Made by a program: the position numbers and the translations under genes. A stretch of 64,000 nucleotides of DNA. Source: Nitrosopumilus adriaticus (GTDB lineage: Archaea > Thermoproteota > Nitrososphaeria > Nitrososphaerales > Nitrosopumilaceae). This document shows positions 1 through 64,000 of this stretch, piece after piece. Position 1 is the stretch's first letter; the number at the start of each line of letters is the position of its first letter. The notes beneath the pieces were generated by a model. That model was not told where the DNA came from. It was given only the letters and a program-made list of their open reading frames with translations, and did not search any database. The DNA is taken from contig NZ_CP011070.1 in assembly GCF_000956175.1 (NCBI RefSeq), positions 372,001-436,000 on the forward strand, written 5' to 3'.

Positions 1-205
1 TCTCTGCACCAGTAAGATCAGTCATATGAATAATTGTATTATTGTAACTACTGTAAATGTGGGCAATTCCCCATTTGTCAGGTCCTTCTTTTTTTGTCTC
101 TGGTTGAGACTTGGTTTCTACTTTAGCCTCAGTTTCTTCTACTTTAGCTGGTGTTTCTACCACTTCTTCTGAAACTTCTTCAACCTGGGCTTCAATTTCT
201 GACAA
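1..205 (-). CDS. rps11: 30S ribosomal protein uS11, 5' part, with acidic N-terminal extension
   Basis: Partial gene; its 3' part lies beyond the left edge. The visible reading frame starts at TTG (205-203). It encodes about 45 residues rich in Glu, Val, Thr, Ala and Pro, followed by the start of the conserved uS11 domain ([20 protein letters not shown]). uS11 binds 16S rRNA at the small-subunit platform. The TTG lies about 26 nt after a TATA-like TTTTTAAAC, which fits a leaderless transcript; an out-of-frame GTG just upstream is ignored. The extension is additional to the ribosomal core seen in the family and resembles the acidic tails of other proteins in this window. Identification is confident, the start less so. 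Confidence 0.9.
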
Positions 206-304
206 TGTCTACTCACACCTTAAAGGGTTTAAAAAACATTGATTTTCTAATTTTACCTAAATTTGGTCACTTGACTTCAAAATGCTGATTGTTCATATAC
301 TATT

Positions 305-643
305 TTGAACTGGATTTATTTAATGGCCTCCATTCTTTTCTTGGCAATTGGAATTGCAGTAGCTACTGCTTTGGTGGGGTCTGTAGCATTTCAATCTCTA
401 GCACCTACCAATGATAATGTTTTATCCCCACTTGAAAAAAAATGTCAAGAAATTGCTAATGAGGGATACAGAATTCATTCACTTTATCCGGATTCAAATC
501 CTGAAGATCTTCTAGAAGATGATATGAATAGATTACTGTATCTTGATAATTTATGGATCAAAGATTGTGTTTCTGTACTTCCTGCAGATTCAATTTTTAG
601 TATTGTAAATAATGTGGAGCGTGATTTTTCTTATGGTGAATAA
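305..643 (+). CDS. small membrane-anchored or secreted protein, unknown function
   Basis: Not recognised as a named family. The 112-residue product starts at TTG, or possibly at the ATG at 323. It has one hydrophobic segment (about residues 7-30) and then a polar, acidic domain with Cys at about 47 and 88, which might pair outside the cell. It is divergent from rps11 across about 100 bases and convergent with thiL, whose stop immediately follows. Extracytoplasmic location is inferred only from the N-terminal hydrophobic helix. Confidence 0.6.
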   Translation: MNWIYLMASILFLAIGIAVATALVGSVAFQSLAPTNDNVLSPLEKKCQEIANEGYRIHSLYPDSNPEDLLEDDMNRLLYLDNLWIKDCVSVLPADSIFSIVNNVERDFSYGE

Positions 644-1594
644 TTATCTGAAATGTTTCCATCCCAAGTCTCTAATTCTATTATAATTTCTACCCTCTTT
701 TAGAAATACTCCGTTACCTGATTCTACTTGTCCTATTTCAATAATGGGTGTTTTAAGAAGTCTAGCATTTTTTTTAATTATTTTTTTATATTTTGGCTGT
801 ACTGTAAAAACAAATTCGTACTCTTCCCCTCCATGAAAAACCAAAGAAATTAAATCAAGATTATGGGATTTTGCATATTTTTCTAAATCCCTTCTTACAG
901 GTATGTTGTTAATGACGAATTTTTTCTTACTTTGTTTTGACATTTCATTGAGAGTTGTTGATAATCCATCACTTGAATCCATCGATGATGAAAAATATTT
1001 TTTATTTTTTAATCCAAAACTAATCTTTGGTTTGGGATTCGTCATTGATTTAATTGATTTTTCAGCAAACTTCCCTTTATCATTACGTTTACCCAGAAGT
1101 AAATCTAATCCTATTTTTGTATAGCCAAATGGACCTGTTACAAATACAATATCTCCTATTTTGGAATCTTTTCTAGTAACTATTTTGTTTGAATTACCAA
1201 AAATACTTACATTGAAGACTATCTCCTTACCTGAATTAGTATCTCCACCTAAAATTACAATTCCGTATTCTTTAGCCGCTTTTTTGAATCCTTTTGCAAT
1301 AGATGTGATTTTTGAGTGTGTGATATTATTTGGTAAATTTATTGATATGATTCCAAATTCTGGTCTAACCCCTTTTGAGGCAAAGTCACTTACACAAGCA
1401 ACAATACTTTTTCTTGCAGCATCTTCTAATTCCATTTTTTTTGGAATGTCTGTACTTTCTACAAGTGTATCTGTTTTAGCAATAATTTTGATTTTTCCTA
1501 AATTGAACGTCTCTACATCTTCAGAAACAAATTTTTTATTTCCAAATTCCTTTTGAAAAATTTTGATTATGGTTGATTCATCTAACTTTGTCAT
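644..1594 (-). CDS. thiL: thiamine-monophosphate kinase ThiL
   Basis: Phosphorylates thiamine monophosphate to the active cofactor thiamine diphosphate using ATP. The 316-residue length is usual. ThiL/PurM-family landmarks are visible in order: KTDTLVESTDIP near residue 40, SDFASKGVRPE near 68, the Mg-ATP motif GGDTNSG near 117, SMDSSDGL near 204 and FHGGEEYE near 255. The start codon lies inside the end of the upstream phosphohexomutase gene (17-base overlap), so the two are probably co-transcribed and translationally coupled. No other thiamine gene is visible nearby. Confidence 0.93.
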   Translation of the reverse strand: MTKLDESTIIKIFQKEFGNKKFVSEDVETFNLGKIKIIAKTDTLVESTDIPKKMELEDAARKSIVACVSDFASKGVRPEFGIISINLPNNITHSKITSIAKGFKKAAKEYGIVILGGDTNSGKEIVFNVSIFGNSNKIVTRKDSKIGDIVFVTGPFGYTKIGLDLLLGKRNDKGKFAEKSIKSMTNPKPKISFGLKNKKYFSSSMDSSDGLSTTLNEMSKQSKKKFVINNIPVRRDLEKYAKSHNLDLISLVFHGGEEYEFVFTVQPKYKKIIKKNARLLKTPIIEIGQVESGNGVFLKEGRNYNRIRDLGWKHFR

Positions 1595-2876
1595 AACTTT
1601 CTTTCACTATTTCTAAAGTGTCCTTTGTAATTTTTTTACATTTTTCTACATCGTTTGATTCTGCTGAAACCCTAATGATGTCTTCAGTGTTTGATTTCCT
1701 AATCAAAACCCAACTATCATCATCAATGATTCCTTTAATTCCGTCTTGCGAATCAACATCTGAATATTCTTTTGAAAATTTATTTTTTATGTCTTCTATT
1801 ACTTTGTCATGAAAATTAGAATCAATTGTAGTTTTTTCTCTAATCTGGAAAAAACTTTTCATGTAATTTAAAATCTCATCAAAATTTGATGTTCCTAACA
1901 TGGATGCAATTAATCCGCTGCTAAGAATACCTTCTCTACAATAATTAAACTCGGGCAAAATAAAACCACCACTACTTCCCTCTCCGCCTGCTTGAGCATT
2001 TGTTTGAAGCATAAGTTCTATCACATTTGCCTCTCCGACCTTTGATCTTTTAATAGTCCCTCCTTTTTCTTTGATATATTTTTCAATTGATATGCTTGTA
2101 TCTGCACTTAACACAAATTTTCTGTAACCTAATTCTAGAGATTTTGCAACCCCTAACCCTAATGTTACATCTGGAGTTTGTTTTTCTCCTTTTCTAACCA
2201 CAACTAAGCGATCTCCATCTAAATCAAATGCAAATCCAATTTCTTTTTTGATTGAGGCTGTTCTTAATTCAGATAATTCATCAGATGTAGGATCTGGGCC
2301 TCTAGAACATTGCGAAAGTTCTTCATTTAATACTTCTACCTTACATCCTGATTCTCTTAACAATTCTGGAGCAAATCCTTTTGCAGCTCCCCCACCAATA
2401 TCTACTACTATGTCTGGATTATTTTGAATTTCACCTATGATTTTTTTTGCATCTTCGATGTATGTTGATGTAATGTTGCATTCAGAACCGATTTTTGATT
2501 TTATATTTTCTTGATGTTCCACAATTTTGGGTAATTCCTGTTCGTTAATACCTCTGCCTTCAATAATGAATTTCATTCCATTCCACTCTATTGGATTATG
2601 TGAAGACGAGATTACTAACCCTGCCCCAAATCTTCTAGCCTCTCTAAAAACTACTGGAGTTGGTACCGTTCCTAAATTAAATACATCTATGCCATTTTTC
2701 ATCAATTCTGCACTTGCAACATTTTTCATCATGTCTCCTGATGGCCTAGTGTCTTTCCCAATTACACATTTTTCTGATTTGATTAAACTCGAAAAATTAT
2801 TACAAAATTCTAATACGTCTTTTAAGTTGAGATCTTCTCCAAATATTCCTCTAACTCCTGAAATAGTTTTCTTCAA
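1578..2876 (-). CDS. glmM: phosphoglucosamine mutase / phosphomannomutase family enzyme
   Basis: Alpha-D-phosphohexomutase, which interconverts sugar 6- and 1-phosphates for nucleotide-sugar synthesis. The 432 residues carry the family signatures: phosphoserine loop ISSSHNP with the catalytic Ser at about 92, metal loop DLDGDR at 218-223, sugar loop GGEGSSGG at about 297-304, and the C-terminal phosphate-binding IRVSAES. The start is TTG at 2876, about 25 nt from a TATA-like element that appears to serve tRNA-Thr in the other direction. Substrate choice (glucosamine or mannose phosphate) cannot be settled from sequence, so glmM is a family-level name. It overlaps thiL. Confidence 0.88.
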   Translation of the reverse strand: MKKTISGVRGIFGEDLNLKDVLEFCNNFSSLIKSEKCVIGKDTRPSGDMMKNVASAELMKNGIDVFNLGTVPTPVVFREARRFGAGLVISSSHNPIEWNGMKFIIEGRGINEQELPKIVEHQENIKSKIGSECNITSTYIEDAKKIIGEIQNNPDIVVDIGGGAAKGFAPELLRESGCKVEVLNEELSQCSRGPDPTSDELSELRTASIKKEIGFAFDLDGDRLVVVRKGEKQTPDVTLGLGVAKSLELGYRKFVLSADTSISIEKYIKEKGGTIKRSKVGEANVIELMLQTNAQAGGEGSSGGFILPEFNYCREGILSSGLIASMLGTSNFDEILNYMKSFFQIREKTTIDSNFHDKVIEDIKNKFSKEYSDVDSQDGIKGIIDDDSWVLIRKSNTEDIIRVSAESNDVEKCKKITKDTLEIVKESYDKVR

Positions 2877-2896
2877 TTAATCCAACTCGGAAAGGC

Positions 2897-2906
2897 TTTT
2901 TATTAA
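2897..2906. promoter_or_regulatory. putative bidirectional TATA element
   Basis: TTTTTATTAA, whose reverse complement is TTAATAAAAA, sits in the 53-base gap between the phosphohexomutase and tRNA-Thr. Its centre is about 26 bases from the TTG start on the minus strand and about 28 bases from the tRNA 5' end on the plus strand. Both distances match the usual archaeal TATA-to-start spacing. The assignment rests on spacing only. Confidence 0.5.
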
Positions 2907-2929
2907 CTCTGATGGATTTATCCAAAAGT

Positions 2930-3003
2930 GCCTTGGTAGCTCAGCCTGGTAGAGCGAACGCCTCGTAAGCGTTAGGTCGTGGGTTCGTACCCCATCCAGG
3001 GCT
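2930..3003 (+). tRNA. tRNA-Thr (CGU anticodon)
   Basis: Full cloverleaf of 74 nt. The acceptor stem pairs GCCTTGG with CCAGGGC, the anticodon stem is AACGC/GCGTT, the loop CTCGTAA gives anticodon CGU reading ACG, and the T arm is GTGGG-TTCGTAC-CCCAT. The discriminator is T and CCA is not encoded. No intron is present in the anticodon loop. A T-rich stretch follows, as expected for archaeal termination. Confidence 0.95.
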
Positions 3004-3038
3004 TTGATTTGTAAAAATTTTAAAATTATTTAGATTTA

Positions 3039-3116
3039 TTATTCATCAAAGGTTTCAATATCGATTTCCAATTCTTTTCCTAAACCTTCCCACCACTCTT
3101 TTGTTTGATCTGCCAT
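3039..3116 (-). CDS. 25-residue acidic mini-protein
   Basis: Short ORF of 25 codons plus stop. It starts at an ATG preceded by GAGGGGAG, an unusually strong Shine-Dalgarno for this mostly leaderless neighbourhood, with about 1-2 nt to the ATG. The peptide begins MADQTKEWWEGLG and ends IDIETFDE, and is strongly acidic with a Trp pair. It lies between tRNA-Thr and a small membrane protein on the same strand. Function is unknown. The ribosome binding site is the main support for its reality, although the spacing is short. Confidence 0.5.
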   Translation of the reverse strand: MADQTKEWWEGLGKELEIDIETFDE

Positions 3117-3205
3117 GCTCCCCTCATAAATTACCTTGAATCGTCCTTTATAGATCTGTCGGTTCAATGATGATTGATCATTTCATAACAATTTCTAAAA
3201 TATCT

Positions 3206-3394
3206 TTACTCTTCTTTTTCTTCTTGTTTCCTTTTCATTTTTCTGTAAATAATTATCAACAGTGTACCTCCTGCGCAACCCCAAAATAATTCTGATGTGC
3301 CATTTCTTATCCCATATGGTTCGAATAGACCGACAAATCCTAGCGTCATTATTGCTACAAGAACTAATCCTACCATCTCAAGTATTTTTACCAT
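3206..3394 (-). CDS. small two-helix membrane protein
   Basis: 62 residues. Two hydrophobic helices (about 5-25 and 36-52) are joined by a short loop containing EPYGIRNG, followed by a charged tail KMKRKQEEKEE. No family is recognised. It is divergent from another two-helix protein at 3456 that shares the helix, Glu-Pro loop, helix, charged-tail plan. Similarity between the two is architectural only. Confidence 0.55.
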   Translation of the reverse strand: MVKILEMVGLVLVAIMTLGFVGLFEPYGIRNGTSELFWGCAGGTLLIIIYRKMKRKQEEKEE

Positions 3395-3455
3395 GATTCT
3401 CTATCGTCATCATGTGATTTCAAAAAGATATATGGTTTTGTAAATAACTCGATTT

Positions 3456-3668
3456 ATGGATAAATATCTTTTAATAATTTTGATTTTTATGGTTGTGACT
3501 ATTCCTATAGCATTTGTTGAACCCTCATCCGGCGAATTTCGAGATCCTCCTCTTATTCCCCTATTTTATGCTGCAATTGCAGGAATAATCATTATTTTAG
3601 TTTACAGCTCATACAAAGAAAAGAAAGAACGACAGAAAGCTAATGCTAAAAGAAGATCAAGAAAATAG
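3456..3668 (+). CDS. small two-helix membrane protein with basic tail
   Basis: 70 residues with two hydrophobic segments (about 4-22 and 34-51), an intervening EPSSGEFRDPP loop and a strongly basic C-terminus ending KRRSRK, predicted cytoplasmic by the positive-inside rule. A TATA-like AGATATATGG lies about 26 nt before the ATG, so it is probably leaderless. It is convergent with the winged-helix gene, 3 bases away. Function unknown. Confidence 0.55.
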   Translation: MDKYLLIILIFMVVTIPIAFVEPSSGEFRDPPLIPLFYAAIAGIIIILVYSSYKEKKERQKANAKRRSRK

Positions 3669-3671
3669 ATT

Positions 3672-3953
3672 TTAAAGTTCTAATCCAAATGATTCGGCAA
3701 TGCTGGAAAAGTTTGCATAAGATTCCAAATACTGTCTTCCTTTTGGTGTAATTACAAAAGTATTTTTTCCATCAAATTCAATTTTGTTGATTAGTCCTGC
3801 ACCTGTTAAATTCTGCAAGAATTTTGATAGTCTTGAATGTGATAAATTAGCCTTTGTTAGAAGTGAAGTTGTTTTGATGCCTTCCTGTCCAGACTGTTCA
3901 GTAGCAGTAAGCAAGTCTGCAACTATCTGCATACTAGTTCTATAGGAAACCAT
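3672..3953 (-). CDS. winged-helix transcriptional regulator
   Basis: About 93 residues of winged-helix fold: helices around TSMQIVADLL, a recognition helix in ANLSHSRLSKFLQNL and a wing around NTFVITPKGRQYL. It is a clear paralogue of the regulator at 10976 (shared SHSR, TPKGR/SPTGR and a C-terminal F.S/N.A..FGL pattern). A longer frame begins at 3998. I prefer ATG 3953 because it aligns with the paralogue's start and lies about 26 nt after a TATA-like CTTATATC. The family resembles small archaeal ArnR1-like (HTH_45-type) regulators. Target unknown. Confidence 0.8.
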   Translation of the reverse strand: MVSYRTSMQIVADLLTATEQSGQEGIKTTSLLTKANLSHSRLSKFLQNLTGAGLINKIEFDGKNTFVITPKGRQYLESYANFSSIAESFGLEL

Positions 3954-4007
3954 ACGTATGATATTTTCAAACTCAGATATAAGGGTATTACCATACATTC
4001 AGATCAG

Positions 4008-4015
4008 ATAAATAT
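4008..4015 (+). promoter_or_regulatory. putative TATA box for the gene at 4038
   Basis: ATAAATAT, centred about 26 nt before the TTG at 4038 in the gap between the divergent winged-helix regulator and the Cys/His-rich gene. The spacing implies a leaderless transcript starting at the TTG. No Shine-Dalgarno is seen. Confidence 0.45.
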
Positions 4016-4037
4016 GCTCTAGGCTGATCTGTCTGCA

Positions 4038-4628
4038 TTGTCTTCTCAATCTTCAATTCCCTGGTTTGATGACTTTGTAGGTGTTGCCTACCGATATTAT
4101 GACCTCAGAATGAACGTGGTTCCTTTGTTTACTGATCAAAAAGAATCTGCTTCTATTTGGCATGATACTATTCATTGGTGGGTAGATCCATCTATTAAAA
4201 TCAGATTTGTAGAAATTGATGATAATTATTGGTTCATCATGGGATCGGATTCCCAAAAACCTGATACCAACTTGTCATTTTTCAAAGTATTGCCAAAGTC
4301 TGAAAATTATGAACGATTTAAGAAAGGACATGGCGGAGAAGCATATCTTAGATTAGGAGTGTATACAAAAAAATCTCTTAATGATGTAAAAAAAGATGCC
4401 TTGTGTGATTGTACTCATGAGGCACAAGATCATGATGAGAATGATAATGATGAATGTCTTTTCAATAGTTGTGATTGCAAGCAATTTTCTAGTTTTCAAA
4501 TAAATTTGTTGAAAAGAAAAAAAACTACAACTGACATTAAATTTTTGCAAGAAAAAGATGTAAAAGATGATCCGCTTGCATGGAATTGTCTTAATGCAAA
4601 CATGTATTCAAAATCAGAAAAACTTTAG
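4038..4628 (+). CDS. uncharacterised protein with Cys/His metal-binding-like motif
   Basis: 196 residues, not assigned to a named family. The N-terminal two thirds are rich in aromatic residues and beta-like segments (IWHDTIHWWVDPS, NYWFIMGSDS). The C-terminal third carries CDCTHEAQDHD followed by CLFNSCDCKQF, a Cys/His/Asp cluster that looks like a small metal site. TTG start, probably leaderless. It is divergent from the winged-helix gene, so the regulator may control it, by context only. Its last 4 bases overlap the stop of the opposite-strand zinc-ribbon gene. Confidence 0.65.
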   Translation: MSSQSSIPWFDDFVGVAYRYYDLRMNVVPLFTDQKESASIWHDTIHWWVDPSIKIRFVEIDDNYWFIMGSDSQKPDTNLSFFKVLPKSENYERFKKGHGGEAYLRLGVYTKKSLNDVKKDALCDCTHEAQDHDENDNDECLFNSCDCKQFSSFQINLLKRKKTTTDIKFLQEKDVKDDPLAWNCLNANMYSKSEKL

Positions 4629-4828
4629 TCTAAATGTTTGTTTACTCTTACGTGTTCTCCTGGATAATGCTCATTGATTTTTTTTGAATAGCAATCTCCG
4701 CAAATAGAACCTTTGATTCCCCATTCATCCATTGGATTGTAATGAAGTTTAATTTTTTCACTACAAATAGCACATTTTTCTTTTGAAACCAAACTGCTTT
4801 TGGTCTTTTTATTCGATATAAAAAACAT
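4625..4828 (-). CDS. small zinc-ribbon protein
   Basis: 67 residues with a CAIC pair (about residues 19-22) and a CGDC pair (about 43-46), giving a four-Cys zinc ribbon with 20 residues between the pairs, then a basic/His tail. Such proteins are common in archaea with unknown partners. It is convergent with the Cys/His-rich gene and overlaps it by 4 bases. Confidence 0.65.
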   Translation of the reverse strand: MFFISNKKTKSSLVSKEKCAICSEKIKLHYNPMDEWGIKGSICGDCYSKKINEHYPGEHVRVNKHLD

Positions 4829-4957
4829 TCTCGTAGAAATTGATAATCACAATAATTATGTTAAATATCACTGGGTTTTACTAAATTTGGGCAAGATAGT
4901 CTGACCAATGTAAACCTCCTGCAAGATTTTTACTTGGTTGGACTTCTGCCTTTAAAA

Positions 4958-6709
4958 TTAAAATAAACTATTTGCTAGTTTTTTTAAAGATACAATTTCG
5001 TCATCTTCCTGTCTAATTTTTTTATCAATTACACGCAGCATTGTATCATTCCAAACATGTTGAGAGAAGAAATTGTGCTTGGTGTTTGCCATCTCAATTT
5101 CATCATCTACGACTGTATCCTCAAGGAATTTTGTAACAATAATATCTGTTATCTTTAAAATTCTGGAATTTAATTTGAAACTCCGAAAAATAGGCTCTAA
5201 TTTTCTAATGTCACCTTTGTAGTCTCCTTTTGATTCAAGAATTTTCTTATGCAATATTCTAAAGTATACTGCAACAAAAAATAATGTTGCATATCTTTTT
5301 GTTTTATGTCCTCCTTGTTTTCCATACTTTAATGATTTTTTGGCAAATTCTTTGACAAGATATGGGTATAGTAAAAGCCTGTAATCGTCTTTTAGATTGT
5401 CATTGAAAATATCATCGTATTTACTTCCTCTTGGAAGAAATTGAGCTGGTGAACTATATGCTTCGGTTGGTCTTTGTTCAATTCCTGCAACTAGTGATTG
5501 AATTGCATCTTTTGCAACAATTACTTTTTTATGATTATCTGGAAGATAATTATTGTAAATTAAATCACCTTCGTATTCAGATTGTTTAGATTTTGATTTA
5601 CTGTCAAAAGAACCTGCTTGAATTTCATAAAAATAACCACAATTTCTCAACTGTGATTTAATTGATTTGTGAAAATCCATTAAAGAAACAAGATCTTTTC
5701 CTCTAACTGAATTTTGAGAATTTCTATATTTTGTAATGTTGTTTTGTTCTTGCTCATCATCTGCTTTGATAATAGTGACTGTCATAGAACCGTCCATATT
5801 TTTTGTTCTCTTTGAGTGATCAAGAATTGAATTTGATGTTTGAGCCCCGTTAACTATTTGAGGTGCATGCAGTTCAATTAAATTCTCTCCCAACTCTGTA
5901 AAGTCACTAACTACAATTGTAATTCCATTATTATAAAAAAAGAATTTGTTTGGATTACTTTGTAATGTTTCTCTTAATCCTTTGTTAACTGTAGTCTTAA
6001 ACTGCATCCATTGTCTAATGTTTGATTCAAAAACATAATCTCTGCTCTTACTTACAAATTCCGTTAATTCTCGTAATTTTAAAATTCCTAGAATAGTATT
6101 TTCATGCCTAAGCATTCTCTCTAGTTTAATTGATGATTTTTTTCCTGCTGCTGGTTTTTTGATTCGATCCCATAATTTTTGAATGATTTTCTCTTCATCA
6201 ATGATTTCAACCATTTCGTCTTTGTAATCTACTTTCTGATCAGTTACATAACAGCACTTTATCTTTAGATTTTTTTCTTTAATTTTTGAAACAAGCTGAG
6301 CCAATTCTGGCCTCATTTTTTTTACGTCTTTTGCTAGTAACCTCTTTGCGTCTTCTTTGAATTTTGCTATTGCTTCTAATGAGTGGGATGTTCCATATTT
6401 TGATTGAAATAATCTAATTGTGTTGTCTGAAAAATCCACTGGTAGATATGCGTCTATTCCAAGATCGTTTGCACCATCCACAATTGCATCCGCTGCATCA
6501 TCTTCAGTGGCCTCGAAAACTCTTGTTAAAACCCATTGAAGAAAATTATTTCCTTTTTCAACCTCACTTTTAGAATTTTCAGCATACTCGTGAATACTCC
6601 CTCTGATATTCTCAGCAAATCCTTCTAGTGGAGGACTAGAATTTTTTTGTACTAAAAGTGTATGAGAGCCTGGAATGTACTCCAACAACCCATTTTCGTT
6701 TTGCGCCAA
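4958..6709 (-). CDS. AIPR-family protein with N-terminal nuclease-like domain (putative phage defence)
   Basis: 583 residues. The N-terminal region has a PD-(D/E)xK-like pattern: Asp78 in DGANDLGIDAY and QSK at 102-104. The C-terminal two thirds match the AIPR (abortive infection phage resistance) family: FFYNNGITIV at about 258-267 and PQIVNGAQT at about 284-292. AIPR proteins are associated with phage defence, but mechanism varies. TTG start with an upstream TATA-like AAATATATAA. It stands alone, with no methylase or toxin partner. A role against viruses is inferred from family only. Confidence 0.82.
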   Translation of the reverse strand: MAQNENGLLEYIPGSHTLLVQKNSSPPLEGFAENIRGSIHEYAENSKSEVEKGNNFLQWVLTRVFEATEDDAADAIVDGANDLGIDAYLPVDFSDNTIRLFQSKYGTSHSLEAIAKFKEDAKRLLAKDVKKMRPELAQLVSKIKEKNLKIKCCYVTDQKVDYKDEMVEIIDEEKIIQKLWDRIKKPAAGKKSSIKLERMLRHENTILGILKLRELTEFVSKSRDYVFESNIRQWMQFKTTVNKGLRETLQSNPNKFFFYNNGITIVVSDFTELGENLIELHAPQIVNGAQTSNSILDHSKRTKNMDGSMTVTIIKADDEQEQNNITKYRNSQNSVRGKDLVSLMDFHKSIKSQLRNCGYFYEIQAGSFDSKSKSKQSEYEGDLIYNNYLPDNHKKVIVAKDAIQSLVAGIEQRPTEAYSSPAQFLPRGSKYDDIFNDNLKDDYRLLLYPYLVKEFAKKSLKYGKQGGHKTKRYATLFFVAVYFRILHKKILESKGDYKGDIRKLEPIFRSFKLNSRILKITDIIVTKFLEDTVVDDEIEMANTKHNFFSQHVWNDTMLRVIDKKIRQEDDEIVSLKKLANSLF

Positions 6710-6784
6710 TCAAAATTTCTGGTATGTTATATATTTAGAGAATTTGGTAATTATGTAATAACTCTGTAGTGGATGTGATATGTT

Positions 6785-7195
6785 TTGATAAAAAAAATTT
6801 CTATTTTGAGCGCAGTCGTAGTAGTTATTATTGTAATTCTAGCATTCTCATTAACAGATAATTCTGATAATAAAAAAACAGACACGGATGATTTGATTGT
6901 TCAAGGTGATGTGATAATGCCCACAAAAGTTTCTCGTCCAGGGTGTGAGGTAAAAGACATTTGTTACATTCCGTCTTCATTTGTTACTCAAAAAGGAAAA
7001 CCTGTTACATGGGTAAACCATGATTCTGCATTTCATAGTGTGACTTCCGGCTTTTATGAAGAGCCTACGGATCTTTTTGATAGTGGTCATTTAGATCCAT
7101 TTGAATCTTATTCTGTCACCTTTGATGAATCCGGAACATATGATTATTTTTGTACTCTTCATCCATGGATGAAGGGCCAAGTTATTGTAGAATAA
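6785..7195 (+). CDS. plastocyanin-like blue copper protein
   Basis: 136 residues. An N-terminal hydrophobic anchor (about 5-23) is followed by a polar linker and a cupredoxin domain. The type 1 copper ligands are visible: His84 (AFHSV), Cys123, His126 and Met129 in YFCTLHPWM. Cys54 and Cys60 could form a disulfide. Extracytoplasmic electron carriers of this kind are abundant in ammonia-oxidising archaea. The TTG start is preceded by GGATGTGAT, close to a perfect Shine-Dalgarno, 5 bases upstream. The stop codon's last base overlaps the tRNA-Cys discriminator position on the other strand. Confidence 0.9.
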   Translation: MIKKISILSAVVVVIIVILAFSLTDNSDNKKTDTDDLIVQGDVIMPTKVSRPGCEVKDICYIPSSFVTQKGKPVTWVNHDSAFHSVTSGFYEEPTDLFDSGHLDPFESYSVTFDESGTYDYFCTLHPWMKGQVIVE

Positions 7196-7266
7196 GGTAC
7201 CCGAGGGAGTCGAACCCCCTTGTATAAGCTTTGCAGGCTCACGCATAACCGTTCTGCCAGAGTACC
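7195..7266 (-). tRNA. tRNA-Cys (GCA anticodon)
   Basis: 72-nt cloverleaf on the minus strand. Acceptor GGTACTC pairs with GGGTACC, the D arm is short (GCA/TGC), the anticodon stem is TGAGC/GCTTA with loop CTGCAAA (anticodon GCA), and the T arm is GGGGG-TTCGACT-CCCTC. Discriminator is T; no CCA and no intron. Confidence 0.95.
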
Positions 7267-7305
7267 GTTTTAAAAAACACAAAATGAACAATTAAACTCT
7301 TTAGA

Positions 7306-7527
7306 TTAGAATTTGTTAAATGGTTTTGAAGCCAACTTTACGTCTTCTCCTTTTACTGTTTTCCTACCTGCATGAGACGCCATATCCACTGCACTTTTTG
7401 CAATACTGTCTGCTACCTCTTCAATCACTCTTCTTAATTCATCTGCTGATTCATCACTGACTCTTTCAGCACCAGCTTTTTTCAAAATTCTATACATTGC
7501 CGATAATCCAAGTTCCGATGATCTCAT
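7306..7527 (-). CDS. archaeal histone
   Basis: 73-residue histone-fold protein, forming DNA-wrapping dimers or multimers. The three helices are visible: LGLSAMYRILKKAGAERVS, the long central helix around SADELRRVIEEVADSI, and the C-terminal TVKGEDVKLAS motif. It ends FNKF. Length is slightly longer than the minimal archaeal histone at the N-terminus. It is divergent from the TatD-like gene with a compact intergenic region. Confidence 0.95.
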   Translation of the reverse strand: MRSSELGLSAMYRILKKAGAERVSDESADELRRVIEEVADSIAKSAVDMASHAGRKTVKGEDVKLASKPFNKF

Positions 7528-7623
7528 GAAATCTATTTTAATTTTTTCCGAAAAAAGATAATGAGTGAAAAAATATCACCAAGGAATCGATTTATACAGA
7601 CTATTTTAAGAATTGATAAAGAA

Positions 7624-8379
7624 ATGACATGGTATTTTGATTCTCACATACATTTGTCTGATCCTGCATATGTCTCTGATATGGAATTTATTTTAAAAGA
7701 AATGGAATATCTGCAAATTAAAGCATGCTGCGTATCTATGGATGTTGAAAATTCATTACAAACTCTAAAGTTAGCAAAAGACAGTAATCTTGTTTTACCC
7801 TTTATTGGAATTCATCCAGAATGTGCCAATGATAATCTTGAAAATATGATTACCTTGATAGAAGACAACCATACACATCTTTCGGGAATTGGAGAAATAG
7901 GATTAGATCCAACATATGTGAATAATCCTGATGATGCTAAAAGACAACGACATGTTTTTGAAACATTATTGTCATATGGTGAAAAATTTAACAAACCAGT
8001 TTCAATACATTCAAGAAAAAGCCTTGATGATGTTTTTGAAATAATGACATCATATAGTACTAAACATGCATTGCTTCACTGGTTTGATGGAAGTAAAAAA
8101 CAGCTACGAAAAGCAATGGATATGGGATTTTTTGTATCTTATGGCCCTGTACTGGTATATGCAAATGATAAACAAACTTTAGTCTCCCTTACAGATGAAT
8201 CAAAAATCCTTGTTGAAACTGATGGTCCTGTAAAATTTTCTAGATGCTTTGAAATGAAATCTGGACAAATTACCTTTATCCCTAGTGTGATCTTTTGTGC
8301 CTCAAAAATTCTAGGAAAAACGTTTGATGAAATGGCTTTTTCGCTAGAAAAAAATACAAATTCATTCCTTGGAATATAG
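7624..8379 (+). CDS. TatD-family metal-dependent hydrolase
   Basis: TIM-barrel metallohydrolase of the TatD DNase family. Metal ligands are visible: His8 and His10 in FDSHIHL, Glu91 in GIGEIGLD, His in SIHSRK, His in LLHWFDG and Asp in VETDGP. A longer frame opens at 7561, but ATG 7624 directly precedes the conserved FDSHIH strand and follows a TATA-like TTTATAC at about -30, so I use it. The reaction is probably 3'-5' exonuclease-like or related hydrolysis by family analogy. It is followed within about 30 bases by eS17. Confidence 0.83.
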   Translation: MTWYFDSHIHLSDPAYVSDMEFILKEMEYLQIKACCVSMDVENSLQTLKLAKDSNLVLPFIGIHPECANDNLENMITLIEDNHTHLSGIGEIGLDPTYVNNPDDAKRQRHVFETLLSYGEKFNKPVSIHSRKSLDDVFEIMTSYSTKHALLHWFDGSKKQLRKAMDMGFFVSYGPVLVYANDKQTLVSLTDESKILVETDGPVKFSRCFEMKSGQITFIPSVIFCASKILGKTFDEMAFSLEKNTNSFLGI

Positions 8380-8380
8380 G

Positions 8381-8389
8381 TATAAAATA
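8381..8389 (+). promoter_or_regulatory. TATA box of the eS17 gene
   Basis: TATAAAATA, centred 26 nt before the TTG at 8411, overlapping the region just after the TatD stop. It decides the eS17 start: the TTG falls exactly where transcription should begin. Confidence 0.6.
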
Positions 8390-8410
8390 CCCCCATTCTT
8401 AAATTGGATA

Positions 8411-8902
8411 TTGGATAGAATCAAGCGTCTTTCATACGAGGTTTTAGTAGATCATAAATCTAAATTTGGTGAAGACTTTGTTAATAACAAAAAAGCACTT
8501 GATCAAATTTCTATAATCCGTTCTAAAGGTTTGAAAAACGAAATAGCTGGATATATCACAAAATTCATTAAAAAAGAGATTCGAGAAGAAAAATTCAAGC
8601 AATCTAGAATTGAATCTTCACGAATTGAAGAACAAAGAAATGAAGAAAATCAAGTAGCAACACCTGAAACTGTTACAGAAGCAACACCTGAAACTGTTAC
8701 AGAAGCAACACCTGAAACTGTTACAGAAGCAACACCTGAAACTGTTACAGAAGCAACACCTGAAACTGTTACAGAAGCAACACCTGAAACTGTTACAGAA
8801 GCAACACCTGAAACTGTTACAGAAGCAACACCTGAAACTGTTACAGAAGCAACACCTGAAACTGTTACAGAAGCAACACCTGAAGAAGAGAAAGCAGAAT
8901 AG
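8411..8902 (+). CDS. rps17e: 30S ribosomal protein eS17 with tandem-repeat C-terminal tail
   Basis: The first about 60 residues match archaeal eS17: DRIKRLSYEVLVDHKSKFG, NNKKALDQIS, then NEIAGYITKFIKKE. After a charged linker the protein continues with nine identical ATPETVTE repeats and ends ATPEEEKAE. The family is normally about 60-80 residues, so roughly half of this 163-residue protein is tail. The start is TTG 8411, because the TATA box at 8381 places transcription there; an in-frame TTG at 8369 lies upstream of that box. The tail should protrude from the ribosome as a disordered, Thr-rich, acidic extension (inference). Confidence 0.88.
   Translation: MDRIKRLSYEVLVDHKSKFGEDFVNNKKALDQISIIRSKGLKNEIAGYITKFIKKEIREEKFKQSRIESSRIEEQRNEENQVATPETVTEATPETVTEATPETVTEATPETVTEATPETVTEATPETVTEATPETVTEATPETVTEATPETVTEATPEEEKAE
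8657..8890 (+). repeat. 24-bp tandem repeat, 9 copies plus partial, inside rps17e
   Basis: Unit GCAACACCTGAAACTGTTAC followed by AGAA, repeated nine times without a base change between 8657 and 8872, then a partial copy. It encodes ATPETVTE. Perfect identity points to recent expansion or ongoing homogenisation. Confidence 0.95.
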
Positions 8903-8942
8903 AAAATTAAATATTAATTTTATAATTTACAATTAGATTAGA

Positions 8943-9716
8943 ATGATTACTGTAAAACTAGTAGGTGGTGCTAAAAAATCTTTTTTGACAGAAAACTTAC
9001 AAATTGACAAATCTGATATCTCTATTAAAGAACTATTGAAACTTTTGTTAGAACTAAAACCTGATGACTCACCCAAATTGGATATTGAAAATATCTTAAT
9101 TGCGATTAATGGTGTAGATTCATCTGCAATGGATGGTGAATCTACAATAATAAAAAATAATGATCTTGTAAGTATAATACCTGTTATTCATGGAGGTGCA
9201 TTAAAAAAAATTACTTTCAAGATTTCCTCAAAACAAATTCAAGTAATTGAAATAAAAGGCCAACCATCAATAGATGTAAAATTCATTGATAATTTGAGAA
9301 AAAAATACCCCAAAATTCAACTTCAAGCTGTTTCAAGTAGTTTTATTATGAATTCATATCATTTGAAAAAAATACTATCATTGTCTTTTGAATCTAAAAA
9401 AAATAATATTTTGCTTTCAAATAAACTTGAAATAGATATTTTGATGCGTTTTGCATTGACGAAGCAAATATCTGACGCAATATTGAAAGTTGGCATAAAA
9501 CCTAAATCAAATTTTATTCTAATTGCCATTGGAAATAAAAAAATCCTAAATTCATTGTATGAAGATTTGATGCCTTTATCTGTAAATTTATTCGTAAAGA
9601 AAAATGATTCTTTTCTTAAAAAATATTTTAAAATTTCTCAAAAACAATTAGATGTTGTTTATTCTAAAAATCCTTTAGAAGATATTTTGATAGAAAAAGC
9701 TGCAATTCTAGTCTGA
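8943..9716 (+). CDS. MoaD/ThiS-like beta-grasp domain fused to KEOPS subunit Cgi121
   Basis: 257 residues in two domains. Residues 1-85 resemble a ubiquitin-like MoaD/ThiS fold: MITVKLVGG at the start, INGVDSSAMDG in the middle, then NDLVSIIPVIHGG with the terminal Gly-Gly at 84-85. Residues 87-257 resemble Cgi121/TPRKB, the KEOPS subunit that binds the tRNA 3' end: LLSNKLEIDILMRFALTKQI, then SDAILKVGIKPKSNF. KEOPS makes t6A37 on tRNA. The neighbouring convergent Sua5 gene makes the threonylcarbamoyl-AMP donor, supporting a tRNA-modification role. The sulfur-carrier-like domain fused at its Gly-Gly end is unusual. Whether it is cleaved is unknown. Confidence 0.8.
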   Translation: MITVKLVGGAKKSFLTENLQIDKSDISIKELLKLLLELKPDDSPKLDIENILIAINGVDSSAMDGESTIIKNNDLVSIIPVIHGGALKKITFKISSKQIQVIEIKGQPSIDVKFIDNLRKKYPKIQLQAVSSSFIMNSYHLKKILSLSFESKKNNILLSNKLEIDILMRFALTKQISDAILKVGIKPKSNFILIAIGNKKILNSLYEDLMPLSVNLFVKKNDSFLKKYFKISQKQLDVVYSKNPLEDILIEKAAILV

Positions 9717-10229
9717 CATACTACGCTTAGTTTTTTCAACACTCAGTATATCTGATTTTTTTAATATGGAAACTCCTGTCTTATTTCCTAGTATCTCAAT
9801 TAAAATAATCTTATCTGGAAATTCTAATGACACTTTGTTTTTTATTTTATCTGCAATTTTTGAAATAATTTCTTGGCTGGATATGTCTGAATTTCTTTTT
9901 TCTATTGAAATTCTATATGTCTCATTATCCAAAATCTGATTGGATTTTTCAGCAATTATTTTCTCTATTTCTTCAATATTAGTTTCAACTATGCTCTGAA
10001 TTGGTATTATTCTTAAGCAATATCTAATACTCCAAGGCTCATCAAGCAGCATTTCTTTCATTTTTTTTACTACATTTACAGGATCTAGTTTTGTTTTGGC
10101 AGTCAAAATCCCTGACATGTTGGTAATAATGACATCTGCATCTGAATCGCCAAATTCTTCTAAAATATCCCTTAATTCATCTTCAGTTTCTGGCTCAAGA
10201 TGTCTAGCACAAGTAATGATTAAATTCAT
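9708..10229 (-). CDS. THUMP-domain protein, Tan1-like (tRNA ac4C cofactor)
   Basis: 173 residues. It begins MNLIITCARHLEPET, typical of archaeal Tan1-type THUMP proteins, continues with a middle alpha/beta segment ending IRYCLRIIPIQSIV, and has a THUMP C-terminal half including YRISIEKRN and IEILGNKTGVSIL. Yeast Tan1 assists acetylation of C12 in tRNA-Ser and tRNA-Leu. Role here is inferred from family. It overlaps the upstream Sua5 gene by 4 bases (coupled) and the convergent MoaD-Cgi121 gene by 9 bases. Confidence 0.78.
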   Translation of the reverse strand: MNLIITCARHLEPETEDELRDILEEFGDSDADVIITNMSGILTAKTKLDPVNVVKKMKEMLLDEPWSIRYCLRIIPIQSIVETNIEEIEKIIAEKSNQILDNETYRISIEKRNSDISSQEIISKIADKIKNKVSLEFPDKIILIEILGNKTGVSILKKSDILSVEKTKRSMSD

Positions 10230-10822
10230 TTCTCTAAAATATCCTCTTTAGTCAAAGAGCCTTCTCGAAGAATATTGATCTTTTCATTTTCTATTTCAAT
10301 TATAGTTGATTCTGCTTTACTTGTAATTGTTCCTCCATCAACAAAAATATCATAATTTTCTAAATTTCTAAAACATTCATCCGGATTTGTAAACGAAGGA
10401 TGTCCTGAAATATTTGCACTTGTACCTACTAGAAAGTTACATCCTTTCAATATTTTTAAAGTACATTTATGATTTGGTACTCTTATAGCAATTTTTTCAT
10501 TTAAGAATAATGATTTCTTTAAATCATTGTCGATTAACTTTAAAATTATTGTAAGTGGCCCTGGCCAAAATTTTGTAACAATTTTTTTTGTAAATTCATC
10601 AATAACCACAATTTTTTCTGCTATTTCTGTGGAGTAAGTCAAAATTGGTAATGGTTTAGAAATGTCTCTGGATTTTATATCATAAATTTTTTTTACTGCT
10701 TCATTATTGTATGGATTACATCCTATCCCATAAACGGTATCAGTTGGAAAAACCGCAATTCCACCGTGTTTGATAATTTCTAAAGCTTTTTCAATTCCTC
10801 CTTGATCACATTTTACTTTCAT
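10226..10822 (-). CDS. tsaC: threonylcarbamoyl-AMP synthase (Sua5/YrdC/TsaC)
   Basis: Makes threonylcarbamoyl-AMP from threonine, bicarbonate and ATP for tRNA t6A37. 198 residues of the YrdC fold with FPTDTVYGIGCNP near residue 25, KSRDISKPLPIL near 50, WPGPLTII near 85, IRVPNH near 112 and GTSANISG near 132. It lacks the extra C-terminal domain of long Sua5 proteins. The first gene of a pair with Tan1, it faces the Cgi121 fusion, forming a compact tRNA-modification locus. Confidence 0.93.
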   Translation of the reverse strand: MKVKCDQGGIEKALEIIKHGGIAVFPTDTVYGIGCNPYNNEAVKKIYDIKSRDISKPLPILTYSTEIAEKIVVIDEFTKKIVTKFWPGPLTIILKLIDNDLKKSLFLNEKIAIRVPNHKCTLKILKGCNFLVGTSANISGHPSFTNPDECFRNLENYDIFVDGGTITSKAESTIIEIENEKINILREGSLTKEDILEK

Positions 10823-10901
10823 ATCTGATTTTACCTTCTTTGTTTAATTATCATTTACTTTTGAATACATTTTTAATACTATGGTGATTTTTTTGTGAGA
10901 T

Positions 10902-10979
10902 ATGTCCACTCCTTCTGATTATGAAGATACAGAATTTGAAGATGACTTTGATGATGAATTTGATGAAGTAGAAGACTAA
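10902..10979 (+). CDS. 25-residue highly acidic mini-protein
   Basis: ATG-started ORF of 25 codons. The peptide begins MSTPSDYEDTEFEDDF and ends FDEVED; about 60 percent of residues are Asp or Glu. A TATA-like TTTTTAATA is centred about 27 nt before the ATG, so it has its own plausible leaderless promoter. The stop overlaps the end of the opposite winged-helix gene by 4 bases. Its charge suits binding to basic proteins or metal ions, but function is unknown. Confidence 0.5.
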   Translation: MSTPSDYEDTEFEDDFDDEFDEVED

Positions 10980-11263
10980 ATATTTAATCCAAAATTGTCT
11001 GCAAAATTTGTAAATGTATTATATGCTTGAAGAAATTCTCTACCTGTTGGACTGATTCTGTATTTGTTTGAACCTTGTGTATCTACTTGTTCTAAAAGTC
11101 CTTGAGATACTAATGTTTTTAGAATTCTAGAAATCCTTGAATGTGAGATATTTGCTTTTCTAATAAGATATGTTACTGTTGCTCCATCTTCATCTTGCAA
11201 ATCATCTCTAGTGGTTGATAAAATATCTCCAATTATTTTCATATGTGTTCTATACTCTGCCAT
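10976..11263 (-). CDS. winged-helix transcriptional regulator (paralogue of 3672)
   Basis: 95 residues. Helical start YRTHMKIIGDIL, recognition helix in ANISHSRISRILKTLV, wing around NKYRISPTGREFL, and a C-terminal helix ending FADNFGLNI. These align with the regulator at 3672-3953. A short GAGGAA precedes the ATG. The same-strand upstream neighbour is a polytopic membrane protein, separated by 119 bases. A DNA-binding repressor or activator is inferred. Confidence 0.82.
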   Translation of the reverse strand: MAEYRTHMKIIGDILSTTRDDLQDEDGATVTYLIRKANISHSRISRILKTLVSQGLLEQVDTQGSNKYRISPTGREFLQAYNTFTNFADNFGLNI

Positions 11264-11382
11264 TTCCTCAATAGAATATTTTTCTAATTTCTATGAGAGT
11301 GCGTTGATATTTTCCAATATACTAAAAAGACAAAAGAATTTGACACTTTTTTAATTCACAATTTTTTGTGCCTAAATTCATA

Positions 11383-12024
11383 TTATTCAAAATCATCATC
11401 AAATTTTATCTTAGTTAATGGGACTTTGCTCACTGGAATGAATAATGCTATTAATCCTCCAATTTTGATTGTCATCGAAGCTGTGTATAGTACTGATTCT
11501 GGAAAAACAAAAGAATACCATCCTAAAAATTCACCCAATGCCAAAAGCCCTAAACCTATGGCAACCGAAATAGCTCCTTTATTCTTATTTTCAAAATACG
11601 ATAACATTGTTTCAATTGCGCCATACGCTAGTAAAATAAATGAAACAGATCTGAAAATGTGTTCTAACTGAACTGACGAAACTAAGAATAATGGTAAAAT
11701 TCCAACTGATCTAAAATAACTTGATTTTGGAAAAAATGATTTTATGCTATGGGAAAATGCAATGAAAAAATAACCAACTGTTTGAATTCCTATTCCTAAT
11801 GTTTGCACCCATCTTTCTATACTTCCAGATTTTATTACAAAGTCTTCTATTGTATACCCCATCCATATGACAAAAAATCCTAAACTGATTGATAAAAATG
11901 CAATTGATAATCTAAATAGAGTTGGACTACCAGTATTTCTAAATCCTATGATTGACATTACTCCAATTGCCAATCCTACCAAAAACCCTACGAGATTTAG
12001 TATATTTTCTAATAAAAATTCCAA
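11383..12024 (-). CDS. polytopic membrane protein, unknown function
   Basis: 213 residues with about six to seven hydrophobic helices, for example NLVGFLVGLAIGVMSIIGF, LSISLGFFVIWMGYTI, GIGIQTVGYFFIAF and AIGLGLLALGEFLGW, and an acidic cytosolic end KFDDDFE. No catalytic motif is visible. The layout resembles membrane sensor domains without a kinase. It lies upstream of the winged-helix regulator on the same strand. Confidence 0.65.
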   Translation of the reverse strand: MEFLLENILNLVGFLVGLAIGVMSIIGFRNTGSPTLFRLSIAFLSISLGFFVIWMGYTIEDFVIKSGSIERWVQTLGIGIQTVGYFFIAFSHSIKSFFPKSSYFRSVGILPLFLVSSVQLEHIFRSVSFILLAYGAIETMLSYFENKNKGAISVAIGLGLLALGEFLGWYSFVFPESVLYTASMTIKIGGLIALFIPVSKVPLTKIKFDDDFE

Positions 12025-12084
12025 TGATGTTTAGAAACCCTTTGAGCTAATTATTTTAATCTGATGAATGATTTCACCATGTTG

Positions 12085-12294
12085 TTAATCCCATTCATCC
12101 AATGATCCTGAAGTGTGACCTTCTGTACTTCCTGTATAATCTCCAAGAATATCTGAATATTTTGATTCGTTATGAGCTACAAATTTTACATATTCCCCAT
12201 AACTCATATCAAAATCACATGAGCCACATTTTACCTCTGAAAAATCCATTGCCAATTCTGCATCTTCTTTACACTTGGGGCATTTTATCTTCAT
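12085..12294 (-). CDS. zinc-ribbon protein
   Basis: 69 residues. It starts MKIKCPKCKEDAEL with a CPKC pair, then CGSC, giving a canonical four-Cys zinc ribbon in the first 27 residues, followed by an acidic, Ser/Thr/Gly-rich tail ending LDEWD. It is divergent from the YggX-like protein, which is also zinc-ribbon-like. Function unknown. Confidence 0.68.
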   Translation of the reverse strand: MKIKCPKCKEDAELAMDFSEVKCGSCDFDMSYGEYVKFVAHNESKYSDILGDYTGSTEGHTSGSLDEWD

Positions 12295-12372
12295 AATGCC
12301 CTAAAGTCTTTGTTAACTATTATTACTTTAGATTCGAAAAAAGATAAAAGGAGTTCAATATTGATAATTTCT

Positions 12373-12654
12373 ATGACTCGAATATGCACCAAATGTAAAA
12401 ATTCTATTCCTGATACCGAACAACTAGGTGTTGTTGCTGAGAAATATCCAACATGTAACAAATGTTGGGCTGAATGGAAGGAATATCAAATTATGGTAAT
12501 GAATGAAATGAAATTAGATATGTCGATGCTTGATCATAGAAAATTATTGAAAAAACACGAAAAGATCTTTGTAGGCGTACTGTCTTCTGAAGGAGAAGTT
12601 ATAGATTACACAAATGAAGATAATAGAAAACCTGATGAGCCTACAGGCGTCTAA
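12373..12654 (+). CDS. YggX-like (Fe(II)-trafficking family) protein with CxxC pairs
   Basis: 93 residues from ATG 12373. The core WAEWKEYQIMVMNEMKLDMS followed by MLDHRKLLKKHE closely resembles the bacterial YggX signature (W.QW...QTMLINE.KLNM...HRK.L). Unlike bacterial YggX, the N-terminus carries CTKC and CNKC pairs that could form a metal site. A longer frame opens at 12310, but a TATA-like GATAAAAG about 26 nt before 12373 favours the shorter form. A role in iron handling or Fe-S repair is a family-based guess. Confidence 0.7.
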   Translation: MTRICTKCKNSIPDTEQLGVVAEKYPTCNKCWAEWKEYQIMVMNEMKLDMSMLDHRKLLKKHEKIFVGVLSSEGEVIDYTNEDNRKPDEPTGV

Positions 12655-12730
12655 AAATTCAGGTGTTTTTTAGCATTATCTGGTATAATTAACAAAACCC
12701 TTCTTTTTGAATTTTCATCCAAATTAAGGA
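12655..12730. other. convergent intergenic gap with T-tracts
   Basis: Between two converging genes. T-runs occur on both strands (for example CTTCTTTTTGAATTTTC), suitable for archaeal oligo-T termination in both directions. No other signal seen. Confidence 0.35.
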
Positions 12731-13111
12731 TTATTTTTTTATAGTGTTGGCCAGAATTGTTTTTTCATTTTCTTCTAATGTCAAAAATACTTCCAAAATT
12801 CCATCTAAATTAAACTCGATTAATTTTTGAGGTGACTTTGAGACTTCTATGATGTAAGCTGAGAATAACCCCTCTCTTTGTTCTTCTGAAAGTGTGGTTA
12901 AAATTTTAAGCCATGTTTTAAAAAGCTTAGAAAAATTAGGAAACGGAATTGTTGGACCTGCTTCTAGTGCATTGTTTATTACTTCTTTTTGTTCTGGTTC
13001 TGATAATGTAAAAAATTCTACCATTCTTTTTTTAAGAATTGGGTTTCTAAGAAAATCTGGAAGATTAGCCAAATTAATTATAATATTTCCTGCAAAATTT
13101 TCTCCTACCAT
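12731..13111 (-). CDS. all-helical protein, unknown function
   Basis: 126 residues, predicted almost entirely alpha-helical with amphipathic repeats such as FFTLSEPEQKEVINNALEAG and LTTLSEEQREGLFSAY. The recurring LSE.EQ.E pattern suggests two related helical units. No catalytic residues, Cys or membrane segment. Not recognised. It is divergent from purA, about 80 bases away. Confidence 0.6.
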   Translation of the reverse strand: MVGENFAGNIIINLANLPDFLRNPILKKRMVEFFTLSEPEQKEVINNALEAGPTIPFPNFSKLFKTWLKILTTLSEEQREGLFSAYIIEVSKSPQKLIEFNLDGILEVFLTLEENEKTILANTIKK

Positions 13112-13191
13112 CGATCTAACCGAATCTTTGTTGAATATAAAATCATGTGAAAATACTTTAGCTTAAATAAACGAAATAGAGATTGCACTAC

Positions 13192-14193
13192 ATGACATCA
13201 ACTGTAGTTGTTGGAGGATTTTTTGGTGATGAAGGTAAGGGTAAAATTATTTCATATTTGGCAATTAAAGATAATCCTACAATAATAGTTAGAGGTGGAG
13301 CCGGTCCAAACGCTGGTCATACAATTAGAGATGGCGATAAAGTGTATAAAGTAAGAATGCTTCCAAGTGGTTTTTTGAATAAAAATGCCAAAGTAATGAT
13401 TGGCCCTGGAGTTGTAATTAATCCCGAAGTCCTTAAAAAAGAAATTAATGATTTTGAAGTTTCCGGACGGGCATTTATTGATAAACATTGTGGAATTATT
13501 GAGGAAACTCATCTGTTAAGAGATTCTAAAGGAGAATTAAAAGAAAAAATTGGCAGCACTGGTTCTGGTACAGGACCTGCTAATGCTGATAGGGCAATGA
13601 GAGTTTTAAAACTTGCAAAAGATTTTGATTCACTATCCTCTCTTGTTATCGATGTTCCTCTAGAAATTAACAATGCATTATCTAAAAATCAACATGTTTT
13701 AGTAGAGGGTACTCAGGGAACTTTCCTTTCTTTATGGCATGGAACTTACCCTTTTGTTACCTCAAAGGATGTTACTGCTTCTGGAATTTGTGCTGATATT
13801 GGCCTTGGACCTACAAAAGTGGATGAAGTAATTGTTGTATTCAAATCATATGTTACGCGTGTAGGTACAGGACCTCTTGAAAAAGAATTGTCCCTTGAAG
13901 AAGCAGAAAAGAAAGGATGGTCTGAGTTTGGTACTGTCACAGGACGTCAAAGACGTGCTGCAGATTTTGATTTTGATTTAGCTAGGCGTGCAATCATGCT
14001 TAATGGAGCAACACAAATTTCCATTACAAAATTAGATGTTCTTTTTTCAGACTGTGCAGGAAAAACTTCCTATGATGAATTGTCTGATGATGCAAAATTA
14101 TTCATAAAAAATATTGAAATTGAATTAAGCACGCCTGTTACAATAATTGGAACAGGCCCAGCTGTTAATGATGTTATTGACAGAAGAAACTAG
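13192..14193 (+). CDS. purA: adenylosuccinate synthetase
   Basis: Makes adenylosuccinate from IMP, aspartate and GTP, the first committed step to AMP. The short archaeal form (333 residues) is seen. Motifs: GFFGDEGKGK at the N-terminal P-loop, GGAGPNAGHTI, GSTGSGTGPANADR, EGTQGTFLSLWHGTYP, and TGRQRRAADFD. ATG 13192 is preferred over TTG 13183 because it starts the conserved TSTVVVGGFFGD and follows a TATA-like TAAATAAA at about -24. Confidence 0.95.
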   Translation: MTSTVVVGGFFGDEGKGKIISYLAIKDNPTIIVRGGAGPNAGHTIRDGDKVYKVRMLPSGFLNKNAKVMIGPGVVINPEVLKKEINDFEVSGRAFIDKHCGIIEETHLLRDSKGELKEKIGSTGSGTGPANADRAMRVLKLAKDFDSLSSLVIDVPLEINNALSKNQHVLVEGTQGTFLSLWHGTYPFVTSKDVTASGICADIGLGPTKVDEVIVVFKSYVTRVGTGPLEKELSLEEAEKKGWSEFGTVTGRQRRAADFDFDLARRAIMLNGATQISITKLDVLFSDCAGKTSYDELSDDAKLFIKNIEIELSTPVTIIGTGPAVNDVIDRRN

Positions 14194-14242
14194 GCTCCAA
14201 AATTTAGGATAAGTTTAATTTGATAATCTACTACAAACATCT

Positions 14243-14929
14243 GTGGATAAATTACAAGCAACTACAATTGATAAATTCCCACGTTACATTCAAGTACACT
14301 CAACTTTAGAATTCACTAGGCTCGTTTGTGCACTTGAGCGTGCACCACGTGTATCCTTCCTACATGATCACTTTGGAAAAAAAATATTATCTGTACAAAT
14401 GGATATTCTAAAAGATAAACCAATTGTATATTATACTCCGCTAGAGCATAACGGACATTATCTTTGTTATGGGCTAAAAGGTGGAAAGGAAGAATCTGCA
14501 ATTGTAGATACTACTTCTGATGCAAGCAAACTCTATTCCCCAATTGTACGGATTAAATCTCTTCCAAAGTCATTGCAGCCTGGAAATGGTACTCTTGATA
14601 GATATCAGCCCATTGAATTAGAAGACATGTCTAGTCTTGCAAAGCTTACTTGGGGATTTGAAGAAACCCCGTTCCCTCTATTCTTATTCCCATGTAATGA
14701 TAAATGGTTAATTGGAGTTTTTATGAATTTCAATGATGAAGGAACATCTTATTTCTGTCATGTAGTATTGGATTCTGATCCCCAAAAACCATTTCTAAAA
14801 TTTTCAACAAGTAATGGAATACTGCCTACATTTGTAGAAAATCCTTCAGAACACGGTTACTCCTATATCAAAATTATAAAATTAAAAGACACACATCCCT
14901 TAGTTGATTATGGCCACCTTCAAAACTAG
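14243..14929 (+). CDS. conserved-looking soluble protein, unknown function
   Basis: 228 residues, not assigned to a family. It looks like a mixed alpha/beta soluble protein (IKSLPKSLQPGNGTLD, SLAKLTWGFEETPFPLFLFP). No metal or nucleotide motif stands out. GTG start about 25 nt after TTTAATTTG, probably leaderless. Its 3' end overlaps the pyrF start by 20 bases, so the two are probably co-transcribed. Confidence 0.65.
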   Translation: MDKLQATTIDKFPRYIQVHSTLEFTRLVCALERAPRVSFLHDHFGKKILSVQMDILKDKPIVYYTPLEHNGHYLCYGLKGGKEESAIVDTTSDASKLYSPIVRIKSLPKSLQPGNGTLDRYQPIELEDMSSLAKLTWGFEETPFPLFLFPCNDKWLIGVFMNFNDEGTSYFCHVVLDSDPQKPFLKFSTSNGILPTFVENPSEHGYSYIKIIKLKDTHPLVDYGHLQN

Positions 14930-15650
14930 ACTTTCCAAGATCGCAAAAACCAATGGAAAAGTAATTCTTGCAAATGATTATGATTACTCTGTAAAGAATT
15001 TAGAATCTAAAACCGTTCAAAATATTCGAAAATTACACCCTTATCTCTGCGGAATCAAGTTGAATTTCCATTTACTTTTACCTCTTGGTTCTAAAGAGAT
15101 TCTTAAAATCAATAAAACAGCTCATAGATATGGTTTGCAAACAATTGCTGATATCAAACTAAATGATATTGGAAATACAAATCGTGTTACTACTGAACAT
15201 CTTTGGAATTTAGGGTTTGATGCTGTAATTGCCAATCCCATAATGGGGCTTGATAGTTTAATAAATCTTGTAAAATCATCCCACAAAAATGAAAAAGGCG
15301 TTATTACTTTATGTCACATGAGTGCCCCTGAAGCAAAATTATCTTATGATATGGAGATCAAAATGGGAAAGAAACAACAACTTTACCAATTATTTTTGAA
15401 TTGGGCTATGACTGCAAAAGTTGACGGGATTGTAGTTGGAGCTACTTTCCCAAAAATTATTCAATATTGCTCGAAAAAATCTGGTAAAAAATTAAACATA
15501 TTTTCTCCTGGAGTCGGTACTCAAGGTGGTAGTGCAAATCAAGTAATTTCATCCGGAACTGATTATCTGATTGTAGGTAGGACCATCCTAAACTCTAAAA
15601 ATCCTGTAAGTGTTGCAAAAGAATTGCAATTACAAAGTTTTGGAAAGTAA
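14910..15650 (+). CDS. pyrF: orotidine 5'-phosphate decarboxylase
   Basis: Converts OMP to UMP, the last step of de novo pyrimidine synthesis. 246 residues of TIM barrel. The Asp-Lys-Asp catalytic triad is seen in ADIKLNDIGNTN. The N-terminal strand VILANDYD and the phosphate-binding SPGVGTQGG and YLIVGRTIL are also typical of the archaeal type. ATG 14910 (ATFKTRLS) is chosen; a TTG six bases upstream is possible. It overlaps the converging Nudix gene by 21 bases. pyrD and pyrK are at 38-39.7 kb. Confidence 0.93.
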   Translation: MATFKTRLSKIAKTNGKVILANDYDYSVKNLESKTVQNIRKLHPYLCGIKLNFHLLLPLGSKEILKINKTAHRYGLQTIADIKLNDIGNTNRVTTEHLWNLGFDAVIANPIMGLDSLINLVKSSHKNEKGVITLCHMSAPEAKLSYDMEIKMGKKQQLYQLFLNWAMTAKVDGIVVGATFPKIIQYCSKKSGKKLNIFSPGVGTQGGSANQVISSGTDYLIVGRTILNSKNPVSVAKELQLQSFGK

Positions 15651-16049
15651 CATTTGGGCTTTTGTTAATACTGTTTTAGCGTTATCAAATGTTGTTTTTT
15701 CCATGGCTGTGTTATAATCCATCCATGTAAAGTTTTGATGCTCATGAGAAATTTCAACATCTTTAGTTTTAGTTTCTGCCAAGAAAAATACAACTTTTTT
15801 ATGAATTAATTCTCCTTGATATTGAAAATTATATTCAATCCATTCTTCAAAATTTTCTACAAATGAGATATCTGTTATTCCTGTCTCTTCTTTTGTTTCT
15901 CTGATTGCAGTTTGATGAGTTGTTTCATCTTTCTCCATTTTACCTTTGACAAAATCCCAATGCCCTGATGGATAGTGTAATAATAAAAATAAATTATTTG
16001 AATCCTCTTTTCTAAATATTACAATTCCTGCTGATGTCTCTTCAATCAT
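15630..16049 (-). CDS. Nudix hydrolase, Ap4A-hydrolase-like
   Basis: 139 residues with a complete Nudix box: Gly36, Glu42, then RETKEETGI from Arg50 to Ile58, preceded by SGHWDFVKGKM. The order and the HEHQNFTWMDY segment resemble bis(5'-nucleosyl)-tetraphosphatases (NUDT2-like), which cleave Ap4A to ATP and AMP. Substrate is inferred. Its start overlaps the end of the cis-prenyltransferase gene by 4 bases (coupled). Confidence 0.88.
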   Translation of the reverse strand: MIEETSAGIVIFRKEDSNNLFLLLHYPSGHWDFVKGKMEKDETTHQTAIRETKEETGITDISFVENFEEWIEYNFQYQGELIHKKVVFFLAETKTKDVEISHEHQNFTWMDYNTAMEKTTFDNAKTVLTKAQMLLSKTL

Positions 16050-16861
16050 TTTCCTAACCGTCTCTTCCTTTCTTGATATGTTCTAATGGCTCTCATCAAA
16101 TCAATTTTTCTAAACTCTGGCCAAAAAATATCCATAAACACTAATTCGCTGTATGCACTTTGCCACATAAGGAATCCACTTAATCTTTGTTCACCAGATG
16201 TTCTTAATATCATGTCCGGAGATGATTGTGGTAAATGTGATGTGTATAGATTTGATTCGATTTCTTTTTTATTAATATCCTCTACTTTTATTGAGCCATC
16301 TTTAATTTTTTCTCCAATTTTTTTAACTGCATCTAATAATTCGTATTGTCCACCATATGCTAATGCAATATTTAGAAAATGATTATCATAATTTTTTGTA
16401 GCATCATCTAATTTTTCTAGAATCTCTTTTATAGAATCTGGAAGTAGTTCAATTCTACCAATTCCCTTAACCCTCATTTTACACCGATGAATTCTAGGAT
16501 CGTTGTATAATTTTTCGAGTCTCATACGAATTAATTCGTAAAGATATTCTAGTTCATCATCTTTTCTATTCAAATTTTCTGCTGATAATGCATATAGTGT
16601 TACAATCTTGATGTCAAATTCTTCACACCAGTCAAGAAGATTTTCAACTGCATCTGCTCCTTTCCAATGACCTTTTTTTGGCATTGTTAGGTGCCTTTTA
16701 GCCCATCTTCGATTACCATCTAAAATTAAGGCAACGTGATTCGGAATGTCTCCATTCTGGATTTCTTTTTCTAATCTTTTACCGTAGATCTTGTATAGTC
16801 CGGATAATTGAAAAACCACTTCTTTTATTTTACTAATGTCTAGCCACCTCACCCTTTTCAA
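16046..16861 (-). CDS. uppS: cis-prenyltransferase (polyprenyl diphosphate synthase, UppS type)
   Basis: Extends isoprenyl diphosphate chains in cis, giving the lipid carrier for glycan transfer in archaea. 271 residues. Asp48 in the pyrophosphate motif LILDGNRRWAKRH, a conserved KGHWKGA, the TLYALSAENLNR segment, ILRTSGEQRLSGF and FWPEFRK are all present. An N-terminal extension of about 40 residues precedes the core. Product length cannot be deduced. Confidence 0.93.
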   Translation of the reverse strand: MKRVRWLDISKIKEVVFQLSGLYKIYGKRLEKEIQNGDIPNHVALILDGNRRWAKRHLTMPKKGHWKGADAVENLLDWCEEFDIKIVTLYALSAENLNRKDDELEYLYELIRMRLEKLYNDPRIHRCKMRVKGIGRIELLPDSIKEILEKLDDATKNYDNHFLNIALAYGGQYELLDAVKKIGEKIKDGSIKVEDINKKEIESNLYTSHLPQSSPDMILRTSGEQRLSGFLMWQSAYSELVFMDIFWPEFRKIDLMRAIRTYQERKRRLGK

Positions 16862-16921
16862 GCAACAGAAGATATCAGTGTTATTCAGAAATTTGACTTT
16901 AAAAATACTAGATATTCGGAT

Positions 16922-18067
16922 TTAGTCTGAAATCATCTCTTGATCTTTATGCTTTCTATATTTTTTAAAGAGAATAGTAGCTGATACCAGGGTTGCTGCC
17001 AATCCTCCCAATAAAGGTGGGATCAAGGTAAATGAATTCTCATCAAAAATCATTATGTTGGTAAATTGGGCTACTGTAGGATACAATGAAATTAGAACAA
17101 TGATTCTCAAACTATCACTTATTTGTCTTGGAATTCCTCCAATCCAATTACTAAGTAGAGTTCCAGCAAAAATTGCACCAAGACCAATCCATAAAATTGG
17201 AAGTGCCCCTGCAATAAATTGTCCAATAATCATCTTGTCTGTAATCTTTGAAATAATTTGTGTGTCTGCTTCAATTAACTCTAAATCAACAGCACTTATC
17301 CCTGCAGGAATTGATGAAAGTATCAACAGTATTCCAGCAACCATTGTAAACATTCTGATAAAACCCATCGGTGTTGGTTTAGACCAATTTGATAATGCTC
17401 TATCAATATCAAAAGCTCTGATTAAAAATGCTCCCCCTAAAATACTAACAAGAACTGCAAATATTTCTGCAGTATACCCAAATGCAGTTGCGATTCCACC
17501 AATTAACAAAAGAATTCCAGGAACTCCTAAAAAGAATTTTGAATATTTTGAATCATATGCAAGCATTTTAAGATATTTTCCAAAAACTGCGTAAGAATAT
17601 TCTACGCTTCTACTTACTTTCATTACAACACGTTGAACAGATACAACCGGTAAGACATTTTGAATTACTGGGATTACACTTTCATCATCTTCACCATCAG
17701 AAACAATCACTGCACCATTAGCAGCAAAATTTTCTAAAACTTTTCTTGTCTCAGAAAGAATTTTTTCGTCTGCCTGAACTCCTCTGTCTTTTACTCCTGC
17801 AACAGTAATTACTTCAACTTGATACCCTTTACTGATTAAATCTTCATATGTTTTGATAGCTGCAAAAATTGAATTTGAATCCGCATCCTCAGGATCTTCT
17901 AATGCTAATCTTTGAGCTGCCTCTATACATGCATCTCTACCTATAACTGGCGTAGAAATTCCTGCTTTTTCACCTACATCATTATCTCTGTCAATACAAA
18001 TTACTAGTAATTTATTGGCTGAAGATGCATTGACATCTTTTTCAACCTTATCTGATTGCTGAGACAT
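16922..18067 (-). CDS. DUF373 membrane protein
   Basis: 381 residues. The N-terminal half is a soluble alpha/beta domain typical of DUF373 (LLVICIDRDNDVGEKAG, TPVIGRDACIEAAQRLAL, GYQVEVITVAGVKDRG, AVIVSDGEDDE). The C-terminal half has about six membrane helices (for example FFLGVPGILLLIGGIATAFG). DUF373 proteins are widespread archaeal membrane proteins of unknown role; the acidic Asp-rich loops suggest metal or nucleotide binding but no reaction can be assigned. Confidence 0.88.
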   Translation of the reverse strand: MSQQSDKVEKDVNASSANKLLVICIDRDNDVGEKAGISTPVIGRDACIEAAQRLALEDPEDADSNSIFAAIKTYEDLISKGYQVEVITVAGVKDRGVQADEKILSETRKVLENFAANGAVIVSDGEDDESVIPVIQNVLPVVSVQRVVMKVSRSVEYSYAVFGKYLKMLAYDSKYSKFFLGVPGILLLIGGIATAFGYTAEIFAVLVSILGGAFLIRAFDIDRALSNWSKPTPMGFIRMFTMVAGILLILSSIPAGISAVDLELIEADTQIISKITDKMIIGQFIAGALPILWIGLGAIFAGTLLSNWIGGIPRQISDSLRIIVLISLYPTVAQFTNIMIFDENSFTLIPPLLGGLAATLVSATILFKKYRKHKDQEMISD

Positions 18068-18137
18068 TCTATTTCTATTACGGAATTACTTTTTAACGAT
18101 TTCCAACAACTATGAATAGTAAAATTGGGTTTTGAGC

Positions 18138-18638
18138 CTAGTTTGGTCTCTGCTCTTCAGAATTTCTAGCATATTCTAAAGACTCTTTTTTAATCGATTC
18201 AATTTTCTCTATGACTTGTTCTAATTCTACACCTGTACTTCCTTTTTCAATCAAATTTGCTAGCACCTTTGTTTCACCAATATACGAATTAAATTTCTTC
18301 AATGCCTCCATGTAGCTAATGTAACTATCTTGCCATACTTCAGGAGGTTTTGATGTAATAAATTCACTAATTTGAGAAGTTACCTGTGACGATGTTACAT
18401 CAGCTACCACAATGTATTCTTGTGGAGTAATTTCACCATTGCGGAGATTCTGATATTCTATTTCCATTGACTCTTGTAATACTTCATGGATATTTTTTAC
18501 TCCATCAAGATAATTCTCATAATCTGTAACTATGAAAGTTGTTTCATCTTCTTGTGGCACCAACCATAACAAAAAACTAGCACCCGTAATTGCAGCTAAA
18601 ATTATGGCAGTTGCAGCAATTCCTTTTTTTGATGCCAT
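18138..18638 (-). CDS. membrane-anchored helical protein, unknown function
   Basis: 166 residues. Short basic start MASKKG, one hydrophobic helix (about 7-27), then an external domain rich in amphipathic helices (YENYLDGVKNIHEVLQESM, YMEALKKFNSYIGETKVL). Topology suggests an extracytoplasmic domain held by an uncleaved anchor. No family recognised. It lies upstream of the DUF373 gene on the same strand. Confidence 0.6.
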   Translation of the reverse strand: MASKKGIAATAIILAAITGASFLLWLVPQEDETTFIVTDYENYLDGVKNIHEVLQESMEIEYQNLRNGEITPQEYIVVADVTSSQVTSQISEFITSKPPEVWQDSYISYMEALKKFNSYIGETKVLANLIEKGSTGVELEQVIEKIESIKKESLEYARNSEEQRPN

Positions 18639-18888
18639 TTTGTAATTTTATCTTTAAGGTGTTTATAATTGGTAATATTTTAAATTATTATGAATTGCAT
18701 CCAAACGTTTGAAAAAAAATGTTTTTACGATAAATTTGACATAATTTTTTTATAAATTTGTTACATTCGATGAATTTTTCAATAATTCTCTCTTTTTGAT
18801 GCCTGAAAAAATTTACGCGTATCCAGTCTATAGTTAAATAAATTTCACAGCCTCTTCCTAAATACCCGTAAGATTGACAAATTTTAGA
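18639..18888. other. AT-rich divergent intergenic region
   Basis: About 250 bases between two divergent genes. It contains several TATA-like elements, including TTAAATAAATT near 18835 and TAAATACC about 26 nt before the DUF5679 ATG, and a perfect 10-bp palindrome CAAACGTTTG at 18702-18711. No ORF with convincing signals was found in it. Confidence 0.4.
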
Positions 18889-19041
18889 ATGGTTCAAGCA
18901 TATTGCGTAAAATGCAGAGCAAAAAGGGATATCAAAGATCCCAAAGAAACTAAATTAAAGAATGGACGTCCTGCTGTAAAAGGTACATGTCCTACTTGTG
19001 GAACTAATGTATTCCGTATTGGTGCAATGCCAAAAGAATAA
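18889..19041 (+). CDS. DUF5679-type small zinc-ribbon protein
   Basis: 50 residues: MVQAYCVKCRAKRDIKDP at the start, then GRPAVKGTCPTCGTNVFRI. The two CxxC pairs (6-9 and 36-39) form a zinc ribbon that matches the small DUF5679 family, related to C-terminal zinc domains of topoisomerase-type proteins. Leaderless ATG after TAAATACC. It precedes the aIF2-beta gene by 70 bases. Partner unknown. Confidence 0.78.
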   Translation: MVQAYCVKCRAKRDIKDPKETKLKNGRPAVKGTCPTCGTNVFRIGAMPKE

Positions 19042-19111
19042 CTTCTAACAAAAGTCCACACGATTTCTCTTTTTCAAAACCCATATAGGGTCCAGCATTT
19101 ATTATTTTTTA

Positions 19112-19534
19112 GTGACTAAAGCAGAATATGAGGCTCTACTGAAACGAATTCAGGATAAGCTTGGAGATAACAATGAAGATTCGTCAACCAGATTCGAGCT
19201 TCCTGTTGTTGATGTTATGTGGGAAGGACAAAAAACTTTTCTACGTAATTTTTCAGAATTCCCAAAAGTTCTCCGTAGAGACCCTGATAAAGTTCTACAA
19301 TATCTATCAAAAGAATTCGCTGTTCCTGCAGAAAGGCTGGGTGATAAAGCAATGTTTGTGGGAAGACGAGCTCCTGATGATTTCACAAGATTATTTCAAA
19401 TTTATGTAAAAGATTATCTTGAATGTCCAACATGCAAAAGTCCTGATACTAAAATCCTCAAAGAAAACCGTATCTCATTTTTAATTTGTGAAGCATGTGG
19501 TGCAAAATCTACTTTGAAGGGTAAATATGCATAA
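19112..19534 (+). CDS. translation initiation factor aIF2 subunit beta
   Basis: Part of the aIF2 heterotrimer that brings Met-tRNAi to the 30S subunit. 140 residues: an N-terminal helix, the core around RFELPVVDVMWEGQKTFLRN and VLRRDPDKVLQYLSKEF, and a C-terminal zinc ribbon CPTC (130 bases before the end) with CEAC. GTG start. The last base of the stop is the first base of the DUF424 ATG (TAATG), so the two genes are coupled. Confidence 0.95.
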   Translation: MTKAEYEALLKRIQDKLGDNNEDSSTRFELPVVDVMWEGQKTFLRNFSEFPKVLRRDPDKVLQYLSKEFAVPAERLGDKAMFVGRRAPDDFTRLFQIYVKDYLECPTCKSPDTKILKENRISFLICEACGAKSTLKGKYA

Positions 19535-19830
19535 TGCAGTTTTCAGTACGTGTAACTGAATATCAAAAAAACATGATGCTCAATATTTGTGATGCTGAAT
19601 TATTAGGTAAAAAAATCACTCAAGATGAATTAAACATACACATCAGTGAGAGCTACTATGGTGAAAGATTTGTTGAGAAAGAAGAAGCAAGAGATTTGCT
19701 GAAGCAATCATCAATCATTAACATGGTTGGAAAAGAAACAATTTCTTTATCAATTAAACTTGGAGTAGGTTCTGAAAATGGAATTAAAACAATTTCAGGC
19801 ATTCCGTTTCTAATTGTATTTAATATGTAA
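19534..19830 (+). CDS. DUF424 protein
   Basis: 98 residues matching the archaeal DUF424 pattern: MQFSVRVTEYQKNMMLNICD, the ISESYYGERFV core with a conserved YG, and a hydrophobic end GIPFLIVFNM. DUF424 genes commonly neighbour aIF2-beta, as here, suggesting a link to translation. The biochemical role is unknown. Confidence 0.85.
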   Translation: MQFSVRVTEYQKNMMLNICDAELLGKKITQDELNIHISESYYGERFVEKEEARDLLKQSSIINMVGKETISLSIKLGVGSENGIKTISGIPFLIVFNM

Positions 19831-19913
19831 TATCTTGGTTAATTTGATTTTTGATTCTAGTATTATTTCTGATAAAAGCAATATCTTTTATCTAGTGTCT
19901 TCAACAAAATCTA

Positions 19914-20738
19914 TTGCTAAATGATATGAATTCTGATGATATAATGTCTGATGATTTACTTTTTGATGATTTAAGTAGAAAGATAGAATCTAAAATTGAT
20001 AAAAAATTAATTTTCAAATCAAAACGAGGAGGTTTGAAGGATGGTTTCAAAAAAGGCAAAGTCATCAATGAGGTTTTGGACAAACCAACTGTCATGACTT
20101 TATACAAAATGATCACAGATCATATTATTTCGTATGTCAATGGAGCAATCAGTGCTGGAAAAGAATCTGTAGTTTTTTGGGGAGTTGAAAATAACGATGT
20201 TAATGTTGCTCTAAAAATTTATCTTGTAAGTACTTCAAATTTTAAAAAACGGGAACCCTACATCCTAGGTGATCCTAGATTCTCTCATATCAAAAAAGGT
20301 ACAAAAAATCTAGTTCATCTATGGGCTAGAAAAGAATTTCGTAACTTAACTCAATGTTATGAGGCTGGAATTCCGGTTCCCAGACCTCTTCATCTTACAA
20401 AAAACGTTCTTGTTATGGAGTTTATTGGTCAAGGTGGGGCTCCTGCAAAATCATTATTGACATCAGAAGTAGATGAAGGTGATTATTTCCAAGCAATTTC
20501 TATAATTAAAGATCTTTACCATAAAGCAAAATTGGTACATGGGGATTATTCTGAATATAATATTTTTAAAACAGACAGTGGGCTGGTTGTTTTTGATCTA
20601 GGATCTGGAGTTGATTTGAGACATCCAAATGCTCAAGAATTTCTTAAAAGAGATATTAATAACATTACAAAATTCTTTCATAAAAGAGGAGTTTCTGTTG
20701 AAGATCCAGATGAATTATTTGAGGAAATAATAAAATGA
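19914..20738 (+). CDS. rio1: RIO-type serine kinase Rio1
   Basis: Atypical kinase/ATPase in small-subunit maturation. 274 residues: the ATP loop SAGKESVVFWG, catalytic Lys in VALKIYLV, the catalytic loop LVHGDYSEYNIF and the metal loop VVFDLGSGVD. The usual metal motif in Rio1 is closer to IDVSQ; here Gly-Ser-Gly follows the Asp-Leu. TTG 19914 lies about 24 nt after CTTTTATC; an in-frame ATG at 19926 is an alternative. It overlaps the KH gene by 4 bases. The Rio1-KH pair suggests joint ribosome assembly. Confidence 0.9.
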   Translation: MLNDMNSDDIMSDDLLFDDLSRKIESKIDKKLIFKSKRGGLKDGFKKGKVINEVLDKPTVMTLYKMITDHIISYVNGAISAGKESVVFWGVENNDVNVALKIYLVSTSNFKKREPYILGDPRFSHIKKGTKNLVHLWARKEFRNLTQCYEAGIPVPRPLHLTKNVLVMEFIGQGGAPAKSLLTSEVDEGDYFQAISIIKDLYHKAKLVHGDYSEYNIFKTDSGLVVFDLGSGVDLRHPNAQEFLKRDINNITKFFHKRGVSVEDPDELFEEIIK

Positions 20739-21307
20739 GTTTTGAAAAATTAATTCGTATTCCAAATGATAGAATCGCAGTTCTTATTGGAAAATCAGGT
20801 AGTGTTAAAACAAAAATTGAAACTACTTGCCATGTGTCTTTAGACATTGATGGTGAAACCGGAGAAGTTTTCATAAAAACTCAAGGTGATGTTGAAAAAA
20901 TTCAACCATTCAAAGCAATGGAAATTGTAACAGCTATTGGAAGAGGATTTTCACCTGAAAATGCTTTGACTTTGTTGCAAGGTGAAAATGCATTACATGT
21001 AATTGATCTAAGAGAATTTGCAGGAAAGTCTAATGCAAATGTTGAAAGGATAAAAGGGAGGATCATTGGAGAAGGTGGTAGAGCTAGACGAAATATGGAA
21101 AATCTTAGTGGTACACATATCTCAGTTTATGGAAAAACTGTTTCAATTATTGGTGATTCAAGTAAATTACGATTAGCAGTAGATGCGATATCTTCTATTT
21201 CAAGTGGAAGTATGCATGGAGCTGTGTATACTAAATTAGAAGCTGCAAATCGCAGAGATAAGCAAGAAAAAATGAAATTATGGGAAGATCAAGATGTCTT
21301 TGATTAA
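20735..21307 (+). CDS. KH-domain RNA-binding protein, Dim2/Pno1/Krr1-like
   Basis: 190 residues with two KH domains. The first has RIAVLIGKSGSVKTKIE and the second has GRIIGEGGRARRNMENLSG; both carry the GxxG loop. Archaeal homologues bind the 3' end of 16S rRNA during 30S assembly, matching eukaryotic Pno1/Dim2. It is translationally coupled to rio1 (ATGA overlap) and overlaps top6B by 14 bases. Confidence 0.9.
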   Translation: MSFEKLIRIPNDRIAVLIGKSGSVKTKIETTCHVSLDIDGETGEVFIKTQGDVEKIQPFKAMEIVTAIGRGFSPENALTLLQGENALHVIDLREFAGKSNANVERIKGRIIGEGGRARRNMENLSGTHISVYGKTVSIIGDSSKLRLAVDAISSISSGSMHGAVYTKLEAANRRDKQEKMKLWEDQDVFD

Positions 21308-23168
21308 AGAAAAATTCAATCAAATATCGCCTAGTGAGTTCTTTTACAGTAACCGTGATTTAGCCGGATTTAGTAATCCTACACGCTCACTCTACACGGC
21401 TGTTAGGGAATTTGTAGAGAATGCATTGGATGCCTGTGATCAAAAAGGTATTCTTCCTGACGTTCATTTAACAATAAAAGCTGTTGATCCTGATAAATCA
21501 GATCCTAAACCTTACATCTTAACTGTAAAAGATAATGGACCTGGAATAGAACCTGAGCATATTCCTCTTGCATTTGGAACTGTTTTGTATGGCTCAAAAT
21601 TTGGATTAAAACAAGCTAGGGGAATGTTTGGACTTGGGGCAACCATGGCAATTTTGTATGGACAAATTACAACTAACAAACCTGTTACAGTAAAGAGTTC
21701 TGTTGATGGACAAACTCAAGATGAATTTGAACTACTACTTGACATTCAAAAAAATAAACCAGTAATTGTAAAACATAATACAAAACAAGTATCAAAAAAA
21801 GGCCTTTCTGTTAGTATTTGCTTAGAAGGTGATTATTCAAAAGCAGGAAATAAAATTAGAGATTATGTTTATGAGACTTCTTTGATTACTCCATATGCGT
21901 CAATAACTTTTGATGATCCAAAAGGAGAAAAGTTCTCTCATCCACGCTTTGTAAAAAATATACCTCCACCCCCAACAATAATTCGACCTCATCCCCATGG
22001 AATTGATGTAGAACGAATTCGAAGAATGATAGTTGAATCACAATTTGAAATTCCTACTATTGATGATGCAATGATTGAAAAAGTAAGAAAAGATTTGGGT
22101 CTATCTGTAAAAAATCTAAGCTTTACTGCAATAATGGATAAAGCAAAGAAAAAATGGAAAACTCTTTCACGTCAAGTTAGAGTAGTAATCGCTTTAATGT
22201 CATTTTTAAAAATGGATTTTGAAAAACTAAACAAAATAAAAATTGAAGACATTGATATGCCCAACAAGAAATTATTTTATTGGGATTTTGGAGACTCTCA
22301 ATCAAAATCAGTAGACATGGATCCTGAAAGTCAATATTTCAAACAATTAACGAATACTGTGCAGGGTGAACCTCTAACAACATTTTTGACTAAACGATTT
22401 CAAAGAATAGGTCCAACCACTGCTCTGAAATTTGCAGAATTTTCAGGATTCAAACCTGAAAAACGAATGGGAACAATGACCAATCAGGAATTAGTGAATC
22501 TTAGTGATTCCCTTCAAAAATTTGAAGATTTTCTTGCACCTGATCCCAGTTGTCTTGCACCTTTAGGTGAAGGACCACTAGAAAAAGGAATTCAAAAATT
22601 CTTTAATCCTGATTTTGCTGCTGTTGTTCAACGTCCTGCCTCTGCATACTCTGGATTTCCTTTCATTATTGAGATGGGTATTGCATACGGTGGTGACATT
22701 AAGACTGGTGGACCACATGTTTACAGGTATGCAAATAGAATTCCTCTACTCTATGATGAAGGTAGTGATGTAGTACTCAAAGTTGTCAATGATACTGATT
22801 GGGGTAGATACAAGATTAAAGGTGATCCTCCTTTCATTATAGTCTCCCACATTTGTTCCACTAGAATTCCGTATAAAACTGCAGGAAAAGAAAATGTTGC
22901 AGATAGACCTGAAATTGAAAGGGAGTTAAGATTGGGATTGCAATACCTGTCTAGAAAATTAGCTGCATACATGTCTAAACGAGGCCAAGCTGATATGGCA
23001 AAAAAGAGAGCAAATCTTTATGCAAAATATATCCCACTGATTGCAGAGTTTTGTACTGAACTAGCTGGTAAGAAAAAAGAGCCTGATTATAAGAAAGTAT
23101 TAGAAATTGAAAATATGGATGAAGTTAAAAAACCAGTAGAGGAGGAAAATAAAGTTGAAAACAAATAA
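21294..23168 (+). CDS. top6B: type II DNA topoisomerase VI subunit B
   Basis: ATPase subunit of topoisomerase VI. 624 residues of the GHKL fold: VREFVENALDACD (N box), VKDNGPGIE (G1), GMFGLGATMAILYGQ (G2), then a helix-two-turn-helix region and a transducer with the conserved Lys in SKRGQADMAK. An acidic Lys/Glu tail ends the protein. The start overlaps the KH gene. Its end overlaps top6A by 14 bases, which suits stoichiometric synthesis of the A2B2 complex. Confidence 0.95.
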   Translation: MSLIKEKFNQISPSEFFYSNRDLAGFSNPTRSLYTAVREFVENALDACDQKGILPDVHLTIKAVDPDKSDPKPYILTVKDNGPGIEPEHIPLAFGTVLYGSKFGLKQARGMFGLGATMAILYGQITTNKPVTVKSSVDGQTQDEFELLLDIQKNKPVIVKHNTKQVSKKGLSVSICLEGDYSKAGNKIRDYVYETSLITPYASITFDDPKGEKFSHPRFVKNIPPPPTIIRPHPHGIDVERIRRMIVESQFEIPTIDDAMIEKVRKDLGLSVKNLSFTAIMDKAKKKWKTLSRQVRVVIALMSFLKMDFEKLNKIKIEDIDMPNKKLFYWDFGDSQSKSVDMDPESQYFKQLTNTVQGEPLTTFLTKRFQRIGPTTALKFAEFSGFKPEKRMGTMTNQELVNLSDSLQKFEDFLAPDPSCLAPLGEGPLEKGIQKFFNPDFAAVVQRPASAYSGFPFIIEMGIAYGGDIKTGGPHVYRYANRIPLLYDEGSDVVLKVVNDTDWGRYKIKGDPPFIIVSHICSTRIPYKTAGKENVADRPEIERELRLGLQYLSRKLAAYMSKRGQADMAKKRANLYAKYIPLIAEFCTELAGKKKEPDYKKVLEIENMDEVKKPVEEENKVENK

Positions 23169-24273
23169 AGAAAAAACTAAGATTAAAGAGCGAAGCAAGA
23201 AAGCTGATGCAAAACAAAAGAATATTCTTGAGATGCTTAAAAGTCATGGTGCAAAAATATATGATGAATTAGATAATGGCCAATTCCCAAAATTCTCAAT
23301 CCCAAGTAGGTCTGTAAGTAATATTGTGTATGATAAAAAATTAAGACAATACATTCTAGGAAGCAACGCTGCTATTAGGAGTTCTAGAAATTCTTCTCAA
23401 TTAAGATCTTTTACACAATTAATGTGGCTTGCATTTTTTGCAAATAGGCTTACCAAAGAAAAAAAATCATCTACCTTAAGAGATGTTTATTACTCATCTC
23501 AAGCTTTCGCCATAGAATTTGAAGACCAATCCGAATCTGATAACATTATTGTTGATTTAGAAGCAGTTACTTCAAAACCACGAGAAGATTTTCACATCTT
23601 CCCAGAGGAGAGAAGCTCTATCTTTGGTGATTTGAATATTGAATATACCATTCCAGGTTATGAGGGAAAAACTATGAATTTATCAAATCACCCCGATGGC
23701 TATTCTATTGGTCCTAGTTTGACTACTGCAGAATTAGTAGATACTAGTGCTGAAATTGTGATTGCTATTGAAAAAGGTGGTCTTTTTACTAGATTTGTCG
23801 AAGAACAGGTTGATAAAAAATTCAAATCAATAATAATCAATACTGGTGGCCAAGCTCCACGTTCAACTAGAACATTACTAAAAAGACTTCATGAAGAAAT
23901 GAATCTGCCGGTAATTGTACTCACAGATGGTGATGTGTATGGGGAACATATTGCAATGGTAATAAAATCTGGTTCTGCAAATGCAGCACATCTGAGAGAA
24001 CTAACTGTTCCTGATGCCAAATGGGTAGGTGTTTGGGCTACTGATATTGAAAAATATAAACTTCCAACAATCCCGATGACTGAATCTGATATTAAAAGAT
24101 GTTATGACTTGAAAAAAGATCCTAGATATGAAGATGGAATTTGGAAAAAAGAACTTGACGTATTTTTAAGACTAAAACGAAAAGCTGAATTGGAAGCTTT
24201 CTCAAAATATGGCCTTACAAATATTACTGAAAAATATCTGCCACAAAAATTAGAATTGGCAAAAAGTCTTTAG
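23155..24273 (+). CDS. top6A: type II DNA topoisomerase VI subunit A
   Basis: Cleavage subunit of topoisomerase VI, related to Spo11. 372 residues: a winged-helix (CAP-like) domain with the catalytic tyrosine in STLRDVYYSSQ (Tyr112/113, Tyr113 by alignment to Spo11), then a Toprim domain with IVIAIEKGGLF and VIVLTDGDVYGEH. TTG start, preceded by a clear GAGGAGG about 10 bases upstream. Last gene of rio1-KH-top6B-top6A. Confidence 0.95.
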   Translation: MKTNKEKTKIKERSKKADAKQKNILEMLKSHGAKIYDELDNGQFPKFSIPSRSVSNIVYDKKLRQYILGSNAAIRSSRNSSQLRSFTQLMWLAFFANRLTKEKKSSTLRDVYYSSQAFAIEFEDQSESDNIIVDLEAVTSKPREDFHIFPEERSSIFGDLNIEYTIPGYEGKTMNLSNHPDGYSIGPSLTTAELVDTSAEIVIAIEKGGLFTRFVEEQVDKKFKSIIINTGGQAPRSTRTLLKRLHEEMNLPVIVLTDGDVYGEHIAMVIKSGSANAAHLRELTVPDAKWVGVWATDIEKYKLPTIPMTESDIKRCYDLKKDPRYEDGIWKKELDVFLRLKRKAELEAFSKYGLTNITEKYLPQKLELAKSL

Positions 24274-24729
24274 TTATTTTATTCGAAGTGTTAGCACGCC
24301 ATTTCTATATTTGAAATCAAATATCTGCATTTCATTTGCACCTTCAATTGGAACTTCTTTTGAAAACCCTGCAGTTCCACGAATATATAAAATCCCATCT
24401 ACTAATCTTACTGCAATTTTATCTTCAGGACCTGGCACTTCTGCGACAAAAACAAACTCCCCTTCCCCTTTTATCAAATCATAAACCCAGTTCTTTGTTT
24501 CTTGTTCTCTTGCTTGAGTGTATAGTGGTTTTTGATCTTTTGTCATTTTCTTTAAAACTCTGACCCAGTAGAACATTGTTAAAGCCGCAGCACCAATTAG
24601 GATGAAACTTACAAAACCTGAATCAGCTCTTTGTGTCATAATATAGATAATTCCTAAAAATAAAATCACGATAATTGGAATTACAAAATTTAATGATTGC
24701 TCATTCGAATATGCTCCCTTATAGCTTGC
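24274..24729 (-). CDS. membrane protein with C-terminal Hsp20/p23-like domain
   Basis: About 151 residues if started at TTG 24729, which lies about 26 nt after TTTATATT; longer frames reach ATG 24804. Two hydrophobic helices (LNFVIPIIVILFLGIIYIM and FVSFILIGAAALTMFYWV) are followed by a soluble beta-rich domain (FVFVAEVPGPEDKIAVRL, VDGILYIRGTAG, YRNGVLTLRIK). The latter resembles the alpha-crystallin/CS fold. A membrane-tethered small-heat-shock-like role is plausible. It abuts the end of top6A in convergent orientation. Confidence 0.65.
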   Translation of the reverse strand, partial: ASYKGAYSNEQSLNFVIPIIVILFLGIIYIMTQRADSGFVSFILIGAAALTMFYWVRVLKKMTKDQKPLYTQAREQETKNWVYDLIKGEGEFVFVAEVPGPEDKIAVRLVDGILYIRGTAGFSKEVPIEGANEMQIFDFKYRNGVLTLRIK

Positions 24730-24803
24730 CAAACAGTAAAAATTTGCCTTTACCAAATATAAAGTATCTTTGGTTTTTATTACCATTTTTGAAATTTTTA
24801 CCA

Positions 24804-25022
24804 TTGACCGATAAAGAGTCTACAAAACTATCAATTCGTGATATTGCACTAAAAGGAACAATAATTGCATTGATTGTCACTGTTCCATCACTTTTAACAT
24901 TCGTTCTAGTGTGGATAATCCTTGATGATTTGTTTTTAGGTGTGATATTGGGCGCTTTTGTTCATTTTATTGCTATGGGGTTCTCGTTAAAAATTTCTAA
25001 GAAAATACTGGTCAAAAAATAG
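24804..25022 (+). CDS. small two-helix membrane protein
   Basis: 72 residues from TTG 24804, which is about 26 nt after a TTTTTAT box; an upstream in-frame extension to 24675 would lie antisense to the neighbouring gene's start and is disfavoured. Two hydrophobic helices (LKGTIIALIVTVPSLLTFV and FLGVILGAFVHFIAMGF) flank an acidic turn, and the tail is basic. No family recognised. Confidence 0.55.
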   Translation: MTDKESTKLSIRDIALKGTIIALIVTVPSLLTFVLVWIILDDLFLGVILGAFVHFIAMGFSLKISKKILVKK

Positions 25023-25056
25023 ATCATTTATTTCGTTGTAACATATTTTCAAAATC

Positions 25057-25410
25057 ATGGATCTCTCAAAAATTGAAAATGATTTGATCTCTGAGATAAA
25101 ATTGCAACCACTTCAAGCAAAAGTCTATTTGCTAATTACATGTCATGGGAAAATGTCTTCAGTCACAATTGCTAAAAAATTAAAAATATCTGAAGAAGAT
25201 GCTCAAAAAGCATCTAGGGATTTAATGACTTTGGGTGCTTTTATTGACATTACTGAAACTGAATTTGAAGCAATGCATCCTAGGTTCACTGCTGTTAACA
25301 TGTATAGAAGAATGTGTGAGCGAGAAAATCGATCTTTTGGACGAAATAAAATTGTCGATAGTGTTGGGGTGATTTTAGAAAAGCCTTACGACGATGCAAG
25401 AACTAAATAA
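25057..25410 (+). CDS. helix-turn-helix regulator, TrmB-like
   Basis: 117 residues. The N-terminal 60 residues form a winged helix resembling TrmB-type DNA-binding domains: LQPLQAKVYLLITCHGKMS, then VTIAKKLKISEEDAQKASRDL. The C-terminus has a basic region MYRRMCERENRSFGRNK and no sugar-sensor domain. Transcription-factor role inferred. It precedes two small genes on the same strand. Confidence 0.7.
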   Translation: MDLSKIENDLISEIKLQPLQAKVYLLITCHGKMSSVTIAKKLKISEEDAQKASRDLMTLGAFIDITETEFEAMHPRFTAVNMYRRMCERENRSFGRNKIVDSVGVILEKPYDDARTK

Positions 25411-25432
25411 TGCTAATGGTGGATGACCAACA

Positions 25433-25831
25433 TTGAGTATTGACACTGAAACCTGCAAGCATCAGCCAGTTTACTTTGGAGTAGTAAACATCAACGTAGA
25501 TGAGCGAACTATAGGCTCTGTTGATGTCTGGAGATGTGGTGTTTGCAAGAAAAGATTTTGCGAAGAAAAACAATTGGGTATTGAAGAAATTGCAGATCTA
25601 GTTGGAATGCCAAAAATTGATGCTGATGCAAAATGGGCAGTATCTATATGCAAATTACAACAAGGAAAATACAAATGGAAATTGGTGAGGCTCAAAGAAA
25701 ATGGGGAAATAAAGCATGAATGTTTAGATGAGAAAATTATTCCGCTCAAAATAAATAATTTTAAAATTGAAGATGAAAAGCATTGGAGCTTTTTAATTGA
25801 TGATAATATTAACAAGGCAGTAGAAATTTAA
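25433..25831 (+). CDS. uncharacterised protein with CxxC
   Basis: 132 residues. CGVC at 35-38 followed by FC and an upstream C.H pair could form a metal site. The rest is mixed alpha/beta. TTG start; GTGGATGA lies about 12 bases upstream as a possible Shine-Dalgarno. No family is recognised. It is followed within 8 bases by the next gene, so they are probably one transcription unit. Confidence 0.6.
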   Translation: MSIDTETCKHQPVYFGVVNINVDERTIGSVDVWRCGVCKKRFCEEKQLGIEEIADLVGMPKIDADAKWAVSICKLQQGKYKWKLVRLKENGEIKHECLDEKIIPLKINNFKIEDEKHWSFLIDDNINKAVEI

Positions 25832-25839
25832 TTTCTATA

Positions 25840-26124
25840 ATGGACCTTAAAGTTCACATTAATAACATTCATGGAAGCCAGATGGCTGCAAAAATTACTG
25901 GGAATTTTACTATAGATAACAATGAATTTCGTTTTACGGCTATTGCATTTGGAAGAATTGGAGGGCAAAATGTTGGTGCAAAGCTTTCTGATGCTACAGA
26001 GAAAGAACTAAAAAAATTAGGATATGATGTTGATGAAGTTATAGATTCCCTTCAAAGGAATTTGCTTCAAGGAGATCTTACACTTCCTGAAGGTCTTAAA
26101 AAAGAGTCATTTGTTGATGACTAA
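25840..26124 (+). CDS. uncharacterised small protein
   Basis: 94 residues with a beta-rich start ([34 protein letters not shown]) and an amphipathic C-terminal helix. No Cys and no membrane helix. Not recognised. It is convergent with mtnP and overlaps its stop by 4 bases. Confidence 0.6.
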
Positions 26125-26912
26125 AATTCTGCTTCCGCTAATGCCTTAGCACAAGAGCAACTTCTAGTTTTAGGGATTTGATCAATTAATTCTGTTAGGA
26201 TTTTCTTTGTTTTCTCTACGTTTTTTGATAGAGTTTCCAAAACTTCTTTGGCAGTTACAGGTTTTTCAGCCCATACATCATAATCTGTTACAGTTGAAAT
26301 TGATACATAGCACATTTGTGCTTCACGTGCTAATTGGCATTCTGGAACTAGTGTCATTCCAATAATATCTGCCCCCGTTGTTCTGTAGAATTTTGATTCT
26401 GCTTTGGTTGAAAATCTTGGACCTTCAATGCAGACATAAGTACAATCTTTGTGTATTTTCAAATCTTGTTTTTCTGTTACTTTGATAATTGATGATTGTA
26501 ATTCTGGGCAAAATGGGTCTGCAACTGAAATGTGTATTACTCTTCCTTCTTCAGAAAATGAACCTTTTCTTGATTTTGTAAAATCTAAAAACTGTGATGG
26601 CAAAACAAAGTGTCCTGGTTCTAATTCTTCTTTAAGACTTCCAACTGCAGATGGTGCGATAATTCTTGTAACTCCTAATTCTTTGAATGCCCAAATATTT
26701 GCTCTGAAATTGATCATGTGGGGGGGAATAGTGTGTTTTTTTCCATGTCTTGGAAGAAAAGCAATCTTTCGTCCATTAAAAATTCCTACGGTGATAGTAT
26801 CTGATGGCTTTCCGTATGGTGTGTCAATATCAATCTCTTGTGCATCTTCAAGTAGTCCTGAATCATAAATTCCAGTTCCTCCAAAGATTCCAATCTCTAC
26901 ATCTTTTTCCAT
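26121..26912 (-). CDS. mtnP: S-methyl-5'-thioadenosine phosphorylase
   Basis: Cleaves methylthioadenosine (or a related nucleoside) with phosphate to adenine and methylthioribose 1-phosphate. 263 residues: [54 protein letters not shown] and a C-terminal CSC motif, known in archaeal MTAP II as a redox/disulfide element. It overlaps apt by one base (TAATG), so released adenine can be salvaged by the product of the upstream gene. Confidence 0.93.
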
Positions 26913-27424
26913 TAATACTTCACCAGTGACTTACAATTGTAATTGCTAATTCCTTTGATTCCGTTAAGATCTGTTAATTCTATAATGAATGCAAAACCTG
27001 TGATTTTACCGCCTACTTTTTCAATTAATTTTGCAGCAGCTTTTGCTGTTCCTCCAGTAGCAAGTAGATCGTCACAAATCAACACTTTTTGTCCTTTCTC
27101 AATACTGTCTTTTTGAATCTCAATAGTGTCTTTTCCATATTCAATTGTGTATGACAATTTTACAGTCTTTCCGGGTAATTTTCCTGCCTTTCTAATCATC
27201 ATCATCCCTTTTTTGTATCTGGCAGCTAAAATACATGCAAGAATGAATCCTCGAGACTCTATTCCTGCAAAGACATCGATATCTTTAGTATGAAAATACT
27301 TTGAAAACTCATCTGCAATTTCGGATAATGCTGATGGGTCCTTCAAAATTGGACTAAAATCTCTAAATAAAATTCCTTTTTTAGGAAAATTTGGATATTC
27401 TGCAATTTTATCTTTTAAATTCAT
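26912..27424 (-). CDS. apt: adenine phosphoribosyltransferase
   Basis: Converts adenine and PRPP to AMP. 170 residues: [15 protein letters not shown] near the start, [28 protein letters not shown], and the PRPP loop [17 protein letters not shown]. It is followed by mtnP with a one-base overlap, forming an adenine-salvage operon. Confidence 0.95.
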
Positions 27425-27462
27425 GACTAGTATCTTCTGAGGTGAAATAAAATTGTTTGATA

Positions 27463-29610
27463 CTAGTTAATTTCAAAAGTGGTTTCAGCAAAATTAAAAG
27501 CATCTGAAACTTTTATTGTATAAGTTCCAGGCTCAGTTTCTGCAGGAATGAACCATGGCAGATTAATTTCTCCTGCTTTTGACGCAGGAATTGACAACTT
27601 GTCAATTTCTACTCCTTCAGAAGAAATAATTTCTATTGCAACAGTTTGTGTTACTCCAAAAATTTGAATAGTTTTTGATTTCCCTAAATAAGTATCTGGA
27701 TTATCTAATACTGATACAATTATTCCTTCTTCTAATACTGCACGCACATCTAATTCTACAGTATCAAAGTTTGATCCACTTTTTGCATGAATCGTCCATA
27801 TCCCTGTTTTGGCATCAGAAGGTATTCTAAATTTTTCTTCAGAAATTCTTCCATTTTTATCTGAAAATGACTCTTCAACTATCTTTACTTCTTTTCCTTC
27901 TGGATCAAATAGGGAAATAGTGAGAATAGCATTTGGACTAGTTTCTCCTAAAACTAAAATTGAATCACCTGGATGGTACTCTGTTTTTGTGGTATTGATA
28001 TCGATTTCACCTGAACCTACCTGCAATCCCACTGCAAAAATTTCCGTACTTTTAGCACTTCCTTTACTGACAACTGCTGAGTATACTCCTGACGCAAATC
28101 CTTTCAAATCAAGAGAATAAGAGCCTCTGCCATCTGGTTGCAATTGTATTGATATCACATCTCCTTTTGGTTTATCTGATGGATCAATGATTAATAGACT
28201 AACAACCTCGGATGCTTTACCTGTGACAGTAATTATTGCAGTTTCTGTAGACTTGTAACTTGATTTGTCAAATTCTATGTTTACTGGAATTTTTGGTAAT
28301 TCTCCTAGTCCTACAAAAATAAATTCTTTATTCTTTTCTTGAGTTGCAATTAACGTGTATGTTCCTTCTGCTGTACTCTGAAGAGTTGGATATTCAAATT
28401 CTACAATCCCTGACTCATCAATTTCAATAATATCTGAAAATATTTCTTTTCCAAGAGGATCTTCTAGTGTTAACTCAATTGATTTGTTTGGTAATGCTGT
28501 CCCATTAAATTTTATAGTTTCACCCGGCTCAAATTTCAAACTAGTGGGTGTGATGATAATTACTTTGTCTGACTCGATAGTCCAGCTAATTGATTTGTTT
28601 GTTTTACCATCTGATAGAACCCCTGTATATTTTCCAAATGGTCTATCTAGTGGAACTATTAATGGTTCTATTTCCCAGTTTCCTTTACTATCAATCTCAG
28701 CTGTTCTTGTTCTGATGACTTCTCCATCTGGTGAATTAATTGTCAATGAAACACCTTTTCCTGGGGACCCAGTTCCAAAAATTTCTAGCAAATCTCCTCT
28801 ATGTACAATGTTTGGAATACCTTCAATTGTTAATTTGATATTCTCTTCTGGGATTCTATTTTCAATCTCACCTATTCTAATGCTGATTTTTTTCTCTTCA
28901 CCTTCTTTATCCTTTATGATAAAATCTGCTCTGTCAGCTTTTTGGTCTTCTGGGATCTTCATTGAAGTCATAAAGTGACCATCTTTATCTGTCACAAAAC
29001 TTCCAATCTTTTTTGTATCGATGTAGAAATCAAATTCTTGAGATGCGCCAAATTTATCTCCTGTAACTCTAATTGATGAACCTACATTTGGTTTCTCTGG
29101 AACTATTCTAAATATTGACTCTGCAGAAATACTGAAACCTGAATTTTCTTCAATTTGGACATTGTCTGGATTTTTAACCACTTTTGATAATTCTTTTGGC
29201 AATACTTTGCCAGTGTCAATCTGTTTATCCTTACCATCTAATGCTTTCCAATTAATTCCTGAACTCACTTTATCAGTTTTAACACCAAATTTGACAGATT
29301 CACCTTTCTTGATTGGTTCTGATGATGTGAAAACAATTACTCCTTGTGGTGTTTTTTCCCCTACCCATCCTTTTTCAGTTTTGAAAGATTTGAAACTATA
29401 GTCACTGCCAACCCAAATCCTAAATGTGTTGATGTCTTGGTCTTGCTCATTTTTTAATTCAAGTATTGTAGTCTCTTCAAGAGCTATACTTGAAACATCA
29501 ATTTCTTGAGCATAAGATGGAATTACTATAAATGTAATTGAAAGTAAAATTGTAACTGAAAGGATGATTCCTCTCATTGAGGATTTGTTCATATTCTCCA
29601 AATTATTCAT
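27463..29610 (-). CDS. large secreted surface protein with repeated Ig-like domains
   Basis: 715 residues. An N-terminal signal peptide (hydrophobic MRGIILSVTILLSITFIVI before SYAQ) is followed by five or more beta-sandwich units of about 90 residues. Each has a pattern like GDLLEIFGTGSPGKGVSLT or GETIKFNGTALPNKSIELT, repeated with variation. No cell-wall anchor or C-terminal helix is evident, so attachment is unclear. Adhesion or surface-layer role is inferred from fold. Possible starts lie at 29610, 29592 and 29577. Not clearly linked to the adjacent apt gene. Confidence 0.75.
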   Translation of the reverse strand: MNNLENMNKSSMRGIILSVTILLSITFIVIPSYAQEIDVSSIALEETTILELKNEQDQDINTFRIWVGSDYSFKSFKTEKGWVGEKTPQGVIVFTSSEPIKKGESVKFGVKTDKVSSGINWKALDGKDKQIDTGKVLPKELSKVVKNPDNVQIEENSGFSISAESIFRIVPEKPNVGSSIRVTGDKFGASQEFDFYIDTKKIGSFVTDKDGHFMTSMKIPEDQKADRADFIIKDKEGEEKKISIRIGEIENRIPEENIKLTIEGIPNIVHRGDLLEIFGTGSPGKGVSLTINSPDGEVIRTRTAEIDSKGNWEIEPLIVPLDRPFGKYTGVLSDGKTNKSISWTIESDKVIIITPTSLKFEPGETIKFNGTALPNKSIELTLEDPLGKEIFSDIIEIDESGIVEFEYPTLQSTAEGTYTLIATQEKNKEFIFVGLGELPKIPVNIEFDKSSYKSTETAIITVTGKASEVVSLLIIDPSDKPKGDVISIQLQPDGRGSYSLDLKGFASGVYSAVVSKGSAKSTEIFAVGLQVGSGEIDINTTKTEYHPGDSILVLGETSPNAILTISLFDPEGKEVKIVEESFSDKNGRISEEKFRIPSDAKTGIWTIHAKSGSNFDTVELDVRAVLEEGIIVSVLDNPDTYLGKSKTIQIFGVTQTVAIEIISSEGVEIDKLSIPASKAGEINLPWFIPAETEPGTYTIKVSDAFNFAETTFEIN

Positions 29611-29690
29611 CTCTCTCTTAAACCTTAAACAATTTTTCCTGCATTGTTATTTCTTGATTCAGAATCTTTCATAAGCAAACTTCTTAAATC

Positions 29691-31784
29691 TTAAGCCTTG
29701 GCCTTTTGAAATTTAGTTGGGTCTGGCTTGGTTGCAATATTTTGATACTGTCTGATTCTTTCAGCAATTAATCTATACAATGATCTAAATTGATCCTTTG
29801 TTTTGTCTGTAAGAAAACCAGTGTCTTCAAGGGCAATCTTTTCACAAATGTATCTGGTGATCTCCTCATTATCAAATTCCCCCCAATCGTCTTCTCTGTG
29901 GTCTTGCCATATTTTTTTCAACTTTTCCAAAACTCCCTTACCCTCTTTAGATATGACTTCCTCGGGAGTAAGATTTGAAAATCCTTCACGCCTTAACTTT
30001 ATTTCATAAGTCTGATTGACTGGATGCAAATAATCTTCTAGAGCGATATAATCTTCAATAGACTCTAGTTTCTTTCCTTCCCTTTCAAAGAATATGGTCT
30101 GAATAGATGAGAATTCATTTGATACTAGTTGAGCTGAAATTTGCTTTGATTCTTCAGAATTATCTAATAGAATAAATGTTCTATACCCATGATTTCTATA
30201 AAAAATTGCTAATGGTAAAACTGAATTTTTGTTATAAGCTGCTACAACATTAAGGGGATTCATTGAAATATTTGGATCCTGCAAGAATTTATCAAAAGCA
30301 TTTAGATACATTGCATCAGACATTGTCTCCACAATTATTACTGGTCTGGAATTAGTTCCAATCTCTCTATCTACAATGGATTCAACTTGTCCTCTGGATA
30401 ATCCATACAAAATTGGTGTTAATGTTTTATCATCAGCATTCCAATAATCATAAAAGATTCTACTAAGGTGTTTTCTTTTATCTAATTCTACCACTAGCAA
30501 GTTACCTGGTGTATAATCAAATATCATAAATGGGGAATGTGTTGCATACAAAACTTGGTTTGATCCTGCTAAATTTTTAAGCAAGTCTGAAATTCCCATT
30601 TGCTGAGTTGGATGAAGGTTTCTAGCAGGTTCATCTAAAAGCAAAAGTGCTTCTTTTAATTCTGCCCTCTGAGTTTCAGCTGCAAAGTTTACAATAAATG
30701 AAAATGTCCATTTGAATCCTTCTGCTCTTCTATTTAGTAACCCTGTGTTTGTTATAGTTCCATCTTTATGTACATCAGAAATTACTACGCTCATAATGTT
30801 ACCTGGATTGTATCTCAAATCTACGTGAATTGGGTCTCCTTTCCATGCAGGGTTTAGTTTTTTGGTCAATCTATTGCTTGCAGCATTTAGGAGTTTGATA
30901 CACTGTGAAGGACTTTCTTTTACTTCATCGAGTTCTTTCATGTCAAGTTCAGCAAGATAAAATAGATTTCTTACCGTTTCTGCTTTATCAAATTCTTCGA
31001 TATATTCAATTGAATCTGCTCTTTCTCCTCTCTCTTCTCTTAGAAATTCATTAAGATTGATATTGCCATAAATTTTTTTGTAATCTGAGAAATAAACAAA
31101 TCTTGGATGTAAATCAGAAGCAATGAAGTTTTCCAAGGCTGTTTTTATGCTTTCACCACTAAGTAAATTTGAAAATTGGTTTTCTGGATTTTCATAGATT
31201 TTTTCCCATTCTTCAATAACTTTTGGTTCTTGAATTGCAATTACATGGAACTGATTGCTAAATTCTGCCATTCCGCTATCAAAAGTTTCTTGGTTCTTTG
31301 GAACAGGTCCTTCAAAGAATTTTGTATCAATTTGTATTCTTAGATGATTTGGAATTGTATCCAAAAATCCTAATATTTGACTACAGAAATTCTCCCATGA
31401 GTTTATTCCTTGACTTTCATCTTCGCTAAGCTCAATATCTTCAAACTCGTATTGGACATTTGGTCTTCTGTTTGTTCTAACTAATTTAATTTTTTTAATT
31501 TCAGGCAAACTTGGAAATTTTTCTTTTATCAAATCTCGTTCATGTTGGTTTAGATCAAATTCTCCTTCTGCTAATCTTATCTCGTTTTTTAACTCCTCAT
31601 CCATCTCATCACATAGATCTAACTCTGAGACCTGCTCGTCTCTATTTAGCAAGGTCAGTGCCTGAAGTATGGTTGTTTTTCCACTTTCATTTCTGCCTAC
31701 AAAGGCAGCTAAATCCCCAACTGTAATCTCTCCAGAATCATGGATACAACGATATGCTCTAACCCTGAATTTTCTAAGTCGCAT
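29691..31784 (-). CDS. OLD-family ATP-dependent nuclease-like protein (AAA ATPase plus TOPRIM-like)
   Basis: 697 residues. N-terminal ABC/SMC-type ATPase: Walker A GRNESGKTT at 30-38, degenerate signature around NRRAEGFKW (351-359), Walker B LLLLDEPA with Asp384 and Glu385, and switch ATHSPF near 414. A TOPRIM-like region follows, with Glu486 in IIVETMSDAMY and Asp541 in FILLDNSEES. The usual second Asp of DxD is Ser here, so catalytic competence is uncertain. OLD nucleases act in phage defence. Not accompanied by a UvrD-like gene, so it is not a classical Gabija pair. Confidence 0.78.
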   Translation of the reverse strand: MRLRKFRVRAYRCIHDSGEITVGDLAAFVGRNESGKTTILQALTLLNRDEQVSELDLCDEMDEELKNEIRLAEGEFDLNQHERDLIKEKFPSLPEIKKIKLVRTNRRPNVQYEFEDIELSEDESQGINSWENFCSQILGFLDTIPNHLRIQIDTKFFEGPVPKNQETFDSGMAEFSNQFHVIAIQEPKVIEEWEKIYENPENQFSNLLSGESIKTALENFIASDLHPRFVYFSDYKKIYGNINLNEFLREERGERADSIEYIEEFDKAETVRNLFYLAELDMKELDEVKESPSQCIKLLNAASNRLTKKLNPAWKGDPIHVDLRYNPGNIMSVVISDVHKDGTITNTGLLNRRAEGFKWTFSFIVNFAAETQRAELKEALLLLDEPARNLHPTQQMGISDLLKNLAGSNQVLYATHSPFMIFDYTPGNLLVVELDKRKHLSRIFYDYWNADDKTLTPILYGLSRGQVESIVDREIGTNSRPVIIVETMSDAMYLNAFDKFLQDPNISMNPLNVVAAYNKNSVLPLAIFYRNHGYRTFILLDNSEESKQISAQLVSNEFSSIQTIFFEREGKKLESIEDYIALEDYLHPVNQTYEIKLRREGFSNLTPEEVISKEGKGVLEKLKKIWQDHREDDWGEFDNEEITRYICEKIALEDTGFLTDKTKDQFRSLYRLIAERIRQYQNIATKPDPTKFQKAKA

Positions 31785-31887
31785 CTAGCGATATTTAGTT
31801 GTCTACGATTTAACTCATTCGTCAAATTGATCTGGAGTTTCAAATTTTGCTAAATAGATATAAGGGAATTGCAGATTTTAAAACAAA

Positions 31888-32349
31888 ATGGTGTCAAAAA
31901 GAATTTTTCTAGTATTTGTCTTACCTGTAATATTTTCAGTAGTATTTGGAACTGCTGTAATGAATGATATTTTGGAAAAACCTGGCAGGGAATTAAACAT
32001 GTGGCCAATGTCTTTTTCTGAAGGATTTTCAACCCATAAATCTTCGATTGAAATAATTGATCTTGCAAAACTATACACTACATCCACACCTGTAGAAATT
32101 CAAATTAAAATCAATGATTCCTCTTTTGATTGTGGGGATCTATATGTCACGATTTATTCTTCAACAAATGATGTAGTTACTCAGGGTGGGTACTTTGAGC
32201 AGTGCTTTGGTGAAGGAATGGGAACAATCCCAATTAATGATAATTTCTCTAAAACCATTGACTCTCCAGGCTCATATGAGATTGTAGCAGAAATGGTTTC
32301 AAAACAGTTGGAGACTATTTCAACTAGGGGAACATTTACTGTTAAATAG
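31888..32349 (+). CDS. secreted beta-rich protein, unknown function
   Basis: 153 residues. The N-terminal hydrophobic segment (RIFLVFVLPVIFSVVFGTAV) is a signal peptide or anchor. The mature part is beta-rich with Cys81 and Cys105, a likely disulfide. No family recognised. It precedes the TFE-beta-like gene, separated by 46 bases. Confidence 0.6.
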   Translation: MVSKRIFLVFVLPVIFSVVFGTAVMNDILEKPGRELNMWPMSFSEGFSTHKSSIEIIDLAKLYTTSTPVEIQIKINDSSFDCGDLYVTIYSSTNDVVTQGGYFEQCFGEGMGTIPINDNFSKTIDSPGSYEIVAEMVSKQLETISTRGTFTVK

Positions 32350-32395
32350 GCATGAATTTTTCTATGATAAATAAGAACTTGAATATGGTGATTTG

Positions 32396-33199
32396 ATGGC
32401 AAAGAAAAAAGATACTCTAACTGATGAAGCTGCAAAAATTAAAGCAGAACTAGATGAATTAAAAAAGAAAAAGAAAGTTCTAGATTCATCACCCAAGAAA
32501 AAAGCTGAAGCAAAACCAGCAAAGAAAAAAGCTGAAGCAAAACCAGCAAAGAAAAAAGCTGAAGCAAAACCAGCAAAGAAAAAAGCTGAAGCAAAACCAG
32601 CAAAGAAAAAAGCTGAAGCAAAACCAGCAAAGAAAAAAGCTGAAGCAAAACCAGCAAAGAAAAAAGCTGAAGCAAAACCAGCAAAGAAAAAAGCTGAGCC
32701 AAAGCCACCAAAAGTGAAAAAATTAACTAAAAAAGAATTAGAAGAAGCTAAAAGAGAAGCAGAAAAAACTATAGAAGAAGAATTAGAAGAACAACTCACT
32801 GATGAAGAAATTGAAAATTTTCAAATCGAAAAAGTTGACATGGAGAGACTCACAAACAAAGTCTGTGATATTCTTGCAGAACGTGAATCTGAAGGAATGT
32901 TTCAAAGTGAACTCTGGAAAAAACTCAAACTCACAAGTCGTGATGGCTCTCGTTTATCCTTAAAGCTTGAAAGAATGGGAACGATCTATAGAGAAAAACT
33001 CTTGGAGAAAGGACGTTGGACTTACAAATTAATTTTAAAGAAAACTCCAATCAGTACTCAATCAATTGAAAATGCACCATGCTTGGTTTGCCCTGTTGAA
33101 CAAAAATGCTCACTTGAAGGTGAAATCAGTCCTAGAAACTGCCAATTCATTGAAGACTGGGTAATTGCTGAGATGAAAAAACCTGCGAAGGCCAAATGA
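32396..33199 (+). CDS. TFE-beta-like (Rpc34/RPC39-type) transcription factor with Lys/Ala repeat
   Basis: 267 residues. Residues up to about 105 are a lysine-rich region including seven KKKAEAKPA repeats. A winged-helix domain follows (DMERLTNKVCDILAERESEG, WKKLKLTSRDGSRLSLK). The C-terminus has four Cys (229, 232, 238, 249) as CLVCPVEQKC and SPRNC, the [4Fe-4S] pattern of archaeal TFE-beta and RNA polymerase III RPC39. This factor helps open promoters. ATG 32396 is about 25 nt after ATAAATAA. Identification rests on the Fe-S signature and winged helix, so moderately confident. It overlaps rlmE by 4 bases. Confidence 0.75.
   Translation: MAKKKDTLTDEAAKIKAELDELKKKKKVLDSSPKKKAEAKPAKKKAEAKPAKKKAEAKPAKKKAEAKPAKKKAEAKPAKKKAEAKPAKKKAEAKPAKKKAEPKPPKVKKLTKKELEEAKREAEKTIEEELEEQLTDEEIENFQIEKVDMERLTNKVCDILAERESEGMFQSELWKKLKLTSRDGSRLSLKLERMGTIYREKLLEKGRWTYKLILKKTPISTQSIENAPCLVCPVEQKCSLEGEISPRNCQFIEDWVIAEMKKPAKAK
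32495..32710 (+). repeat. 27-bp tandem repeat, 7 perfect copies plus one variant
   Basis: Unit AAGAAAAAAGCTGAAGCAAA followed by ACCAGCA, seven identical copies from 32495 to 32683, then a diverged eighth encoding KKKAEPKPP. It lies within the TFE-beta-like gene and encodes a strongly basic segment resembling histone H1-type tails. Confidence 0.95.
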
Positions 33200-33789
33200 A
33201 ATTAATTGATGCTCGAAAAGATCATTATAGAAGATTAGCTCACGAACAAGGTTATCGAAGTAGAGCTGCATTCAAACTTCAGGAATTAAACAAATCTTAT
33301 CGTATTATTGGTCCTGGATTCTACGTACTTGATCTTGGTTGTGCTCCTGGTGGTTGGACTCAGATGGCTGTAAAATTGGCAGGAAATCAAGGCAAAGTAA
33401 TGGGTGTTGATTTATCTTATGTTGAAGAAATTCCAGGAGCTCATATTATTCGAGAAAATATTGAAGATGAGCATGTAATTGACGAGGTGATGACATATTT
33501 TGGACGTAAAGTCAATGCAGTCGTTTGTGATTTATCTCCTCAAGTTAGTGGGAATTGGTCAGTTGATCATGCTAAACAAATCTCATTGAATTATGATTGC
33601 ACCAAAATTATGGACAAGGTTTTAGCAAAAAAAGGTAATGCTGTTTTCAAAGTTTTTGACGGTGAGTATTCTATGGAATTCAGAGACTATGTCAAGAAAA
33701 AATTTTCTAGAATAAATTTAACAAAACCTAGCGCAAGTAGAAAACAAAGTAGTGAATTGTATCTTGTTTGTTTAGGATTTATTGGATAG
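33196..33789 (+). CDS. rlmE: 23S rRNA 2'-O-ribose methyltransferase RlmE/FtsJ
   Basis: 197 residues, SAM-dependent Rossmann fold. YRSRAAFKLQELN with the first catalytic Lys, LDLGCAPGGWTQMAV SAM site, VVCDLSPQVSGNW with Asp, VFKVFDGE with Lys, and Glu in SSELYLV complete the K-D-K-E tetrad. Methylates the 23S rRNA A-loop (U2552 in E. coli) by family; a tRNA target is also possible in archaea. Starts with ATG overlapping the previous stop by 4 bases. Confidence 0.9.
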   Translation: MKLIDARKDHYRRLAHEQGYRSRAAFKLQELNKSYRIIGPGFYVLDLGCAPGGWTQMAVKLAGNQGKVMGVDLSYVEEIPGAHIIRENIEDEHVIDEVMTYFGRKVNAVVCDLSPQVSGNWSVDHAKQISLNYDCTKIMDKVLAKKGNAVFKVFDGEYSMEFRDYVKKKFSRINLTKPSASRKQSSELYLVCLGFIG

Positions 33790-34993
33790 ACTGAAATATT
33801 TTAATTATTTCATTAATACTGGCATTTGTTCTAAATCCTGTTGGACTAAATGATGTGCTGCTAGCTTGAAAATTATTTTTTTGTAAATTTAAAATTGCAT
33901 TTTCAAGTTTAGGTGGTGATGATTTCATTTTTGATGCAACCTCATCAAGTGTAAAATAAGTAACTGGCATATCTGATTCTCCAAGACATTTGCCAAGGGT
34001 CTTCTCACAATTTTTATCTATTTCTAAATTTGGAACTTCAAGAACCATGTTTTGAATAAACTCTCTGTCAAAAATTTTTCCTATCCATAAAGGACCTGCA
34101 ATACTAATTTCTTGATTACACAAATCACACTCTTTTTGTTGATCTAATGATATTTTTCTATGGCCGCATTTCTTGCAGTGTAAAATATATCCTAAATTTT
34201 CTTTTTGATCTGGTCTGTTTAGAACTTTGACATAAGTTCGATAGTAATGCATTTCACTTTCTACAAATAATGGGATGATTTCTACTCCTAATCTTCCTGC
34301 AACTACTCTGAGACAACCTAAAATCAGTCTTATTGCTATTTCATTTCCGTATTCTGTTCTTACTGGAATACCTCCGTACTTTCTCTTACATGCACTCTGA
34401 AAAAGTCCATTTAGAACTTGAAGATCCGTGGCTGCAGTTGATAAAATCCCTCCATGCATAGTTGCTCTAATCCCACAATCAAAAAATGCCGCGGGAGAAC
34501 CAAAGGGATCGATATCAACAATAGAGCCCCTATTACCTTTTTTTGAATATCTACTCAAAAATCTACATACTTCTTTTTCAGAAAATTCAATATTTTTTAA
34601 ATTATTTAGATTTGCAGAATATTCTGCCATTTTAAGGGCACTGGGATTAAGATCATTTATTACAATTTTTTCAACTTCTAATTCTTTTCCAACTCTCAAT
34701 CCTCTTGCACCAATTCCCGATAACCCTTCTAAGAAAATTTTTGGTCCTTGAAAGTTTTTTAGAAAAGCTGCATATGCAATAATTGAAAAATCTCTATTCA
34801 CTTTTGCTTTTGGATTAAAGAATGCGGGTTTTTTCGGTGGAACTTTATCGGTAATTGATTTTTTTGGAACTAGTAGTTTTGTTTTACCTTCAACTATTTC
34901 TTGAAAAGTTTCATCTGGAAATTCCAATTGTTTTTCATTTTTCCTAATCGTATAACGGTTTAATACTTGTGCTTTAAGACACAATTCGTGCAA
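33779..34993 (-). CDS. trm1: tRNA (guanine26-N2)-dimethyltransferase Trm1
   Basis: Adds one or two methyl groups to G26 of tRNA. 404 residues: LEGLSGIGARGLRVGKEL SAM site, IVINDLNPSALKMAEY, IVDIDPFGSPAAFFDC with the DPFG motif, a zinc site with CKKC and CDLC near residues 275-293, and a helical C-terminal domain. The start (TTG 34993) is uncertain because it would overlap the divergent RNase HII start; a second TTG nine bases in is an alternative. No promoter was convincing. Confidence 0.93.
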   Translation of the reverse strand: MHELCLKAQVLNRYTIRKNEKQLEFPDETFQEIVEGKTKLLVPKKSITDKVPPKKPAFFNPKAKVNRDFSIIAYAAFLKNFQGPKIFLEGLSGIGARGLRVGKELEVEKIVINDLNPSALKMAEYSANLNNLKNIEFSEKEVCRFLSRYSKKGNRGSIVDIDPFGSPAAFFDCGIRATMHGGILSTAATDLQVLNGLFQSACKRKYGGIPVRTEYGNEIAIRLILGCLRVVAGRLGVEIIPLFVESEMHYYRTYVKVLNRPDQKENLGYILHCKKCGHRKISLDQQKECDLCNQEISIAGPLWIGKIFDREFIQNMVLEVPNLEIDKNCEKTLGKCLGESDMPVTYFTLDEVASKMKSSPPKLENAILNLQKNNFQASSTSFSPTGFRTNASINEIIKIFQSIQ

Positions 34994-35608
34994 ATTTGTG
35001 GTGTTGATGATGCTGGACGTGGTCCTATGTTGGGCCCTTTAGTAATAGCTGGTGTGTCAATAGATAAAAAAAATATTAAAAAATTAAGCGCATTAGGGGT
35101 AAAAGATTCAAAAAAACTCACTCCTAAATTACGTGAACATCTATACAAAAAAATTATTGAAATTGTGGATGATTATTACATTGCAAAAATATCTCCTAGA
35201 TTAATTGATGCCAGTGTAAAGAAGCACTGTCTAAATGGATTAGAAGCAAAATACATGGCAAAAGTAGTTTCAAAATTAAATCCAGACATTTCATATGTTG
35301 ATTCTTGCGATGTTAATCCCTCTAGATTTGGAAAAGAAATTTCTAAACTATCTGAAAACCATAAAATAAAATCATATCATCGTGCAGATAGTAGATTTTT
35401 AGTAGTTGCTGCAGCCTCTATTCTTGCTAAAGTTACAAGGGATAAAGCAATTGCCAAGTTGAAAAAAAATTATGATTTGGGTAGTGGATACCCTTCAGAC
35501 TCTGTTACAGTAAAATTTGTCACTAAATATTATAAAAATAATCACGTCCTGCCTAATTTTGTGCGTAAAAGCTGGAAACCCGTTATGAAGATTACTGGAA
35601 AAAATTAG
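34988..35608 (+). CDS. rnhB: ribonuclease HII
   Basis: Removes RNA from RNA-DNA hybrids and single ribonucleotides from DNA. 206 residues: ICGVDDAGRGPMLGPLVIAG carries the first catalytic Asp, then GVKDSKKLT, YVDSCDVNP with an Asp, and YHRADSRFLVVAAASILAKV with the HRAD Asp. GTG 34988 is chosen because it lies 25 nt after a TATA-like TTTAATAC; an in-frame TTG at 34967 is upstream. Its 3' end overlaps the converging fibrillarin gene by 4 bases. Confidence 0.93.
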   Translation: MQICGVDDAGRGPMLGPLVIAGVSIDKKNIKKLSALGVKDSKKLTPKLREHLYKKIIEIVDDYYIAKISPRLIDASVKKHCLNGLEAKYMAKVVSKLNPDISYVDSCDVNPSRFGKEISKLSENHKIKSYHRADSRFLVVAAASILAKVTRDKAIAKLKKNYDLGSGYPSDSVTVKFVTKYYKNNHVLPNFVRKSWKPVMKITGKN

Positions 35609-36315
35609 TTTTTATATTTTGCAATTACCATGGCATGATCTTTATCATATGGATGCAAATCAATTGATTGCAAAATATCGAAATTCTTTTTTAGCTTCTC
35701 AGTTTCTTCTTCAATAATTCTTCTTGGTGATTTTGTAACATCAATACTACGTGTTTTAATTACTAGAAAGAAGTATCCGCCTTTTTTAAGATACATCTCA
35801 CAATTATCTAATGCAATTTGTGTTTGATCTGGCTGGGCTATGTCAACATATACAATGTCAACTTTTCCAAATACTGAAAAGTATTCTTTTGGTTTTCTTG
35901 CGTCTTGAAGTATTGGAATGATGTTTTTTCTATACGATGCAACTCTGTCAAGAAAGTCTCTTGCTACTCTACTTGCATGCTCCACTCCAAAAACTATTCC
36001 ACTAGGACCTACAATATCTGAAATATGACTGACAGTAGTTCCTGTTGATGCCCCTAAATACAGAACTATACTTTTATTTTCAAATGGAAAATATTCGAGA
36101 TCATTCATTACAGCTGCTGCTAATTTACTTCTAAATGCATCCCATAATCTGTATTCTATTCCTTTTTTGATGATTAATTTTTCTTTATAGACTTGGTTTC
36201 CAGGAACTAAATTTTCAGTAGCTAGTTTTCTTTCGCCTTCTGATTTTATCCAATAATATGATTGGTTATCTTCTTCCAAACTTTTTTCTCTTTTTATTTG
36301 AATCTGGTCTTTCAT
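35605..36315 (-). CDS. flpA: fibrillarin-like rRNA/tRNA 2'-O-methyltransferase
   Basis: Catalytic subunit of archaeal C/D box sRNPs, partner of Nop5. From ATG 36315 the 236-residue product has the normal fibrillarin length: an N-terminal segment ending VPGNQVYKEKL, YRLWDAFRSKLAAAVM, LYLGASTGTTVSHISDI SAM site, DIVYVDIAQPDQ, and VIKTRSIDVTK. The ATG follows a GAAGGCGGTT motif by about 7 bases. The frame remains open upstream through the whole repeat to 36786 and would add an acidic IEEEKVE array, but ATG 36315 matches the family. It overlaps the end of nop5 by 50 bases. Confidence 0.88.
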   Translation of the reverse strand: MKDQIQIKREKSLEEDNQSYYWIKSEGERKLATENLVPGNQVYKEKLIIKKGIEYRLWDAFRSKLAAAVMNDLEYFPFENKSIVLYLGASTGTTVSHISDIVGPSGIVFGVEHASRVARDFLDRVASYRKNIIPILQDARKPKEYFSVFGKVDIVYVDIAQPDQTQIALDNCEMYLKKGGYFFLVIKTRSIDVTKSPRRIIEEETEKLKKNFDILQSIDLHPYDKDHAMVIAKYKN

Positions 36316-37936
36316 TTCTTGAACCGCCTTCTTCTCTTCTTCTATCTCCACCTTCTCTTCTTCTATCTCCACCTTCTCTTCTTCTATCTCCACCTTCTCT
36401 TCTTCTATCTCCACCTTCTCTTCTTCTATCTCCACCTTCTCTTCTTCTATCTCCACCTTCTCTTCTTCTATCTCCACCTTCTCTTCTTCTATCTCCACCT
36501 TCTCTTCTTCTATCTCCACCTTCTCTTCTTCTATCTCCACCTTCTCTTCTTCTATCTCCACCTTCTCTTCTTCTATCTCCACCTTCTCTTCTTCTATCTC
36601 CACCTTCTCTTCTTCTATCTCCACCTTCTCTTCTTCTATCTCCACCTTCTCTTCTTCTATCTCCACCTTCTCTTCTTCTATCTCCACCTTCTCTTCTTCT
36701 ATCTCCACCTTCTCTTCTTCTATCTCCACCTTCTCTTCTTCTATCTCCACCTTCTCTTCTTCTATCTCCAAAGTTTCCCCCATCACGCCTAAACTCTTGA
36801 GGTTTTCTCAAATCTTTTTCAGTTGGATTTTCATACTTTTTGCCAATCTCATCTACTCTGATGTTGAGTTTTTCAAGTAGAGTTTGGTTTAGTCCTTCTC
36901 CGTAGACATCTACTCTAGCAGCAATTACTGCTTTGGCAGCAACTGCTCTGGCAATTTTTCCTCTTTGCCATCTAGGAGCTGCATGAACCATGGCATGTTG
37001 AAATAGTAATCCATGTTTGGGTGGTTGAGAGCCTGTCTTCAATGATCTAAACAATGCTTTTTCAGCTCCTAATACTTGGATTGTGCTAGCCGGTAGGGAT
37101 GCTAACCTCTTGAGACTTCCTGCTCTGCCTAAAATTCTTGCTCCTACTGCACTTCCTAGAATTGCAGAAAGGTTAGGTGCAATCTCTTGCATGGCAGTCT
37201 CAACATGCTCTTCAAGTTTTTTACGTAATTCATGAAAGTCTAAAATTTGTTTTGCAATTGATTGAACTATAGCTAAATTGACATCTGAAATATCTCCCCC
37301 TCTACTTTTTGAGGAAATTAATAATAACATCTCAACTTTTGATTCTGGGAATCCTGCTTCTTCAAATACTTGTTTTGTTAATGATTCCCGTTTTCCTGCA
37401 AGTACGATTTGTGCATATCCATTAATGCTGTCAATAATGTTGTCTAATTCTGGAAAGTGTAATCCGTACCATTCTCGAAGTCTTGAACTTAAACCATTTG
37501 CAATCTTGTCAATTTCATCTAATGAATTAATTGCTTGAATGATGTGAAGATCTGGACTTTCAGAAACTTCTGTAACTTTAGATGATGATATTCCTAAAGC
37601 AAACTCTCTTAGTTTTCCCAAAGTGTCCTGTAAATTAGATGCAAAACCTGAATCTACAATTATCTGAGGTTTTGTTGCTTGAACATTATCTAATTGTGTA
37701 GCATCCATCAAATAACAATCAATTGAAAATTTTTTTAAAATTGCAAGTAATGCTTCGTCACTTACAGAAACTCCTCTTTGAATTGAAGCTAAATAATTGA
37801 TCAATTCATTTAATTTCGATTCTCTATTTTTTACTAAAAGATACTCTTTAACTGGATTTGAGAAAGGAAATGCTTTTTCAAGCTTGTCATCATTGAAAAC
37901 TGAAATTCCCAATTCTGTTAATATCACAGAATACAT
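36266..37936 (-). CDS. nop5: Nop5 (Nop56/58-like) C/D box sRNP scaffold with DRRREGG repeat tail
   Basis: Scaffold protein that binds L7Ae-sRNA and fibrillarin. 556 residues; the first about 390 match archaeal Nop5: a helical N-terminal domain, a coiled coil and the Nop domain with the conserved AILGSAVGARILGRAGSLKR, LGAEKALFRSL, and KHGLLFQHAMVHAAPRWQRG. The C-terminus carries 21 DRRREGG-type units (the last is DRRREEGG), then a basic end RKKFGRR. Family members usually end with a short Lys-rich tail. ATG 37936 is 26 nt from a TTTAAAAAA box. The tail resembles an Arg/Gly-rich RNA-binding box. Confidence 0.93.
   Translation of the reverse strand: MYSVILTELGISVFNDDKLEKAFPFSNPVKEYLLVKNRESKLNELINYLASIQRGVSVSDEALLAILKKFSIDCYLMDATQLDNVQATKPQIIVDSGFASNLQDTLGKLREFALGISSSKVTEVSESPDLHIIQAINSLDEIDKIANGLSSRLREWYGLHFPELDNIIDSINGYAQIVLAGKRESLTKQVFEEAGFPESKVEMLLLISSKSRGGDISDVNLAIVQSIAKQILDFHELRKKLEEHVETAMQEIAPNLSAILGSAVGARILGRAGSLKRLASLPASTIQVLGAEKALFRSLKTGSQPPKHGLLFQHAMVHAAPRWQRGKIARAVAAKAVIAARVDVYGEGLNQTLLEKLNIRVDEIGKKYENPTEKDLRKPQEFRRDGGNFGDRRREGGDRRREGGDRRREGGDRRREGGDRRREGGDRRREGGDRRREGGDRRREGGDRRREGGDRRREGGDRRREGGDRRREGGDRRREGGDRRREGGDRRREGGDRRREGGDRRREGGDRRREGGDRRREGGDRRREGGDRRREEGGSRNERPDSNKKRKKFGRR
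36323..36766 (-). repeat. 21-bp tandem repeat, 20 perfect copies plus one variant, shared by nop5 and the fibrillarin frame
   Basis: Minus-strand unit GATAGAAGAAGAGAAGGTGG followed by A. Twenty identical copies run from 36766 to 36347, then a 24-bp variant to 36323. The strand is almost all purine. Because 21 is a multiple of 3, all frames repeat. Frame 1 reads DRRREGG (nop5) and the +1 frame reads IEEEKVE without stops into the fibrillarin gene. Each unit includes AAGGTGGAGA, which resembles a Shine-Dalgarno. Confidence 0.95.
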
Positions 37937-37979
37937 GACTAGTTGATTCTAAATCACCTTTAAAAAAGGTACCAGAATC

Positions 37980-38933
37980 GTGAATCAACTATTATATTCG
38001 AAACTAAGTTCATTATTCAAAGTGGAACCTAGTCTTGCAACTTCCATAGGTAAAATTCAATTAGATAAGCCTATGATGCTGGCATCTGGAATTTTAGGTA
38101 TATCTTTGGATGTTTTTAATCGATTATATCGTTCAGGTGCAGGTGCAGTTGTAACAAAATCACTTAGTACTGAACCCTGGGAGGGATATCCAAACCCAAC
38201 AATCTTTAGCGTAAAAGGTGGTGGCTGGATAAATGCTGTGGGTCTCTCAAATCCTGGAGCCACGAATTTTGCTAAAATGATTGAATCAAATCAAACTGTT
38301 CCAATTGTAGTTAGTTTAGTTGGTTCTATTCCTGAAGATTTTGAGTTTATGATAAAGCAATTTGAAAATTGTAAAGTTACAGCATATGAGCTAAATTTGT
38401 CCTGTCCTCACGTTGCCAAAGTCGGTTTAGAAGTTGGTGATGATCCAGAATTAGTTAGGAAAATTGTAACGACATCTAAAAATTCAACTGATGTTCCTAT
38501 AATTGCCAAAGTCGGTTTAGGTACTACACATTATCTTAATACTGTAAGTACAGCAATTGATTCAGGAATTGATGCCATCACTGCAATCAATACCGTTAGA
38601 GCCATGGCTATTGATGTTGAAACACAGCGACCTATTCTTAGTAATAAATTTGGAGGATTGTCTGGAACTCCGATTAAACCTATTGCATTGAGATGCGTAT
38701 ATGAGATTTCTTCAAAATATGATATTCCGATAATTGGCTGTGGTGGTGTTTCAACATGGGAAGATGCAGTAGAATTTTTCTTGGCAGGTGCATCTGCAAT
38801 TCAACTTGGCAGTGCAATTGGTGATAATTGGATTGATGTATTTGGTGAAATCAATAATGGCATACTCGAATATATGAAAAGAAAAAATTATTCCTCAATA
38901 AAGGATATGGTGGGACTTGCAAAGAAATCATAA
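37980..38933 (+). CDS. pyrD: dihydroorotate dehydrogenase, catalytic subunit (class 1B)
   Basis: Oxidises dihydroorotate to orotate in pyrimidine synthesis using FMN. 317 residues of TIM barrel: MLASGILGISLDVFNRLY, TKSLSTEPWEGYPNP, NAVGLSNPG, the catalytic Cys in YELNLSCPHV, VAKVGLG and IIGCGGVSTWEDA. Cys as base and the adjacent pyrK place it in class 1B with electrons passed to the Fe-S/FAD subunit. GTG start. It overlaps pyrK by 17 bases. Confidence 0.93.
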   Translation: MNQLLYSKLSSLFKVEPSLATSIGKIQLDKPMMLASGILGISLDVFNRLYRSGAGAVVTKSLSTEPWEGYPNPTIFSVKGGGWINAVGLSNPGATNFAKMIESNQTVPIVVSLVGSIPEDFEFMIKQFENCKVTAYELNLSCPHVAKVGLEVGDDPELVRKIVTTSKNSTDVPIIAKVGLGTTHYLNTVSTAIDSGIDAITAINTVRAMAIDVETQRPILSNKFGGLSGTPIKPIALRCVYEISSKYDIPIIGCGGVSTWEDAVEFFLAGASAIQLGSAIGDNWIDVFGEINNGILEYMKRKNYSSIKDMVGLAKKS

Positions 38934-39729
38934 TCATACAACAATTGTTACTATTGAAAAAGTAATTGATGAAACACCTACTGTTAGAACTCTTGTCTTT
39001 TCAGATGATCTAATGTCAAATGTACTTCCTGGACAATTTGCAATGGTTTGGATTCCTGGAATTAATGAATTACCAATGAGTGTAATGATCTCCAACGAAC
39101 CTGGGAAAGCCGCATTTACTGTAAGAAAACATGGTCCAGCTTCTACTGGATTATTTAATATCAAAGAAGGACAACAAATTGGAATTCGTGGTCCTTATGG
39201 AAATTCATTTGATCTAAAAAAAGGAAAACTTTTGCTAGTGGGTGGGGGGACTGGCCTTGTTCCAATGATGCGATTACTTTCATTTGTAAAACCAACAGAT
39301 GATGTGACTGTACTAATAGGTGCAAAATCAAAAGATGAAGTTTTCTTTGAAGACTTTGCAAATAGTATGTTGGAGAAAAATCCTCACAAAGTACTAGTTT
39401 CAACTGATGATGGAAGCTATGGTGAAAAAGGATTTGTCACTGATTTAGTTGAAAAACTGGTCAATGAATCTCATTATGATGGAGTCTATGTTTGTGGTCC
39501 TGAAATAATGATGTACAAAACTGTCCAGTCTGCGCATTCTAGAGGCATGTTTGTTCAAGCAAGTCTTGAGAGAATGATGAAATGCGGTGTTGGGATTTGT
39601 GGAAGCTGCTGTGTTGGAGAAGACCTCGTTTGCAGGGATGGTACTGTCTTTGATGGTGAACATCTTTCTTCAAACAAGGAATTTGGTCATTTTTACAGAA
39701 ATAAGGCTGGAATTTTAGAAAAATACTGA
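38917..39729 (+). CDS. pyrK: dihydroorotate dehydrogenase electron-transfer subunit PyrK-like
   Basis: FAD/[2Fe-2S] protein passing electrons from PyrD to NAD. 270 residues: ferredoxin-reductase-like FAD barrel (LPGQFAMVWIPG, GIRGPYGNSF), NAD-binding LLLVGGGTGLVPMMRLL, VYVCGPEIMM and a C-terminal cluster with CGVGICGSC and a later Cys in LVC. Starts within pyrD, so the two are coupled. Confidence 0.9.
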   Translation: MQRNHNHTTIVTIEKVIDETPTVRTLVFSDDLMSNVLPGQFAMVWIPGINELPMSVMISNEPGKAAFTVRKHGPASTGLFNIKEGQQIGIRGPYGNSFDLKKGKLLLVGGGTGLVPMMRLLSFVKPTDDVTVLIGAKSKDEVFFEDFANSMLEKNPHKVLVSTDDGSYGEKGFVTDLVEKLVNESHYDGVYVCGPEIMMYKTVQSAHSRGMFVQASLERMMKCGVGICGSCCVGEDLVCRDGTVFDGEHLSSNKEFGHFYRNKAGILEKY

Positions 39730-39771
39730 ATTCCACTAGCAAGGTTTAAAATAAATCACAAAATTATTTCC

Positions 39772-41505
39772 ATGAAGGAAATGGGAACTCCAAAAATTGT
39801 TTTAACTGCAGACAGAACTTTAATGTCGCCATATCGAGGGCTTTCATTAGCTACATTTTTTGGATGTGCACCTGCACTAGACCCTAATCGTGACAAAAGC
39901 AGTTTTTGGTACAAAATTCTTGGAAAACAAGTAACTCCGAAAATCCTGTTTGATTTTATTTGTAATTATATTCCTCACACAAATGGTGTTGCAAATTATG
40001 CACCATATGGTTTGAGAAAATTAGAAGCTGGTTTGCTCCGAGATGGATTTAGCAGACAAGATGTAGTTGTTGCACATCCAGATCATATTGAGCAATTCAT
40101 TGGTCCTGAAACTGAAGTTGTTGGAACATATGAGATGGATCCTCTTGGCATGGGTCCTGTAACAATGACATTTACTTATGGTCGAAAACAAACATCTTAT
40201 GATGAATTTTACAATACTGAATTACATCATAGAATCAAAGCTGCTAAATTAAAAACTGGCAGTAAGGCAAAAGTAATTTCAGGTGCATCTGGAACTTGGC
40301 AATACAATTACGATCCAGAAAAAATTGAAGAGTTTGGCATCTATGCAATTCTAGAGGGAGAGTTAGGTGGTATTGCACCTGAAATTGATGGACATGCTGG
40401 AAGATTCTTCAATTATTTGATTAATGGTGACTTTGAAAATATGGATCCTTTCAGAAAGAGAAGTGACTTTAAAGTTAACATTAAAGAATTTGAAAGAAAT
40501 GGAAAAAAAATCCATGGACGATTTGTTAATTTCTGGGATAGACCTGAACTAGAAGAAATTCCTGATATTGTAGAACCTAGTATGCATGGAATGGTAGAGG
40601 TAATGCGTGGATGTGGTAGAGGTTGTAAATTCTGTGACGTTACATTAAGATCATTGAGATACTATTCTCCTGAAAAAGTCAAAAGAGAAATTGAAGTTAA
40701 CATCAAGAAAGGTGGCTCAAAATCTGCTTGGATTCACAGTGATGATATCTTCGTTTACGGAATGGATCCTAGAACTGCAAAAGGAATGGAACCAAACAGA
40801 GAAGCCCTAGAAGAATTATTCACTGCAATCATGTCAACTGGTGTTGAACACACAAACCCAACACATGGAACATTGGCTGGAGCAATTGCCGATGAAAAAC
40901 TAATTCCAAATCTTTCTAAAATCATTAAAGCTGGACCTGACAACATGATTGGCGTTCAAGCTGGATTTGAAACTGGTAGTCTTAGACTAATTGGTAAATA
41001 TGCTGATAGAAAACTTGCACCTTATGATCCATCTGAATGGCATTGGGTTGTCAAAGAAGGTGTCAAGACATTGAATCAAGATTATTGGATTCCTGCATTC
41101 ACATTAATTATGGGTCTTGACAATGATGAAACTCCTGAAGACTCTTGGGAGACAATTCGTTTGCTTAGTGAACTTGAGCATGAACAACCTGATTCCATGT
41201 TTACTGCAACTGCACTAACCTTTGTTCCTATAGGCTTGTTAGAAAAATCTGATTTCTTCAATATTGGAAATGAAATGACTCCTGCTCAGCTAGGAGTTCT
41301 TTACAAGACCTGGCAGCACAATTTCAAATATGGTATTCAAAAATTCATGACCAAAACTGGCTCTAAAGGTCCTCAAAGATACTTCTTTAACGCCATTGCA
41401 AGATCTCTTGGTGGTGTTCCATTAGGTGCAATGGAGAGATATGCACGTAGAAAGAGTAAGGAACACGAACAAGTTATTGAGACTGTAAAGGCCAAATACT
41501 GGTAG
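39772..41505 (+). CDS. radical SAM enzyme with N-terminal B12-binding-like domain
   Basis: 577 residues. The N-terminal about 260 residues resemble a vitamin B12-binding-type domain of the BchE/methyltransferase radical SAM group but lack an obvious DxHxxG cobalamin motif. The radical SAM cluster is Cys281, Cys285, Cys288 in MRGCGRGCKFCDV, followed by AWIHSDDIFVYG and IGVQAGFETGSLRLIGKYAD. ATG 39772 is about 25 nt after TTTAAAATA. Such proteins perform methylations or C-C bond formation; the substrate cannot be deduced. It stands between pyrK and the eS30 gene. Confidence 0.8.
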   Translation: MKEMGTPKIVLTADRTLMSPYRGLSLATFFGCAPALDPNRDKSSFWYKILGKQVTPKILFDFICNYIPHTNGVANYAPYGLRKLEAGLLRDGFSRQDVVVAHPDHIEQFIGPETEVVGTYEMDPLGMGPVTMTFTYGRKQTSYDEFYNTELHHRIKAAKLKTGSKAKVISGASGTWQYNYDPEKIEEFGIYAILEGELGGIAPEIDGHAGRFFNYLINGDFENMDPFRKRSDFKVNIKEFERNGKKIHGRFVNFWDRPELEEIPDIVEPSMHGMVEVMRGCGRGCKFCDVTLRSLRYYSPEKVKREIEVNIKKGGSKSAWIHSDDIFVYGMDPRTAKGMEPNREALEELFTAIMSTGVEHTNPTHGTLAGAIADEKLIPNLSKIIKAGPDNMIGVQAGFETGSLRLIGKYADRKLAPYDPSEWHWVVKEGVKTLNQDYWIPAFTLIMGLDNDETPEDSWETIRLLSELEHEQPDSMFTATALTFVPIGLLEKSDFFNIGNEMTPAQLGVLYKTWQHNFKYGIQKFMTKTGSKGPQRYFFNAIARSLGGVPLGAMERYARRKSKEHEQVIETVKAKYW

Positions 41506-41545
41506 TCATACAAATACATAAATTCACTAATTCCTATTTTAAAAC

Positions 41546-41728
41546 ATGGCAACACACGGTTCACTTACCAAAGCAGGTAAAGTAAGAGGACAGACACCAA
41601 AAGTTGAAGGTAGAAAGATTGTAGGTACTAGTTCTAGTCTTAGAAACAAAAGTAACTTCAAAAAACGATTTGTCCTTGGTAGATTCCCTGGACAGAACAA
41701 ACCTGGACAAAGAAGAAAGAGACGTTAG
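41546..41728 (+). CDS. rps30e: 30S ribosomal protein eS30
   Basis: 60 residues. MATHGSLTKAGKVRGQTPKV, then a basic tail ending GQRRKRR, the eS30 signature. eS30 lies at the small-subunit shoulder near the decoding site. ATG is about 25 nt after ACATAAATTC, indicating a leaderless transcript. Confidence 0.93.
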   Translation: MATHGSLTKAGKVRGQTPKVEGRKIVGTSSSLRNKSNFKKRFVLGRFPGQNKPGQRRKRR

Positions 41729-41780
41729 TCAATTTTTACTAAAATTTATCATTTTACGATCTAATTCTGAAACAATACTC

Positions 41781-41811
41781 TTATAAAGTACTGGTACCGT
41801 ACCATACGGTA
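41781..41811 (+). promoter_or_regulatory. radA TATA box and start-site palindrome
   Basis: TTATAAAG at 41781-41788 is 26 nt before the radA ATG, so transcription should begin at the ATG. The interval ends in a perfect inverted repeat, TACCGTA-CCA-TACGGTA (41795-41811), whose last base is the A of ATG. A protein bound here would cover the transcription start, the position of an archaeal repressor operator. Sequence-only inference. Confidence 0.5.
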
Positions 41812-43031
41812 TGGTAGAAGATTTAAGATTAGATAGTTTAGAGGGCGTAGGTCCTGTAACTACAAGAAAATTATCCGATGCAGGTGTCCACAACGTCATG
41901 GATCTCATCGTCAGAGGTCCAGTCGAAATTGCAGACATAACTGGAATGGAAAAGGACACTGCTGAAAAAATTGTCAATAAAGCCCGACAGCACTTAGTTG
42001 ATGGGGGATTAATTGCCAAACACTTTGTTAGTGCAAGTGAAATTTACAAACACCGACAAAGTATTGGTAAAATTACAACTGGTACAAACTGCCTTGATAC
42101 ATTATTTGATGGTGGTATTGAGACTCAAGCCTTAACAGAAGTTTATGGTGAATTTGGTTGTGGTAAAACACAATTTGCTCATACAATGTCTGTAATGGTT
42201 CAAAAAACCAAAGAAGAAGGTGGTCTTGAAGGCAGTGTTTTGTATATTGATACTGAAAACACTTTCCGACCTGAAAGAATTGTATCTATTGCAAAAGCCC
42301 ATGATATGGATCCTGAAAAAGTTCTAGACAACATCATAGTTGCTCGTGCATATAACAGTGCACACCAAGTGTTGATTCTAGAAGAAGCTGGTCCTATAAT
42401 TGAAGAAAACAATGTTAAACTAATTGTTGCAGATTCTGCAGTTGGATTGTTCCGTGCTGAATATCTCGGAAGAGGAACATTGTCAGTCAGACAACAAAAA
42501 CTCAATCATTTTGTTCATTTGCTATCTAGAATTGCAGAAACATACAACTGTGCTGCAATTGCAACCAACCAAGTTATGGCATCACCTGATGTCTTCTTTG
42601 GAGATCCAACACGACCTATTGGTGGAAACGTAGTTGCACATACTAGTACCTACAGAATCTACTTTAAGAAATCAGGTAAGAAGCGAATTGCTAGAATGGT
42701 AGATAGTCCTCACCACCCTGAAGAGGAAGTAATCTTTGCTCTAGGCGAAGCAGGAGTAATCGATCCTGAAGAAGCTGATAAAAAGACCAAAAAGACTACC
42801 AAAAAAGCAAAAGCAGCAAAAGAGCCAAAGGTAGAGGCTACCGTGGAAGCACCTGAAGTAGAGGCTACCGTGGAAGCACCTGAAGTAGAGGCTACCGTGG
42901 AAGCACCTGAAGTAGAGGCTACCGTGGAAGCACCTGAAGTAGAGGCTACCGTGGAAGCACCTGAAGTAGAGGATGCTGTAAAATCTACAGTAGACCCTGA
43001 ATTAGATGATTCAGAACCAATTGAAGAGTAA
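41811..43031 (+). CDS. radA: DNA repair and recombination protein RadA with repeat tail
   Basis: Archaeal RecA/Rad51 recombinase forming strand-exchange filaments. 406 residues: N-terminal helix-hairpin-helix (LDSLEGVGPVTTRKLSDAGV), Walker A EFGCGKTQ, VLYIDTENTFRPERI, Walker B LIVADSAVGLFR, and ATNQVMASPD. The core ends near residue 320 with GVIDPEEAD. The remainder is a Lys/Thr linker and five VEATVEAPE repeats, then an acidic end. Family members normally stop close to the core end. ATG is leaderless (TATA at 41781) with a palindrome at the start. Confidence 0.95.
   Translation: MVEDLRLDSLEGVGPVTTRKLSDAGVHNVMDLIVRGPVEIADITGMEKDTAEKIVNKARQHLVDGGLIAKHFVSASEIYKHRQSIGKITTGTNCLDTLFDGGIETQALTEVYGEFGCGKTQFAHTMSVMVQKTKEEGGLEGSVLYIDTENTFRPERIVSIAKAHDMDPEKVLDNIIVARAYNSAHQVLILEEAGPIIEENNVKLIVADSAVGLFRAEYLGRGTLSVRQQKLNHFVHLLSRIAETYNCAAIATNQVMASPDVFFGDPTRPIGGNVVAHTSTYRIYFKKSGKKRIARMVDSPHHPEEEVIFALGEAGVIDPEEADKKTKKTTKKAKAAKEPKVEATVEAPEVEATVEAPEVEATVEAPEVEATVEAPEVEATVEAPEVEDAVKSTVDPELDDSEPIEE
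42831..42965 (+). repeat. 27-bp tandem repeat, 5 copies, in the radA tail
   Basis: Unit GTAGAGGCTACCGTGGAAGC followed by ACCTGAA, five identical copies, then a diverging copy encoding VEDAV. It encodes VEATVEAPE, an acidic, Val/Ala-rich tail similar in composition to the uS11 extension. Confidence 0.93.
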
Positions 43032-43124
43032 CTCTTCTCCTTTCTCTTCAATTCTTTTTGAATTCTCTTTTATTTTCAATACTATTGATTAAATTATAAT
43101 ATCATTTGAGACTGTCAATACATA

Positions 43125-44180
43125 ATGACTGATCTGTATCGTTTACTTCCAGAAGAGATGGAGAAATTAGTAATTGATATGGGTTATCCTAGATATCGTG
43201 CAGATCAAATTTTGCTTCCATTATATTACAAATTCCCCAAAGACATCAACGACATACCACAACTCCCAAAAAAATTAAGAGAAGAACTTGTTGAATCTGG
43301 ATACACTATTGGTTCTGCAAAAGAAACTCATAGAGTTGTAAGTGATGATGGTGATACAACAAAGCTTCTACTTGATCTAAATAACGACAACGCAGTAGAA
43401 ACTGTTCTGATGCAATATCCTTCATCGAAACTTGGAGGACATCCAAGATCAACTATTTGTGTTTCTACTCAAATTGGTTGCGCAATGGGTTGTGTGTTTT
43501 GTGCAACAGGACAAATGGGTTTTAAAACAAATCTTGCTGCAGAACATATTGTATCTCAAGTAATTCATTTTGCAGAAATTCTGGAAAAACGAGGAGAACA
43601 TGTAACGAATTTGGTATTTATGGGAATGGGAGAACCAATGGCAAACTATGATGAGATGATCAGAGCAATACGAATTCTAACACATGATAGAGGATTTGGA
43701 CTTGGACAACGACACATAACAATTTCTACAATAGGTATTGTATCAGGAATCGATAAACTAGCAGAAGAAAATTTGCAAATTGGTCTTGCTATATCACTGC
43801 ATTCTCCAAACAACAAATTGCGAAAAGAACTAGTTCCAACTGCAGGACCAAATTCTGTTGAGGATATTATTGAGGCAGGAAGACGTTATTTCAAAAAGAC
43901 TGGAAGGCGTGTGACATTTGAGTATGCGCTGATGGATGGAATTAATGATTCTGCTGAAATAGCAGAAGAATTGGCTAAACTTTTGAAAGGAAATGGCTCT
44001 CATGTCAATCTGATTCCAATAAATCCCACTGCTGGTGATTTTAAACGCCCATCAAAAAATAGAGTTCATGAATTTGAGCGAATTTTATCAAATGCAGGGG
44101 TGAATTGCACCATTCGTGTGGAAAAAGGAACTGAGATCTCAGCTGCATGCGGGCAACTGAGAACTGACATTATTGGGTGA
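43125..44180 (+). CDS. rlmN: dual-specificity RNA methyltransferase RlmN
   Basis: Radical SAM enzyme that methylates C2 of A2503 in 23S rRNA and A37 of some tRNAs in bacteria. 351 residues: N-terminal helical domain, STQIGCAMGCVFCATGQMG with cluster Cys119, Cys123, Cys126, FMGMGEPMANYDE, and the catalytic Cys342 in SAACGQL. All key cysteines are present. The family is mainly bacterial, so presence in an archaeon is notable. The gene stands alone between radA and the eL21 operon. Confidence 0.9.
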   Translation: MTDLYRLLPEEMEKLVIDMGYPRYRADQILLPLYYKFPKDINDIPQLPKKLREELVESGYTIGSAKETHRVVSDDGDTTKLLLDLNNDNAVETVLMQYPSSKLGGHPRSTICVSTQIGCAMGCVFCATGQMGFKTNLAAEHIVSQVIHFAEILEKRGEHVTNLVFMGMGEPMANYDEMIRAIRILTHDRGFGLGQRHITISTIGIVSGIDKLAEENLQIGLAISLHSPNNKLRKELVPTAGPNSVEDIIEAGRRYFKKTGRRVTFEYALMDGINDSAEIAEELAKLLKGNGSHVNLIPINPTAGDFKRPSKNRVHEFERILSNAGVNCTIRVEKGTEISAACGQLRTDIIG

Positions 44181-44237
44181 TTTTTTCCAAATCCTGTTCT
44201 AAGTCTTAAAATAGGGCTTTCGGAGATTTGACACTTA

Positions 44238-44537
44238 ATGGCAACTAAAAAATCTCATGGTCGTTCACATGGATTTAAGCACAAATCAAGATCCGTTATG
44301 AAAAAGGATTCTCCAAGAGGAGTCTCATTCCTGTTACGTGAATACCAAGAAGGTCAACAAGCACTTGTCATTATTGATCCTAGACAACACAAAGGACTGC
44401 CACACAGAAGATACCACGGCAAAGTGGGTCGTATTACAAATGTTGGCAGACGTGCAATCACCCTTGATGTCAAATTGGGTGATAAAACGAAAACCTTAAT
44501 CACTAGATTGGATCACATTAAACCATTCGGTGTATGA
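44238..44537 (+). CDS. rpl21e: 50S ribosomal protein eL21
   Basis: 99 residues. Basic start MATKKSHGRSHGFKHKSRS, then an SH3-like barrel (GQQALVIIDPRQHKGLPHRR, YHGKVGRITNVG). ATG follows TTAAAATAG at about -28, so the operon eL21-rpoF-DUF655-rsmA-HemK2 probably starts here. Confidence 0.95.
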   Translation: MATKKSHGRSHGFKHKSRSVMKKDSPRGVSFLLREYQEGQQALVIIDPRQHKGLPHRRYHGKVGRITNVGRRAITLDVKLGDKTKTLITRLDHIKPFGV

Positions 44538-44538
44538 T

Positions 44539-44865
44539 ATGGAAGAAGTACAAAAGAAACAAGCCATTTCTCTTTCAGAAGTTAAAGAAATCTTAGGTAA
44601 AGTTGATCCTGAGGATATGGATCAAATTCAGCGATGGACCTATGACTATGTTTCAAAATTTGCGACAATTGAATCAAAAGATGCAAAGGATATGAAAAAA
44701 CAACTCATCAAAGAATGTGAACTAACAGAAGATGAAGCTGTTGAAATTGTAAACATTAGACCTACAAGTTTGGCTGAACTACGTTCATTTACATTCGGCT
44801 GGAAAAAACTAATTCTTGCTGAAACTCTAGAAAAAATGCTCAATATAATCAAGGGGCATTCCTGA
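44539..44865 (+). CDS. rpoF: DNA-directed RNA polymerase subunit F (Rpo4)
   Basis: 108 residues of the Rpb4-like helical fold that forms the polymerase stalk with Rpo7. QAISLSEVKEILGK near the start, DQIQRWTYDYVSKFATI in the middle, and AEIVNIRPTSLAEL-like VNIRPTSLAELRSF near the end. ATG 44539 directly follows the eL21 stop; a GTG nine bases upstream overlaps eL21. The rpl21e-rpoF-DUF655 order is common in archaea. Confidence 0.9.
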   Translation: MEEVQKKQAISLSEVKEILGKVDPEDMDQIQRWTYDYVSKFATIESKDAKDMKKQLIKECELTEDEAVEIVNIRPTSLAELRSFTFGWKKLILAETLEKMLNIIKGHS

Positions 44866-44885
44866 GTTTTTCGGAGAATTTTATT

Positions 44886-45452
44886 TTGTATAGGGCACAA
44901 TCCCCACCTAGAAAATATGAGGAACATGCTTATGTTTTGGATTTTAATTCTAGAGGGAAATCATCTACTGTAAGAGGACGAGAAGGAATTATTGTTACAG
45001 CAATAGGCGAAGACCGTTTAACTCTTTTAGAAATTCTTGGAATTCCAAATTCTACTTTTGAGATAGGTGAGAAAATCTATATCGGAAAAGATGGGAGAAC
45101 TAAAGTTCTCTCAGTACTGGGAAAGATGGAATATGATAAAATCTCTTCATCTGCACAAAGCGAATTGCCAACAGTTGTAGAAAATATTGTAACTAATAAT
45201 GAATCTAAATTTGTAGAATACCTCAACAAAGCGCAACCATTAACACCAAGAATACATGCTTTAGAACTAATTCCAGGAATTGGAAAGACCTACATGAAAA
45301 CAATGCTTGAAGAACGAGAAAAGAAAAAATTTGAAAGCTATGCTGATTTACAAGAAAGAGTCGGATTCAAAGAACCAGTTAAACATATTTCAGAACGAAT
45401 CATGGATGAAATTACTGGCGAAAGCAGAATGAATCTCTTTGTTAAGAGATGA
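44886..45452 (+). CDS. DUF655 protein (OB-fold plus helix-hairpin-helix)
   Basis: 188 residues: EEHAYVLDFNSRGKSSTVRG and GREGIIVTAIGEDRLTLLE form an OB-like N-terminal domain, and LTPRIHALELIPGIGKTYMK is a helix-hairpin-helix. This is the archaeal DUF655 family, predicted to bind RNA. TTG start, with GGAG about 12 bases before. It is coupled to rsmA (4-base overlap), which supports a rRNA-maturation role. Confidence 0.88.
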   Translation: MYRAQSPPRKYEEHAYVLDFNSRGKSSTVRGREGIIVTAIGEDRLTLLEILGIPNSTFEIGEKIYIGKDGRTKVLSVLGKMEYDKISSSAQSELPTVVENIVTNNESKFVEYLNKAQPLTPRIHALELIPGIGKTYMKTMLEEREKKKFESYADLQERVGFKEPVKHISERIMDEITGESRMNLFVKR

Positions 45453-46156
45453 TAAAACGAAAACGGTTCGGACAACACTTTCTCAACTCAAATTCTATAT
45501 CTCAAAGCATTGTTTCTGAGGCTAAAATTACTAAAAATGACGTTGTTTTTGAACTGGGAACGGGATTGGGCATCCTAACTCCACTGCTGTGTGAAAATGC
45601 AAGCAAGGTAATCTCAGTTGATGTAGACGAGCAACTAACCAAAAACGCACAATCTAAATTTTCAAACATTGAAAATTTGGTTTTAAAATCAGGTGATGGT
45701 TTCAAGTCAAAAGAACCTTTCACAATTTTTGTCTCAAATCTTCCATATTCTAAGAGTAAAGAGGCAATAGAGTGGCTTGCACAATCTTCATTTTCTCATG
45801 GAGTGATAATGGTCCAAAAGGAATTTGCAGAGAAATTATTTGCAAAATCATCAAAAAAACGCAAGGCAGTAAGCGTCATAGCTGATTACTCTTTTGAAAT
45901 AAAGATTCTCTCAAATGTAGGGAAAAACAATTTTTCACCCCCTCCAAAAGTTGATTCTGTAATTTTAAAAATTGTTAAAAAAAATGTAATGAGTAAGGAT
46001 CTAATACACACAATCAACAAAATTTTTTCATATAGGAGAAAGACTGTAAAAAATATTTTAAAACAATTCAATAAGGAAAGTGAAATAGATAAAAGAGTCG
46101 ATGATCTTTCTGGAGATGAAATAATTAATCTTGCAAACCAAATTCTTAAAAAATGA
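45449..46156 (+). CDS. rsmA: 16S rRNA dimethyladenosine transferase (RsmA/KsgA/Dim1)
   Basis: Dimethylates two adjacent adenines near the 3' end of 16S rRNA. 235 residues: KRFGQHFLNSNSI, ELGTGLGILTPLL SAM site, VISVDVDEQL, FVSNLPYSKSKEAI with the NLPY catalytic motif, and a short C-terminal helical domain. It is somewhat shorter than bacterial KsgA (about 270). Overlaps DUF655 by 4 bases and the next methyltransferase by 26 bases. Confidence 0.93.
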   Translation: MIKRKRFGQHFLNSNSISQSIVSEAKITKNDVVFELGTGLGILTPLLCENASKVISVDVDEQLTKNAQSKFSNIENLVLKSGDGFKSKEPFTIFVSNLPYSKSKEAIEWLAQSSFSHGVIMVQKEFAEKLFAKSSKKRKAVSVIADYSFEIKILSNVGKNNFSPPPKVDSVILKIVKKNVMSKDLIHTINKIFSYRRKTVKNILKQFNKESEIDKRVDDLSGDEIINLANQILKK

Positions 46157-46664
46157 AGAATACCCTCCTTCAGAGGATACCTTCTTCATTGTAAAAAACA
46201 TTGAAGATGAAAAAGGAGACAATGCCTTGGATATTGGTAGTGGTTCTGGATATCTGACAAAATTACTATCTGAGAATTTTTCTCTTGTAGTTGGAACTGA
46301 CATTAATTATGCAGTACTAAAGGATCAAACCTACAAAACAGAAAATATTGTTTGCTGTAGTGGCTCTGATGCACTAAAAATAAAATTTGATTTCATTGTA
46401 TGCAACTTACCCTATCTTGCAACTGATGAAATACTAGATATTGCAACAGATGGTGGTGCAGAAGGATTTGAGATTCCAAAAAAAATATTTGATTCTGTAA
46501 TTAACAATATTGCAGAAAATGGAAAATTTGTATTTGTGACATCGTCGTTATCTAACTATCAAAAATTAATTGACTATGCTCAAAAATTAGGCTTGAAAAC
46601 GCGAATTATGGCAAAAAAGAAACTATTCTTTGAGGAATTAATTCTAGTAGAGGCTACTAACTAA
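46131..46664 (+). CDS. HemK2/Mtq2-type protein-glutamine methyltransferase
   Basis: 177 residues. EEYPPSEDTFFIVKNI at the start, ALDIGSGSGYLTKLLSE SAM site and VCNLPYLATDE with the NPPY-type motif (here NLPY). The short form without the N-terminal domain of bacterial PrmC matches archaeal/eukaryotic HemK2, which methylates the GGQ glutamine of the release factor. TTG start lies inside rsmA. The last gene of the operon. Confidence 0.85.
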   Translation: MQTKFLKNEEYPPSEDTFFIVKNIEDEKGDNALDIGSGSGYLTKLLSENFSLVVGTDINYAVLKDQTYKTENIVCCSGSDALKIKFDFIVCNLPYLATDEILDIATDGGAEGFEIPKKIFDSVINNIAENGKFVFVTSSLSNYQKLIDYAQKLGLKTRIMAKKKLFFEELILVEATN

Positions 46665-47696
46665 TTATTTTCTTAGATTATCTTTTGCATATGTGATAAT
46701 TGCATCTGTCATTTGTGTAGTTGATGCATTGCCTCCGATATCCCATGTCACTGTTTTTCCTTCATTGATTACTTGGTATGTTGCATCAAATATTGCATCT
46801 CTGATATCTTTTTCACCGAGATATTCTGCCATCCAAGCTCCTGATAGAACAGTTGCAGTTGGATTTACTTTATTTTGTCCTGCAAATTGTGGTGCACTTC
46901 CATGTGCTGCTTCAAACATTGCGAAATTATCTCCCATGTTTGCAGAATAAATTAATCCAATAGATCCTACTAATCCTGAAGCTAATTCTGAAATAATATC
47001 CATGAACAAATTGGTACTCACAAGAACTGCACCATTGAACTGCTCAGGGGCTACTACCATTTGCTGTGCCATGTTGTCGATGTAAATCTCTGATAATTCC
47101 ACATCTGTTCCCTCAACTGCTTTTTGGGCACAATTCCAAAAAATTCCGTCTGTCTCTTTTAGAATATTCCTTTTTGTAATTGCAACCATTTTTTTCATAT
47201 TGTTTTGTTTTGCCCATTTCATTGCAGAATTTAGAAATCTGTCACAACCTTGTCTTGTAATTTTTCTAATTGCAATTGCGGCATCTTCATTAATCCTTGC
47301 CTCAACACCTGTGTACAATCCTTCTGTTGCTTCTCTAAAACATACACAGTCAAGTTTTCTATTAGGTGTTAATCTATCATAAGTTTTAGTTGGTCTGATG
47401 TTAGAATATAATTCAAATTTTTGACGCAGAGTAACTGCTACACTTCTTGGGGCTCCTGGAACTGGAATGGTTGTGGTTGGTCCCTTAAAGCAGGCATCAG
47501 ATTCTTCTAAAATCTTGATTGTCTCATCAGGGATGTATGATTTGTCTTTTCTTCCATTTTTTCCCCATTGCTCAGAGCCTGCCTCACAAAGAATAATCTC
47601 TGATTGGGTGTTGCATTCTCTTAGAACTTTGAGCATTGATTCTACAACTTCAGGACCGATACCGTCTCCTTTCATTACTGCTGCTTTTTTACTCAA
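46665..47696 (-). CDS. isocitrate/isopropylmalate dehydrogenase family enzyme, probably isocitrate dehydrogenase
   Basis: 343 residues of the beta-decarboxylating dehydrogenase family. GDGIGPEVV near the start, VTLRQKFELYSNIRP substrate loop, FREATEGLYTGVEA, the Lys-Asp helix around ITKRNILKETDG, and the cofactor region MFEAAHGSAPQFAGQNKVNP. In ammonia-oxidising archaea this could provide 2-oxoglutarate. Isocitrate is the likelier substrate, but isopropylmalate or homoisocitrate cannot be excluded. Single gene. Confidence 0.82.
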   Translation of the reverse strand: MSKKAAVMKGDGIGPEVVESMLKVLRECNTQSEIILCEAGSEQWGKNGRKDKSYIPDETIKILEESDACFKGPTTTIPVPGAPRSVAVTLRQKFELYSNIRPTKTYDRLTPNRKLDCVCFREATEGLYTGVEARINEDAAIAIRKITRQGCDRFLNSAMKWAKQNNMKKMVAITKRNILKETDGIFWNCAQKAVEGTDVELSEIYIDNMAQQMVVAPEQFNGAVLVSTNLFMDIISELASGLVGSIGLIYSANMGDNFAMFEAAHGSAPQFAGQNKVNPTATVLSGAWMAEYLGEKDIRDAIFDATYQVINEGKTVTWDIGGNASTTQMTDAIITYAKDNLRK

Positions 47697-47807
47697 AACT
47701 GAATATTTTTGAGGAGTTTATTATTTAATTCTACCTTGAAATTCATTTTACATCTACATATTTTCTATAGTGATGATTTAATACCTAATTTGCTAATGTA
47801 ATCTCAA

Positions 47808-48554
47808 ATGCAAATAGTTCAAATCTCTGATCTACATGTTGGCTCTCAATTTTTAGAAGACAAATTTGATACTCTAGTTTCTGAAGTAAATGAACTAAAT
47901 CCTGAAGTGATTGTAATTACTGGCGATTTGACAAATGAGGGACTCATGAAGGAATATGAAAAATGCAAATCACTTTTAGAAAAATTTAACACAAAAAAAA
48001 TCATTGCAATTAGTGGAAACCATGATTATAGAAACACCGGTTATCTATTATTCAAAAAATTCTTTCCATTTGAAGCTGTAAATGAACTCAGTGATGATGT
48101 TGTTTTAGTTACAGTTGGAACTGCCAGACCTGATAGGAATGAAGGTGAAGTGGGATACAGACAAAATTTGTGGTTGGAGAGAACTATGAAAAAATACAAA
48201 GATAAAGTAAAGATTGTTGCAATGCATCATCATTTGATTGCGATTCCTGATACTGGCTCTGATCAACTAACTGTTGTTGATGCCGGAGATGTTCTCAGAA
48301 CCGTTCTGGATACCAAAGTTGACATTGTTTTATGTGGACACAAACACAGGCCTTGGGCTTGGAATTTTAGAACTTTGACAGTGGTAAATGCGGGAACTGC
48401 AACATCTGAGAGAGTTCGTGGTTTCTTTGAAAACACATACAACATTCTCACAATAACTGAGAAAAAAGTTCATGTAGATCTCAAAATAGTGGGTGGAAAA
48501 AGACTACCAATTGATGAAATCGTTAATAATTATAGCCAATTTACCGACGAGTGA
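47808..48554 (+). CDS. calcineurin-like metallophosphoesterase
   Basis: 248 residues: ISDLHVGSQF (DxH), VITGDLTNEG (GDxx), ISGNHDYRNT (GNHD), AMHHHLIAIP and VLCGHKHRPWAW (GHxH). These residues form the dimetal site. The family includes cyclic nucleotide phosphodiesterases such as CpdA; the substrate is unknown. Leaderless ATG after TTTAATACC. Confidence 0.9.
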   Translation: MQIVQISDLHVGSQFLEDKFDTLVSEVNELNPEVIVITGDLTNEGLMKEYEKCKSLLEKFNTKKIIAISGNHDYRNTGYLLFKKFFPFEAVNELSDDVVLVTVGTARPDRNEGEVGYRQNLWLERTMKKYKDKVKIVAMHHHLIAIPDTGSDQLTVVDAGDVLRTVLDTKVDIVLCGHKHRPWAWNFRTLTVVNAGTATSERVRGFFENTYNILTITEKKVHVDLKIVGGKRLPIDEIVNNYSQFTDE

Positions 48555-48587
48555 ATTTATTTACAGATTAATTCTAGGCATACTTGT

Positions 48588-48674
48588 GCGGGGGTCGCCT
48601 AGCCTGGTAGGGCGTAGGATTGCTAATCCTATGTTCGCAAGAACTCGTGGGTTCAAATCCCTCTCCCCGCGCCA
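48588..48674 (+). tRNA. tRNA-Ser (GCU anticodon), genomically encoded CCA
   Basis: Acceptor GCGGGGG pairs with TCCCCGC, discriminator G and encoded CCA at 48672-48674. Anticodon stem TAGGA/TCCTA, loop TTGCTAA (GCU reads AGC/AGU). The long variable arm forms GTTC-GCAA-GAAC, as expected for a class II tRNA. The T-stem carries one T-T mismatch. No intron. Confidence 0.95.
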
Positions 48675-48710
48675 TTAAAACTTAATAGACCGATTTGGGA
48701 AGTTTTTACA

Positions 48711-48872
48711 ATGGGACGAAGAAAAACACAAAAGATTATTCGCACTGGTCCAAAAAACGCAACTACTGGAATGTGTCCTGTATGTAAAACAATTGGCAAA
48801 GTATTCCTTTTAGGCCCTCCTGGTCAAGAGAGAGGAAAATGTGAAAAATGTCGCCAAGAATTTGAATTATAG
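48711..48872 (+). CDS. 53-residue zinc-ribbon protein
   Basis: A basic start MGRRKTQKIIRTG, then CPVC (18-21 region) and CEKC near the C-terminus, giving a four-Cys zinc ribbon. A TATA-like TTAATAGA is about 26 nt before the ATG, so it has its own leaderless promoter. Not a known ribosomal protein by inspection, but its size and charge are ribosome-like. Confidence 0.7.
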   Translation: MGRRKTQKIIRTGPKNATTGMCPVCKTIGKVFLLGPPGQERGKCEKCRQEFEL

Positions 48873-48945
48873 TCCAAAAAGCTAACCTGTCCATCAAAAT
48901 AATTACCCATAACTTTTTAAGACATTTTTTTCATAATAATAAAAT

Positions 48946-49116
48946 ATGAATTCAGAAGCCGAAACTATCTATGAGCGTGTTGCAAAACTAGAAGATGAAA
49001 ATGCATTGCTTAGAACAGAAATTGATATTCTAAAAAAAGCATTTAGAAATAAAATCGCTCGTCACGAAATATCTATGATTAAGAAAGGTCATGATATAGA
49101 TTCAATCATTGATTAA
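48946..49116 (+). CDS. 56-residue coiled-coil protein
   Basis: Starts MNSEAETIYERVAKLEDENA and continues with LLRTEIDILKKAF, a leucine-zipper-like heptad pattern suited to dimerisation, and then a basic segment. ATG follows an AT-rich promoter-like region. The stop overlaps the opposite transglutaminase-like gene by 4 bases. Function unknown. Confidence 0.55.
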   Translation: MNSEAETIYERVAKLEDENALLRTEIDILKKAFRNKIARHEISMIKKGHDIDSIID

Positions 49117-49931
49117 TTTTTTGATTTTATACTTCTAATTAACTCTAAAATAAAATCTACATCTTCTGCGTTTGGATTAATTTCCAAATATTTATTCAAA
49201 TATTTTAATGCAATTTCGTGATTTAACATTCTATCTTCTAGAATTCCTTTATCTCTAATGTCTTCGGGGGATTCGGGCTCTATTGCTAAAACCATGTTGA
49301 CACATCGTAATGCCTTGTCGTAAACAAATGATTGAACATAAGAATTTTTTAGATTTCGAGTCATTCTAACTAGAATCTGTTCTGGTTTTACTTCATCTAG
49401 ATATTCTGGCTGGAACTCTAACTCTCCTCCAAAATTCACATCTAAAATTTCTTGCAAGTCATCAATATCTACTAGCCTGCCATCATAGAATGGATCCAAA
49501 ATCATTTCTTCGTTATATTTTACTAGTATGTGTCCTGGAAATCCTGCAATCTTTAGATCCAACCCGATAAACTTTGCAACTTCTACGTATAGGATTGATA
49601 AAGTAATTGGAATCCCTGATTTTTTATCAATTACTTCATTTAAGAAATTGTTTTTTGGATTATAGTAATCATCATCATCTCCACTGAATCCTAGATTTTC
49701 AAAGAGATGCTCATTTAACATTGAAATAAGATATGTTGGATTTTTTACATCATTAATTGACTCTTTGAGTGACATTCCTATCTTGCTAATTTTTTTGATG
49801 TAGTCATCTACATCTAGATCAGGATATTCGAGAATTTGTGCAAACTTTAGACATTTTTCTACCAAGTTAAAATTTGGATTTTTTACAAATGCAAACCATT
49901 CTGCTACAAGCGGATCGAATTTTTCTTCCAA
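49113..49931 (-). CDS. transglutaminase-like protein (SirB1 type) with TPR region
   Basis: 272 residues. The middle contains KSGIPITLSILYVEVAKFIG, IAGFPGHILVKYN and ILDPFYDGRLV, the pattern of the SirB1/UPF0162 transglutaminase-like fold. The usual catalytic Cys is not seen; His in PGHILVKY and Asp are. The C-terminus looks like TPR helices (KALRCVNMVLAIEPESPEDI). It is 4 bases downstream of the helical gene at 49936, so probably one operon. Confidence 0.78.
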   Translation of the reverse strand: MEEKFDPLVAEWFAFVKNPNFNLVEKCLKFAQILEYPDLDVDDYIKKISKIGMSLKESINDVKNPTYLISMLNEHLFENLGFSGDDDDYYNPKNNFLNEVIDKKSGIPITLSILYVEVAKFIGLDLKIAGFPGHILVKYNEEMILDPFYDGRLVDIDDLQEILDVNFGGELEFQPEYLDEVKPEQILVRMTRNLKNSYVQSFVYDKALRCVNMVLAIEPESPEDIRDKGILEDRMLNHEIALKYLNKYLEINPNAEDVDFILELIRSIKSKN

Positions 49932-49935
49932 TTGA

Positions 49936-51144
49936 TTAACTCAGTTTTTTTAGGTATAATTGAGGATCTTTTAACTCTCTTGTGTTTGGTGGAATTTCAA
50001 TCATTTTTTTGAATGTGTCTTTGCCTAATTTCTCGTATACTGCTTTAGTGAAATCCTTTCCCATACTCTTTCTTACCTGGTAAGATGAAAAGTCAGTTCC
50101 CATAAATGTCATAAGATAATTCTGAAAATCCTTGTCTTCTTTTAGAATATTCTCAATTGCAAAGCCTGCCATCCCCTCCATTGCAGTAAATGCTGCATGA
50201 TGCTGCTGAATTGGAACTAGCCATCTTTTGTAAATATCAAGTAGCTGTGGGATTGATTCGCCAATCTTTGGATCAATCTCTACATGTGTGAATGTCATTA
50301 CATCTGGCCCTATCTGCTCAATTAGGAAATGATCTGGATTTAAAAAGAAAAACAGATTTGCTTTTTTTGCAAATGGAAAATCATCTGGAACTGCCTGCAG
50401 CTGGCAATACTCTGAGAGCTTGTTTACTGTCTCATTGTCTAGTGCTAGAATAATTCCTGCCAACTCTTCGTTTATTCTGTTTACCTCCATTGCTGCACTT
50501 TTGTTAATTTGATGCAGATTTCCTTGAGCTGAGTGAATCAATTCTTCAAGTACTGTCATCTTTACTGCTCCAAGATATCCAGAATTGACATTTTCAAATC
50601 TTGACTCGTATGGCTCCCCCTGCTTGTGGAGAATAATTTGTGGATATCTTGACAAAATGAATTTGTTCAGATAAATCACTGAATCTAAATAATCACCATA
50701 GGTTGTTGTAATTTTAGAAATGTATTGAATTGCATATGTGGAGTATACCAAATATTTTGCAGTGTTTTCTTTCATTAATTCTGCAATAATTTTGAGGTCT
50801 TCTTTTGCAACTGCGTTGAATAGTTTTTTTACAAATTCCTTTGATTCAGCATCTGCAAATACCTTGTCTCCTTTGAGTCTCTTCAAGTCCTCTAGTTCTG
50901 GAAATTTTAATTGCAAATCATCTGCAACTTTAACTCCTAGAAAATCTTGAACCTTTTCTTTAAATTCAGGAAATATCTCACTTGCAATATCTTCGAGTTC
51001 CTTGAATTCCACCTTTCTTGCAATGTCTTCTCGGGCATTGATTGCAAGCTGCATTATCTCTTTTTCTTCATTAATTTCAACTGATAATTGGCCAAATAGT
51101 GCTTCGGCAAACTCTTCAAATTCTCCCAATTTGCATAAAATCAA
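49936..51144 (-). CDS. helical protein with EELIH motif, unknown function
   Basis: 402 residues, mostly helical, not recognised. A motif VLEELIHSAQG (about residues 199-209) resembles the HExxH zinc-protease motif but has Glu in place of the first His. Later His residues (HFLIEQIG, QQHHAAFTAMEG) could still bind metal. No signal peptide. It precedes the transglutaminase-like gene by 4 bases, and the pair may act together. Protease identity is not supported by the motif alone. Confidence 0.6.
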   Translation of the reverse strand: MILCKLGEFEEFAEALFGQLSVEINEEKEIMQLAINAREDIARKVEFKELEDIASEIFPEFKEKVQDFLGVKVADDLQLKFPELEDLKRLKGDKVFADAESKEFVKKLFNAVAKEDLKIIAELMKENTAKYLVYSTYAIQYISKITTTYGDYLDSVIYLNKFILSRYPQIILHKQGEPYESRFENVNSGYLGAVKMTVLEELIHSAQGNLHQINKSAAMEVNRINEELAGIILALDNETVNKLSEYCQLQAVPDDFPFAKKANLFFFLNPDHFLIEQIGPDVMTFTHVEIDPKIGESIPQLLDIYKRWLVPIQQHHAAFTAMEGMAGFAIENILKEDKDFQNYLMTFMGTDFSSYQVRKSMGKDFTKAVYEKLGKDTFKKMIEIPPNTRELKDPQLYLKKLS

Positions 51145-51220
51145 AAAATACTACATTTAACATTATCTTGATTATTTCATCAAAGAAATTATTAGTTAAT
51201 CCATCTCTGAGCAATCAGAA

Positions 51221-52090
51221 ATGCTAGAATCTACTGCTGAATTTTTGAGATGTGCTAGGTGCGGCTCTAAACTTGAACTGGAATCATTTGAAATTAAAAA
51301 AGAAATTGAAGAAGGGATTTTGGAATGCAAAAAATGCAAACTCGTATTTCCAATAATTGCAAAAATTCCAATCCTTTGGGATGACTTTGTAAATTATCTG
51401 TCATCTCGTAAAGTTCTCAGTGGTAAACTCTATCAGCTAGCAATTAATGCAAAAATGAAAAGTTTTTTGAAAGAATCAATGTCCAAAACTGTTTTTGTAG
51501 ATGATAGAACTGCACTTGAAGATAGATGGTCAAAAATATATCAAAATAGCAAGCATTCAAAATTTTACTCTACAATAACAAACCATCTTGACTCCTTGCC
51601 CAAATCTGATCTTGTCTTAGAGCATGGTTGCTCTATTGGAATGACTAGTACGTTTTTGGCAGATTCTCACAAAATGGTTTTTGGAATTGATAGATCATTT
51701 AGTGCATTACTGATTGCCAAAAAGTCTTACAAAGAAAATCTTGACTATGTTGTATCTGATTCACTTTCATCTGTATTTGCTAAATTACAATTTAATCTTG
51801 TAATTGCATTAAATATTTTAGAATTAGTCGAACCTGTAGATTTGCTAAAGCACATCTCAAAACAAATCACTTCGGGATATTTTGTACTCTCAGATCCTTA
51901 TGATTTTGATAGGGGTATTAATTCGGTCAAAAAGCCCCTTGATGAATTCCAATTACGCACACTTTTGCAGAAATTTGGATTCAAAATAACTCCCAAAACA
52001 AAAAATCCCTCATATATCCCATGGAATCTAAAACTCAATCCTCGTGCAAATCTAAACTACAAAGTAGATTTGATTATTGGCAAAAAATAA
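51221..52090 (+). CDS. SAM-dependent methyltransferase with N-terminal Trm112-like zinc ribbon
   Basis: 289 residues. Residues 1-55 form a Trm112-type zinc ribbon (CARC then CKKC). A Rossmann methyltransferase follows: LVLEHGCSIGMTSTFL, VFGIDRSFSALLIAKK and LVIALNILELVEPVDL. Fused Trm112-like plus methyltransferase suggests a small-molecule or RNA methylase. Substrate unknown. ATG start. Confidence 0.75.
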   Translation: MLESTAEFLRCARCGSKLELESFEIKKEIEEGILECKKCKLVFPIIAKIPILWDDFVNYLSSRKVLSGKLYQLAINAKMKSFLKESMSKTVFVDDRTALEDRWSKIYQNSKHSKFYSTITNHLDSLPKSDLVLEHGCSIGMTSTFLADSHKMVFGIDRSFSALLIAKKSYKENLDYVVSDSLSSVFAKLQFNLVIALNILELVEPVDLLKHISKQITSGYFVLSDPYDFDRGINSVKKPLDEFQLRTLLQKFGFKITPKTKNPSYIPWNLKLNPRANLNYKVDLIIGKK

Positions 52091-52095
52091 AATTT

Positions 52096-52572
52096 CTAAA
52101 TCAAATCTCTCCAGATTCCCTGAAACTCGTCACTTGCTACCACAGTAACAATTTTTATCTTACCTAATTGTGTCAGTTCCTGTCTTTTGTCATAGTATGC
52201 ATATTCTCCTTCTTTATCTGGATAAATTGTGATGGTGTCTTGTTGTCCTGGTTCGAGAAGATCTGTTTGAACATTAAATCCCTCGATGTAAAGTCTGTGA
52301 TTTGTTGTTCCGTTATTGATTACAGTTAGTACGTATGCAAATGATGTTCGTGAAAGTAATGTGGGGTTGACTTCGCCTGCAACCCCCTTTATTCCTCTAA
52401 TCTGAGTTTTCCCATCAATATCTTCAAAGATTACAGTATGCTCTACTTTTTCTTGCCAGAAAATTTGTACATGTCTGACATTTCCCTGTCCGATAAACCC
52501 TACAATTATTGCCAATGCAATCACTCCGCCTATAATAGCTGCAATTACCAAAATTTTATCATTTGAATGCAT
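52096..52572 (-). CDS. membrane-anchored cupredoxin-fold-like protein without copper ligands
   Basis: 158 residues. One N-terminal helix (about 7-28), then a beta-sandwich resembling cupredoxins: LTVINNGTTNHRLYIEGFNV and LEPGQQDTITIYPDKEGEYA. The C-terminal loop lacks the Cys-His-Met copper ligands. It may be structural or bind through other residues. Convergent with the methyltransferase. Confidence 0.6.
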   Translation of the reverse strand: MHSNDKILVIAAIIGGVIALAIIVGFIGQGNVRHVQIFWQEKVEHTVIFEDIDGKTQIRGIKGVAGEVNPTLLSRTSFAYVLTVINNGTTNHRLYIEGFNVQTDLLEPGQQDTITIYPDKEGEYAYYDKRQELTQLGKIKIVTVVASDEFQGIWRDLI

Positions 52573-52648
52573 TACTATATTTTGTTTTTTCTCCTTAAAG
52601 AAACCCCATGCTAATTCTCAATTAAAAATTGTACTTGTTTGCTCTAAC

Positions 52649-53458
52649 TTAACTAAGCGTGATTGTAACTGTATCTGATTTTGTCTTTGGTATAGAATCT
52701 GATACTGTAAGTTCAAAAACAACTACGTCTGCCAAACAATTTCCTAAAAAGGTGGTGGTCTCTGCCGAATCATCAGCAATCGATATTACCGTTCCGGATA
52801 AAACATTCCAGGAATATGTTAATGAGTCACCTTCAGGATCATAACTTCCAGAACCATCTAATGGGTGATTGCAGGCTGAAGATAATGCACTTTCTGTATA
52901 GTCATCGCCTGCATCAGCTATTGGATACTGATTTGGCTTGTAAAATGAATGAGTTGTAACTCCATTATCTGTTACAAAGTTTACAATTAATGTGCCACTT
53001 GACATGTTATTTGATAGTCCTGCACGCACATAGCCAGTTTCTCCTTCATTGATTATTTTAGGATCTCGTGTGTCATTTAGAATGCTGATATCCCAATCAC
53101 CTATTGGTGGACAGCAAGCTGTATCACCAGTGTCAGTGAAATTCATTTTGTCTGTCACTAGTGTCTCTGCATCATCAATGGTTGCATTGTAAATTACAAA
53201 CAAATCAAACCTTTCAAAATCCCAAAATTTGTTTGTACCAGTACTGTTGAACTTGAATGAAATTGTGTCATTTCCAGTATCTGCAGTAAGATTTGAAATT
53301 TTAAGCGATGTTAATTTTATTATATTCTCGTTCATCATTGCTTTGTCTATATTTTCGATAAATTCAATATGTAAATCCATAATCGATACCAGATAAAAGA
53401 TGAGCAACATTGTCCCAAACATGATGATTCCCCAACTAACGTTATTACTTAGAGCCAT
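52649..53458 (-). CDS. membrane-anchored PKD-domain protein, pilin/FlaF-like N-terminus
   Basis: 269 residues. N-terminal hydrophobic helix (WGIIMFGTMLLIFYLVSIM) without a cleaved signal, then a beta-rich region like archaellum FlaF/FlaG or pilins, and a C-terminal PKD domain (IADAGDDYTESALSSACNHP, then LDGSGSYDPEGDSLTYSW). PKD domains mediate surface contacts. Extracellular location inferred. No archaellum genes nearby. Confidence 0.65.
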   Translation of the reverse strand: MALSNNVSWGIIMFGTMLLIFYLVSIMDLHIEFIENIDKAMMNENIIKLTSLKISNLTADTGNDTISFKFNSTGTNKFWDFERFDLFVIYNATIDDAETLVTDKMNFTDTGDTACCPPIGDWDISILNDTRDPKIINEGETGYVRAGLSNNMSSGTLIVNFVTDNGVTTHSFYKPNQYPIADAGDDYTESALSSACNHPLDGSGSYDPEGDSLTYSWNVLSGTVISIADDSAETTTFLGNCLADVVVFELTVSDSIPKTKSDTVTITLS

Positions 53459-53625
53459 GCTTGTTTTCCCTTGATGATTGGTGTGTTCTCATCATTAATT
53501 GAAGTTTGATATTCTATGATAAAGCCATTTTTGAAGATGAATAACAGTTACTTTAAGAATTACTATGAAGTAAATTTTCTAGATTGGTCCATTACTTCAT
53601 AAATAAAATAAAGCGCGTTTCTGAC

Positions 53626-53835
53626 ATGCCTTTAAAATGTGTGAGTTGTCAGGGGGTCGATATGAAAAACGATGCAGTATTAGCCACAATTGGACCATCT
53701 GAACTAAATGCGGATTACGTTCCATCAGTACTTTGTTTATCCTGTGAAACTTTGATGGTAATAACTACGCATTCTGAATTAGTTGTTGGAATACACCATA
53801 CTGTTGGAAATCAAGTTTCTATGCGTGGATCTTGA
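53626..53835 (+). CDS. small CxxC protein
   Basis: 69 residues from ATG 53626 (MPLKCVSCQGVDMK). CVSC at 5-8 and CLSC near residue 36 form a possible zinc ribbon. The ATG lies about 25 nt after an AATAAAATAAAG box; a longer frame opens at 53584. Function unknown. Confidence 0.6.
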   Translation: MPLKCVSCQGVDMKNDAVLATIGPSELNADYVPSVLCLSCETLMVITTHSELVVGIHHTVGNQVSMRGS

Positions 53836-53882
53836 ATTATTTATTTGAAATAATTGTAGATAAAAAATGAGGCTTCAAATTA

Positions 53883-53960
53883 CTATTTCTTTTTTGAAAC
53901 CTTTGCTTTTGTTGTTTTAGCTTTTGTTGTTTTAGCTGCTGCTTTTTTCTTGGCTGCCAT
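53883..53960 (-). CDS. 25-residue lysine/alanine-rich basic mini-protein
   Basis: Starts MAAKKKAAAKTTKAK and ends KVSKKK; about half of the residues are Lys, with AKTTK repeated. It resembles a free histone H1-like tail. An AGGT lies 6 bases before the ATG and a TATA-like AATTTATC about 38 bases before. Probably binds nucleic acid if expressed (inference). Confidence 0.5.
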   Translation of the reverse strand: MAAKKKAAAKTTKAKTTKAKVSKKK

Positions 53961-54102
53961 GAAATACCTGTAATCTTTCTAGGATTTCTACAGGATAAAT
54001 TAAAAAAATTATACAAAAAGAGTATTCTTTGGAATACAATTTCCTAGTGAAATTTTCTAAAAAAGAACAAACAATGAAATACTAAAATCAACTATCTATA
54101 AT
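53961..54102. other. AT-rich divergent intergenic gap
   Basis: About 140 bases between the basic mini-protein and the membrane protein. It contains TATA-like tracts on both strands and no further ORF with convincing signals. Confidence 0.35.
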
Positions 54103-54402
54103 ATGGCCCCGATAATCATCATTCCAATCATTATTGTTGCGATTGTAGGACTATCTGGATATCTTGTATATCGATTTTTAATCTATGACTTGTATTGTAA
54201 AAGATCTGTTAATCAGTCTCTTCAAAAGTATAATATCGAAAAAACTCCTTCTCAAATCATTAAAGAATATTATGAGAACAAGGGTGAGAAAATAACTCCT
54301 AAGGAGATTCAAAACCTTGAAAAAAACTACAGACAAAATGAACCTGAGCAATTCCTTGCAATGTATGATGCAATCAGGGATGCTCAGAAAAGTAAAGAAT
54401 AA
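54103..54402 (+). CDS. single-helix membrane protein, unknown function
   Basis: 99 residues. N-terminal helix (IIIIPIIIVAIVGLSGYLVY), then a charged cytosolic helical region (SQIIKEYYENKGEKITPKEI, QNLEKNYRQNEPEQFL). No family recognised. Convergent with the prohibitin-like gene. Confidence 0.58.
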   Translation: MAPIIIIPIIIVAIVGLSGYLVYRFLIYDLYCKRSVNQSLQKYNIEKTPSQIIKEYYENKGEKITPKEIQNLEKNYRQNEPEQFLAMYDAIRDAQKSKE

Positions 54403-54417
54403 CTTTTTCTAATTAAG

Positions 54418-55281
54418 TTAAGGCTTTATTGGAATTTGAATAAATGGTGTTCCGCCTTCACCAACTACAAGTGGTAGTTTTCCATCCCATGCTTGAGTCT
54501 TTAACCAATCCAAATAGTTTGGATTCTCAGCTAGGGCTCTATTGATTATTGCAATGGCTTCGGCCTCACCTTTGGCTTCTGCAATATTTGCATTGGCTAA
54601 ACCTATGGCGTTTGCCTCTGCTTGTCTGGCTTCTACTTCGATTCTTTTCAAGTCATTTTCTGCTCTAAGTGCATTTTGCTCTGCCTCTACTTTAGATTCG
54701 ATTGCTGATGCAAATAGTGCAGAGAATTCAAAATCTGTAATTGAAATTACTTCTGTTACGACATTAAATTGATTTAATCTCTCTCTGATGGAAAATTCTA
54801 TGTCTTGTTTGACTAGTGGTCTTTTTGTAATTAATTCTTCAGCATTATAATTTGCAGTTACTTGTTTTACTGTCTCCTCAATTGCTGGCTGAATTACTCT
54901 GTTTTCATAATCAAGTCCTAAATTTTTGTATAGTGTGTGTACTTGCTCTTTATCTGGATGATAATTGACAGTTACTGTTGTCTCTACTGTTTGAAGATCT
55001 CTTGATGCACTTCTAGCTTCACTTGCATATTTTAGGGTACGAACTTCAATATCTACAACTTCGTCTTGGAATGGAACTACGAAATGTATTCCTTCTTCAA
55101 GTGGAGGTTGTGATAGATCAACTGCATTCCAGTGTAATAGAACTCCTCTGTGACCTGCATCTACAATTTTTACAGAAGCTGATGCTACTACTCCGACAAT
55201 AATTAATAGAAGAATTGCAATTCCAATGCCCTTTGCTGCACTCATATTGACATTAACTTTAGGTGATTGATACTTTGACAA
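54418..55281 (-). CDS. SPFH/prohibitin-family membrane protein
   Basis: 287 residues. N-terminal membrane helix (GIGIAILLLIIVGVVASASV), then the SPFH domain: VDAGHRGVLLHWNAVD, VPFQDEVVDIEVRTLK and TVTVNYHPDKEQVH, and a long coiled coil with Ala/Glu repeats (AEQNALRAENDLKRIEVEAR). Matches prohibitin more closely than stomatin. Prohibitins scaffold membrane complexes and proteases. No partner protease is adjacent. Confidence 0.9.
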   Translation of the reverse strand: MSKYQSPKVNVNMSAAKGIGIAILLLIIVGVVASASVKIVDAGHRGVLLHWNAVDLSQPPLEEGIHFVVPFQDEVVDIEVRTLKYASEARSASRDLQTVETTVTVNYHPDKEQVHTLYKNLGLDYENRVIQPAIEETVKQVTANYNAEELITKRPLVKQDIEFSIRERLNQFNVVTEVISITDFEFSALFASAIESKVEAEQNALRAENDLKRIEVEARQAEANAIGLANANIAEAKGEAEAIAIINRALAENPNYLDWLKTQAWDGKLPLVVGEGGTPFIQIPIKP

Positions 55282-55377
55282 TGAATCTAGTATACTCTAG
55301 CTACTATTATACCAATCATATTCTGTTTTACCACTAGAGTTCTCAACAAATTTAAGACATCTAATGGTATAGTATTC

Positions 55378-55806
55378 ATGGTAGAACCTAATTTTTCATG
55401 GATTTATCTGGTAATCTTCTTAGCAATTCCACTATCAAGAATAATTCCCCGATTATTGGCAAAAAGAGGCATTGGATTCAAACCATCTCAAACAATCAAA
55501 GAAAATCAATTTCCTCCAGATTTTGATGGTAATCCTCAAAGATCTTCAATGGATTCGTCAAAACCTGAAATTAATCCCTCAAAACCCCAAACAAAGACTA
55601 TGCTGGTTTTAGGGGAGCTAAACCGAGGCACAAAATACTTTGAAAATATCCAAAAAAACACAGGACTTCATAACCAAGAACTTGAATCTATCTTGGAATC
55701 TCTAGAAAAGGATGGCCTGCTAAAAGTACATCAAAAACAAGGATTGTTTGGCCTCAAAACCGAATTACTCCCCACAGATAAGGGATTTAAGGAATATTAT
55801 TCATAA
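55378..55806 (+). CDS. membrane-anchored winged-helix protein
   Basis: 142 residues. One N-terminal helix (WIYLVIFLAIPLSRIIPRLL), a proline-rich linker, and a C-terminal winged helix (KTMLVLGELNRGTKYFENI, then NQELESILESLEKDGLLKVH). A membrane-bound DNA-binding regulator is plausible. It lies directly upstream of the tfb leader. Confidence 0.65.
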   Translation: MVEPNFSWIYLVIFLAIPLSRIIPRLLAKRGIGFKPSQTIKENQFPPDFDGNPQRSSMDSSKPEINPSKPQTKTMLVLGELNRGTKYFENIQKNTGLHNQELESILESLEKDGLLKVHQKQGLFGLKTELLPTDKGFKEYYS

Positions 55807-55824
55807 AATGCTCATCATACTCGG

Positions 55825-55833
55825 TTTAAATTA
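55825..55833 (+). promoter_or_regulatory. TATA box of the tfb leader transcript
   Basis: TTTAAATTA is centred about 26 nt before the ATG of the short ORF at 55854. This gives tfb a transcript with about 35 nt before its TTG start, unlike most genes here. Confidence 0.5.
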
Positions 55834-55853
55834 GCGTGAAGTGGTAACTCTAC

Positions 55854-55895
55854 ATGATTCACATTAGTGGAAAAACAGGTGAGTTTGTTTGGTAA
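55854..55895 (+). CDS. 13-codon leader ORF overlapping the tfb start
   Basis: ATG start exactly at the predicted transcription start, so it would be leaderless. It encodes MIHISGKTGEFVW. Its stop TAA (55893-55895) overlaps the first codons of tfb by 7 bases. The ORF also contains AGGTGAG (55877-55883), the Shine-Dalgarno-like element for the tfb TTG. Termination at this stop could hand ribosomes to the tfb start. Existence as a translated peptide is inferred. Confidence 0.45.
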   Translation: MIHISGKTGEFVW

Positions 55896-56794
55896 GTTCT
55901 AATCAAAATGCTAGTTGCATGCGATGTGGAAAAAATTCCATGCTAACTGATGATACTACCGGCGAACAATTTTGCTCTAAATGTGGTTATGTTGTTTCTG
56001 AAAAAACTCAAGAATCCGGTCCAGAATGGAGATCGTTTCAAAAAGATGGCGGCGCAGATCCTGCAAGAACCGGAGCTCCATCATCATTACTAATGCATGA
56101 TATGGGATTGTCTACTGTAATCAATCCCTTAAACAAAGACGCATCAGGAAAACCACTTTCAACATCAATGAAAAGTACAATTGAGAGATTAAGAACTTGG
56201 GATAACCGAAGTCAAGTTCATGAGCCAGTTGATAGAAACTTGAGACAAGCACTTGGTGAATTAACCAGATTAAAAGACAAGATTGCAATTTCTGCAAACG
56301 TTCTTGAAAAAGCAGCTTACATTTACAGAAAAGCTTTGGAGAAAAAACTTGTAAGAGGAAGATCAATCTCTGCAATGATTGCAGCATCACTTTATGCTGC
56401 ATGTCGAGATACTGCAACACCTCGAACTCTAAAAGATGTTGCAGATGCTGCAAACGTAAAAAGAAAAGATATTGCTAGATGTTATAGATTATTACATTAT
56501 GAATTGGAATTGAAAATGCCTGTTGTTGATTCGGTACAATGTATTGCTCGAATTTCAAGCAAGCTTGACATTACAGAAAAAACAAAACGATTTGCAATCA
56601 AAGTGCTCAAGGAGGCCCAAGAGCGTGAAGAGTCTGCTGGAAAAGATCCAATGGGTCTTGCAGCATCTGCATTATACTTGTCATGTGTACATAATGGCGC
56701 ATCTGTAACTCAAAGAGATATTGCCGAAGCTGCAGGTGTAACCGAAGTGACTATCCGAAATCGTTACAAAGGCTTGAAAGCCAGTCATTCATAA
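55889..56794 (+). CDS. tfb: transcription initiation factor TFB (TFIIB)
   Basis: Recruits RNA polymerase to TATA-bound TBP. 301 residues: an N-terminal zinc ribbon (CMRCGKN and CSKCGYV), a B-reader-like segment, and two cyclin repeats (ISANVLEKAAYIYRKALEK and ITEKTKRFAIKVLKEAQE) with a C-terminal helix-turn-helix (VTQRDIAEAAGVTEVTIRNR). The TTG start is required because the first zinc Cys is residue 10, and no other start precedes it in frame. AGGTGAG lies 5 bases upstream. A short leader ORF overlaps the start. Confidence 0.95.
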   Translation: MVSSNQNASCMRCGKNSMLTDDTTGEQFCSKCGYVVSEKTQESGPEWRSFQKDGGADPARTGAPSSLLMHDMGLSTVINPLNKDASGKPLSTSMKSTIERLRTWDNRSQVHEPVDRNLRQALGELTRLKDKIAISANVLEKAAYIYRKALEKKLVRGRSISAMIAASLYAACRDTATPRTLKDVADAANVKRKDIARCYRLLHYELELKMPVVDSVQCIARISSKLDITEKTKRFAIKVLKEAQEREESAGKDPMGLAASALYLSCVHNGASVTQRDIAEAAGVTEVTIRNRYKGLKASHS

Positions 56795-56881
56795 TAATTT
56801 TTGAGATAATAAAAAAATCAACTCTAGATCGATACTAATTTTCACACGATACTTAATCTCTTAACCATTTACTGCATTTTT

Positions 56882-56980
56882 ATGGATTGCAAGAAAGGAT
56901 TTGTTCATAATTTTGCATATTTCTTAATTTTAGATACTAGACGATGCATTAATTGTGGTCTTGATGAAAAAAATTCCTAA
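56882..56980 (+). CDS. 32-residue possible zinc-binding mini-protein
   Basis: ATG ORF encoding MDCKKGFVHNFAYF, then TRRCINCGLDEKNS. Cys3, His9, Cys22 and Cys25 could bind one zinc. It lies in the gap between tfb and the micro-operon. A TTAATC tract is upstream, but there is no clear Shine-Dalgarno. Low confidence. Confidence 0.35.
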   Translation: MDCKKGFVHNFAYFLILDTRRCINCGLDEKNS

Positions 56981-57031
56981 TTAAAAATTTGTAAAAAAGA
57001 AAAATTGCACAAAAATTGTGCAAGCGTGTTC

Positions 57032-57202
57032 TTAGCTTTTCAGCATTATGAGTGCTGTATATTGTACTTTGTTGTCAGACAATAAAACAGCTGTCAACTT
57101 TATATCTTCCACATCTCGATCCTGAATACATGAATTAATCAGGCTATCGAGTTCTGCCTTACTTTCTGACTGTACTATTTCAACTTTCATTGCTTTGGAC
57201 AT
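57032..57202 (-). CDS. 56-residue Cse60-like small protein
   Basis: Begins MSKAMKVEIVQSESKAELDS and ends QYTALIMLKS, with a beta-alpha-beta-beta pattern like Cse60-type proteins (small unknown proteins of Bacillus and others). It is 5 bases downstream of another 56-residue ORF on the same strand. Resemblance to Cse60 is by inspection only. Confidence 0.5.
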   Translation of the reverse strand: MSKAMKVEIVQSESKAELDSLINSCIQDRDVEDIKLTAVLLSDNKVQYTALIMLKS

Positions 57203-57207
57203 TTTGA

Positions 57208-57378
57208 TTATTTGTATGTCTTAAGAATTTCTGTGTTGAATCTTTGGAATTTGTTTAAATCATGAATTTTTTCATTGATTCTTATAATTGCGTTATACAA
57301 TCCAAATTCTAGATTCTGTAGAAATGCTGTAAATGCTTCAATCATACTTTTTTCACCTTCTAAGACGGTAAAGACCAT
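57208..57378 (-). CDS. 56-residue small protein in micro-operon
   Basis: Begins MVFTVLEGEKSMIEAFTAFL and continues as an amphipathic helical peptide ending EILKTYK. No Cys. Function unknown. The close pairing with the downstream 56-residue gene (5-base gap) supports both as real. Confidence 0.45.
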   Translation of the reverse strand: MVFTVLEGEKSMIEAFTAFLQNLEFGLYNAIIRINEKIHDLNKFQRFNTEILKTYK

Positions 57379-57477
57379 GATGAATAATTAAACTAAATTT
57401 GAATTGATTATACTCTGAATATCATCAACTATCTCTTTGTTTATTATTTTCAAAATTCTAATTATTTCCGAGCTAAA

Positions 57478-57744
57478 ATGACGTATATTGCAAGCAAGTG
57501 TCCATACTGTAATAATGGAAAGCAAATTACCGCAAATAGAACATCTTGGTTAATTCATCTCTCGGGTCACAGAGAAAAAATTATTGAACACCTTGCCAAC
57601 TCTACAGAATACTGCCAATTCTGTTCATATCCAGAACCATCTGTGAATAAAAAACATGCTTCTTCACATTATAGATGGGCTCATCAAAAAAGTACTTTGA
57701 TTAACTGGGCTTTAGACAATCTTGAAAAACAGATTGTTGTTTGA
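57478..57744 (+). CDS. zinc-finger-like small protein
   Basis: 88 residues with two CxxC...HxxxH-like units: CPYC followed by a HLSGH, and CQFC followed by SSHYRWAH. This suggests two C2H2-type fingers. ATG start. Nucleic-acid binding is inferred. No operon partner. Confidence 0.68.
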   Translation: MTYIASKCPYCNNGKQITANRTSWLIHLSGHREKIIEHLANSTEYCQFCSYPEPSVNKKHASSHYRWAHQKSTLINWALDNLEKQIVV

Positions 57745-57994
57745 TCAGATTTGATAAAAAAATGAAAAGAATCTTTGATTAGTTACCTGTGACTAAATCC
57801 CAAATGAACCCGAAGAATTCTTTTATCATGAAGTGCTATTTTAAAAAAAGTAGATAATTTCAAATCTGAACATTCATTGACAACGAATGCTCAAAATTTT
57901 AATCAAATTATTATGGTTATTCAATCCTTTTTTCAATAAACTGGTTAGATCCATCCAAGTACTGGTGTCTCTGGATAATTGATTTGCTTGTAAA
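57745..57994. other. intergenic gap with only very short ORFs
   Basis: About 250 bases. A 16-codon minus-strand ORF (start 57829) and a 31-codon hydrophobic plus-strand ORF (57887-57982, begins MLKILIKLLWLF) are present but lack clear signals. No RNA structure or repeat was seen. Confidence 0.3.
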
Positions 57995-59509
57995 TTACTG
58001 ATAGTGGGAACTGTTTTCTCCTACCTGGAATCTAATTTCTGGGTCATAGTTTGTTTTAGATGCTGATGTTAAAATAATATCTATTAAATTTTCATTTTTA
58101 ATAATATCTTTTCTCAACAATTTTTGTAATTTTGAAACCGTAATTTTTCTATTTTTAGCTAAAATTTCGGCAAAACCGTCTTCATTGCTAAATATCATGT
58201 CTGAAATTAATGCTACATTGATTTTTCTATTTTTTTTAGATTCTTTAATGAACTCTAAAGCGTTTTTAGAAAATTGCAAGATTTTTCCTTTTCCTATTTG
58301 ACTGTAAGCATGTTTTAAAAAAAGCACGCATTCTTTTGTACTTAGTTTTGTTACTAGAATATTTCCTCGCTGTTTCATAACAAACGTGTCAAACAAATTT
58401 CTTTCAGTTAATTTTTCAAAGAAATTCCTATCTCCTCTAAAATGTCCTGAATTGACAAAAGCTATGTCTGACTTTGTATGGTTTTTTAGACAATCTGAAA
58501 TAAAGTTTCCAAAATTTGTCGTTCCTTTTCTTAAAGAAACCTCAGTAGCATCTAAAACTGTGTCTTTTGGAAAAATTTTGACAACATTGTTTGATGGTAA
58601 CTTGTTTTCATTTTTTAATTTTTTATACCATGAGTCAATTTCTTTTCTTATCTTTTTTGATGGTGATATTTTTTGATAATGTTTTGAATTTAGAACCAAT
58701 AATTTATTTTGCAAAAACCCTTTTGGTTCATTTGTGTTTTCTTTATCTGAAAAAATTATTTGAATTGTTCTTGCGTTTGATTGGCCTTTTACTAACATAC
58801 ATCTATCTAATTTAGAATTATAAGAAATTAGTTGATTATGATCATGCCCTCCTAAAATTATTGATTTTAATGGCCATTTTTTTTGTATAGTTTTCTTTAG
58901 CTCAATATCTTCTACATCCCCCATATGTGATAAAACTAACAATAATTTGATCTCTGGAAATTTTTCTTTTATTTCGTCAATGATTTTTAGGGATTGTTGG
59001 GCATTTTTCATTTTAAATCCATTTTCTACAGCTTTGTTTGCCGTCATTTTACCTACAATTCCAATTAGTGCAATCTTTGGTGATTTTTTAGGCCATACGT
59101 CATACTGTAAAATATTTCTTGTAATCTCTTTTGGTGCTGTTAAATTTGTAATAATGTAATTGAACTTGGATTCTTTTATTCTACTTTTTAAAATTTTCAA
59201 GCCTCCATCAAAATCATGATTTCCCAAGGTGCAGTAATCTAACTTGCATTCATTTAGAATGCTGATCATTTGCTTTCCCTTGAAAAAATTGCTTAGAAAC
59301 GAGGGAAATAGAAAATCTCCACTATGAACAAATAAAATCTCATTTTCTTTGTTTTTAGATAATATCTCTAAAATTCTGTAAATTCTAGCAAATCCTGGGA
59401 TCTCAATTTCTTTTCCATTTTTAGATTCATTTAGAAAATATGTGTCTGTAATGTGGACAATTACCCGTTTTTTTGTAATATCTTGAATAATTTTTAAAAT
59501 ATTTTTCAC
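57995..59509 (-). CDS. 5'-nucleotidase / UshA-like metallophosphoesterase
   Basis: 504 residues. N-terminal metallophosphatase: VIVHITDTYFLN (D.H replaced by D.Y), FVHSGDFLFPSFL, TLGNHDFDGG, LLVLSHMGDVED and ILGGHDHNQLI. The C-terminal half matches the UshA/5'-nucleotidase C domain, with TVLDATEVSLRKGTTNFGNF and INVALISDMIF. The first metal motif is altered (DTY instead of DxH), so activity is uncertain. No signal peptide, so likely cytosolic, unlike bacterial UshA. Confidence 0.82.
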   Translation of the reverse strand: MKNILKIIQDITKKRVIVHITDTYFLNESKNGKEIEIPGFARIYRILEILSKNKENEILFVHSGDFLFPSFLSNFFKGKQMISILNECKLDYCTLGNHDFDGGLKILKSRIKESKFNYIITNLTAPKEITRNILQYDVWPKKSPKIALIGIVGKMTANKAVENGFKMKNAQQSLKIIDEIKEKFPEIKLLLVLSHMGDVEDIELKKTIQKKWPLKSIILGGHDHNQLISYNSKLDRCMLVKGQSNARTIQIIFSDKENTNEPKGFLQNKLLVLNSKHYQKISPSKKIRKEIDSWYKKLKNENKLPSNNVVKIFPKDTVLDATEVSLRKGTTNFGNFISDCLKNHTKSDIAFVNSGHFRGDRNFFEKLTERNLFDTFVMKQRGNILVTKLSTKECVLFLKHAYSQIGKGKILQFSKNALEFIKESKKNRKINVALISDMIFSNEDGFAEILAKNRKITVSKLQKLLRKDIIKNENLIDIILTSASKTNYDPEIRFQVGENSSHYQ

Positions 59510-59633
59510 ATTTTACCCCCTATTCAGTTTAGTATAAGTTAATTTTGATAGAAATTAGGAATTTTGAATTAAAATTCAGCTTGTTTATTTGATTCAAACT
59601 TAATTTCATTATCCCTTAATTCTTACAGCATTC

Positions 59634-60035
59634 ATGAAGCCTACAGTATTGATTGTTGATGATGATCAAGAGACTGCAGAAATAATGTCTGATCTGCTCA
59701 GTCTACGTTCAATCGAGGTTCTAGCATTAGGGTATAATGGAAAAGAAGCAGTTGAATTGTATCAAAAACACTCGCCTGATGTAGTAATGATGGATTACTG
59801 GATGCCTGAATTTGATGGTCTATATGGGTTGCAAGGAATTCGTAATATTGATTCTGAAGCAAAAGTGATTATAATTACTGGTAGTCCTGATCATGAATGT
59901 AGCAAAGAACTTTTCGAATCAAAACCTTCTGCTGTAATCCAAAAACCATTTGATACAAATAAGCTAATTGCATTAATTGACAAGATCTCATTAGGCGATG
60001 TTGTAAAGGTTGACACCAAAACCAAGAAATCTTAA
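59634..60035 (+). CDS. CheY-like response regulator receiver
   Basis: 133 residues, single receiver domain. Acidic pocket Asp10 and Asp11 (IVDDDQE), phospho-acceptor Asp54 in MMDYWMPEFDG, Thr82 and Lys104 (VIQKPFD). No output domain, so it probably acts by protein contact. No histidine kinase is adjacent. Confidence 0.9.
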   Translation: MKPTVLIVDDDQETAEIMSDLLSLRSIEVLALGYNGKEAVELYQKHSPDVVMMDYWMPEFDGLYGLQGIRNIDSEAKVIIITGSPDHECSKELFESKPSAVIQKPFDTNKLIALIDKISLGDVVKVDTKTKKS

Positions 60036-60131
60036 ATTGTTTTTTTCAAAAAAATTAAATGATAATTGATCTGATGTAAACATCAAATTAATCATATATT
60101 CATTAATGGTAAATTATTCAAAAACTTATTC

Positions 60132-62786
60132 ATGAAGTTTTGTTCTAATTGTGACACTAAACTATTCCAAAATTTTGAAGATGTTGGAGGACCGTGGATT
60201 TGTCCCAAATGTAATCCTGAAAAAGTAGTTCCAAAAAGACCAACTTATGGAGTAAATTATTCTGGAAACACAAAATCTTGCTCCAAAGGATGTGGTGCTC
60301 AAATCTATTGGGATGATGAATTCAAATCAGATAGCGGAAAATTTATTCCAATTGATTCACGAACAGATGAGCCACATAATTGTGATGGTCCCACAGATTC
60401 TGAACCCTACTATCCTGATGAAATAAAAAAATACACAAAACAAAATGAGAAAAAACCTGAACCCAAAATACCCCTTCCTGCAGAAATTTTATTTGATGTT
60501 AGAAAAATTCCAAAATCTCTTGTAGATAATGATGGGATAGTTCGAGAAATAGTTCAAGGTCATAAAGAAGAAACCTTGGGAATTATTCATTATGATAATA
60601 CGGTTGCACCAGATCCAGAAAAGATTTCGATTCATAGTCTAAAAGATATCTTGTCTGAAAATATTCTAAAAGGAATAGAAAAATACGGTTTTTCAGGACT
60701 CCTTCCATTCCAAGAGGAATCAATTCGGTCTATTCTAGAGGGAAAAAACTCTATAATTTCTGCACCAACTGGGTCTGGAAAGACTGAGGCATTCTCTATT
60801 CCTATATTACAGAAGATTTCCCAAGAGGAAGAGCCCGGAGTTTTTGCATTATTTGTATATCCACTTAATGCACTAATTGATGATCAAGTATCTAAGATAT
60901 CAAATCTAATTGATAGATGTGGATTGAACAGTAAAGTTGCAGTATATTCCATTCATGGTGGTCAAAGCTCTGAATACAAAGACATGATCATCTCAGATGC
61001 TAGTAAAAAGTCACTAATCATCGCAACAAACTTTGATTTTATCAATTATCACCTTATCCTACAAGACAAAAAATGGAATGAGTTATTCAAAACTGCAAAA
61101 ATAATTGTTATGGATGAGGCTCACTCTTACACTAGCTTTCATGGATCAAATGTCTACCATGTCTTAAAAAGAATGAAACGGTACATGGAAAAGGTCCAAT
61201 ATGTTGGCTCTTCAGCAACATTGGATAATTCTAAAGAATTTTTTTCAAATATGTTTGATTTACCAGAAAATTCATTTTCTTTCATTAAAAGTAAGATTCG
61301 AAGAAAGCATAACATGCACATGTTTTTCATAATGCCTAGAAAATTTGGGCAGAGAACCACTATGGAGATGTTAGCATCAATTTGCTACAAAAATAAATCT
61401 ACACAACTAATCTTTAGTAATTCACACAATGATTCAGAATTTCTTGCATCAAATGTGGAGGATGCAAATCCTGAGATCCGAATTCAGATTCATAGAGGCG
61501 GCCTTGATCAAAATAACAGAAAATTATACGAATCCCAAATGAAATCTGGAGAACTAGATGCATTGTCTTGTACTCCTACATTAGAACTAGGAATTGACAT
61601 TGGTCATGTGGATGTAGTGATTTCTGCCTTCAAAAACGAGTATGATTCTTTTGTGCAACGAATTGGACGTGCAGGTCGTATGGGACAAAAATCATACGCA
61701 ATTTGCGTCTTTGATCCTGATGATGCTGCTTGTCATTACTTTGCGCGTCATATTGATGATTATCTATCGCAAGACCATGTCATTCCAATTAACAAGAAAA
61801 ATCCGATAATTTCTGATAAACACACTGAATCAATTGAAATTGAGGAGGAGGCAGCCACAGAATCTGATAAATCTCAATTTTTTGATTTTGCCAATAGTGT
61901 CAATCTGCGAGGAACTTCAGGTGAGATTGCAATTTATTACAATTCTAAAAAAATTGGAACGCGTGGTGTTCCTGTTGGCTATTACCAACTTCATCAAAAT
62001 GCGATTTATCACTTTAACAAACAAAACTATGAAGTTACATCTCTGATAAAATCACAAAATGGTGCAAGAGCATATCTGAAAAGATCTTATGAAAAACAAA
62101 AAAGAACAATCCCAATTGTTAGAACATCTATTCTTCAAACCTCTGAGAGAAACGCAATACATAGAGATGTAATTGTAAAATCAAAAAAACTTGCTTTGCG
62201 TTATGGTATAATTGAGCTAAGCAGAACAATTACTGGATATCTAAAAGGAAATTATAACGAGTCATCTGAAAATTTTGAAACTCATAATGGAACAAGCATT
62301 TCATCATGGCGTAATTTTAATTGGAAATCAAAGCATTCTTCCGTTAGTATAATTGTTCCATCAGAGTTTATTTCAAAACCAAACTCTGAATCAAAAAACC
62401 AGATTGCGGCAGACTCTACAATTCATACAATAACGCATGTGTTTATCAATGCTGCAAAAATTGTAACAAAATCTGAATCAAATGATATTGACGCATATTA
62501 TGAAAATGGTGTGATCTACCTTTATGACAATTCATCTGATGGATTCAATGGATGCAGCAAAATAATCTATGATGATTTTGAAAAAATTCTTGATACTTGT
62601 AATTCGCTACTTTGTGATTGTGATTGCCCAGTAGATCCTAAACAGAAAAAATTAGTTGAACAGGGTGAGAATTGGGGTGGGTGCCCAAAGTGCACCTTTA
62701 CGACAAATTATTGCGTAACAAAAAATAAAGAACTGTCAAAATTTAAAGCAAAAGAGTTCTTTGAAGTTTTTTCTAATCCTACTTGA
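60132..62786 (+). CDS. DEAD/DEAH-box helicase with DUF1998-type C-terminus (MrfA-like)
   Basis: 884 residues. Two N-terminal zinc ribbons (CSNC and CPKC, residues 4-27; CSKGC at 50). Helicase: Walker A SAPTGSGKTEA at 210-220, IIVMDEAHSY, SSATLD, TPTLELGIDIGHVD and RIGRAGRMGQ. C-terminal Cys cluster CNSLLCDCDCPV and CPKC, typical of DUF1998/MrfA proteins. MrfA helicases are linked to mitomycin-damage repair and some DUF1998 proteins to phage defence. The N-terminal zinc ribbons are unusual for the bacterial enzymes. ATG start. Stand-alone gene after the CheY-like gene. Confidence 0.85.
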   Translation: MKFCSNCDTKLFQNFEDVGGPWICPKCNPEKVVPKRPTYGVNYSGNTKSCSKGCGAQIYWDDEFKSDSGKFIPIDSRTDEPHNCDGPTDSEPYYPDEIKKYTKQNEKKPEPKIPLPAEILFDVRKIPKSLVDNDGIVREIVQGHKEETLGIIHYDNTVAPDPEKISIHSLKDILSENILKGIEKYGFSGLLPFQEESIRSILEGKNSIISAPTGSGKTEAFSIPILQKISQEEEPGVFALFVYPLNALIDDQVSKISNLIDRCGLNSKVAVYSIHGGQSSEYKDMIISDASKKSLIIATNFDFINYHLILQDKKWNELFKTAKIIVMDEAHSYTSFHGSNVYHVLKRMKRYMEKVQYVGSSATLDNSKEFFSNMFDLPENSFSFIKSKIRRKHNMHMFFIMPRKFGQRTTMEMLASICYKNKSTQLIFSNSHNDSEFLASNVEDANPEIRIQIHRGGLDQNNRKLYESQMKSGELDALSCTPTLELGIDIGHVDVVISAFKNEYDSFVQRIGRAGRMGQKSYAICVFDPDDAACHYFARHIDDYLSQDHVIPINKKNPIISDKHTESIEIEEEAATESDKSQFFDFANSVNLRGTSGEIAIYYNSKKIGTRGVPVGYYQLHQNAIYHFNKQNYEVTSLIKSQNGARAYLKRSYEKQKRTIPIVRTSILQTSERNAIHRDVIVKSKKLALRYGIIELSRTITGYLKGNYNESSENFETHNGTSISSWRNFNWKSKHSSVSIIVPSEFISKPNSESKNQIAADSTIHTITHVFINAAKIVTKSESNDIDAYYENGVIYLYDNSSDGFNGCSKIIYDDFEKILDTCNSLLCDCDCPVDPKQKKLVEQGENWGGCPKCTFTTNYCVTKNKELSKFKAKEFFEVFSNPT

Positions 62787-62805
62787 CCTCGTATTTGATT
62801 AAACA

Positions 62806-62922
62806 TCAATGTTTGTGATTTTTAATGCAACTATCACAAAATTCCGAACCACAATGCTCACAAGAAATCAACTGACCTGGGCGATAACCTGTAAAGCAAT
62901 TATCACAACTAGTCCCATTCAT
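62806..62922 (-). CDS. 38-residue triple-CxxC mini-protein
   Basis: ATG ORF with CDNC at 6-9, CEHC at 21-24 and CDSC at 29-32 (MNGTSCDNCFTGYRPG at the start) and His near the C-terminus. This fits one or two zinc sites. A TATA-like TTTTATTTT is about 24-26 nt before the ATG. The gene lies between the helicase and the FilR1-like regulator. Function unknown. Confidence 0.55.
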   Translation of the reverse strand: MNGTSCDNCFTGYRPGQLISCEHCGSEFCDSCIKNHKH

Positions 62923-62961
62923 AGAGTTTCTTAAAAATTCTAAAATAAAAATATACGCGAA

Positions 62962-63762
62962 TTACTCTTTTAGCTTGCTTTCTTTAAAGATGTCAGAGCC
63001 ATACCAGCAGTACCTGAAATAATCTAGACACCATTCATGAAACATCAAGTCGTCTGAATAAAACATTTCAGTAAGATCTGATTCCCCATCAAGTGTTGGG
63101 AACATAATACATGCCTCTTTCTCATTGAGAATTAAAACAGTTTGAACATTTTTTTCCATCTTTCTTTCGATTAGTCCCTTTTCAACTAATTTGTCAAATC
63201 CAAGTTTTTTGAGTAATGCTTTTCGTCCTTTTGGGACTACAGCTGACTCTGAAAATATGTAGTTGAATTTGACTCCTTTCTTGACTTGCTTTACTAGAGG
63301 TTCTATCAAGTCAAGTGGAACTTCAGACAAAACCTCATAGATGTATTCGTTGGAATTTTTGTAAACATTTTTCCACTGCTCAAGTACTTTTGATATGCCT
63401 TTGATGTATTGACCGTTAGCTAATTGACCGCAACGCATTTGAAATTTGTGTGGAATATTGCCAAAATAATGATCCTCGAAATATTTTCTATTTTGTGAAA
63501 TAAACACAAGTGATGGAACTTGTGTGCACACAATTTTACCAAATGTCGTTAATGTATACTTGCCATCAGTTTTCTTTTCAATCAATCCACTCTGTTCTAG
63601 TCTAGTAAAATTTCGATGGACTTCTTGTTTTGTTGCATCGATTTCTTTTGCCAATGAGGTGGGGGTAGAATTTTTTTCTAATAACTTGAATAAAATTTGC
63701 ATTCTCTGTGGGCTTGCCAAATCCAACACATAGTTTGCAGTTTCATCAAATAGATCACTCAT
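62962..63762 (-). CDS. winged-helix regulator of the FilR1/DUF1724 type
   Basis: 266 residues. An N-terminal winged helix (ASPQRMQILFKLLEKNSTPT, DATKQEVHRNFTRLEQSGLI) is followed by a longer C-terminal domain like archaeal FilR1/DUF1724 regulators (EYIYEVLSEVPLDLIEPLV, VKKGVKFNYIFSES). A ligand-binding role of the latter is likely. It lies downstream of the nitroreductase on the same strand, 42 bases apart, and may regulate it. Confidence 0.85.
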   Translation of the reverse strand: MSDLFDETANYVLDLASPQRMQILFKLLEKNSTPTSLAKEIDATKQEVHRNFTRLEQSGLIEKKTDGKYTLTTFGKIVCTQVPSLVFISQNRKYFEDHYFGNIPHKFQMRCGQLANGQYIKGISKVLEQWKNVYKNSNEYIYEVLSEVPLDLIEPLVKQVKKGVKFNYIFSESAVVPKGRKALLKKLGFDKLVEKGLIERKMEKNVQTVLILNEKEACIMFPTLDGESDLTEMFYSDDLMFHEWCLDYFRYCWYGSDIFKESKLKE

Positions 63763-63804
63763 CGATAATACTACTCAATACTGGATAAAAATCATTACAG
63801 GAAA

Positions 63805-64000
63805 CTATTCTATCACTTTGATAAGATCTTTGAGTTTCCTTCTTGATTTTGGTGGTTTTTTCTTGTCGGGATATCCAATACACAGAATTGATGATGGCCT
63901 CAATTCCGTACCTAGAATTCTCTTGACTTTTTCCTCATCAAACATTCCAATCCATATCGTGCTTAATCCTACCCCTGATGCAGCTAAGAGGGAAAATGCA
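63805..64000 (-). CDS. nitroreductase family protein, 3' part
   Basis: Partial; the 5' part lies beyond the right edge. The visible C-terminal about 64 residues read SLLAASGVGLSTIWIGMF, then LCIGYPDKKKPPKSRRKLKD. This is the nitroreductase C-terminal pattern (GL.T.WIG and the GYP..KP..R end). These FMN enzymes reduce nitro or related groups; exact function unknown. Confidence 0.75.
   Translation of the reverse strand, partial: AFSLLAASGVGLSTIWIGMFDEEKVKRILGTELRPSSILCIGYPDKKKPPKSRRKLKDLIKVIE

Follow-up and report, generated by a model that had tools for sequence, protein, structure and literature searches.

A Urm1-type domain joined to the KEOPS subunit Cgi121 in Nitrosopumilaceae: a probable precursor with a conserved internal Gly-Gly

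Urm1 is intermediate between sulfur carriers and ubiquitin, and the universal t6A modification is made by KEOPS. A protein joining a ubiquitin-like (Ubl) domain to the KEOPS subunit Cgi121 was described in 2010 by Makarova and Koonin, who found it conserved in every thaumarchaeal genome available at the time and, in N. maritimus, apparently co-transcribed with S17; they also noted a thaumarchaeal Ubl-E1 fusion and proposed either a regulation of KEOPS or a shared part in modifying tRNA (PMC2948915). In MoaX, a MoaD-MoaE fusion of M. tuberculosis, a cut between Gly82 and Ser83 is required for function (PMC4326299), and a Deinococcus MoaD-MoaE fusion is cut by DRJAMM (PMC8832034). For the Cgi121 protein MJ0187, Gln71, Ile72, and Gly80 have been identified as CCA-site residues, and mutation of Ile72 abolishes detectable t6A activity (PMC7718258).

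The gene studied here, from Nitrosopumilus adriaticus, is the same object as the 2010 fusion in protein family, domain pair, and S17 neighbor, and the fusion was thus already known; an earlier note on this DNA, which held that no KEOPS subunit with such a domain had been described, was mistaken on that point. Our full-text literature search, with subscription journals largely outside its scope, returned no later work on the Ubl-Cgi121 fusion. New here are a survey covering hundreds of genomes, ancestral split forms that end at His-Gly-Gly (HGG), about four fusion events, and statistics on the HGG motif, together with a structure model, the co-occurrence of a JAMM1 protease, and the recognition of genomes without detectable E1.

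The fusion gene lies at positions 8943 to 9716 on the plus strand of the window (the whole 64,000-nucleotide stretch analyzed), starts with ATG, encodes 257 amino acids, and is supported by matches to Pfam ThiS and CGI-121, to NCBIfam Cgi121, and by orthologues. Among the reading frames of the window, no second credible frame was found at 8943 to 9716, and an internal start yielding a separate Cgi121 was rejected, there being no ATG near the domain junction in the window. The fusion is no accident of assembly, because full-length orthologues occur in 25 further contigs and across the family, and the fusions read carry the HGG motif.

Upstream on the same strand are a TatD-family nuclease gene (7561 to 8379; Pfam, 3e-46) and, 40 bp before the fusion gene, the gene for ribosomal protein S17e (8411 to 8902; Pfam S17e, 4.2e-17), with a probable TTG start. 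Within the S17e gene, a perfect 24-bp tandem repeat (8656 to 8884; 9.5 copies, 100% matches) codes for an ATPETVTE tail, possibly a variable-length tail of the ribosomal protein. On the minus strand are a THUMP-domain protein gene (9708 to 10229; Pfam THUMP, 1.1e-9), convergent with the fusion gene, and the gene for the L-threonylcarbamoyladenylate synthase Sua5/YrdC (10226 to 10822; Pfam, 1.6e-52; TIGR00057, 4.2e-52). The tRNA modification neighbors named in the earlier note are therefore confirmed on the opposite strand, with the qualification that a THUMP match alone does not prove Tan1 identity and makes this protein a Tan1-like candidate.

Each half of the protein matches its own family, both by profile and by predicted structure. 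Residues 17 to 85 match Pfam ThiS in the context of the whole protein (E value, 3.6e-7); taken alone, the front half passes the cut-off of that model (5.3e-8) and matches Pfam Urm1 more weakly (1.8e-4), and an NCBIfam Urm1_like match (8.1e-6) scores 26 bits, below that model's cut-off of 70. Against profiles of solved structures, the front half matches Urm1 of T. brucei (2k9x, 1.5e-6), Sulfolobus (3.6e-5), and yeast (8.8e-4), compared with 0.16 for E. coli MoaD (1fm0). An AlphaFold2 model built on a 47-sequence alignment has a mean pLDDT of 91.6 and supersedes an earlier model (pLDDT, 72.5) with a shallower alignment; Foldseek searches with the model retrieve Cgi121 structures at 4e-9 (4ww7_B; TM score of 0.69 by target) and Urm1, SAMP1, and MoaD structures from 1.5e-4, the value for 2k9x. 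Profiles and structure thus uphold the proposed fusion of a beta-grasp domain, with its Gly-Gly, to Cgi121, but not the MoaD/ThiS label first given to that domain: ThiS is the best Pfam match, yet the solved-structure profiles favor Urm1. Judged by its sequence, the front half (residues 1 to 85, ending in IPVIHGG; 8943 to 9197, plus strand) belongs to the Urm1 type and not to MoaD or ThiS. Like Urm1 of Sulfolobales and eukaryotes (4wwm, 2k9x, 2ax5), it has a beta-grasp fold and an HGG end, and like Sulfolobales Urm1 it has an S17 neighbor (PMC2948915); unlike those free proteins, it is joined to Cgi121. The free C-terminal Gly-Gly that marks Urm1-type proteins is internal in this gene product and would become terminal only on cleavage.

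The Cgi121 domain (9198 to 9713, plus strand) matches Pfam CGI-121 (PF08617) over residues 116 to 254 (2.2e-6, passing the cut-off) and the NCBIfam Cgi121 equivalog NF011465 at 1.8e-55 (187 bits, against a cut-off of 40). It shares the fold of archaeal Cgi121 (MJ0187, 2k8y), although MJ0187 lacks a Ubl domain. In an alignment with MJ0187, the CCA-contact residues Gln71 and Ile72 of that protein correspond to Q175 and I176, both invariant, and Gly80 corresponds to G184, at least 90% conserved; the positions of K56 and M60 show no clear conservation. Because the CCA-contact residues are kept and mutation of Ile72 abolishes detectable t6A activity in MJ0187, the Cgi121 half looks functional.

Each of the 107 Nitrosopumilaceae fusions that were read retains the HGG motif. 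Across 35 sequence clusters, only six positions of the domain are invariant, among them H83, G84, and G85 (with I82, codons at 9186 to 9197, plus strand), which have an entropy of 0; the 12 residues that follow (86 to 97; 9198 to 9233, plus strand) have a mean entropy of 2.4 bits. The residue after Gly-Gly is Ser in 46 of 76 cases and Ala in 15. In the model, pLDDT falls below 50 only at residues 82 to 85, from which the HGG stretch is predicted to be flexible and not needed by the fold; that a flexible tail is conserved beside residues that vary suggests that the tail itself is used. Loss of the Gly-Gly in relatives, which would have spoken against the original proposal, was never seen among those read.

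A peptide-bonded glycine cannot be adenylated, so thiocarboxylate or conjugation chemistry by a Cgi121-fused Ubl would need a cut. As in MoaX, a sulfur carrier-type domain with an internal Gly-Gly precedes a partner, and Ser follows the Gly-Gly in MoaX and in most Ubl-Cgi121 fusions; unlike MoaX, whose partner is the sulfur-using enzyme MoaE, the partner here is a tRNA-binding subunit of KEOPS. Cleavage is proven for MoaX and the Deinococcus fusion, and by analogy with both, the Ubl-Cgi121 protein is most likely cut after Gly85. We consider it probable that the gene encodes a co-translated precursor, as one option in the earlier note had it, in which an Urm1-type Ubl is made in front of Cgi121. 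We infer that a protease, most likely a desampylase-type JAMM1, cuts after Gly85 in the flexible HGG linker, that the freed Ubl, with a mature Gly-Gly end, would act in sulfur transfer for tRNA 2-thiolation, in protein conjugation, or in both, and that the freed Cgi121 would bind tRNA CCA ends in KEOPS. A link between thiolation and t6A synthesis through the fusion is possible.

The Ubl could instead be permanently tethered, giving KEOPS an additional domain for docking or regulation in which HGG would be a contact motif and not a C terminus; we regard this reading as rather unlikely. The conservation of HGG, His83 included, to the same degree as the domain core fits a contact motif, whereas its position in the sole disordered stretch of the model does not. 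For the precursor reading, in turn, the invariance of His83 is a difficulty, as an H-to-R change at this site is tolerated in Saccharolobus Urm1.

Searching 399 genomes of the class with a profile of the fusion (family names of the genomes were assigned by kinship to the window) detected it in nearly all Nitrosopumilaceae, a fixation that would also suit a tethered domain. In other families, the Ubl is mostly encoded by its own gene directly upstream of Cgi121. These split Ubls keep HGG in all 49 distinct sequences, of which 34 end exactly with HGG and a stop codon, 14 carry tails of 1 to 9 amino acids, and 1 continues into another open reading frame. In that last case (L222, G629:C62, from position 998 onward), the HGG-bearing Ubl is fused to a phosphoribosyltransferase-like frame (286 amino acids), with Cgi121 further downstream. 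Since most split relatives end at HGG, a cut after HGG would recreate the ancestral end, and the free Ubls that these relatives make argue against permanent tethering. Certain more distant members of the phylum likewise have HGG-ended Ubl genes next to Cgi121 (L041, L043, L055, and L056), and in one split locus (L221/L146, G588:C355), a JAMM1-type gene adjoins the Ubl-Cgi121 pair on the opposite strand.

Outside Nitrosopumilaceae, fused forms are present in some members of one Nitrososphaeraceae-level genus (G594, G595, and G606) and in a distant draft genome (G299, L128). A tree inferred from both halves, concatenated, calls for four changes and places the Nitrosopumilaceae fusions in a single clade, at weak support (0.70); the fusion thus appears to have arisen about four times, with HGG kept each time. 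A neutral fusion through loss of a stop codon, devoid of functional meaning, would account for the alternation of fused and split states inside that one genus, but throughout the family HGG stays invariant next to residues that vary, and we hold such an origin to be very improbable. The invariant HGG, the entropy contrast, the low pLDDT, the ends of the split Ubls, the repeated fusion, and the Ser or Ala after Gly-Gly together suggest a precursor.

Of the loci scanned, 103 of 111 fused and 46 of 75 split ones have the S17e gene directly upstream; in these counts, some loci end early and a few genomes occur more than once. The fusion would be a device for one-to-one co-production that descends from an ancestral row of S17e, Ubl, and Cgi121 genes. 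The conserved neighborhood also fits the proposal that the Ubl, cut or uncut, modifies KEOPS or S17e, a regulation in the style of SAMPylation (PMC2948915). Conjugation of Saccharolobus Urm1 to many proteins lends this idea some weight, but it requires an E1, which went undetected in roughly one in five Nitrosopumilaceae genomes, and no conjugate is known, so that we judge it improbable.

The N. adriaticus genome has two ThiS-family domains, one in the Ubl-Cgi121 fusion and one in a Ubl-E1 fusion, the latter providing an E1 (Uba4-like) partner (G000:C1:288668-289996; L026, 1366 to 2697). In this second protein, the Ubl precedes E1 and bears an internal AGG, and so would need processing too. 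The 24 closed Nitrosopumilaceae genomes each have exactly two ThiS-family Ubl classes, both fused, and none has a free-standing ThiS-family Ubl detectable with the Pfam model, which very divergent Ubls could escape; a further match in G084 (E value, 0.1) is below the cut-off. Two JAMM classes are present. JAMM1, assigned by profile score with an alignment check in a subset, has archaeal JAMM1 as its nearest solved relative (5lda/5ld9, 1.4e-14) and matches a haloarchaeal desampylase model at 1.7e-14, yet below the cut-off of that model. Its motif in N. adriaticus is HxHx7SxxD, with spacing one residue shorter in several Nitrososphaeraceae-type genomes. All 60 surveyed genomes whose Ubl is fused or tailed carry JAMM1 (50 of them are Nitrosopumilaceae, part of which were individually read as fused), compared with 9 of the 14 whose Ubl ends exactly at HGG (one of the 14, G577, was partly read; Fisher P = 1e-4, ignoring ancestry). 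This constant presence runs counter to a tethered Ubl, but the co-occurrence is confounded with ancestry, which also counts against its use for the precursor reading. An NcsA/TtuA-type thiolase occurs throughout the panel, with a weak case only in G096. The restriction to fused Ubls in closed genomes, the JAMM1 distribution, and the thiolase further suggest a precursor.

No ThiF match was found in 37 of 167 Nitrosopumilaceae genomes, and several more have only a weak one. Of 26 genomes without a ThiF match that were examined, 25 have no ThiS-family Ubl besides the one fused to Cgi121, and all 26 keep HGG. Decay of the Ubl upon loss of E1 was rejected: pairs without E1 have a Ubl/Cgi121 rate ratio of 0.97 and pairs with E1 one of 0.94, with no difference between the per-pair ratios (P = 0.40). 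Absence of E1 may partly reflect draft gaps, because the E1-less genomes are all drafts, all 24 closed genomes have E1, and in G499, first counted as E1-less, the E1-linked Ubl sits on a short frame. A frameshifted remnant of the E1 C-terminal domain in G239 (L260, G239:C13, about 1480 to 1660) is a sign of real loss. In the six best drafts (G239, G066, G205, G190, G287, and G263), the orthologue of the threonine synthase gene thrC that lies next to E1 is missing along with E1, and only distant threonine synthase paralogues were found. Unless the losses are recent or partly artifacts, HGG may serve beyond E1 activation. Upkeep of HGG and the Ubl domain at an equal rate in genomes lacking detectable E1 suits a tethered domain, and the persistence of HGG and of an unaccelerated Ubl domain in about 25 such drafts counts against a precursor; it is the main reason that we do not hold the precursor reading more firmly.

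Tentatively, the whole supply of ThiS/Urm1-type Ubls in Nitrosopumilaceae may come only as fused precursors and so be locked to production of a KEOPS subunit and depend on a JAMM protease; where no E1 is detected, the Cgi121-fused Ubl may have a role in KEOPS that needs no E1. Natural comparisons are offered by the genomes with fused and split genes and by those lacking a detectable E1. The conserved physical link between Urm1 and KEOPS in marine ammonia oxidizers, some of the ocean's most abundant archaea, makes the 2010 idea of coordinated pathways directly testable.

Follow-up and report, generated by a model that had tools for sequence, protein, structure and literature searches.

The gene for a transcription factor B (TFB) of Nitrosopumilus adriaticus is preceded by a leader open reading frame (ORF) of only 13 codons, whose origin as the relic of an alba cistron is well supported by comparison with related loci. 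This relic is probably still translated, from the 5' end of a leaderless transcript, and would hand ribosomes over to the TFB gene by termination-reinitiation. The window on which this study is based is the whole stretch of 64,000 nucleotides, G000:C1:372001-436000 of the 1.80 Mb genome. The comparison comprised 131 rows, identical stretches having been merged before counting.

Promoter and leader of the TFB gene

Downstream of a 142-aa ORF ending at 55806, the sequence ATACTC-GG-TTTAAAT is followed by an ATG at 55854, 12 further sense codons and a TAA (55893-55895) that overlaps the start of TFB at 55889. The features are:

55817..55831, plus strand: promoter, consisting of the ATACTC element (55817-55822), in what we take to be the BRE position, and the TATA box TTTAAAT (55825-55831); from the sequence
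55854..55895, plus strand: leader ORF, ATG and 12 codons (13 sense codons, MIHISGKTGEFVW) with stop TAA, read as a relic of the alba cistron; from the sequence, its presence in 7/7 close rows and the alba start position
55877..55883, plus strand: Shine-Dalgarno (SD) motif AGGTGAG inside the leader ORF, with 5 nt between it and the TTG; complementary to the 3' end of the 16S rRNA, ATCACCTCCT
55889..55895, plus strand: 7-nt overlap TTGGTAA of the TFB start TTG and the leader stop TAA; from the sequence
55889..56794, plus strand: TFB, 301 aa, TTG start; PF00382 (E 6.8e-37) and PF08271 (E 1.6e-9)

The earlier note had located the TATA box at 55825, the ATG at 55854, the 13-codon ORF with its stop overlapping the TTG of TFB and the AGGTGAG within the leader, and all of these were found at their places. 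TFB has TFIIB repeats and a Zn ribbon, and from the preceding in-frame stop to the Zn ribbon TTG 55889 is the sole ATG, GTG or TTG. A weak TTG start, present in 5/8 rows of the clade to which the window belongs (clade A, window included), would suit a start that depends on the delivery of ribosomes. Right behind the leader ATG, a 5-bp hairpin (55858-55871, TTCAC/GTGGA; GTGAA in L095) appears conserved within clade A when inspected by eye. The genes flanking TFB, likewise judged by eye, encode a prohibitin-like (SPFH) protein (54418-55281, minus strand) and a 5'-nucleotidase-like metallophosphatase (57995-59509, minus strand).

The leader ATG is located 29 nt from the TATA box at 55825. At 450 gene starts, taken from the window and 20 further stretches of the same genome, TATA-like hexamers are concentrated at -32..-29 (52, with 24 in the next bin, versus ≈9 in each 4-nt bin between -100 and -37); the genome prefers starts ≈25-32 nt downstream of a TATA box. 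A TATA-like hexamer at -33..-26 of the own start was present in 66 of the 450 genes, compared to 15-25 at four other offsets. The leader ATG falls inside this peak, and we infer that the transcript begins at this ATG and that the leader ORF is itself leaderless. A second promoter within the leader was ruled out, as the overlapping pair at 55825/55826 is the only occurrence of TATA-like hexamers in 55700-55900.

With up to one mismatch allowed, the genome contains the promoter string ACTC[GA]GTTTAAAT in two places, at the TFB of the window and before a second copy of TFB that is preceded by alba. The ATACTC element upstream of the TATA box recurs in the promoters of alba-TFB loci and of the three clades with a short ORF (A, B and C, described below) despite differing TATA boxes; it might be an element contacted by TFB and thus a hint of autoregulation.

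An alba gene in the position of the leader

The second TFB (C1:830151) is 85% identical to that of the window, and the shared promoter string lies 331 nt upstream of it. The gap is filled by a 94-codon alba gene (PF01918, E 2.8e-12), whose ATG is located 29 nt from TTTAAAT, matching the leader ATG of the window, and whose stop lies 11 nt before the ATG of the second TFB.

A protein tree was calculated for 82 of the 131 rows (all rows of at least 79% identity and 11 named rows) and comprises a TFB clade of 72 rows and a sister group of 6. Within the 72 rows, TFB is preceded by alba in 22 (shortened to 55 codons in L145 and strongly diverged in L146) and by a short ORF of 8-23 codons in 40. The short-ORF rows are found in clade A (8 rows including the window; 13 codons, 9 in L096), clade B (6 rows; 8-9 codons with a GTG start) and clade C, the largest (26 rows; 22 codons in 20 of them, 17-23 in the others). 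Six rows, chosen by eye and then measured, have neither, and their TFB start, 30-37 nt from the TATA box, is nearly leaderless. Four rows (L034, L157, L158, L060) were left unassigned; L157 has a possible leader ORF of 11 codons, with a 4-nt overlap at the ATG of TFB. The TFB starts of L118 and L133 were set by their Zn ribbon.

The distance from TTTAAAT to the start codon is 29 nt in 36/36 rows (22/22 with alba, 8/8 of clade A, 6/6 of clade B), and the start codon of the leader is therefore, by position, that of alba. The leader thus shares both promoter and start position with the alba-TFB loci. A transcript start at the leader ATG, as the earlier note had proposed, gains support from this comparison, as the same spacing serves a whole alba gene in all 22 rows. 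The alba-TFB order also extends to further genera of this family (L167, L168; L211-L213) and is for this reason probably ancestral.

Possible remains of alba also lie behind the start codon. The spacers of clades A and C resemble the 3' end of alba (z 5.3 and 6.1, reached by 0/200 shuffles), although these z values are inflated because the rows are related. For single rows the similarity was weak, being not significant in the window (p 0.106), with p 0.023 for L096 and 0.003 for L121; similarity to the alba tail was not found in the spacers of clade B (z -0.1), nor was alba N-terminal sequence found in the leader (clade A, z 0.4). Among the papers listed in a short literature search, none addressed alba-tfb operons or transcript starts of ammonia-oxidising archaea, judged by title or opening of the abstract, and the search was too thin to claim that none is in print.

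Parsimony gave six state changes on the quick tree, in which SH-aLRT support is 96-99 for clade A and its core, 98 for clade B and 91 for clade C, with 36/68 inner branches below 80. AU tests do not reject joint clades (A+B 0.598, A+C 0.276, B+C 0.258, A+B+C 0.139) and are thus compatible with shared as well as with independent losses of alba in A, B and C.

In the rows L149, L150 and L153-L156 of the sister group a different small gene (starting MTKRIEEELAEMNRLKRLELEF) is followed by TFB, and by eye its last codons resemble the C-terminal tail of Alba. One genome of this set has a separate alba further upstream (L214). This looks like a head swap in which the alba tail was retained beside TFB.

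Open reading frames and drifting peptides

In the close relatives of the window the ATG, the 13-codon ORF and the overlapping stop are free of indels in 7/7 rows, while the fourfold sites of TFB differ at 33%. Clade A contributes the start codon at the alba position, the retention of this codon together with ORF and overlap, and the likeness between spacer and alba 3' end. The position of the stop in this clade is no evidence by itself, because shuffled spacers with the ATG given yield an expected 6.5/8 rows with the stop at -14..+12 relative to the start of TFB. The weight of the case comes from the wider comparison, and our proposal of coupling is derived mainly from clade C.

The peptides encoded by the 22-codon rows of clade C have largely drifted apart: mean pairwise identity of the ORF is 25% at the amino-acid and 51% at the nucleotide level, in comparison to 79% for the promoter and 87% for TFB. 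The pN/pS ratio of the clade C leader is 0.81 (0.64-0.71 in close pairs), versus 0.013-0.028 for TFB and 0.26 for 20 alba genes. The frame nevertheless remains open, with an in-frame stop in 0/26 rows as against 22 and 24 rows in the other two frames, and with counts of 0, 7 and 7 in eight rows chosen to be less than 60% identical. Start-to-start distances between leader and TFB vary from 55 to 79 nt in all three phases, and the stop tracks the TFB start. Its end lies at -11..+1 of the TFB start in 26/26 rows, compared to 6.3/26 expected from shuffled spacers (start codon and last 12 nt kept). Across the three clades the frame is open to the TFB start in 40/40 short-ORF rows with the end of the stop within -11..+7, but this proximity is partly selected because the rule by which short-ORF starts were picked required a stop end not more than 15 nt from the TFB start; the comparison of frames and the promoter spacing are less affected by this rule. 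Such a pattern would be expected if selection acted on uninterrupted reading up to the TFB start and not on the peptide. It lends support to the hand-over of ribosomes to TFB, one of two possibilities raised in the earlier note.

We propose the following course of events. The ancestral state would be a leaderless transcript coding for Alba and then TFB, with ≈10 nt between the alba stop and the start of TFB. The alba gene would then have been reduced to a few codons, both in the lineage of the window, which now has two copies of this TFB, and in further lineages of Nitrosopumilus, while the 5'-terminal start codon, the open frame and the stop beside the TFB start were retained. Ribosomes would presumably enter at the leaderless AUG and translate 13 codons; after termination at the UAA that overlaps the UUG of TFB they would restart there, with help of the AGGTGA motif.

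The most serious competitor, which we regard as unlikely overall but as still conceivable for clade A, is a passive relic: alba was deleted, transcription continues from the old start and TFB is initiated afresh via the SD within a 35-nt 5' leader, no matter whether the short ORF is translated. AGGTGA can pair with the end of this genome's 16S rRNA, GGATCACCTCCTTA, and the presence of an SD before TFB means that de novo initiation is possible, which also weakens the case for coupling. The motif is a perfect AGGTGA at good spacing, and SD 4-mers precede TFB in 8/8 rows of clade A, 6/6 of clade B and 23/26 of clade C (37/40 short-ORF rows), in comparison to 17/28 alba or alba-like rows, 1/6 nearly leaderless rows and a background of 0.20. 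The stop position of clade A is as unsurprising for a passive relic as it is uninformative for coupling. A passive relic is at odds with clade C, where the frame stays open despite the drift of the peptide and the stop follows a shifting TFB start, and an ATG at the 5' end would load ribosomes anyway.

Coupling itself has to accommodate the six rows without any leader ORF, the lack of alba-tail similarity in clade B, the non-significant similarity of the window row by itself and the absence of a genome-wide excess of similar leaders (8/450 genes versus 4-13 at control offsets, in a scan that misses TTG-started genes such as the TFB of the window because it takes the first ATG). The earlier note had named relatives lacking the short ORF as a refutation of its proposal, and this applies in part, with a whole alba instead in 22 rows and neither in 6. 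Rows without a short ORF fit the hand-over of ribosomes, because the TFB start then adjoins the stop of a cistron or lies close to the 5' end.

The proposed coupling of translation in relation to known systems

The second possibility of the earlier note, a leader that masks the TFB site, finds no support, and neither does translational control of TFB as such. In this reading ribosomes on the leader would cover the TFB start and lower its output, possibly in a regulated way; the 7-nt overlap of the ORFs and the SD within the leader are in its favour. We consider it highly improbable since the predicted fold is not unusual (z -0.99), Rfam yields no match, the overlap imposes the terminal Trp codon, and the leaders of clade B and most of clade C end before the TFB start. 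A structured RNA leader was rejected on the same fold value and the lack of an Rfam match at the gathering threshold, and amino-acid sensing via the terminal Trp codon because this codon is dictated by the overlap [A/T]TGGTAA. Bacterial leader-peptide attenuators also feature a short translated leader before a gene. The likeness ends there, as neither conserved sensor codons nor an alternative RNA structure were found here and the peptides drift.

A functional micropeptide encoded by the leader has even less to recommend it. With 0.52 in clade A and 0.64-0.81 in clade C, its pN/pS is somewhat less than 1, but part of this nucleotide constraint may be due to SD and overlap; with 25% identity within clade C and, by eye, no likeness between the clades, a conserved micropeptide was rejected on peptide drift. 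A chance ORF is barely conceivable: once the ATG is given, most rows of clade A would be expected to have an ORF that ends near TFB, but in 14/14 rows of clades A and B the start codon coincides exactly with the alba start position, and the frame is kept in 26/26 rows of clade C.

Archaea are known to couple the translation of genes that overlap or are separated by very short distances (Huber et al. 2019, PMC6728339; 2023, PMC10666635), and the leaders described here fit the limits given there. In common are a stop and a start that overlap, as do leader stop and TFB start in the window, or lie a few nt apart, and an SD within the upstream frame. The pairs described there differ in that both genes code for proteins, often of one complex; in the present case the upstream protein has disappeared, leaving 8-23 codons. 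Archaeal short ORFs in front of a normal gene are also described for Haloferax volcanii (PMC4983044) and Methanosarcina mazei (PMC11456600); those of H. volcanii code for 15-31 aa in 5' leaders of 150-250 nt, whereas the leader predicted here has 35 nt, begins with the ORF and can be traced to a gene.

It is conceivable, and we put it forward tentatively, that a protein gene was eroded here to a peptide-independent loader of ribosomes, in which the leaderless start, the unbroken frame and the stop by the next start were kept and the protein was discarded. TFB would then be translatable only near a 5' end or by coupling, and the leader would be both an obligate entry device and a relic of a once tied output of Alba and TFB. 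The usual explanation for overlapping genes is a need for two proteins in matched amounts. With the upstream protein gone and the geometry of coupling left, the leader would allow coupling that serves to load ribosomes to be told apart from coupling that serves stoichiometry. The natural series of upstream ORFs with 94, 92, 55, 22, 13, 9 and 8 codons or none speaks to how much upstream ORF an archaeal ribosome needs to restart. Nitrosopumilus maritimus has eight TFBs, the most expressed of which shifts in biofilms, as stated in PMC12448741, and the choice of TFB matters in this group. The leader also bears on how abundant marine ammonia oxidisers set the level of one of several TFBs.
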